A stretch of 25,120 nt of DNA from a virus. The notes beneath the pieces are model-generated. The model was not told the origin of the DNA. It worked only from the letters and a program-made list of their open reading frames with translations, and did not search any database. The position numbers were made by a program, and so were the translations under genes. This document shows positions 1 to 25,120 of this stretch, piece after piece. Positions within the stretch are counted from its first letter, which is position 1. Each line of letters begins with the position of its first letter. The DNA is taken from positions 1-25,120 of IMG/VR virus record IMGVR_UViG_3300005288_000295. One strand, written 5' to 3'.

Positions 1-47
1 ATAATCAAGCACGGCTGAGACTGAGCGTGCATGGGTCGATTTGGGGC

Positions 48-82
48 ACAAAAAAGCAGCCCTCACCGGTTAGGGTGAGGGC
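48..82 (-). terminator. Intrinsic terminator at the end of the leftward late operon
   Basis: A perfect 9-bp stem (59-67 with 74-82) encloses a 6-nt loop. Read on the minus strand it is followed, after three bases, by a run of six T (complement of 50-55). This is the form of a rho-independent terminator for minus-strand transcription and would stop the long tail-gene message after it has crossed the plus-strand lipoprotein gene. Confidence 0.8.
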
Positions 83-114
83 CTGCAATGTGAAACTAAT
101 TACGGGAAGGGCAC

Positions 115-142
115 TTAACCGGTCTTATGTAGCCCTTATCAT
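115..142 (+). promoter_or_regulatory. Candidate promoter for the plus-strand SGNH lipoprotein
   Basis: TTAACC at 115-120 and TATCAT at 137-142 are 16 bp apart and resemble sigma-70-type -35 and -10 boxes (4/6 and 5/6 matches). They lie about 30 bp upstream of the chosen TTG start. The gene is isolated from all others on its strand, so it needs a promoter of its own. This is the best candidate seen, but it rests on inspection only. Confidence 0.35.
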
Positions 143-175
143 GAAAGCAATCACATCTGACTTTTGGGGGATGCC

Positions 176-838
176 TTGAAGCTCCGGGCCATGCTTGTTT
201 TCGCTTTGACTGCTGCAGTGCTGGCCGGGTGCGCAGCCGAGCCGCCGCCCGTTTCTGAGAAGGTCCAGCAGGCATATGACAACATCGGGAAGGCCACCCT
301 TCAGCCCAGCCCGAAGGCGATCACCGTTACCGCTATCGGTGATTCCGTCACTGCAGGCAATAGCCCGAACTTCATGGCCGGTCAACTCGGTACGCTGTCT
401 TGGGTTTCTCTGTTGCCGAGCGGCGAGCAGTTCGTGGGCGGGTGGGCGCTCAAGGGCGCCACTACCGAGGACATGCTAGCCAACGCCAAGCCCGTGGCTG
501 CCGACGTGCTTGTGATCATTGCCGGGACGAACGACGGTGGCCGGGTGCCGTTCGCCACCAGCGCCGACCACCTGAAGGCCATAGCCCAGAAGGTCGGCGC
601 TAAACGGGTGGTCGTGTCGGCCATCCCGCCGCGTGATGCCAATCCGGAATGGGCCACAGACTACAACCTTCAGTTGCAGCCCTTCGCCGTTTCGCAGGGT
701 TGGCAATTCGTTGACCCCATGGTTGGCGTACGTAGCGGCGACCACTACATTCCCGGCATGACAGCCGATGGTGTACATCCGACAGCGCCCGCCGTGAAGA
801 TCATCGCGGAATCCCTGGCCACCGCAATCAAGGGCTAG
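176..838 (+). CDS. SGNH/GDSL hydrolase lipoprotein (antisense moron)
   Basis: This encodes a predicted membrane-anchored serine esterase of 220 aa. I chose the TTG at 176 because GGGGGA lies 4 nt upstream and it begins a clean lipoprotein signal peptide (MKLR, a hydrophobic stretch, then LAGC with lipid-modified Cys19). A longer reading from TTG 164 lacks that fit. SGNH landmarks are present: GDSVT with Ser57, GTND at 117-120, and DGVHP with Asp198 and His201. By analogy with the family it should hydrolyse an ester on the outer face of the cell membrane, such as an acetyl or acyl group on envelope polymers; the substrate is unknown. It is one of only two plus-strand genes here and probably has its own promoter. 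Its TAG stop shares a CTAG with the stop of the convergent tail SGNH hydrolase. That suggests a moron gene acting on the infected or lysogenic host. Confidence 0.85.
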   Translation: MKLRAMLVFALTAAVLAGCAAEPPPVSEKVQQAYDNIGKATLQPSPKAITVTAIGDSVTAGNSPNFMAGQLGTLSWVSLLPSGEQFVGGWALKGATTEDMLANAKPVAADVLVIIAGTNDGGRVPFATSADHLKAIAQKVGAKRVVVSAIPPRDANPEWATDYNLQLQPFAVSQGWQFVDPMVGVRSGDHYIPGMTADGVHPTAPAVKIIAESLATAIKG

Positions 839-2016
839 CCCAGCCCGAGCCTGGTCAAGTTGTACAGGCCGAGCTGGGCGAACTTGTACGTCCCCGTGCC
901 AGCACCAGCGCTCAGTAGGATCTTGACGAACGTAGTTCCTGCCGGGACAGTCTTGGTCATCGAGAACACGCCGTTAGTGATGGTCTGCGTGAGGCTGCTG
1001 ACTGGCTTGTAGTCCGTGTTCACCGAGCCGTTGTAGAAGCGGAAGTAAACGATGGGCGTTGACCCGCCCGAGAGCCCTGACACGTCGATCCGGCCCGAGA
1101 GTTGCAAGACATCGCCAGCAGCGAAGCCGCCGCCCGCGCCGTTCACGTCATACTCGATGGTGCGGGCGGATGCCGCCGCTGACATCGCGATCTGAGCCCA
1201 GTTGCCCTTGATGGCCGTATCCCCGGTAATGATGGTGTGCGTGAAGCCGGAAGAGCCGCCAGAGGCGGTCCAGCTATCCGGTACGCCGTCCGCGTTCGCG
1301 TCCGTCAGGAACAACCCATTGGGCAGCAGGTTGGTGCCGTCCGCATTCTCCGTGGGCAGTGGCGGGGACCACGGCGGCAGGAACGGTGCCAGCACAGTGT
1401 TGACGAGGTTCCCCATGGCGAGGTAGCCCGCCGCGTTGGGGTGGGTGCCGTCGCCGCTGTCATAGGCGGAAATGTAGCCGCCCGTTGACGGTTCCGTAAG
1501 CAGGGTGTTGAAGTCGATGAGCGGGATGCCCTCCTGCGCGGCATACCGGCGAATCCAAGCGTTGGTCTGGGACGTGCCCGCCCGCTTCGAAGCACGCGGC
1601 GCGATAGTGCACAGAACCGGCGCGATCCCCGCCTCACGCAACTTCCGCACGATGGCCACCATGTTCGCAACATAGGTCGTGAACGCGATGCCCTGATTGA
1701 CATCGTTTGTCCCGGCCTTGATCGTGCAGAACGTCGGGCTTTTGGAAATCACGTCTGCCTGCACCCGCGAGAGAATGTCGGCGCTCGTGTTCCCTGCGAT
1801 GCCAGCGTTGTAGACAAGGTTGATGCGCTGCGCGGACAGCAGCCCCGCGTAGGTCGGCCAGCCGTCGCCAAAGCTGGAGGATGTTGAAGCAGCCTGGGTA
1901 ATTGAGTCCCCGAGAGCCACCCACCGGTTTCCGTAGACCGATCGGCCAACCGGGGCGAATGAAGGGCCACCTGCTGCCTTCGCGAGACTGCCTGACTGGC
2001 TTACGCTGCGGCTCAT
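835..2016 (-). CDS. Tail-associated SGNH/GDSL hydrolase, minor tail protein
   Basis: This 393-aa protein joins an N-terminal SGNH hydrolase domain (about residues 30-212) to a C-terminal beta-rich region resembling a carbohydrate-binding or tail-fibre domain (about 225-393). Catalytic landmarks are GDSIT with Ser38, an NAGIAGN block at 70-76, GTND at 102-105, and DGTHP with Asp189 and His192. There is no signal peptide, as expected of a virion protein. The ATG overlaps the upstream stop as ATGA, so it is translationally coupled to the FN3-containing tail protein. A likely role is deacetylating or de-esterifying host cell-wall glycopolymer during adsorption. That is inferred from the family and its position last in the tail operon, before the terminator at 48-82. 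Confidence 0.88.
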   Translation of the reverse strand: MSRSVSQSGSLAKAAGGPSFAPVGRSVYGNRWVALGDSITQAASTSSSFGDGWPTYAGLLSAQRINLVYNAGIAGNTSADILSRVQADVISKSPTFCTIKAGTNDVNQGIAFTTYVANMVAIVRKLREAGIAPVLCTIAPRASKRAGTSQTNAWIRRYAAQEGIPLIDFNTLLTEPSTGGYISAYDSGDGTHPNAAGYLAMGNLVNTVLAPFLPPWSPPLPTENADGTNLLPNGLFLTDANADGVPDSWTASGGSSGFTHTIITGDTAIKGNWAQIAMSAAASARTIEYDVNGAGGGFAAGDVLQLSGRIDVSGLSGGSTPIVYFRFYNGSVNTDYKPVSSLTQTITNGVFSMTKTVPAGTTFVKILLSAGAGTGTYKFAQLGLYNLTRLGLG

Positions 2017-2708
2017 GCGTGCACCGTTCCCGTCACTACAATGTCAACGGCATTGGCTTGGCTGGCGTAACCGGCGATGATGTCACCGGGGCCGAGCATT
2101 GCGCTTCCGATGTAGTCCCGGAGGGGCAGGGTGTCATTAGCTCCCAAGGAGTAGGCGTTCAGGACGCGGTGTGTGCCGTCTCCGAGGGTGCCGCCTGTCT
2201 GGACAAGGGACAGGTAAACCGTGACTGGCGTTGCGAAATTGCTGACGGTGGGGAGGCTCGCAGCGGCGCCGGCGAGGCCAGTGTCGGTGTAGCTTGTTCC
2301 CGCAACGGCGGTGACGAGGACGTTCTCAGCACCGGCTGCGGTGCCACGGTAGATGTTGAAAAATGCTGCACCGGGGATGGCGGCCCAAGACAGGGGCTGG
2401 CTGGAGGTGGTGCCCGTGGTGGTGGCTGTGACCTCATTGGAGGCCAGGGTCTCACCGGATGCTGAACGGGCGGTGATCTTCCAGTAATAGGTGCTCGCCG
2501 CAAGGGTACCGCCCGTGGTGGACGTGGTGCCGAGCACAAGGACCGGTGGCGCGGTATTGGCGGTTACGTTGCAGATGGACCCTTGGGACACCTTCACGGA
2601 CGTGCTGGCGGGCACGGTATAGACCGCTGCGTCCGATGTGCCGAGCTGCTGCGAGACGATCACCTGCGGGCTGATGGACGTTGCTGCTTTGATGTTCTGA
2701 CCAGCCAT
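2013..2708 (-). CDS. Minor tail protein with an internal FN3-like domain
   Basis: This 231-aa protein appears to have a split architecture. Residues 1-50 and 158-231 read as one compact beta-domain of the kind seen in small phage tail or fibre proteins (VYTVPAST near 29-36; PVTVYL at 161-166; HRVLNAYSLGANDTLPL at 180-196). Between them (about 51-157) lies an FN3-like module with YYWKITARSASGET and NEVTATT strands and a FNIYRGT segment. FN3 modules are common on phage surfaces and are usually linked to weak carbohydrate binding. ATGA overlap with the next gene and the short gap to the previous one place it in the tail-tip operon. The tail role is inferred; the domain insertion is read from the sequence. 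Confidence 0.75.
   Translation of the reverse strand: MAGQNIKAATSISPQVIVSQQLGTSDAAVYTVPASTSVKVSQGSICNVTANTAPPVLVLGTTSTTGGTLAASTYYWKITARSASGETLASNEVTATTTGTTSSQPLSWAAIPGAAFFNIYRGTAAGAENVLVTAVAGTSYTDTGLAGAAASLPTVSNFATPVTVYLSLVQTGGTLGDGTHRVLNAYSLGANDTLPLRDYIGSAMLGPGDIIAGYASQANAVDIVVTGTVHA
2238..2558 (-). other. FN3-like domain insertion (residues ~51-157)
   Basis: This segment encodes the Ig-like module that interrupts the 2013-2708 protein. The flanking halves, ending NVTA and resuming at NFATPVTVYL, look as if they continue one fold. Boundaries are approximate and set by eye from sequence character. Confidence 0.5.
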
Positions 2709-2711
2709 GGT

Positions 2712-3218
2712 TTAGCTCCCGAAGACGATCGCGAAGGCCGCTGCATTTCCGGCCTGTTCGTATGAAGTGGAAATAAGCCAGTCGGCAGCGTTGAAGCTGG
2801 CGCCGGATGTGAAGCTTGTTGCGGCGGTCACGATATCGCCTGTTGGCGACAGCACCGCATACCCTGCGGCGTACGCCGTGAGCGGCTTCCACTTGGGGAC
2901 ATAAGTGGCATTAAGTGCCGTTGCCGTGGCGCCGGTGACGACCCTCGCAGCGAGTGCCGCGTCAGGCACGCCCAGGGCGGCCGTGAGGTTCGCTGAGAGG
3001 TTCCAGTTCGCAGGGTTGAAGCTGCCCCCGGACGTGTGGGCCGCGATGGCTGAGACGACATCGTTATTCGGTGAGACGACTTGCTGCCCGAGCGCATAGG
3101 CCGTAGTGGGCGCCCATGCTGCGGGTCGTGCGTCCAGGTCTGCTTCGATGCCGTTCATCGCCGCAGCGGTCATGGGCGTGTGGCCGGCGGGCCCGTTAGC
3201 CCAAACGCGTGCCGTCAT
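2712..3218 (-). CDS. Minor tail protein with two carbohydrate-binding-like repeats
   Basis: This 168-aa protein begins with a short N-terminal segment (MTARVWANG..G.TP) typical of phage tail proteins. It then carries two 38-residue copies of a motif of the form W.P.TAY..G..V.SP..D.V.A...FTSG.SFN...W, at residues 35-72 and 110-147. The pattern of Trp, Tyr, Gly and a closing Trp recalls CBM5/12 or chitin-binding-type surface modules, so a role in binding host cell-wall sugars is plausible. The ATG has AAGGAG 7 nt upstream. It follows the roughly 490-bp interval occupied by the opposing plus-strand gene and is followed at 4 bp by the FN3-containing gene. Confidence 0.75.
   Translation of the reverse strand: MTARVWANGPAGHTPMTAAAMNGIEADLDARPAAWAPTTAYALGQQVVSPNNDVVSAIAAHTSGGSFNPANWNLSANLTAALGVPDAALAARVVTGATATALNATYVPKWKPLTAYAAGYAVLSPTGDIVTAATSFTSGASFNAADWLISTSYEQAGNAAAFAIVFGS
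2778..3116 (-). repeat. Two 38-residue carbohydrate-binding-like repeats
   Basis: Copy one covers residues 35-72 (nt 3003-3116) and copy two residues 110-147 (nt 2778-2891) of the minor tail protein. Both begin W.P.TAYA.G and end SFN.A.W and have identical length, which indicates an internal duplication. Confidence 0.75.
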
Positions 3219-3270
3219 CAGTTTTCTCCTTCACGTATTAATTTGTCGCCCGAGCGGGTACGCTTCGGAC

Positions 3271-3729
3271 ATGGAACTGAAATCAACTCTTTTGGGGGCC
3301 GGTGCTGCCGTTGTGGTGGCCGGGGGGTTGTTCTTCGCGGTATCCGCATCGAACGCCGACACTGCCCCGACATCCGTTACGACGTCGCCAGCCACGAGCA
3401 GCGCAACGCCCACACCCGCGCCGGTAGTTACGCCGACCATCACACCAACCCCGGAGCCAGCAGTGACCACAGCAGCACCCGAGCCCGTAGCGACGACCGA
3501 TCCCGCGCCAGTGGTTGAGCCAGCGCCCGTCGTTGTTGAACCGGCGCCGGTGGTTGACCCGGTACCAGCCGCCACGCTGCCCAATGGCATGACAACGGTT
3601 CAGGTTCCGGGCGGGCCGCCACCCGTTAAGATAGGTACGTCAGTCGATCCCGGCGACGGATCCAAGGCGATCCTGAATCCAACGCTGCAAGACGTCGGCC
3701 CGACGCCGAAACCTATCGCAGGAAAATAG
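3271..3729 (+). CDS. Secreted or membrane-anchored Pro/Ala/Thr/Val-rich protein (antisense moron)
   Basis: This is a 152-aa hypothetical protein. MELK is followed by an alanine/valine/glycine hydrophobic segment (residues 6-25) and ASNA-D near residue 30, as in a signal peptide or signal anchor. The rest is low-complexity, rich in Thr, Pro, Ala and Val, with PAPVVEPAPVV-type repeats (about 85-110), and could span or decorate the cell wall. The ATG at 3271 is chosen because it starts the signal sequence, but its Shine-Dalgarno match is weak. It fills a roughly 490-bp gap between two minus-strand tail genes and its 3' end overlaps the opposing minor tail gene by 17 bp. The reverse strand also carries an open frame here, but without a ribosome site. 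Function unknown. Confidence 0.6.
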   Translation: MELKSTLLGAGAAVVVAGGLFFAVSASNADTAPTSVTTSPATSSATPTPAPVVTPTITPTPEPAVTTAAPEPVATTDPAPVVEPAPVVVEPAPVVDPVPAATLPNGMTTVQVPGGPPPVKIGTSVDPGDGSKAILNPTLQDVGPTPKPIAGK

Positions 3730-4405
3730 TCATCACGTCGAGATTGACGAAATTGTTTGAGTTGACCGCCCACGCAAGACTTCCCGAGGAAGCTAATGCG
3801 GAGACGTAAAAAGTCGCCCCCAGGCTCGTGAGCAAGATCGAGCCGGTGGATGGGATGCAAATGCTTCCCCCGGCTGCGGCTGTTGTTTGGCTCGACGCCC
3901 CGAATCCGGCGCCATTTATGCTGGTCGTCAAATATCCGTCGTCGGCGCTCGTGTTGTTGTTCCATGCGTGCATCGTCGCCGTCTCGTAGACGAGCGCCCG
4001 CGTGTATCCGGAAGGTACCGATATGGTTGCCCGCAGAATCTCCACATTGGCTCCGGTAGCGAGGCCGAAGTTGTTCGTCCCGGCGTGAGTGGCCAGTGGA
4101 GAGACCGGCGCTTGGAGCGCCGCATTGTCGATGATGCCCGCAGGCAGTGAGAGTGTCCCGGTAACAGCCATGGCGCCGTTGACGTTCAATGGTCCATTGA
4201 CGGTCTCGGGCCCGTTGACTATCAGTTCCCCGGTGACCGTCTCAGTGCCGGTAACGGTGAATCCGCCCGGTGTTGGCGTGACGCCCATGGGTGCAAAAAC
4301 GTTGGCCGCGGCGAGTTCCTTCACCTGCCGCTGAAGGTCCGCGATCATCCGCATGACATCCCCGTCGTTGCTCACAGCGGAGCCGATCTGTCCAGGCTGG
4401 GTCAT
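3713..4405 (-). CDS. Minor tail protein with hexapeptide beta-repeat
   Basis: This 230-aa protein has a short predicted coiled coil (residues 16-34), then six consecutive hexapeptides of the form V[T/N]Gxxx (51-86), and a C-terminal beta-rich domain (about 110-230) of the kind found in tail fibres and receptor-binding proteins. The ATG at 4405 is preferred over upstream in-frame codons because AAGGA lies 5 nt before it. It starts just past the stop of the upstream tail protein. A trimeric fibre with a beta-solenoid stalk is a reasonable model. Tail function is inferred from position and repeats. Confidence 0.72.
   Translation of the reverse strand: MTQPGQIGSAVSNDGDVMRMIADLQRQVKELAAANVFAPMGVTPTPGGFTVTGTETVTGELIVNGPETVNGPLNVNGAMAVTGTLSLPAGIIDNAALQAPVSPLATHAGTNNFGLATGANVEILRATISVPSGYTRALVYETATMHAWNNNTSADDGYLTTSINGAGFGASSQTTAAAGGSICIPSTGSILLTSLGATFYVSALASSGSLAWAVNSNNFVNLDVMTIFLR
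4148..4255 (-). repeat. Six tandem hexapeptide codon repeats (18-bp unit)
   Basis: Residues 51-86 of the minor tail protein read VTGTET, VTGELI, VNGPET, VNGPLN, VNGAMA, VTGTLS. Each unit starts Val-(Thr/Asn)-Gly, giving a regular 18-bp DNA period consistent with a beta-solenoid rung. Confidence 0.85.
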
Positions 4406-4412
4406 GATGTCC

Positions 4413-5591
4413 TTACGCGGGGTAGAGGGTGCTCGACGGGTAAGTGGTCGAGTCAGGGAAGACGTGCGCGAGATCCACGCCAAGGACGGGCAGTGCCAAG
4501 TTCGCGGCGGTCAGGCTGGCGTTGGAGGAAAGGTCAAGGATTGGCGTGATGGTGTTGTCATCGAGTTGCCAGCCCATGATCCGGGCCGTGCCCTTGAGCC
4601 CGGTTGACCATGCCTTGGTGGTCAGGTCGAAGCCGACGTCGTCACCGATGCCCCAGTCTTTGCCGACTTGCGGGGCTTCCAGTCTCGAGGCGGTGATTGT
4701 GAGGGCTGATGAGCCGTCCTTCATGGCAGCAAGTGCGCGCTGGGCGTGGGTGGTGAGATCGTCAATGGTCGTAATGGACGTGCCCGGGCTCCAGCGGAAG
4801 TCAATCCTCGGCCGATCGCCATACCCGTCTGTCGGGGTCTGTGGCGGCGACTGGGGGCGTGCCGTTCCAGCACCGGATGATGTGGCCATGACGTTGTTCG
4901 CGCCCTGCCCTGACGAGTAGGACTCGACCAGCTTGGCCTTCTGGACAGGCCCGGGAAGGTTGAACGTTGCGTTCGGCCCAAGCCCTGCGGATACTGCGTT
5001 GCCTATCCGTGTGCCGACGTACAGGACGGGAGTGTAGAGGTTGCCCACGACTTCCCAGCCGACAGTCCACTCCGGGCCGCCGATCAGGCCAGACAGTTCG
5101 CCAAGCACCGAATACAGGGTTTTGTCACCGGAGTCCGCCCATGAATGGTCACGGAGCATGCCGACGCCGCCGACGATCTGCACCCGGATCGGGATACCAT
5201 CAGCCCCGCCCCCGTATTTATTCACGAGATACTGGACGATCAAGTTCTGATCCCAGCCAGTGAACGACTCGTCACCGACATCCCGGCTATCGAAATAGCT
5301 CTCGATTGTGGCCAAGTCCAGTTGGATAAAGTCGGTCTCGTCGGTCGTGCGATTGATGACCCAGCCGCCCCACAATGGGGTGGTGGTGTCGTCGGCTAGG
5401 CAGATGACCGTTGCGGCCTTCTTCTCGGTCGCCGTGATCCAGTTCTGAGGGGCCGAGTCGAGCGGGATCTTCGCGGACTGGGACTCGTACCGCATCAAGG
5501 TCTTGGGCATTGGCCCGCCCATGACGAGGTCCGTGAGGTCTGCGAGGACAGCGCCCGTCTTGGCGGCCACGGAAATGTAGCTGAGAGTCAT
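4413..5591 (-). CDS. Minor tail protein (tail-tip/baseplate hub-like)
   Basis: This 392-aa protein resembles the large tail-tip proteins of actinophages (a Gp37-like, non-enzymatic hub fold). It starts with a compact beta-region (MTLSYISVAAKTGAVL), has an LWGGWVINRTTDETDFIQLDL segment near 73-93, a Gly/Ser/Pro-rich linker near 227-260, and ends DSTTYPSSTLYPA. Phage tail-tip proteins often share such a terminus, and the tail terminator product here has a similar ending. No hydrolase signature was seen. It lies after the lysis genes and before the hexapeptide fibre, so it belongs to the same tail-tip set as the genes upstream of the lysis cassette. Exact role uncertain. Confidence 0.72.
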   Translation of the reverse strand: MTLSYISVAAKTGAVLADLTDLVMGGPMPKTLMRYESQSAKIPLDSAPQNWITATEKKAATVICLADDTTTPLWGGWVINRTTDETDFIQLDLATIESYFDSRDVGDESFTGWDQNLIVQYLVNKYGGGADGIPIRVQIVGGVGMLRDHSWADSGDKTLYSVLGELSGLIGGPEWTVGWEVVGNLYTPVLYVGTRIGNAVSAGLGPNATFNLPGPVQKAKLVESYSSGQGANNVMATSSGAGTARPQSPPQTPTDGYGDRPRIDFRWSPGTSITTIDDLTTHAQRALAAMKDGSSALTITASRLEAPQVGKDWGIGDDVGFDLTTKAWSTGLKGTARIMGWQLDDNTITPILDLSSNASLTAANLALPVLGVDLAHVFPDSTTYPSSTLYPA

Positions 5592-5610
5592 ACGGGCGCC
5601 GTCCTTTCAA

Positions 5611-6054
5611 TTACTGTGCGGGCGGTGCTTGGATTACTTCCGGGTCCGGGGCTGGGGGCGTGTACACGGGCGTGACCCCGCCCGGCGCGACGGCGACAGG
5701 CTCGGGAGCCGCGGAGAAGAAGTCCGGCGGGGGTGTGCCAAGGGTCAAGGTTGCTTCAGCCGCAGCGGGAACAGGGGTGCTTGCTACTGGGGAAGTAGTT
5801 GCGGCTGGGTCGCCCTTGGAGTACGTGTCAGGGGAGGATGCCAGACCGAGGAATGCGCCGAACCATGGCCACTGCTGCTCGAGCACGCGGACAAGGGTGT
5901 AGTAGGCACCCGACAGGGCCGCGCCGACGAGAGCGGTGAGCAGCACGGCCAGGGACGGCTCTACCGGTACGTGAATCAGGATGAGCCATGCGGCGAGCTG
6001 CCCGACGATGATCGGGGTATAGGTTCGGATGACACTTGCTACAAGGGCGTTCAT
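5611..6054 (-). CDS. Holin-like membrane protein with Pro/Ala-rich tail
   Basis: This 147-aa protein has two predicted transmembrane segments (about 12-30 and 34-54) and then a long hydrophilic C-terminal tail (about 75-147) rich in Pro, Ala and Thr. Two membrane spans and a start 7 nt after the endolysin stop fit a class II-type holin that lets the amidase reach the cell wall. The disordered tail is longer than in most holins. A GTAGGGAACC ribosome site precedes the ATG. Assignment rests on topology and neighbourhood only; another membrane gene in this cassette could be the true holin. Confidence 0.65.
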   Translation of the reverse strand: MNALVASVIRTYTPIIVGQLAAWLILIHVPVEPSLAVLLTALVGAALSGAYYTLVRVLEQQWPWFGAFLGLASSPDTYSKGDPAATTSPVASTPVPAAAEATLTLGTPPPDFFSAAPEPVAVAPGGVTPVYTPPAPDPEVIQAPPAQ

Positions 6055-6060
6055 GGTTCC

Positions 6061-7014
6061 CTACTTCTTCGTGATTTGGATGTTGACGCCGTTGACGATG
6101 GCGTCGAGGATGGCTTGCGGGTCGGTCGCGGGTGAGTTGACAACGACGTCACCGGTTACGGGCTTCGCGTTGATCGCCGTGAGTATCCCGGCAAGGTTCG
6201 TCTTGGTGCCGTCCGGGAGTACGAAGGTTTGATTCAGGACCGCGGCGGGGATGTCGCGTAGGTGCTGGAAAGCGTCGCCGCCCCCAATGGACGGGTTCTG
6301 GTAGGCCCACACCTGCGCGGGGGTCTTCACTGCCTGATCGGCAAGGTCCTTCTTCGTCGCTGCGTTATCGACCAGTGACCCCAACGCCTTGAGCATGAAG
6401 TTGAGTTGATCATCCGTGACGTTGGCCAAGTCGTCCTCCTGTGGTGTGTAGCCTTGCGTGGTGATGCCCGTGAGGGCTGGCATGGGGCCCGGGTCGGTGT
6501 GGGTGTCGCCGGGGCTGTTGCAGTGCCCGTAGTGGCCTGCATTGCTGTTCCATGTGGCTACGTCGCGGCTGTTGTTCTGCCACTGTGGTTCGCCCATGGG
6601 CCATACGCTGGGCACGCCGAGGGATTCCGCCCATGCGATCAGTTCGGCCCAGCCCTTGAGCGGAGTGTCGGCCACCGTCTCGTACTTGACGCCATCGACA
6701 ACACAACCAGGGGTAAAGAAGACTTCGATCTGGACGCAGACCGCGCCGTCCTGATCGTTGTACATCAGCGCGCGCGAACCAACCGAGGCGGGGTAGTACT
6801 GGAGCATTTCGCCGGTGAACGGGTTCCACATGATGTGGGGGCAATATCCCTTGCTGATGAGATAGTCAGAGACCGCTTCCATGTCCGGCTGCGAGCCATC
6901 CGCTTTGAGCGCGTCCCATGTGATGTGCCAGACGAATCGGGGCGGCAGTGCCGTGTCAAGGGTGACGCCGCCCGGTTGTGGCACCTGCACGGCTCCGGGC
7001 ATGTAATCGCTCAC
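6061..7014 (-). CDS. Endolysin, N-acetylmuramoyl-L-alanine amidase
   Basis: This 317-aa cell-wall hydrolase carries an amidase_2/PGRP-type domain over about residues 15-180. Zinc-site candidates are His30 (FVWHITW), His161/His164 (GHYGHCNS) and the THTDPG motif at 171-176. The C-terminal part (about 195-317) holds a linker and a helical/beta region with YQNPSIGGGDAFQHLRDI, resembling segments seen in actinophage lysins, probably for wall targeting. The GTG at 7014 is chosen because it overlaps the upstream stop as GTGA and has GGAAGGA 7 nt before it. The expected reaction is cleavage of the bond between N-acetylmuramate and L-alanine. No signal peptide, so export would depend on a holin. Confidence 0.88.
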   Translation of the reverse strand: MSDYMPGAVQVPQPGGVTLDTALPPRFVWHITWDALKADGSQPDMEAVSDYLISKGYCPHIMWNPFTGEMLQYYPASVGSRALMYNDQDGAVCVQIEVFFTPGCVVDGVKYETVADTPLKGWAELIAWAESLGVPSVWPMGEPQWQNNSRDVATWNSNAGHYGHCNSPGDTHTDPGPMPALTGITTQGYTPQEDDLANVTDDQLNFMLKALGSLVDNAATKKDLADQAVKTPAQVWAYQNPSIGGGDAFQHLRDIPAAVLNQTFVLPDGTKTNLAGILTAINAKPVTGDVVVNSPATDPQAILDAIVNGVNIQITKK

Positions 7015-7301
7015 TGCTCGTCCTTCCGTTCGGGTGGTGGCGGCGGGAGCTCCTGCCAAATATGTTCCCGGAGATCTTCGATGTATTCGGCGTCGGAATG
7101 GTTTTGGCGCCGCGCCGTGTTAAGTTCCCGCTGCCAGTACTTCGACAGCGATAGGTACTCGGCCTCGGCGCGCGCATGCGACTCGTCGGCGGGGCGCTTG
7201 CTCTTGTGAGACTTATACGACTTTTGCAGCGCGAGCAGCCCCGTGAGGCCACCGGACCCAAGCAGAAGCCCCAGTAGCGTCTGGAGATAGATCGGGTCCA
7301 C
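7011..7301 (-). CDS. Small single-span membrane protein of the lysis cassette
   Basis: This 96-aa protein has one N-terminal transmembrane segment (about 5-25), followed by a charged helical region likely to form a coiled coil (about 38-83) and a PPPPP-containing C-terminus. The GTG start is preceded by AAAGG. It ends in a GTGA overlap with the endolysin, so the two are translationally coupled. Its topology, one membrane helix plus a long soluble helix, is like spanin or holin-accessory proteins, but no family is recognised with certainty. Role in lysis is inferred from position. Confidence 0.65.
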   Translation of the reverse strand: MDPIYLQTLLGLLLGSGGLTGLLALQKSYKSHKSKRPADESHARAEAEYLSLSKYWQRELNTARRQNHSDAEYIEDLREHIWQELPPPPPERKDEQ

Positions 7302-7302
7302 G

Positions 7303-7713
7303 TCAGTGCCTTTCGCTGGCCTGGATTATCCTTCGCAAACCGATCCAGCGGGCAATGAACATAGTGATCAACGCCGTCGCCGCGGATGCTCGAGGGACCA
7401 GCAGTGGATCAGAGACGGCGTGCAGCCATGCGGCCAGTACGGCGACGCCCAGCGCCGTGGTGAAGAAAGGCAGGAGCGCATACTCGATCCGGTACCGCGC
7501 CCGCAGAGTCGCCGGGATGCAGATGGCCGAAGTCATGATGAAAATGGCCCAAACGATTGTCAGGGCCGCGCCGAGAGCAGATTTCACGCCCGTCCCCGGC
7601 GGGTCAAGGATGACAGATACCCCGATGATCGCCGTGAAAGCGTACGAGGCCGCGTACATGGCGTGTTCCCAGCGTCCGCAAGGTTGAAGGACATTGACCA
7701 CCACGCGGCTCAC
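7303..7713 (-). CDS. Four-span membrane protein, holin candidate
   Basis: This 136-aa hydrophobic protein has four predicted transmembrane segments at about residues 19-36, 47-66, 78-97 and 109-126. The GTG at 7713 is preferred because it overlaps the preceding tail gene stop as GTGA; a longer ATG start at 7746 would overlap that gene by 37 nt. The next gene starts 1 nt after its stop. It lies immediately upstream of the lysis genes, so it may be a holin or holin regulator. No diagnostic motif was recognised. Confidence 0.62.
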   Translation of the reverse strand: MSRVVVNVLQPCGRWEHAMYAASYAFTAIIGVSVILDPPGTGVKSALGAALTIVWAIFIMTSAICIPATLRARYRIEYALLPFFTTALGVAVLAAWLHAVSDPLLVPRASAATALITMFIARWIGLRRIIQASERH

Positions 7714-8783
7714 CTGACCCTCGTGATACGGACGCGACCGGCCCATGTGGTGGTGCCGGATGCCAGCGTGATGTAACTGGTGAGGAAGATTATCTGTCCG
7801 GCTGTGACAACGAAGTTTGGTATCGTCGGACCGCCCGTGTCGTCGCCCGTGGTGATGGCCCGCTTGTGTGTGGTCGTACCGCCATCGCCGATCTGCATGA
7901 ATGACCGGCCGGTCCCTAATGTACCGAACGTGCCCGAGAGGTCAATCGAGTATTCCCCGGCGTCGCGGAAGGTTAGCCGGTCAGCGCCGGGAGTGGTGAT
8001 CATCCCGGTATCCGTAGTCTTCGTGGAGTCGTTGGTGAGGACGTTCGTCCCCCAGACGGCGGAGGATGGTATGCCAGCGGCCGCGAACGTCCATTCGGAG
8101 TGCCCGAAGTGGTCCCATGTTGAGCCGTTGAATCGCTCCACCGTGCCGCAAGACGGCTGGTTGGTGCCCATGAGCAGGATCTCCATGCCCTGATAGGGGG
8201 TTAGGAGTGCCCGCTCGCCAGTCGAGAAGATCGGCAGACGCGCGCCGGCCGCGACATACCGGGCCGTGTTCAGGGTGATCGTTGGTGATCCCGTACCAAC
8301 CTTCGGGACCGCGATCGTTGCGACAAGGAAGGACCGGGGAGGAAGTGCCGGGGCAGCAGGCGTTCCGGACGGGGTACCAGCAAGGTAGTTGACCGGCGCA
8401 CTCCGCGCCCCGGAACCGTCACCGGCGGAAGAATCATTGACCGTGATGTAGAGGATGTCCAGTCGCGGATTAGACGGATCGGCCACGGTGAAGTTGGTAG
8501 GCGCAATCCCAGTGATGACCTGGTCCGAAGCCCACCCATAACCGCCTTGGTAGGTCACTCCGGCGGGGAAGATCCTGGCCGAGCAAGGGTTCAGGGTCCA
8601 CTGGGTGGACGTGACCGAAACAATGGACGGTAGCGTGCCCACGCGGAAGCCCGAGCGGCCGCCGAATACGGAAGCCACCGGATTGCCGTCCAAGGCCGCG
8701 AAAGCTTGGCGCTCATTCAGTGCCGGATACGACGGCAGGCCAGTAGTGGTATCCGCATCTATCGGCAATACTGTGATCGTCAT
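7710..8783 (-). CDS. Minor tail protein upstream of the lysis genes
   Basis: This 357-aa protein has an N-terminal region (about 1-130) of the type found in phage baseplate/upper fibre proteins (ALNERQAFAALDGNPV near 22-37, GVTYQGGYGWASDQ near 75-88, RLDILYITVND near 106-116). A C-terminal beta-sandwich-like domain (about 230-357, ending TTTWAGRVRITRVR) follows. The ATG has GGAG 5 nt upstream and starts 1 nt after the stop of the distal tail gene. Such proteins usually link the tail tip to receptor-binding modules. No enzymatic motif was seen. Confidence 0.75.
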   Translation of the reverse strand: MTITVLPIDADTTTGLPSYPALNERQAFAALDGNPVASVFGGRSGFRVGTLPSIVSVTSTQWTLNPCSARIFPAGVTYQGGYGWASDQVITGIAPTNFTVADPSNPRLDILYITVNDSSAGDGSGARSAPVNYLAGTPSGTPAAPALPPRSFLVATIAVPKVGTGSPTITLNTARYVAAGARLPIFSTGERALLTPYQGMEILLMGTNQPSCGTVERFNGSTWDHFGHSEWTFAAAGIPSSAVWGTNVLTNDSTKTTDTGMITTPGADRLTFRDAGEYSIDLSGTFGTLGTGRSFMQIGDGGTTTHKRAITTGDDTGGPTIPNFVVTAGQIIFLTSYITLASGTTTWAGRVRITRVR

Positions 8784-8784
8784 A

Positions 8785-9648
8785 TCAGCTCCATGCGGGG
8801 TATGTGGTGAGGGTCAGAAGCGCTGCGGGGTCATATATGGCAGCCGAGAAAGCGATGTCATTGGGGCCCGGGTCGAGCTGGAACCAACCGCGACTAGTGA
8901 CCCAGCCGTTACGGGTTGACTGGCCCTGCGCGAGCACTTCCCGCTTCTGCATGTCCACGGTCACGAACTCATCGGCGGCCAAGCTCAGCGAGGTCGAGAA
9001 CGAGAGGTTGACCTTCTGGCCGAGATGGTTCACGGACCACCCGCCGGCCGGAATGCTCCCGTTGATGGTCAGGTAAACCGGCGCCGGGGCGTTGCCGGGA
9101 TTCACGACGCGCAGCACGCCGCTGTTGATGATGCCAGTCCACGTCACGGGCCATGTCGATGGGCGTGTGCGGCCACCCGTGATGGAAGGGAGGCTGGTCG
9201 ATACGGTGATCGCGTCCCCGTACTTCAGCGGGTCCAGCGCCACAACCTGCACGGACCATTGCGCCGCACTGTCTCCGTGGCGGACAGGGTCTATGGCGCC
9301 GATCCGCTGCACGGTCGTCCACCGGGAAACGCCAGACTCCGTGACGGTCATCTTGGTTGCCGACAACGGGAAGGCTGTTGTCAGGCGGTCCAGTGCGTCC
9401 TTCAGGTCTGCGGGGTTGGTCGCCGTGACCCACCCGGACAGCGTCATGGTGCGCATCTCCTGAAAGGATGACGTCCCCGTCGCGCCATCCCCGCGTGCCC
9501 TCTGAGTGGGGGTCAACGTCCCCTTCGTTGTCCCCCAGCCCAGAATGTCCTCCATGATCCACACAACCCCGGAAGCTTCCCGTGCAGTGAGGATCAGGCC
9601 GCCGACGCTCACATAGGAGGGCAGGAGCGGGCCAACGTATTCAGTCAC
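8785..9648 (-). CDS. Distal tail protein (Dit-like)
   Basis: This 287-aa protein lies directly downstream of the tape measure, the usual place for the distal tail protein that forms the hub ring at the tube end. Its two-part layout, an N-terminal beta-domain (about 1-165) and a C-terminal galectin-like or jelly-roll region (about 170-287 with VVNPGNAPAPVYLTI and a TRNGWVTSRGW.QLDPGPNDI segment), matches Dit proteins of siphoviruses. GTG start with AGGAGG 5 nt upstream. Assignment is from synteny and general architecture. Confidence 0.78.
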   Translation of the reverse strand: MTEYVGPLLPSYVSVGGLILTAREASGVVWIMEDILGWGTTKGTLTPTQRARGDGATGTSSFQEMRTMTLSGWVTATNPADLKDALDRLTTAFPLSATKMTVTESGVSRWTTVQRIGAIDPVRHGDSAAQWSVQVVALDPLKYGDAITVSTSLPSITGGRTRPSTWPVTWTGIINSGVLRVVNPGNAPAPVYLTINGSIPAGGWSVNHLGQKVNLSFSTSLSLAADEFVTVDMQKREVLAQGQSTRNGWVTSRGWFQLDPGPNDIAFSAAIYDPAALLTLTTYPAWS

Positions 9649-9657
9649 GCTTGCCTC

Positions 9658-12582
9658 CTAAACTTTGCGGGCGGTGAGGTACTGCATGACCGTCTGCGCA
9701 ACGGCTGTCCCGTTGGTGGCCTCGTAGACATTGAAGGTGTTCCCAGCGCTCTGAGGCCCGGTCCCGTTCGGGTAGACCGTCGCACCCGCTGGCAGGGAAA
9801 CAATCTCCGGCCCGTTCTCGCCAACCAGTGCCGTGCCGGGGGTCCGGATCGTGCCGCCCGTAGCAAGGTGCGGGATCGTACCAAGGTGATCGAAGTGCGG
9901 GGCGCCGGGGATCGAGTTGACGGTGTCGATGAAACTGTTGATGGTTCCGACTCCGCCGTTGATCACATCAATGACCCCGTTGATGACGCCCTTGATGCCT
10001 CCCGCTACCCCATCGAAAGCTCCCTTCATTCCGGCTGCCATGGCACCGAAAATCCTGGTTGCGGTGTCCCCGATATTTTGTATCGCCCCGCCGATCCACT
10101 GACCGATGGGCGAAATCACGGAATTCCACAGCCAACTAAAAACGTCACCGATAGCACTGATGGCCGGTTGGATTGCGTTACTCCACAGCCAGGACGCGAT
10201 AGAGCCGAGCATCTGGAAATAGCCGACGATGGAATCAATGACCGGGGAAATCACGTTGCTCCATAGCCAGTTCCATGCATCGCCAATCGCGTTGATAGCT
10301 GGCTGGATGGCGTTCGTCCACAGCCAGTTGGCTACGGCTCCGAGCATTTTGAAGTAGTCAACGATGTAGTTGATTACGGGCTGGATGGCGTTGGTCCAGA
10401 GCCACTGCGCGCCGAGGCTAATGAGGTCGAAGGCCAGTAGCCAGAGCTTGATGATGGGCCACAGGATCGAGTTCCACAGCCACGTAAAAATCCCGGCAAT
10501 GTTCATAATTACCGGATGTAGCCAGCCGTCCCAATAATTCTGAACGGCCTTGGCTAGGATGTTGAATCCGTTGACGAAAAACTGGATCACAGGCGAGATG
10601 ACCGTGTTCCACAGCCAGTTCCACGCCAGGCCAATCGCGGCGACGCAAACCTTCCACGCGTCCTGGAAGAACGTCGTCTGCGTGGCAACCCAGATGATCC
10701 CGGCCACGAGTGCGCCGATACCCACGACGAGCAGGCCAATAGGGTTGGCGTCCATTGCCGCGTTCCAGAGCCACTGTGCCGCCGTGGCGATCCCGGACGC
10801 TGCGGCCGTGGCCAGAATGCCAGCCTTCGCCAACAGCCCGCCCTCAGAGTTCGCCAGTTGCGCGGCCGTGTTCGCCCACCAACCAGCAATGCCGGTAACG
10901 ACGGTGGAGTTCATGACCGCATAGGCGATGGCACCGGCCTTCGCGGCAGCGCTGGTCGCGTAAGACGCCCCGGCCGCCCCGTAGCTGGCTGCGGCAAAGC
11001 CTTCCTGCACACCCTTCGCGATGCTCATCACTTCAGAGACAGCCTTGAAGCCCATATATGCGGCGATGGCGCCGATCACGATGTGAGCGTTCTCGGTCAT
11101 CCACGTGGCGACATTGACGAGTATCGGGACAAGGAACTGGAGCGCCTGAGTCAGCACCCCAGCCGCGATGGTCGCCAGTTGAGTGATGAAAGGCAGCAGT
11201 CCGATGACTGCACTGGTCAGTTGGGTGGAGAGGCTCCCCGCCAACTGCGTCAAAGGCGGCAGGATCTTCGCCAGTGCGGTGCCGAGTGTTCCGGCGACCG
11301 TCGAAGCCAGCGAGGCGAGCAGGGACACTAGTTGTGGAAGCACTGGCGCGAGGGCGGTGAAGATCAGGTGCAGCGGAGAGAATGCCGAGACTAGGGTGAA
11401 TATCTGCGGAATAAGGGGCTGCACAGCCGCCCAAACTTCCTTGAAGGCCGCAAAGACCGGCTTCGCGACCGCCTCAACCTTACCTAGCAACTCGTACGCA
11501 GTAGCGCCCCAATGGGCCATTACGGACTGGTTTGAGCCGACGTCGTCCACGCCGTTCTTGAAGCCGCCAAAGAAGTCCTTGATGCCCTTCAGTGCGATGG
11601 CCGCGGCGTCATGGACCTTGATGAGGACAACCACAACCGGGGAATCTTCCTCGACGTGAAAGGCCTCTTTGAAGGAGTGCGTGAAGTCGCCCTTCACGAG
11701 CAGGTCATAGACGCCGGAAATGGCGTTGCCGATGGCCGCGCCCTTCACGGCAACAGCCTGCGCCGCTTCGCCAATCGCCGGGGTAATCCTCTGCATGAGC
11801 TTGATGGAGCCCTCGACGGCCGGGCCGAAGATGGGTAGGAACTTCTCCACGATGCCTTGGGTCAGATCCTCAAACGCCCGCTTCGCACGTTGCAGCTCGC
11901 CCGGGAAGGCCTCGCCGGCCGCCTTAGCTGCCCCGCCGAACTCTGTGTTCAGTTCGCCAAGGATGAGCTTCTGCGCACCGGCAGTGTCGCCGGTCTTGAC
12001 CATCGCCGCAATGGCATCCTTCTGCGCCTGAGTGAAGGACACGCCAACGCGGGTCAGTGCAGTGATGCCCTGCACTGGGTCATTCAAAGCCTTGCCCAGA
12101 AGGATGGCATTACTCGATGCGTCGCCGCCCATCTTCGCGGCCATGTCAGCCGAAGCCGCGGTAGCCAGATCAAAGATTTTGTCCGGGCCGTTGTTCTTGA
12201 TGTTCGTGAACGTCAAGAGAAGCTGCTCAGACTTCACGATCGAATCGTCAGTCTGGCCCGAGTAGCCCTGGATGGAGGACGCAAGGTTATTCAGGCCCTC
12301 GACGGAGACGTTCGCCGCGTTCCCGGTCGAAGCGATACCGGCCGTCAACTGCGCAGTACCGGCCGCCGCGTCCTTCGCCTCATCAAAGCCGGTCTCAAAG
12401 ACCTTCTTGATACTCTCGCCAATACCGACAGCGGCGATGCCGCCCGCGATCAGACCAGCGATCTTCCCGCCGATACCGCCGAAGCCGCCAGACTCCCCCA
12501 TGATCCCGTCGGCAAGTTTCGCTCCGAAACCCCGAGTATCCGGGTGAACGCCAAGGGATACCTGACCACCTGACAGCGTCAT
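9658..12582 (-). CDS. Tape measure protein
   Basis: This 974-aa protein, the longest in the window, follows the frameshifted tail-assembly chaperones and sets tail length; at about 1.5 angstrom per residue it would suggest a tail near 145 nm. The N-terminus is Gly/Ala-rich (MTLSGGQVSLGVHPD), with a conserved helical region at about 80-250. Hydrophobic segments lie near 395-440, 458-495 and 612-635. A tryptophan-rich repeat array runs from 655 to 825, and the C-terminus has HLATGGTIRTPG and GENGPEIVSLPAGATVYP at about 904-937, a common tape-measure ending. The ATG overlaps the chaperone stop and has AAGGAG 5 nt upstream. No peptidase or lysozyme motif was seen. Confidence 0.93.
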   Translation of the reverse strand: MTLSGGQVSLGVHPDTRGFGAKLADGIMGESGGFGGIGGKIAGLIAGGIAAVGIGESIKKVFETGFDEAKDAAAGTAQLTAGIASTGNAANVSVEGLNNLASSIQGYSGQTDDSIVKSEQLLLTFTNIKNNGPDKIFDLATAASADMAAKMGGDASSNAILLGKALNDPVQGITALTRVGVSFTQAQKDAIAAMVKTGDTAGAQKLILGELNTEFGGAAKAAGEAFPGELQRAKRAFEDLTQGIVEKFLPIFGPAVEGSIKLMQRITPAIGEAAQAVAVKGAAIGNAISGVYDLLVKGDFTHSFKEAFHVEEDSPVVVVLIKVHDAAAIALKGIKDFFGGFKNGVDDVGSNQSVMAHWGATAYELLGKVEAVAKPVFAAFKEVWAAVQPLIPQIFTLVSAFSPLHLIFTALAPVLPQLVSLLASLASTVAGTLGTALAKILPPLTQLAGSLSTQLTSAVIGLLPFITQLATIAAGVLTQALQFLVPILVNVATWMTENAHIVIGAIAAYMGFKAVSEVMSIAKGVQEGFAAASYGAAGASYATSAAAKAGAIAYAVMNSTVVTGIAGWWANTAAQLANSEGGLLAKAGILATAAASGIATAAQWLWNAAMDANPIGLLVVGIGALVAGIIWVATQTTFFQDAWKVCVAAIGLAWNWLWNTVISPVIQFFVNGFNILAKAVQNYWDGWLHPVIMNIAGIFTWLWNSILWPIIKLWLLAFDLISLGAQWLWTNAIQPVINYIVDYFKMLGAVANWLWTNAIQPAINAIGDAWNWLWSNVISPVIDSIVGYFQMLGSIASWLWSNAIQPAISAIGDVFSWLWNSVISPIGQWIGGAIQNIGDTATRIFGAMAAGMKGAFDGVAGGIKGVINGVIDVINGGVGTINSFIDTVNSIPGAPHFDHLGTIPHLATGGTIRTPGTALVGENGPEIVSLPAGATVYPNGTGPQSAGNTFNVYEATNGTAVAQTVMQYLTARKV
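10108..10620 (-). repeat. Trp-rich repeats in the tape measure gene
   Basis: Seven copies of WLWxxxIxxP-type motifs lie at residues 655-825, starting at 655, 700, 726, 752, 771, 797 and 816. The spacings (45, 26, 26, 19, 26, 19) resolve into a 45-residue (135-bp) compound unit; 726-770 and 771-815 are the clearest tandem copies. Confidence 0.85.
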
Positions 12583-13294
12583 ATTTTCTCCTTGAGGACA
12601 CCGGCGAGACCGGCGAGAGTGATCGTGTTTTCCGGTGCCGGTGGTGTTGGTGGCCTAAGTGCTGCGGGGCGCGGGTACGGCTTGAGCTCATCCGTGACCG
12701 GATTCTGAGAGTTCGCGTTGATGTAGATCCGCGTCAGAGTCTGCAAGGCGTCCACGGTGGATGCCTGAAGCTCCACGGACTGCGTCCAGTCGGCCGCGTC
12801 ACCGTTACGGGCCCGCGCAAACGCCGACTCGCGGGGAAGGTGTTTGATGTGGGCCAGGAGCTTGCGGCAGCCCCACTGGGAATTACCCCAGCAGGCCCGC
12901 CGCAAGTCAGAACCGTAATAGCGCGTGAAGTCCGCCTCTAACGGCTCCCAATCCTCAGCTAAGGTTTGGGCGAGGCTGAGGATTCCCCCAGGCTGTTACC
13001 CGAGACGAACTTCGTGATTTCCTGCAAGTCCTGAGCGGTCAAACCGTCAGCGAGCAGGGCATCGACGTCGGTCGGGTCCTCGAGCAGACCGGCAAGACCG
13101 GCCTTCAGGTTCTCGTCCTTGAAATCAAAAGCCACAGTCAGAGCGAATTCTGCCCGGACCTCCACGTAGCCCGCAGCGAGCTTCAGGTAAGGGTTGCCCT
13201 CACCAGCAGCCGTACGCGCTTCAGCACGGGCCGCACGGGCCGCACCAAGGTCAAGGATCTGTGCACCAGCGGGCGCCTCGGTCAAAATAGCCAT
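12579..13294 (-). CDS. Tail assembly chaperone fusion made by -1 frameshift
   Basis: The longer chaperone shares its start with the 111-aa protein and switches to the -1 frame before its stop, giving about 238 aa if the shift occurs at the GGGGGAA near 12983-12989. The -1 frame is open from a TAA just upstream of that point down to 12579. It carries the typical second-chaperone sequence (LAEDWEPLEADFTRYYG, then RRACWGNSQWGCRKLL), which has no start of its own that would include these residues. Such long and short forms are a near-universal feature between the major tail and tape measure genes of siphoviruses; they bind the tape measure and guide tube assembly. Frame change is certain; the slip point is inferred. 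Confidence 0.85.
12959..13294 (-). CDS. Tail assembly chaperone, short form
   Basis: This 111-aa protein lies between the major tail and tape measure genes. It is rich in Ala, Leu and acidic residues, with an LAAGYVEVRAEFALTVAFDF segment near 39-58 and a helical C-terminal half (LLEDPTDVDALLADGLTAQDLQEI). It ends GESSASPKP after the presumed slip site. GGAG lies 7 nt before the ATG. The short form is the main product in this family, and the frameshifted form is the minor one. Confidence 0.88.
   Translation of the reverse strand: MAILTEAPAGAQILDLGAARAARAEARTAAGEGNPYLKLAAGYVEVRAEFALTVAFDFKDENLKAGLAGLLEDPTDVDALLADGLTAQDLQEITKFVSGNSLGESSASPKP
12983..12989 (-). other. Probable -1 ribosomal slippery site
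   Basis: On the minus strand this reads GGGGGAA. In the zero frame the codons are CTG GGG GAA. A tRNA-Gly on GGG can slip back one base and still pair with GGG. It lies after the TAA that bounds the -1 frame and before the zero-frame TAG, a window of about 37 nt. The CCCAAAC nearby at 12965-12971 is in the wrong phase for a standard heptamer. Confidence 0.6.
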
Positions 13295-13296
13295 GC

Positions 13297-13875
13297 TTAG
13301 ACTCCGCTCACTGCGTCATCGACGCCGAAGATAAGGACGGAGTTGGAGTTGTCGCCCGGGACGAGTTCCTGCACTTCGAAGGGGTAGGAGGTTTCCTCCG
13401 TACGTTTGCCCTTGATGGCAGGAAGGGTCAGGAGTGCGCAGCGCTGGATGACGATCCGCTGGCTTGTGGTGCCATCGGACCAGTCAATGCCGAGCATGAA
13501 CTCGGAGATGGTGGCGGCGTTCGGCACGGTGATCGTGTAGATGCCAGCGGTTCCGGGAACGACGGTTCCATTCCATGCCATGGCCGTGGTCTGGATGTTG
13601 GACTGAAGCGGTTCGAAAGCATATTTCCGGGTGAGCTCCGTGGCGATCAGGCGCAGGATTTGCGTTGACTGCCAGCCCATGACGGGCGTGGTCTTCAGGG
13701 ACGGGGTGATGGTGAAGCCATCCTTTTGGTAGCCGAGGTTCACCCAGCCCGTAGCCCATGCGGTAGTGGAGTCGGTCGGGAGTGCGGTCCCCAGCGGGGC
13801 CTTCCAGATCGAGCCGGTACCGGCGACGCGGAGCTGGGTAGCGTTCAGCCCCGCCGTAATGGTTGATGTAGGCAT
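13297..13875 (-). CDS. Major tail protein
   Basis: This 192-aa protein lies just upstream of the chaperones and matches the size and character of siphovirus tail-tube subunits: mostly beta residues, an N-terminal MPTSTITAGLNATQLRVAGTG, a WATGWVNLGYQKDGFTITPS strand pair near 40-59, and an ETSYPFEVQELVPG segment near 161-174. AAAGGGA before the ATG is a good ribosome site. It is preceded by an intrinsic terminator, so part of its transcript may come from readthrough or a local promoter. Assigned by position and sequence character. Confidence 0.87.
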   Translation of the reverse strand: MPTSTITAGLNATQLRVAGTGSIWKAPLGTALPTDSTTAWATGWVNLGYQKDGFTITPSLKTTPVMGWQSTQILRLIATELTRKYAFEPLQSNIQTTAMAWNGTVVPGTAGIYTITVPNAATISEFMLGIDWSDGTTSQRIVIQRCALLTLPAIKGKRTEETSYPFEVQELVPGDNSNSVLIFGVDDAVSGV

Positions 13876-13901
13876 TGCTTTTCCCTTTCAGTGGGCATGA
13901 C

Positions 13902-13940
13902 AAAAAACCCACCAGAGGCGGGCAGATGGTGTGGTGGGTT
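13902..13940 (-). terminator. Intrinsic terminator between tail terminator and major tail genes
   Basis: A 9-bp stem (13906-13914 with 13932-13940) encloses 17 nt. Read on the minus strand, the stem ends in TT and is followed by four more T. The hairpin includes part of the tail terminator stop codon. It would reduce or reset transcription just before the highly expressed major tail gene. Confidence 0.6.
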
Positions 13941-14409
13941 ACGGGAAGATCGTCAGGGACGGATAAGTTGTCGAGTTCGGGTACGGGTCCGCATCCCCAT
14001 TGGCATGCGTCAGCACCCGGTAGCGGGCCACGTACCGTGGCAGCGGCGGGATGGGGATGGTGTCCGGAAGCCACGACGGGGCGACTTCCTCTTGCCCGGA
14101 CACAAGAACGCCTTCCGGGACAACGTCATTTGCGATTGCCCACATGGCGGCGCGGACAGTGCGCGTCAACAGCCCGCACGCGAACTTGGTCCCGCCGATC
14201 ACATCAATCTGGATCGCGGGCTCATCCATGGCCGGCCAATGCCCCAGACCGCCAGCCCACTGCACAATCACGTACGGGTAGACAGGCGCCTTGGGAAGCT
14301 CCGTGACGATCTTGGCCGCATCAATCAGCGCGGTAACTTCCGCGAGGCCACGAAGGTACTGCTGCACGGCGAGGACGCCATCAGGAAGGACTGCACGCGG
14401 ATAAGGCAC
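13939..14409 (-). CDS. Tail terminator protein
   Basis: This 156-aa protein precedes the major tail gene, the usual place of the tail terminator that caps the tube. It starts MPYPRAVLPDGVLAVQQYLRG, a common opening in actinophage versions, includes YPYVIVQWAGGLGHWPA.DEPAIQIDVIG near 44-72, and ends NSTTYPSLTIFP. The GTG start has AAGGGG upstream. Start is 2 nt after the previous stop. Confidence comes from synteny and the N-terminal helix plus beta-sheet pattern. Confidence 0.78.
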   Translation of the reverse strand: MPYPRAVLPDGVLAVQQYLRGLAEVTALIDAAKIVTELPKAPVYPYVIVQWAGGLGHWPAMDEPAIQIDVIGGTKFACGLLTRTVRAAMWAIANDVVPEGVLVSGQEEVAPSWLPDTIPIPPLPRYVARYRVLTHANGDADPYPNSTTYPSLTIFP

Positions 14410-14411
14410 GA

Positions 14412-14723
14412 CTACCCCTTCTTGAACTTGTACCCGGCAGCCTCAACCGCTCTACGCAAATTGAAGTGCGCCGGGATGCCCTGGGACGGGACGCCGAACT
14501 CAATCCACGAGGATTTATAATCCCCGGAATAAACCCGGGCGCCATGCTTCGTTTTCTGAGCCACGATGCCGGCCGCATAATCGCCACTAAGGTGCGGGGC
14601 TGTGCTGCGGGCGGTATCCGCGATCCGCTCAGCCATTTCCATGGCCGCGTCCTTCAGGTCCGCCTCATCCTGGACTTTCAGGTCAAGGTCATCATCGATT
14701 CGTACCGTGAATTCCTCAGCCAT
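14412..14723 (-). CDS. HK97 gp10-like tail-completion protein
   Basis: This 103-aa protein matches the small gp10-type family: an N-terminal beta-strand (EEFTVRIDDDLDL), a helix with AMEMAERIADTARSTAPHLSG (about 28-48), then VYSGDYKSSWIEFGVPSQGIPAHFNLRRAVE. The phrase WIEFG followed by a proline-rich turn and an ARG-type helix is typical of the family. The ATG at 14723 overlaps the previous stop by 8 nt; upstream in-frame codons would extend deep into that gene. It acts at the head-tail joint or the tail top. Confidence 0.82.
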   Translation of the reverse strand: MAEEFTVRIDDDLDLKVQDEADLKDAAMEMAERIADTARSTAPHLSGDYAAGIVAQKTKHGARVYSGDYKSSWIEFGVPSQGIPAHFNLRRAVEAAGYKFKKG

Positions 14724-15057
14724 CGACGACCACCAACTTGCAGACAATATGCGAGACTTGCCGGGTGCGCGGGTTGTAGGCGTGTGCGGGTTCGCCATCG
14801 ACTTGGAACTTCTGGGACTGGAAGTTGATGTAGTCCAGATGCCCCACAACCGTATTGGCGGGCAGGTAGCATTCCCACTGGCTCAGGACGGTGTCACGGT
14901 CATTCAGGTGCTCGACCGTGTTCCGCTGCTCCAGATACCCATTCACGGCTACCGGGGGGCCAAGAGCGGCAGGGGTAGCGTCGCCGTACTCGTCAACACC
15001 CGAAGTTCCCATGGTCTGGACCGTGAGCGGCTGATTCAGGAGCCGTTGAATGCTCAC
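14716..15057 (-). CDS. Head-to-tail stopper/connector
   Basis: This 113-aa small beta-rich protein contains WECYLPANTVVGHLDYINFQ and QKFQVDGEPAHAYNPRTRQVSHI segments, seen in stopper-type connectors that plug the packaged head. The GTG at 15057 makes a GTGA overlap with the adaptor stop and is preferred; GTG 15084 would give 122 aa. Neither has a strong ribosome site, in keeping with translational coupling. Function is inferred from order: adaptor, stopper, gp10-like, tail terminator. Confidence 0.75.
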   Translation of the reverse strand: MSIQRLLNQPLTVQTMGTSGVDEYGDATPAALGPPVAVNGYLEQRNTVEHLNDRDTVLSQWECYLPANTVVGHLDYINFQSQKFQVDGEPAHAYNPRTRQVSHIVCKLVVVDG

Positions 15058-15770
15058 CTTGGTAGCCCAGCAGTTGCGGACCACGAGCGGCGGCGATACT
15101 TGTTCAGCGCTTTCTTGCCCTCATCCGTGAGCGTCATAGCCGCACCAGGGGAACGGATGTAGCCCACCTGATAGCCGCCAATGACTTCCTTGAGGATGCC
15201 AACCGGGACGGCCAATTGAGCCGCGACCATACCCGCAACCTCATCAACCACGTCACCGGGGATCTCAGCGAAACCGTGATCATAGACGATGGTGATTTTC
15301 GCGGCGGGGCCTGACCATGACGGGCCCGACTGGATGTCAGGATAGATGGACCCGGCAGGCCCGGAGAGAGCCGGTGCCGCGCCTACGAGCAGCGTTGATG
15401 CGCCGCCAGCCAGTGTGGCCGGTGGTCCGAAAATGTTATCGAAGTCCGTCCATGTTGCCGACGCCGAAACGAGATCCACATGCCCTAGCCGGTCCCACGC
15501 GAAAGAGTAAGGGGCAAGGGCGCTGCCTCGAACCGACACGGAAACAACGTTCGTCACCGGCAGTTGAGGCAGGATCAGGCGAGTACCCCAGTTGCCGTTG
15601 AGCGTGATCGAGTCACCGAGCGTCCGAGTGAAATCACGATTCGTGTACGCCCTGACCTTGGCAGAGGCCTTATCAAGCAGCGATGCCGCGTAGATTGGCT
15701 CATTGTCCACGAGCGGGCGCCCCAAGGTGGCCTCGACATCGGCTTGTGCTGCGAGTGCTGGCAAAACCAC
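15054..15770 (-). CDS. Head-to-tail adaptor (gp6-like connector)
   Basis: This 238-aa protein opens with a helical domain (AAQADVEATLGRPL, then YAASLLDKASAKVRAYTNRDF) typical of gp6-like connectors that dock under the portal. A beta-rich middle (about 55-130) and a C-terminal helical part containing VVDEVAGMVAAQLAVP and a long tail follow. The GTG at 15770 has AAGG 5 nt upstream and is preferred over TTG 15800, which would begin in the terminator flank. The insertion of extra sequence in the middle makes it longer than compact adaptors. Confidence 0.82.
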   Translation of the reverse strand: MVLPALAAQADVEATLGRPLVDNEPIYAASLLDKASAKVRAYTNRDFTRTLGDSITLNGNWGTRLILPQLPVTNVVSVSVRGSALAPYSFAWDRLGHVDLVSASATWTDFDNIFGPPATLAGGASTLLVGAAPALSGPAGSIYPDIQSGPSWSGPAAKITIVYDHGFAEIPGDVVDEVAGMVAAQLAVPVGILKEVIGGYQVGYIRSPGAAMTLTDEGKKALNKYRRRSWSATAGLPR

Positions 15771-15796
15771 GGGCACCTTCTTCCAGTGACATTGGG

Positions 15797-15839
15797 GCAA
15801 AATGAAAGGCGCGGCACGGATTAAGGTGCCGCGCCTTTC
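15797..15839 (-). terminator. Strong hairpin terminator after the major capsid gene
   Basis: A perfect 14-bp stem (15804-15817 with 15826-15839) encloses an 8-nt loop, beginning 6 nt past the capsid stop. Read on the minus strand it is followed by ATTTT. The stem is flanked by AAA/TTT pairs, so it has terminator character in that direction. It would lower expression of the connector genes relative to the capsid. Confidence 0.8.
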
Positions 15840-15844
15840 AGCTA

Positions 15845-17107
15845 CTAGAAGGTTGCGGTGCCCTTGGTGTAGGCAACGAACGCGTCAGGAGATCCGACAA
15901 CGAAACCGTAGTAAGCCTCAACCAGGAGCAAGGTGAGGTTTTCCTGGAATGCGGAGTGCCAGTTGGTGCCGTCGAAGTAGTTAGCCTCGTTGGAGATCTT
16001 CACCGAAATGTCCATGCCGACGCCGTAAGCGCACTGGCCCCAGTCGCCGCCGATGCCACGCAGCAGCGAGTCCGTGCCGCCAGCGCCGGAAGTTACCACC
16101 GTGGCGTTGGAAGTCGCCGCGGTGCCGCCCGTAAGCGCCTTCTGGCTCACAGTGAACGGGGCAGAAGCGGATGCAATGTTGGTGGAGATGGCCGGGAAGG
16201 TGATCACGTACGGGGCCGTGCCAGCCACGGTCACGTTGGCGTAGATGCCGCCCCACGCCTGAATGGCCGTCTGAACGGCGGCCGCCGCAGCGTTGTATGC
16301 GAGGACGGTGCTGTTGCCTCCAGACGACAGCGTGAACGTGCCACCGGTCGGGGTGCCGACAATGGTAACGGACTGCACCGAGTCGCCCGCACGCCAGTAC
16401 TTACCCGAGACGCCCTTGTTGAACGCGGTCGGGAAACCGGCGAGGTCGCCAGAAATGCCGGGTGCGGAAACAGATGCCGCGGAATCCTGGCTCATGAACA
16501 GCGGACGGCCCATGGTGTCGGTTGCGAGCTGGGCGTCGATCTTGAGCCGCGGGTCAGCGGCGATGCCGGTGAAGTCGTAGTTCTTGTCCACAACCTTGCC
16601 GGCGCCGGTCACGATATCCGCGTACAGCCCGCCCGTGGCCTGCGAGGCGGTGCCGAGCGCAACCGTGTTGGACGTCTGCGCGAGGTAGTCACTGAACGGA
16701 CCAGCGGAACCTGTCTTGATGGACTTGCCGTTGATCGCGGCGTAGTCGAACGCGCGCGAGATGGCGGTCGGAAGATCCTGCGCCAACTGGTCGTAGAGAC
16801 CGGCAGGGTTGGTCATCACCACCTCGTCCGAAACCGGGACGAGCAGCGCAATCTTCTTGCCGGTCATGACCTTGACGCCGACGCCAGCCTGGCCGCCGCT
16901 CTTGACGCCGCCCTCACCAACCCAGTCGGCAACGGGAACGTCCATCGGGACCGGGATGGCGGTCTGCGCGGAGACAGACAGCGGAACCTTGCGCGCCAGG
17001 GACATAACGGCGGAGGTTTCCACCGCCTTGTTGAAGATGGGCCCCGTGATGGTAGGGGGCAGGAGGATGGAGCTTACATTGCCTAGTGCTGTGCCATTGA
17101 TGGCCAT
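15845..17107 (-). CDS. Major capsid protein (HK97 fold)
   Basis: This 420-aa protein follows the scaffold and has HK97-type landmarks: an N-terminal arm (LPPTITGPIFNKAVETSAVMSLARKVPL), an E-loop region with VPVADWVGEGGVKSGGQAG (58-74), a spine helix (AGLYDQLAQDLPTAISRAFDYAAING, 102-127), and a C-terminal SNEANYFDGTNWHSAFQENLTLLLVEAYYGF (372-402). An Ig-like stretch of about 100 residues (about 243-343) appears to be inserted between the A-domain and the C-terminus, as a likely surface knob. The ATG has AGAAGGA 7 nt upstream, and a strong terminator follows. Confidence 0.92.
   Translation of the reverse strand: MAINGTALGNVSSILLPPTITGPIFNKAVETSAVMSLARKVPLSVSAQTAIPVPMDVPVADWVGEGGVKSGGQAGVGVKVMTGKKIALLVPVSDEVVMTNPAGLYDQLAQDLPTAISRAFDYAAINGKSIKTGSAGPFSDYLAQTSNTVALGTASQATGGLYADIVTGAGKVVDKNYDFTGIAADPRLKIDAQLATDTMGRPLFMSQDSAASVSAPGISGDLAGFPTAFNKGVSGKYWRAGDSVQSVTIVGTPTGGTFTLSSGGNSTVLAYNAAAAAVQTAIQAWGGIYANVTVAGTAPYVITFPAISTNIASASAPFTVSQKALTGGTAATSNATVVTSGAGGTDSLLRGIGGDWGQCAYGVGMDISVKISNEANYFDGTNWHSAFQENLTLLLVEAYYGFVVGSPDAFVAYTKGTATF
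16079..16381 (-). other. Ig-like insertion in the major capsid protein
   Basis: Residues about 243-343 read as a beta-rich, Gly/Ala/Thr/Val module (VTIVGTPTGGTFTLSSGG, a YNAAAAAVQTAIQAW helix, then NVTVAGTAPYVITF). It differs in composition from the rest of the capsid protein and resembles decoration modules seen on other phage surface proteins. Boundaries are approximate. Confidence 0.55.
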
Positions 17108-17137
17108 GATGGAATCCTTCTAAGTGTTGGCGGCAGG

Positions 17138-17638
17138 TTAGCCGCGCCGTGCTCTGATTAGGTCAGCGAACTGTTGCGCCGGCCCGGTTGGCGCCTGCCC
17201 TCTGTGGCCCTGCCCCACGTCGCCAAATCCTGGCTTGGGGATGGACTGCAGAAAGTCGTCGGCATCGGCTTCAAGCTCTTCGCGAGTGGAGCCAATCAGG
17301 CGTCGCGCCTGAGAATGGGTCAGTCCTTTTTCGGATGCGACATCACGCCGCAGATTTTCGAGACGCAGCGTTGCGGCCTCGGTTCGGAGCGTTTCAAGCT
17401 CCTCCAACTGCTTCTGGGAGTCGGTCTTGTCCCGGTCCTCAAATTCCTTGAGCTTCAGCCGGAGCGTTTCCGCTTCCTTGTTCGCCTTCTGGAGTGCCTT
17501 CTTTACCTCGGGCGGAATGTCATTGCCTTGCTGCGTTTCCGCCGTCGCGGCGGTCTGATCTTCTGCACCCGCAGCAGCCGCAGTAGCGGCCGCATCAGTG
17601 GCGGTTGCATCCGTCGTGGTGTCATTCTCGGAGGCCAT
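17138..17638 (-). CDS. Scaffolding protein
   Basis: This 166-aa acidic protein just upstream of the capsid gene has a low-complexity Ala/Thr-rich N-terminus (about 1-38), a long coiled coil (about 44-105, EVKKALQKANKEAETLRLKL onward) and a conserved basic C-terminus ending FADLIRARRG. This is the usual build of a phage scaffold, with the C-terminal tip binding the capsid. The ATG at 17638 is chosen; a GTG directly before it adds one residue. No protease gene precedes it, so the scaffold may be released whole. Confidence 0.85.
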   Translation of the reverse strand: MASENDTTTDATATDAAATAAAAGAEDQTAATAETQQGNDIPPEVKKALQKANKEAETLRLKLKEFEDRDKTDSQKQLEELETLRTEAATLRLENLRRDVASEKGLTHSQARRLIGSTREELEADADDFLQSIPKPGFGDVGQGHRGQAPTGPAQQFADLIRARRG

Positions 17639-17693
17639 CACGGCTCACTTTCACTATCGCCACAACCTCGCGTCGTGGGCAAAATCTGGACAT

Positions 17694-18428
17694 TTATTCG
17701 TCGCCCGCCGGTATCTCGGAGGGGCCGGCAAAGTGATCACCTTTTTTGGTTATGACCGGGCCAAGCTCGCCATGCTCTTGAATGGTTACGTCCTCATGAC
17801 TTTCGCCAGGGGTGAGGTACGTCGGGTTAGCGGACTTGGTTTCGTGCGTTACCGGGTCCGCCGTGCACCCGCAACGGTTATGCAACGGCTGCGGCTCGTT
17901 CGGGCCTGTGTACGCGCCATCGATCCCCGAGCAGTAATCGCAGCAGCCGGGATCAGCCACACGGCGCCACGCCACAATCCCGGTAGACACCGCGGCGAAA
18001 CCTACATAGGCGGCCATGACCGTCAGCGCAACATCCATGAGTGAACTGGACTTGGCCATTTCCATGCCGATGTTGGTAGCGGCCTCGTAGTCGCCGTCGT
18101 AGTCGTCATCCCCCAGCGCCGACCAAACACCAACAAACGGGCGCCGGTACACCACATCAGGCAGGACGCCATTACGTATCGGCGGCAGCGAACTGAGGCT
18201 CAGACCAGCAATCGGAGAGTTGGTCTTCCGGGCGATGTACGCCGACGTGAGCGCCACAGCCCGGGACTGGCCAGCCTCAATAATCGGGGCCACCTTGCCA
18301 ACAAATCGCGGCACGTCAGCCTCGTTATAGGTGCCCAGTGAACGCCACTGATGCGCCACAGCATCACCCACCGCGTTGCGCGTAGCCTTGAGTTGCCGCT
18401 GATACGCGGCCGTCAACGCCGCGCTCAT
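17694..18428 (-). CDS. MuF-like capsid maturation/minor head protein
   Basis: This 244-aa protein lies between portal and scaffold, the standard place of Mu gpF-like proteins. The N-terminal half is helical (AALTAAYQRQLKATRNAVGDAVAHQWRSL). The C-terminal part carries a Cys/His cluster (Cys162, Cys163, Cys166, His183, Cys186, Cys188) with the typical DPGCCDYC...HNRCGC pattern. Its ATG shares one base with the portal stop (TGATG). Likely packaged in or attached to the head interior. No toxin domain follows the MuF part. Confidence 0.87.
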   Translation of the reverse strand: MSAALTAAYQRQLKATRNAVGDAVAHQWRSLGTYNEADVPRFVGKVAPIIEAGQSRAVALTSAYIARKTNSPIAGLSLSSLPPIRNGVLPDVVYRRPFVGVWSALGDDDYDGDYEAATNIGMEMAKSSSLMDVALTVMAAYVGFAAVSTGIVAWRRVADPGCCDYCSGIDGAYTGPNEPQPLHNRCGCTADPVTHETKSANPTYLTPGESHEDVTIQEHGELGPVITKKGDHFAGPSEIPAGDE

Positions 18429-19789
18429 CAGGCTTCCTTGACTACCGGGCCGGAGCCGATCTTAGGGATCTCCGGTGGTGCGAGCAGACTATCGAGCGAA
18501 TCGGCCAGCTCCATGGCATGGAAACGGCTGATCTGCGTCTGGGAATAGCCCGCATCCTCCCAAAGCTGCTGGCGCGGGACGCCGATGGATGCACGCTTCA
18601 CAAGCGCGTCGGCCAGCTCGGACTCACTCCGGTATTCAGGATCAGCCCAGATTGTCTCGCCATTAGTGACCGTAGATCGTTCGTCACCAAGCACGGCGAA
18701 ACACAGGCGCATGACCTCTTCCCACGCCTCGCCGTAGAACCGCATCTTCCGACGCGCCTTGGACACCAGACCTGTCTCAGCGGCCTTGATAGCGTCACCG
18801 GATGGCAGGTTGCCGCCCACATTGAAGTAATGCGGAGGGGTGCGCGTCTCGGTCGCCAAGTGCTGGACCAGGATCTCAATGGCGGTCGTGTAATTCGACA
18901 GGTCACCGGCTTCAAGCTGCCCGAACTTCGCGTCCGAATCCTCGGCAACAAGCAGCTTGTCAACAGCAATATTGAACGGAGCAACATTGTTGCCCTCGTC
19001 ATCGACAGGGATCTCAAGGCCCGTGACATACCGCTGCGGGAATGCAATATATTCCGACGCAACCAGCATGTCCGCGAGGATCTTATTTATCGCATCCTGA
19101 AGCGGGATGACGTTCAGGAACTCTGATACACCATAGGGGGACGTCAAGGACGGGCGGTTCACCAGCGGAACAACCGGGACAACCCCTAGCGGGTTCACCA
19201 GCGGCCAGGAAGCGTCCTCGCCTTGCTCAGCTTCCCACCCGGTAGCGTTCTGTGACGTCTGGACGAACTTGTAGACGTAATCCGGCAGGAACAGGATAGC
19301 GTGAATCCCGTCGCCATCCTTCCACGACTTCAAGGCCGCGACCCGGCGCGTCCGGTCACCCGGCGCATAGCCGACAATGCACTGCTCAGCAGCCTCAATC
19401 GTGACCCGCGGCCGACCGTTCCGGGCCCACACAATCGCGTAAGCATCGCCCTTAATCAGGGACTCGCGGTGGCCAAGCTGAGAGAGTGCGTCAAGGCCGT
19501 TCTCCTGCCAGATGTCCCATGCGTCCTTGTCCGCCTTAGGGTCAGTTCCGAAGCGGAAACCCTGAACGTTGAGGCGTTCCTCCACCGCATCAACAACCAG
19601 TGGAAGGAAGTTGTCAGCGAAAGACGAGAACATGCCGCCGAACGCGCTGCGGAACTTCTCAGACATGAAGGCCAGGCGGTGCCGGCCATCCTGATAGTCC
19701 GAAAGCCGTGCAAGGTCGGATTGGCGGGCCGTCAAAGCACCCGACATCGTCTTTAGCATCTGAAAGGGTGCCGACTCCTCATCAATCAC
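18428..19789 (-). CDS. Portal protein (SPP1 gp6-like)
   Basis: This 453-aa protein sits directly downstream of the large terminase. It has portal-type sequence throughout: LPLVVDAVEERLNVQGFRF (62-80), a GDAYAIVWARNGRPRVTIEAAE wing region (113-134), VPVVPLVNRPSL and SEFLNVIPLQDAINKILADM (235-258), and a C-terminal helical region with TPPHYFNVGGNLPSGDAIKAAETGL (about 325-349). The GTG start has AGGGG 7 nt upstream and lies 13 nt beyond the terminase stop. Dodecameric DNA channel and packaging-motor dock. Confidence 0.92.
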   Translation of the reverse strand: MIDEESAPFQMLKTMSGALTARQSDLARLSDYQDGRHRLAFMSEKFRSAFGGMFSSFADNFLPLVVDAVEERLNVQGFRFGTDPKADKDAWDIWQENGLDALSQLGHRESLIKGDAYAIVWARNGRPRVTIEAAEQCIVGYAPGDRTRRVAALKSWKDGDGIHAILFLPDYVYKFVQTSQNATGWEAEQGEDASWPLVNPLGVVPVVPLVNRPSLTSPYGVSEFLNVIPLQDAINKILADMLVASEYIAFPQRYVTGLEIPVDDEGNNVAPFNIAVDKLLVAEDSDAKFGQLEAGDLSNYTTAIEILVQHLATETRTPPHYFNVGGNLPSGDAIKAAETGLVSKARRKMRFYGEAWEEVMRLCFAVLGDERSTVTNGETIWADPEYRSESELADALVKRASIGVPRQQLWEDAGYSQTQISRFHAMELADSLDSLLAPPEIPKIGSGPVVKEA

Positions 19790-19802
19790 TGGTCGCCCCT
19801 AT

Positions 19803-21431
19803 CTAGAAGCCGCCTACGCGGGCCTTCTTCTTTTGCTTGAGTGCCCCGGCTTGCACCGCGTCTCCGCGGGCCTCGTAGGCGAGAACGGACGCCACGGCGC
19901 CATCAATCTTTTTCGGTGAACCGGGACGGTCCTTGCGGATCAGAATCCCGGAACGGGTCTGCTTGCGCTTGGCATTCTTGACGTGCCGGGACAGATCCTC
20001 GTTGGCGTCATAGGAGAGCTCCCGGGTTGAAACGGCGGTGTGGAAACGCTCATTCGCCGCGACCATGGCACGCTCACGGTTGGTCCACCACTCGGTAACG
20101 ATCTTCTCGCCATGCTCCGACGCCCACCGGCCAACAACGTCCTGCCAATAGGCCGGGTCGCAATACATCCGTGAAACGGTGTAATCCTTGAACGTCCGGG
20201 CAACGACAGCGTCAACTTCGCCAACGGGCACTTCCCACTCGGCAGCAGCATCAGCGTCAATCGGCGCTTCCCACAGCCCAATCAGGAACAGCCGGCCATC
20301 ACGGATGCGGCAACCAATCAGGGCGGTCGAGTCGTCCCGCAGCGATCCGTCAAAACCAATCGTGATCTCATCGCCGGCAACTACCGGATCGTCGTCAGCC
20401 TCGAGCTCATCCCAAAGCAGAGCATCAATCCACGAATCCGAACCTGACACGATGCGGTTACCGAAGAAACGCTCAGCCTGAGCCGCGTCGCGAACGATAA
20501 GATCAAATGCTTCGGCCTCGATGGCATCCAAATCCACGTGTCCTCCACGCGACTTCAAAGCCTCGCCGTAGACAAGGGTGTGAATCTTGCGACGCTCCAG
20601 CTTGTTCTTGTAGCTCAGATTGGATGGCGGTTGCCTGAACTGGCGGTAAATGTCCTTGGACGGAGACTCGTATTGGATCTGCGCGACCGAAGACTCTGAC
20701 GGGTCCCATGCGTTCGATGTGAGCGAAGCCCTGCCGCCCATGCCCGCGAGGCCACGATATTGCGTGTCAGCCACGGTGAGCATCCGGTTGGACTTTGTCC
20801 ACAGCCCGACTTCATCCTGTGGTGCGAACGTGACGCGCTGACCAAGCCGCGACATGGCACTCGAGGTGACGGTGTCAATCCGGCCACCGCCCGGCAACCG
20901 GATAAACTGCTCACCAGTCTTCGGGATGACGCCAGACAGCGGGCCATGTTCGATCATCGGGCGCAGAACGCCATAAATGTTATCCGTCTGCTCCTCGGAA
21001 AGCGCCGTGATCTGAATCAGCGGCGTCGGCCAGGACATGCCCATAGGCTCACCAAGCGCATAGTCACGCTCCCACCCGCAATCGCAGCCATGGTCAGAAC
21101 ACGCATAACCATCACCCCTACCAGCCCAGCCAGCGAACAACGCCGGCCCGACAGCTTCAAGACATATATGCGCCGCCGTCGTAGGCCCCTTGCCGAGCTT
21201 CTGGGGACCGATCAGGAGGCCGCGACGATACACGAACGCGGGGCCGAGCAGCGGATCGGGTGCATTCCATTCAGCATCCGGGCGCACAAGATAGAAATTC
21301 GAGAAGTAGTCGAGCTGGTAGTCGTAGAGGTTGAACTCACGGCCGCGGTTAAACCCATCAGGGACGACACAATGGGCTTCGATCCAGTCAAGCGCAACGC
21401 CAAGAGTCTGCGGGTCAGCCCGCTTCGGCAT
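19803..21431 (-). CDS. terL: Terminase large subunit
   Basis: This 542-aa packaging motor has an N-terminal ATPase half with a P-loop-like GPQKLGKGPTT at 75-85, a deviant Walker A, and a probable Walker B TFAPQDE with acidic Asp206/Glu207. The C-terminal half carries the RNase H-type nuclease: Asp361 in IGFDGSLRDDSTA, Asp425 in YCDPAYWQD and Asp510 in KKIDGAVASVLAY. A small Cys/His-rich stretch (Cys111, His114, Cys116, Cys118) lies between the P-loop and Walker B. Its ATG overlaps the small subunit by 17 nt. It cuts and translocates DNA into the head with the portal. Confidence 0.93.
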   Translation of the reverse strand: MPKRADPQTLGVALDWIEAHCVVPDGFNRGREFNLYDYQLDYFSNFYLVRPDAEWNAPDPLLGPAFVYRRGLLIGPQKLGKGPTTAAHICLEAVGPALFAGWAGRGDGYACSDHGCDCGWERDYALGEPMGMSWPTPLIQITALSEEQTDNIYGVLRPMIEHGPLSGVIPKTGEQFIRLPGGGRIDTVTSSAMSRLGQRVTFAPQDEVGLWTKSNRMLTVADTQYRGLAGMGGRASLTSNAWDPSESSVAQIQYESPSKDIYRQFRQPPSNLSYKNKLERRKIHTLVYGEALKSRGGHVDLDAIEAEAFDLIVRDAAQAERFFGNRIVSGSDSWIDALLWDELEADDDPVVAGDEITIGFDGSLRDDSTALIGCRIRDGRLFLIGLWEAPIDADAAAEWEVPVGEVDAVVARTFKDYTVSRMYCDPAYWQDVVGRWASEHGEKIVTEWWTNRERAMVAANERFHTAVSTRELSYDANEDLSRHVKNAKRKQTRSGILIRKDRPGSPKKIDGAVASVLAYEARGDAVQAGALKQKKKARVGGF

Positions 21432-21858
21432 GACGGGCCGCCAGACGCTCCGACGCGGTCAGCTTCTTAGTGGCCGTCTTGACCTCACGCTTGACCGACA
21501 CCTGATCGGCGGCGATCTTCACACGAGCCCTGGCCATCGCCGGGATAGTCAGCAGCAGGGAATCGCCAAGGCGCTGGATCAGGACGTTCAACGTCACGAT
21601 GGAACCAGGCATTTCCGCTTCAGCGAACCGACGCACGAAAACGGCGACCTCGTAAGCCTGCCCGTTCTGCGCCCACAAGAGAGCCTGCGGCTTAGTCCAG
21701 TAATAGGACCACAGCTCGGCCTCACGGTCAGACTGATCGGGCAAAGGCCACTCGGGTACGGGCCCGGAATAGTCGGACGCCGGGAGTGTGGTCCACCCGG
21801 CAGCATCGCTTGGCCGGTCACGACGTAGCGCGTTAGGGTCTGGTGCACGTCCAGGCAT
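21415..21858 (-). CDS. terS: Terminase small subunit
   Basis: This 147-aa protein starts MPGRAPDPNALRRDRPSDAAGWTTLPA and continues GPVPEWPLP, the characteristic opening of actinophage small terminases. It then has a helical region (about 40-100) for oligomerisation and a basic C-terminus. GGAGG lies 8 nt before the ATG. It overlaps the large subunit by 17 nt. It should recognise the packaging site, which probably lies close by; HNH genes often neighbour terminases in cos-type phages. Confidence 0.87.
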   Translation of the reverse strand: MPGRAPDPNALRRDRPSDAAGWTTLPASDYSGPVPEWPLPDQSDREAELWSYYWTKPQALLWAQNGQAYEVAVFVRRFAEAEMPGSIVTLNVLIQRLGDSLLLTIPAMARARVKIAADQVSVKREVKTATKKLTASERLAARHAEAG

Positions 21859-21952
21859 GATATGTACCTCCGCACGGCCTCGCGCCGCTTAGAAATGGCC
21901 TGAGCCTCGCGCCCAAACCGAGTATTGTAATTTGACCGATTTCCGGCAAGCA

Positions 21953-21981
21953 GCCCTATACGGTCTACAGCTTTTTGTCAA
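21953..21981 (-). promoter_or_regulatory. Candidate promoter for the late structural operon
   Basis: In the 153-bp gap between HNH and small terminase, the minus strand has a perfect TTGACA (complement of 21976-21981). A TATAGG follows 15 bp later, or TAGGGC at 17 bp. It points at the terminase gene about 95 bp downstream. The gap holds no convincing open frame. Confidence 0.5.
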
Positions 21982-22011
21982 GTCATGGGTGGGGGGTGGG
22001 TAGGGTCTGCC

Positions 22012-22365
22012 CTAATGCCTGTTGCGTCGGGCTGCGGTCGCCGTTGCGGTGATCGCTGAGTGATGCTGGTGGCATAGTGCTCGCCAGTTGCTCAGGTCGT
22101 AGCCGCGTGGTCCGAGTGGTCCCTTGCCGTCGATGTGGTCGGTGTCTGTGGATGCACGGTCACAGCCGACGACGCAGCATGTTGGGTTGGCGAGTAGGTA
22201 TGCGCGTGATGCTTTGCGCCATCGTCCGTCGTAGCCTCGTGCGCTGGCGTTGGGTCGGTAGGTGTCGTCCTGCTTGACGGTGTGTTCAGGGCAGCGTGTC
22301 GAGCCTTGCACCATCTCGGGGCAGCCTGGCATTGAGCAGGTCACCCACTGGTTAGGCCGGGGCAT
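22012..22365 (-). CDS. HNH endonuclease
   Basis: This 117-aa protein has an HNH signature: ARGYDGRWRKASRAYLLANPTC leading to TDTDHIDG (Asp76-His77), LSNW (Asn93) and LCHQHH with His99 to His102. Extra Cys pairs (Cys10/Cys15, Cys64/Cys68) suggest a structural zinc. The ATG at 22365 overlaps the preceding 48-aa gene by 14 nt; an upstream in-frame ATG at 22449 would run through most of that gene and is disfavoured. Immediately before the terminase genes, where such HNH proteins assist cos cleavage by the packaging motor in HK97-like phages. Confidence 0.85.
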   Translation of the reverse strand: MPRPNQWVTCSMPGCPEMVQGSTRCPEHTVKQDDTYRPNASARGYDGRWRKASRAYLLANPTCCVVGCDRASTDTDHIDGKGPLGPRGYDLSNWRALCHQHHSAITATATAARRNRH

Positions 22366-22498
22366 GCGATGTCGTCGCCCCGCACACATAGCAGTATCCG
22401 GGCACTGGCTGGCATGTGTGTTCCGGCACGCGTAGTTGTGCTGCTTCAACTTCAGCGTCGGTCATCTGTTCCGGCGCCTGCTCTGGCTGTTCGCTCAT
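22352..22498 (-). CDS. Small acidic peptide with Cys motif (48 aa)
   Basis: This 48-aa gene has an acidic N-terminal helix rich in Glu and Gln and a C-terminal zinc-binding-like motif with Cys29, Cys36 and Cys39 (CQPVPGYCYVCG). AGGAAG lies 6-7 nt before the ATG, and it starts 13 nt after the stop of the upstream zinc-ribbon gene. It overlaps the HNH start by 14 nt. Too short for function to be assigned; the ribosome site and gene packing make it a likely real gene. Confidence 0.65.
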   Translation of the reverse strand: MSEQPEQAPEQMTDAEVEAAQLRVPEHTCQPVPGYCYVCGATTSHAPA

Positions 22499-22510
22499 GG
22501 TGGCTTCCTT

Positions 22511-22696
22511 TCATGAGGCTTTGAGGTAACCGTCGTGGTCGCCCCAGACGAGGCGTTCGTTGTCCCAGTAGCGTGCACTGTCCGTGTCGATGACGGTCTT
22601 GCATGTGCCGCATTTGATCCATACGCAGGTGGGTGATGGGCAGTGCACTTTGCCGTTGCGGACGAGTGATGCCGTGCATGCTGGGCAGCTATCCAT
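22511..22696 (-). CDS. Small zinc-ribbon protein (61 aa)
   Basis: This 61-aa peptide carries three Cys motifs: CPAC (4-7), CPSPTC (19-24) and CGTC (29-32), in the arrangement of a small zinc ribbon. AGGAGG lies 5 nt before the ATG. It leads a three-gene unit with the 48-aa peptide and HNH endonuclease. Small zinc-ribbon proteins in phages often act on nucleic acid or host transcription, but no specific role can be given. Confidence 0.75.
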   Translation of the reverse strand: MDSCPACTASLVRNGKVHCPSPTCVWIKCGTCKTVIDTDSARYWDNERLVWGDHDGYLKAS

Positions 22697-22775
22697 CTGG
22701 TCCTCCTTGGCTGAAGGGTGGGGATCTATTTGCGATGCCGCGTTCTCGATTGTTGGTCGGCGTGCTTTCGATCCA

Positions 22776-22849
22776 GTGGGCTGGCAGGAATCGAACCTGC
22801 TGAACTCCTATCCGCACTGCCTGAGACAGCCGCGTATTCGTTCAGCCCG
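22776..22849 (-). tRNA. tRNA-like element without D-arm (degenerate tRNA)
   Basis: This 74-nt minus-strand element ends with a textbook T-arm (complement of 22784-22800, GCAGG-TTCGATT-CCTGC). A 6-bp acceptor stem pairs GGGCTG with CAGCCC; the seventh pair is a C-A mismatch. The middle can form a hairpin with a 7-nt TCTCAGG loop resembling an anticodon arm, with one bulge. No D-stem can be formed, the base before the putative TCA anticodon is C rather than T, and no CCA end is encoded. It may be a decayed tRNA, a tRNA-like RNA, or the tRNA end of an attachment site. No amino acid is assigned. Confidence 0.4.
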
Positions 22850-22891
22850 TGGTCCACGTTTTACCGCTGCAAGGACCATAGCGGGTGTTGA

Positions 22892-22929
22892 CGACGCCCT
22901 AGCCGTATTGGGGGCCAGCTAGGGCGTCG
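22892..22929. other. Perfect 12-bp inverted repeat, 14-nt loop
   Basis: The left arm at 22892-22903 and right arm at 22918-22929 are exact reverse complements. No T-run follows on either strand, so it does not look like a standard terminator. It lies between the early-operon terminator and the tRNA-like element in a gene-free stretch and could be a processing hairpin, an operator or a replication-associated structure. Confidence 0.7.
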
Positions 22930-23014
22930 GTCTGTTGGGCCAGGCGTGGGCTTGGTGCACCGTTGCCCACGTCCGGCGGTGCGGTGGTCTCGCCCAGCCG
23001 CCGCGCTGGGGCAT

Positions 23015-23042
23015 AAAAATAGCCACCCGGTTAGGAGCGGCT
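23015..23042 (-). terminator. Intrinsic terminator of the early-type operon
   Basis: Arms at 23021-23026 and 23037-23042 form a 6-bp stem with one mismatch. On the minus strand it is followed by ATTTTTA. Its loop region carries the same CTAACCG-type sequence as the terminator at 48-82. It lies about 60 bp after the HTH gene stop. Confidence 0.65.
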
Positions 23043-23104
23043 TGCTGAGGAGATACCTCTTCCCTCAATCTGACACACTATCTGATTTAACGGGGTCGTG
23101 CTAC

Positions 23105-23686
23105 TTATCCGCCCCGTGTGTCGTGCCATGCGTTGAGTACTTCGTGTGGATGGTAGGTGGGTTGTGGGTGGATGCTGTGTGGTTTGAGTTTCCCGCGGCG
23201 GGCCCAGTTGCGGATGTCCATGCTGGTGATGGCTATTTTCGCGTTGGTGCGGAGCCATGGGAGTAGGTCACGGGTGGGCATTGGTGGTGCGATGTTGCGG
23301 ATACGTTCGCGGAGCGCGGTGTGGTTGACGGCGGGGTCTTCCGGTCCCCAGACGAGTTCGCGTGCTTGTGGTACCCAGATTCGGGCCATGTAGAGGATTT
23401 GGCCGGCGTTGGGGTTGTCCATTGCGGCGGCGTGTGCCCGGTCAGGCAATTGCGCGAGCCATGCTTGGAGGAGCATCGCGTCGATATTGCCGGGCGGTTT
23501 GGATCCTGGGTGGCCACCTCCACCACTCCCGGGTTTGTGGGCGACGGCCGTTCCGGACCTCGGCCCTTCGAGCAGTCGGACCAGAGCGGGAACGTCTTTG
23601 AGGAGCGCATCCAATTCCACGATGCATTCGGTGCAGAGGTAGAGGCTTGTTTCCCGGTGGCAGTCAGGCGCGGTGCAGTACGTCAT
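23105..23686 (-). CDS. Zinc-finger and helix-turn-helix DNA-binding protein
   Basis: This 193-aa protein combines an N-terminal four-Cys motif (Cys4, Cys9, Cys18, Cys21) with a C-terminal winged/MerR-like helix-turn-helix (about 150-187: AITSMDIRNWARRGKLKPHS, then YHPHEVLNAW). A Gly/Pro linker (about 51-66) and a helical region (about 68-112) lie between. The ATG overlaps the preceding small gene as ATGA. Last gene of the early-type operon before the terminator. It may regulate phage transcription or bind DNA in replication; the target is unknown. Confidence 0.72.
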   Translation of the reverse strand: MTYCTAPDCHRETSLYLCTECIVELDALLKDVPALVRLLEGPRSGTAVAHKPGSGGGGHPGSKPPGNIDAMLLQAWLAQLPDRAHAAAMDNPNAGQILYMARIWVPQARELVWGPEDPAVNHTALRERIRNIAPPMPTRDLLPWLRTNAKIAITSMDIRNWARRGKLKPHSIHPQPTYHPHEVLNAWHDTRGG

Positions 23687-23802
23687 TCGATTTCCTTCCC
23701 GCAGCGTTTGCAGAAGAGTGTCAGGCGCGGGAATCGGTCGATCTTGGATGTGATCCGGTACCCGTACTTGTGGACCCCGAAGCGGCAGAGTATGGGCTTC
23801 AT
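23683..23802 (-). CDS. 39-aa basic CxxC peptide
   Basis: This very short gene is supported by ATGA overlaps at both ends (with RusA upstream and the HTH gene downstream). It has Cys6 and a CKRCGKE motif (Cys31, Cys34), is basic and may bind a metal or nucleic acid. No known family recognised. Confidence 0.6.
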   Translation of the reverse strand: MKPILCRFGVHKYGYRITSKIDRFPRLTLFCKRCGKEIE

Positions 23803-24164
23803 CCGATGTCCCCGATCTTGATGATTTCGAGCACGATTTCGGCTGGCCCTTTGCCGCCGTGACGAAGGTCTGGGCCGATGACGTATTCGACTGAGTCGTC
23901 CAGGAGCAACCCAGCGTCCACGAGCCCATCGACACACGCTTTCGTGGTGGGCGCGAGGTTGTTGGTGTCGTATCGGCCGCCTCGTGGTTTGTAGATGTGC
24001 GCGATGATGTGCACTCGTCCGTCGATTTGGGGGATGCCGTGTGCTGCGGTTGCGGTTGCTTGGCGCCAGAGCTTCGTGAGTTTCGCTTGGGCCATCCGGT
24101 GAAGCCGCTGGTTCGAGTTGATGAACGCGCACGGGGCCGGGACGTCAATGGTCAGGTGGATCAT
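23799..24164 (-). CDS. RusA-like Holliday junction resolvase
   Basis: This 121-aa protein matches RusA-type resolvases: an N-terminal strand (MIHLTIDVPAP), KLTKLWRQATATAA helix, and the acidic motif DTNNLAPTTKACVDGLVDAGLLLDD with Asp66, Lys75, Asp79 and Asp89/90 as candidate catalytic residues. The C-terminal strand ends VLEIIKIGDIG. The ATG overlaps the DUF3310 stop as ATGA. The dimer would resolve branched DNA during replication, recombination or before packaging. Confidence 0.85.
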   Translation of the reverse strand: MIHLTIDVPAPCAFINSNQRLHRMAQAKLTKLWRQATATAAHGIPQIDGRVHIIAHIYKPRGGRYDTNNLAPTTKACVDGLVDAGLLLDDSVEYVIGPDLRHGGKGPAEIVLEIIKIGDIG

Positions 24165-24631
24165 GCGGCTTGCTCCCTCTTCTGGATTTCCCGGTCGATG
24201 TACCAGATGGCCTTGCGCAGGTCCTCGAGCGCGTCGGCTTTGAGGTCGGCACGCCAGACGTACTTGATGGCGTTGCCGAGGTTGAAGCCCATGTGTTCGG
24301 TGACTTGGATGCACTCGATGCCGCTGGGGTGACTGGTGTAGTGGCTCGGATGCTTCACCTGATCGCTGGGTGGCGTTTTGCAGCACTCAAAATCCACTCC
24401 CGGCACTTCCACCCCTTCAGCCACTTCTGGCTTACTGGCGGTGGCAGTGTGCGGCTCCGGGTCGGCAAGGATGAGTTCGTGGGCGTCATAGTAGAGCTCG
24501 ACGTCTCCCATGTTGACGATGTACTTGGGCAGCACGCCGTTCCTGCTGGTTCGAACCACTATGCCCACCATGTCGAAATACCAATCAGTGCGGGCGATGA
24601 CGCGCACGTGATCACCGAGCTTGAATTTCAT
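24161..24631 (-). CDS. DUF3310 protein with N-terminal SH3-like/KOW segment
   Basis: This 156-aa protein has a C-terminal DUF3310-type domain (about 92-152): HPSHYTSHPSGIECIQV, then NLGNAIKYVWRADLKADALEDLRKAIWYIDREIQ. The family occurs widely in phages and, to my knowledge, includes a T7 gp1.7-type nucleotide-kinase group, so a nucleotide-related role is possible. The N-terminus (1-55, KFKLGDHVRVIART) looks like a small SH3/KOW-type barrel. The two parts are joined by an acidic Pro-rich linker. ATGA overlaps at both ends. Confidence 0.8.
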   Translation of the reverse strand: MKFKLGDHVRVIARTDWYFDMVGIVVRTSRNGVLPKYIVNMGDVELYYDAHELILADPEPHTATASKPEVAEGVEVPGVDFECCKTPPSDQVKHPSHYTSHPSGIECIQVTEHMGFNLGNAIKYVWRADLKADALEDLRKAIWYIDREIQKREQAA

Positions 24632-25014
24632 GAGTCCCCCTTGAGGTTCCAGATGCCGAGTTTGCCAGTGGCGGCGAACGGGATTTCGAGCGGCCCGGGA
24701 TTGGCCAGCACCCAGTGGTAGTGGTCCGGCATGGCCCACTCCGAGCAGCGCTTACTGCCGGTCTCGAATGTGCAGTCGTCGGCGTGGTGGCAGTCGATGA
24801 GCTCCACGGTGCCGATGACCATGCCCTGATCGGCGGCCATGTAGGCCTTTCCGGTGAGCTTGCAGATCGCGTCCACCGCCGACGACTCCCAAGCCTTGCC
24901 AGCATGGATGTAGAGCAGGCCGCGATAGTTGGTTTTGCGGGAGCGGTTCTCGATGTCCTTGCCGTCGTTGATGATGGCCGCAGCCCACGGCTGCTTTACC
25001 GTCAGTGCTTTCAT
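24628..25014 (-). CDS. ASCH-domain protein
   Basis: This 128-aa protein is an ASCH-fold member, recognised by TVKQPWAAAIINDGKDIENRSRKTNYRGLLYIHAG (5-39) and GTVELIDCHHADDC. ASCH domains have a PUA-like barrel and bind RNA or modified nucleotides; the Cys/His cluster in the second half (Cys75, His76, His77, Cys81, Cys90) could bind metal. The ATG at 25014 has AGGAGGG closely upstream. It overlaps the next gene as ATGA. Confidence 0.85.
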   Translation of the reverse strand: MKALTVKQPWAAAIINDGKDIENRSRKTNYRGLLYIHAGKAWESSAVDAICKLTGKAYMAADQGMVIGTVELIDCHHADDCTFETGSKRCSEWAMPDHYHWVLANPGPLEIPFAATGKLGIWNLKGDS

Positions 25015-25120
25015 GAGCCCTCCTTGGGAACGACTGAAGCCGCCTCTTCTGAGACGGCTTCGTGGTGGTTGTGTGGTTCTGCTTTTTGGTCTGCAGCGCA
25101 ACATCGGCAGTTGTGGCTGG
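25011..25120 (-). CDS. C-terminus of an upstream gene (partial)
   Basis: An open frame enters from the right edge and gives 35 residues before a stop that overlaps the ASCH start as ATGA. It reads SHNCRCCAADQKAEP..., has a C-x-C-C cluster and ends acidic. It carries the ribosome site of the ASCH gene. Coupling like that of its neighbours supports it as a coding end; too little remains to name it. A short inverted repeat at 25037-25062 lies in the same stretch. Confidence 0.5.
   Translation of the reverse strand, partial: SHNCRCCAADQKAEPHNHHEAVSEEAASVVPKEGS

What the first reader, a model, noticed from the sequence alone, without database searches (positions are those of the whole stretch)
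176..2016. Two convergent SGNH hydrolases, one lipoprotein and one tail protein, sharing a CTAG stop
The tail operon ends in an SGNH hydrolase with no signal peptide (835-2016, minus), while the opposing gene (176-838, plus) encodes a different SGNH hydrolase with a lipobox. Their stop codons share one palindromic CTAG. One enzyme would travel on the virion; the other would sit on the surface of the infected or lysogenic cell. A possible logic is that the tail enzyme trims a surface ester needed for adsorption and the lipoprotein removes or alters the same group on the host, giving superinfection exclusion or helping release of progeny. Seen: motifs, signal, layout. Inferred: shared substrate and exclusion role.
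Basis: partly seen in the sequence, partly recalled or inferred. Interest (0 to 1): 0.75.

Follow-up and report, generated by a model that had tools for sequence, protein, structure and literature searches.

The report
Phage surface-editing gene opposite tail enzyme
The end of this Arthrobacter-type phage's tail operon runs head-on into a lipid-anchored surface enzyme gene, and related temperate phages carry the same swappable pair (a tail enzyme facing a surface-sugar-modifying enzyme), which suggests that the prophage alters its host's coat to keep rival phages out.

Summary
176-838 (+) encodes an SGNH lipoprotein (lipobox LAGC), 835-2016 (-) a tail SGNH enzyme, and their stops share CTAG 835-838. 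The 4-bp overlap is ordinary packing; the pairing is not. In all 12 sequenced Arthrobacter globiformis phages found through an unrelated minor-tail gene of the window, the last tail gene (usually a polysaccharide esterase or deacetylase) faces glycan-editing genes (SGNH, AT3 acyltransferase, Wzy polymerase, or glycosyltransferase plus hexapeptide acetyltransferase), followed by an integrase. Across six lineages, four upstream tail genes are homologous in 15/15 pairs (77-82% identity), but the tail enzyme in 1/15 and the surface gene in 2/15: a hypervariable cassette. The window's lipoprotein shares its anchor and linker (PPPVSEKVQxxYD) with other phage surface enzymes carrying different SGNH heads at the same position. 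The best reading is lysogenic conversion of the surface glycan, blocking phages that need it, analogous to P22 gtrABC and Sf6 oac, here in Gram-positive phages. Acyl removal versus addition is undecided. The gene is accessory: some relatives lack it. No expression, adsorption or enzyme data exist.

The parts
176..838 (+). SGNH lipoprotein (surface enzyme), 220 aa, TTG start
   Evidence: translation; Pfam PF13472; lipobox LAGC with Cys codon 230-232
242..280 (+). membrane-proximal linker PPPVSEKVQQAYD shared by phage surface SGNHs with different catalytic heads
344..778 (+). SGNH catalytic core, Ser57 codon 344-346 to His201 codon 776-778
   Evidence: alignment A3
835..2016 (-). tail SGNH enzyme, last gene of the late operon (Ser38 codon 1903-1905, His192 codon 1441-1443)
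835..838 (.). CTAG shared by the two stop codons
58..83 (-). intrinsic terminator of the tail strand, beyond the surface gene
   Evidence: equivalent in L084 3780-3804
107..137 (+). conserved intergenic element AAGGGCACTTAACCGGTCTTATGTAGCCCTT 5' of the surface gene, found almost only in Arthrobacter phages among phage records
115..142 (+). promoter-like TTAACC-16-TATCAT
   Evidence: consensus match only
2013..2708 (-). tail operon gene next to the tail SGNH; relatives occupy the same place in L084 and lie in the tail region of the A. liuii prophage
4413..5591 (-). minor tail protein used as SGNH-independent bait for the census of 12 Arthrobacter phages

Best explanation
176-838 is a lysogenic-conversion gene (moron) at the junction of the late operon and the lysogeny/integration region. 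In the lysogen its product would be exported, lipidated and held at the outer face of the membrane, where its SGNH domain edits acyl groups on a surface glycan. The edited glycan would no longer be a good receptor or substrate for phages whose tails carry glycan esterases or deacetylases, including the phage's own tail enzyme (835-2016). After induction, late transcription would read antisense through the gene to the terminator at 83-58 and could damp its expression. Shown: sequence features, recurrence, position, variable cassette, terminator position. Inferred: expression in the lysogen, glycan target, exclusion, antisense control.
For: (1) Census through an SGNH-independent minor-tail gene: all 12 distinct Arthrobacter phages have glycan-editing gene(s) facing the last tail gene, followed by an integrase (Pfam). 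(2) The surface side includes known receptor-converting families: AT3 (Hum25, Kukla, Faja) and Wzy_C (Elesar, Maja above cut-off; Faja weak). (3) The cassette is hypervariable between conserved tail genes (15/15 pairs homologous) and, in three phage pairs, near-identical integrases (Kukla/TripleJ 97.6%, Popper/Elesar 95%, Faja/EvePickles 89%), as expected for a locus under receptor-specificity selection. (4) In the census genomes every SGNH and AT3 hit lies in the cassette. (5) An 8-residue anchor motif searched over 2.9 million viral contigs gave in-frame hits only in SGNH lipoproteins at this position; L084 has int - SGNH lipoprotein - 4-bp overlap - tail SGNH. (6) Precedents: P22 gtrABC, D3 Oac and SF6 as receptor modifiers (PMC11436027); SF6 acetylation gives immunity to SF6 by hindering its tail endorhamnosidase (PMC9558356); the tail SGNH gp63.1 of G7C deacetylates O-antigen and this is essential for infection (PMC13123978).
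Against: No transcript, protein, substrate or adsorption data. The window lacks an integrase because it is cut at position 1. The gene is accessory: five contigs with the same intergenic element have no surface gene (L107, L108, L109, L112, L114; L107 and L114 have a tail SGNH) and one has an HNH nuclease there (L110). The two Micrococcaceae genomes with the closest full-length tail SGNH (G154, G332) have no SGNH or AT3 opposite it. The census phages all infect one host strain, so they sample one ecology. A surface enzyme could serve lysogen fitness unrelated to phages.
Confidence: 0.6

Rival explanations
1. The lipoprotein is an acyl TRANSFERASE half, not a hydrolase: a detached version of the extracytoplasmic SGNH domain of AT3-SGNH acyltransferases that takes acyl groups from a host or phage AT3 protein and adds an ester to the glycan. 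The outcome (receptor change) is the same but the chemistry is opposite.
For: Kukla gp30 (SGNH) is beside gp31 (AT3); the A. terricola prophage has an SGNH lipoprotein followed by an AT3-SGNH; host homologues L049, L050 and L055 (42-48% identical to the window protein) are followed by an AT3 gene. Shoya gp26, a stand-alone membrane SGNH, aligns over nearly its whole length with Hum25 gp27 residues 375-643, i.e. membrane segment, linker and SGNH of a fused AT3-SGNH. AT3 WecH can work with separate SGNH PatB (PMC9558356).
Against: The window has no AT3 gene in view; many phage lipoproteins (TripleJ, L084, Popper) have none beside them. The closest solved relatives are mostly hydrolases, with PatB and OatA much weaker.
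Confidence: 0.35
2. The surface gene benefits the lysogen in ways unrelated to phages (wall remodelling, escape from grazers or antibiotics, use of acylated carbon sources), and sits here only because the late-operon end next to the integration region is a tolerant insertion site.
For: The position also takes an HNH nuclease (L110) or nothing (five contigs). P0001-like SGNHs are common chromosomal genes in Micrococcaceae (54 of 395 genomes).
Against: In the 12-phage census the gene class is always glycan-editing and the facing tail gene usually a glycan enzyme; in tail-SGNH phages without an integrase the facing gene is absent in Jasmine, Shocker, Thatch and Jojan60, although Belphegor has one.
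Confidence: 0.25
3. A non-enzymatic superinfection-exclusion lipoprotein of the Ltp kind that binds the incoming phage's tail or tape measure.
For: Lipid-anchored, apparently prophage-expressed, like Ltp of TP-J34 (PMC3952083).
Against: Full SGNH catalytic domain with all blocks intact; alternatives at the same locus are glycan enzymes; no Ltp similarity was found in Pfam or PHROGs.
Confidence: 0.07
4. Receptor-destroying enzyme for release of progeny during lysis.
For: Viral receptor-destroying esterases exist in other virus groups (general knowledge).
Against: The gene is on the strand opposite to the late genes, with its own upstream region; late transcription would be antisense to it.
Confidence: 0.05

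Closest known systems
P22-like gtrABC and Sf6/D3 oac receptor-converting (serotype-converting) genes
   Same: Prophage-encoded enzymes modify the surface glycan that the phage's own tail uses as receptor; highly mobile gene clusters (PMC2629481; PMC9558356; PMC11436027).
   Different: Gram-negative LPS versus an actinobacterial surface glycan; here the modifier is an SGNH lipoprotein facing an SGNH tail enzyme; conversion has not been demonstrated.
Tail SGNH deacetylases (G7C gp63.1; Klebsiella prophage SGNH receptor-binding proteins)
   Same: SGNH domain in a tail protein, expected to remove acyl groups from a surface glycan (PMC13123978).
   Different: Those reports concern the virion enzyme; in the passages read, a facing surface enzyme was not described. 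The tail gene here is at most about 43% identical to the relatives found.
AT3-SGNH acyltransferases (OafB, OatA) and split PatA/PatB
   Same: Extracytoplasmic SGNH domain close to the membrane; adjacent AT3 genes in Kukla, the A. terricola prophage and host chromosomes.
   Different: No AT3 domain or gene in the window; lipid anchor in place of the eleventh transmembrane helix.
Ltp-type superinfection-exclusion lipoproteins
   Same: Prophage lipoprotein at the outer face of the membrane.
   Different: Ltp is in the lysogeny module and, as I recall, has no enzyme domain; here a complete SGNH enzyme.
Microbacterium phage Footloose gp27/gp28, Arthrobacter phage TripleJ gp31/gp32, IMG/VR contig L084
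   Same: Convergent tail SGNH and surface SGNH, then integrase; L084 also has a 4-bp stop overlap, TripleJ and L084 the anchor motif.
   Different: Catalytic heads differ; the named phages are annotated only as esterase/hydrolase.

Membership tests
SGNH/GDSL hydrolase superfamily | Catalytic Ser, Gly, Asn and Asp-x-x-His blocks on a Lipase_GDSL_2 domain | tested here: met
   Both proteins above the Pfam cut-off; blocks G55-D-S, G94, G-T-N-D, D198/H201 in P0001; fold search of the P0001 model gives SGNH enzymes (model pLDDT 65)
Bacterial lipoprotein | N-terminal signal with lipobox ending in Cys | tested here: met
   KLRAMLVFALTAAVLAGC by inspection; lipidation itself not testable
Tail (virion) protein for 835-2016 | Part of the tail operon, related to phage tail enzymes | tested here: met
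   Position after tape measure, Dit and minor tail genes; homologues annotated as esterases or tail proteins in tail regions. Presence in virions not testable
Receptor-converting (serotype-converting) prophage gene | Encodes a surface-glycan-modifying enzyme linked to the integration/tail region of a temperate phage | tested here: inconclusive
   Met in relatives: 12/12 census phages, L084, L081, Footloose, Hum25, Shoya, RootBeer, Mbo4, Maja. For the window itself the tail link is met but an integrase would lie outside the record, and the glycan substrate is inferred
Receptor-converting (serotype-converting) prophage gene | Expressed from the prophage and changes the host glycan so that adsorption is lost | not testable with these tools
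   needs RNA, glycan chemistry and adsorption assays
AT3-SGNH acyltransferase | AT3 membrane domain fused or encoded alongside | tested here: not met
   No AT3 in the protein and no AT3 gene seen near it; but the window is cut at position 1
Ltp-type exclusion lipoprotein | Non-enzymatic lipoprotein targeting the tape measure | tested here: not met
   Complete SGNH domain, no Ltp-type family hit; binding not testable

The most novel reading that the evidence does not exclude
Temperate actinophages carry a dedicated exchange locus in which a tail enzyme and a lysogeny-expressed surface enzyme are swapped independently, head by head, on conserved anchors. The surface lipoprotein (anchor plus PPPVSxKVQ linker plus interchangeable SGNH head) is a detached acyltransferase module that uses host AT3 proteins to write new esters on the actinobacterial wall glycan, and mutual antisense transcription switches between coat-editing in the lysogen and tail production in the lytic cycle.
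Probability: 0.15. Interest if true: 0.85.

Novelty: new variant of a known kind. Interest (0 to 1): 0.66.

Why it matters
Receptor conversion by prophages is known mainly from Gram-negative O-antigens; the exclusion review consulted contains no mention of actinobacteria, mycobacteria or esterases (PMC11436027). If the reading is right, surface-glycan conversion is routine in temperate actinobacteriophages, many so-called esterases and hydrolases in these genomes get a function, and the locus can be used to predict which phages exclude each other. It is directly testable in a harmless laboratory strain, A. globiformis B-2979, with phages already in hand (TripleJ, Kukla, Popper, Elesar, Hum25).

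Tried and rejected
(a) CTAG overlap as a special signal: rejected; other cases have TTAG, a 3-bp gap or 10-14 bp overlaps. (b) Strict matching of tail and surface chemistry: rejected by Popper/Elesar and Kukla/Popper. (c) Universality: rejected; five element-bearing contigs lack the gene and L110 has an HNH nuclease. (d) P0001-like hits in Curtobacterium and Microbacterium phages (Wolfstar, Elener, Shrew, Sunfish, Parvaparticeps): not convergent with a tail gene; set aside. (e) P0001-like genes in 54 of 395 Micrococcaceae genomes: in the 20 regions read the relatives are nearly all chromosomal, pointing to a host origin of this SGNH head. (f) AlphaFold of the tail enzyme: unusable (pLDDT 46.6); of the lipoprotein: moderate (65.4), so no active-site comparison was made. 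(g) Scans of IMG/VR with P0002 and Shoya gp26: no relatives recovered. (h) Conserved intergenic element as the surface gene's promoter: not decided, because it also occurs where no surface gene follows.

Full report
OBSERVATION. Both genes are real and at the stated coordinates. 176-838 (+) encodes a 220-aa SGNH protein with a lipoprotein signal ending in LAGC; 835-2016 (-) encodes a 393-aa SGNH protein without a signal. Both exceed Pfam's cut-off for Lipase_GDSL_2 and keep the catalytic blocks. The stops share CTAG 835-838. The minus-strand operon holds terminase, portal, capsid, major tail, tape measure, Dit and endolysin genes. The record is a 25,120-base linear IMG/VR contig, so what lies left of position 1 is unknown.

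WHAT LIES BETWEEN. Because the stops overlap, no terminator can sit between the genes. The only strong tail-strand terminator in the region is at 83-58, beyond the far end of the lipoprotein gene; L084 has the equivalent at 3804-3780. A late transcript would therefore run antisense across the whole lipoprotein gene. This follows from sequence; its regulatory effect is inference. No terminator was found by the same scan in TripleJ.

SAME LAYOUT ELSEWHERE. Microbacterium phage Footloose has tail esterase gp27 facing membrane SGNH gp28, 3 bp apart, then an integrase. Arthrobacter phage Hum25 has esterase gp26 facing a 646-aa AT3-SGNH acyltransferase, then an integrase. Kukla has a tail SGNH facing an SGNH plus an AT3; Shoya and RootBeer a tail SGNH facing a membrane SGNH; Rhodococcus phage Mbo4 a pectin-lyase tail protein facing an SGNH with a 4-bp CTAG overlap; Maja a tail esterase facing a Wzy_C protein with a 4-bp CTAG overlap. 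Gordonia phage Belphegor has a convergent SGNH pair but inside the late operon and without a detected integrase.

CENSUS WITHOUT SGNH BIAS. The window's minor tail protein 4413-5591 was used as bait. In the phage collection it has 22 matching records: 12 distinct A. globiformis phages and two Bifidobacterium phages, the latter not inspected. All 12 Arthrobacter phages have glycan-editing gene(s) on the opposite strand facing the last tail gene, with integrase and repressor genes beyond. Six cassette types: TripleJ (SGNH/SGNH lipoprotein), Kukla (SGNH/SGNH+AT3), the Popper group of seven (SGNH/small gene+SGNH), Elesar (beta-helix+SGNH/Wzy_C), EvePickles (polysaccharide deacetylase/annotated glycosyltransferase+hexapeptide acetyltransferase), Faja (weak alpha/beta-hydrolase/small gene+AT3+weak Wzy_C). 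In these genomes every SGNH and AT3 hit falls in the cassette.

A HYPERVARIABLE CASSETTE. Among one representative of each type, four consecutive upstream tail genes are homologous in 15/15 pairs (mean 77-82% identity); the tail enzyme in 1/15, the surface gene in 2/15. On the other side, integrases are 97.6% identical in Kukla/TripleJ, 95% in Popper/Elesar and 89% in Faja/EvePickles. So the pair is exchanged between conserved flanks. The two halves move independently: Popper and Elesar share the tail SGNH (81%) but not the surface gene; Kukla and Popper share surface SGNHs (39%) but not the tail enzyme.

ANCHOR AND HEAD. The window lipoprotein shares its signal, lipobox and linker PPPVSEKVQxxYD with TripleJ gp32 (54% over residues 2-46 only), L084, L081, and the A. 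terricola and A. liuii prophage proteins. Shoya gp26 has PPPVSAKVQEFYDKN behind a transmembrane anchor, and L092 has PPPVSQKVQEYYDNN. A DNA pattern for PPVSEKVQ over 2.9 million viral contigs returned nine stretches; the three with the motif in a called ORF are all SGNH lipoproteins at this position. In 395 Micrococcaceae genomes it occurs twice, one the A. terricola prophage and one a broken copy. The catalytic heads differ: the window head is 42-48% identical to chromosomal Micrococcaceae SGNHs, L081 and L084 group with Kukla and Popper, and terricola with liuii. One anchor thus carries several heads, one of them apparently host-derived.

TEMPERATE LINK. Of the phages first reached through tail-SGNH similarity, those with an integrase (Footloose, Hum25) have the facing gene; Jasmine, Shocker, Thatch and Jojan60, without a detected tyrosine or serine integrase, do not; Belphegor is an exception. 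The numbers are small.

LIMITS OF THE PATTERN. A 31-base intergenic element 5' of the window gene (107-137) recurs upstream of other surface genes; a 34-nt query hits almost only Arthrobacter phages among 50,697 records (20 of 22 matched records). Of ten IMG/VR contigs with its core, one is chance; of the rest, Maja's (Wzy), L113 (a membrane protein that looks like a polymerase, no Pfam hit) and L115 (looks like a hexapeptide transferase) have a surface-type gene, L110 an HNH nuclease, and five nothing. The closest full-length tail SGNHs in bacterial genomes (G154, G332) face small unrelated genes. The surface gene is therefore an accessory moron, strongly but not always of glycan-editing type.

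MECHANISM. By analogy with SF6, whose acetylation of the O-antigen hinders its own tail endorhamnosidase and gives immunity to superinfection (PMC9558356), with D3 and P22 (PMC11436027) and with tail SGNH deacetylases needed for infection (G7C gp63.1, PMC13123978), the lipoprotein most likely edits the surface glycan of the lysogen so that incoming phages lose their substrate. Whether it removes or adds acyl groups is open: stand-alone surface SGNHs are related to the SGNH half of AT3-SGNH acyltransferases (Shoya gp26 against Hum25 gp27 375-643) and several sit beside AT3 genes in phages and hosts. The confidences of the best explanation and of the transferase rival overlap, because the rival is a different chemistry for the same conversion.

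LITERATURE. A report on cluster FF phage QuinnAvery discusses its integration region but does not contain the words esterase, surface or superinfection (PMC13097055); the exclusion review has no actinobacterial or esterase example. Searches covered open-access papers only.

Noticed in passing
window 107-137; also L071, L073, L074, L077, L095-L098, L100, L106-L115: Conserved intergenic element (core CTTAACCGGTCTTA inside inverted GGGC...GCCC) near the late-operon end of Arthrobacter phages, even where no surface gene follows; could be an att core, a promoter/operator or a stoperator-like site.
   Followed up: partly
L103 7920-8609, L081 3835-4476, L047 11016-11555, L048 17551-18096: Further lipoprotein genes of unknown function in the lysogeny region or on the strand opposite the tail operon.
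   Followed up: no
L049 7700-9691, L050 7369-9225, L055 6549-8318: Micrococcaceae chromosomes carry an SGNH secreted or lipoprotein gene followed by a single-domain AT3 gene, a candidate split acyltransferase.
   Followed up: partly
L057 7856-8571 (G390): Host copy of the motif-bearing SGNH lipoprotein interrupted by a frameshift or stop; possibly a prophage remnant.
   Followed up: no
L100 3473-6406 (EvePickles): Tail enzyme is a polysaccharide deacetylase and the facing genes are a glycosyltransferase and a hexapeptide acetyltransferase: a change of chemistry on both sides of the cassette.
   Followed up: partly
window 2013-2708 against L008 18339-19625: Part of the tail operon gene next to the tail SGNH is 65% identical to part of a 428-aa tail-region protein of the A. 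liuii prophage; probably a shared decoration domain.
   Followed up: no
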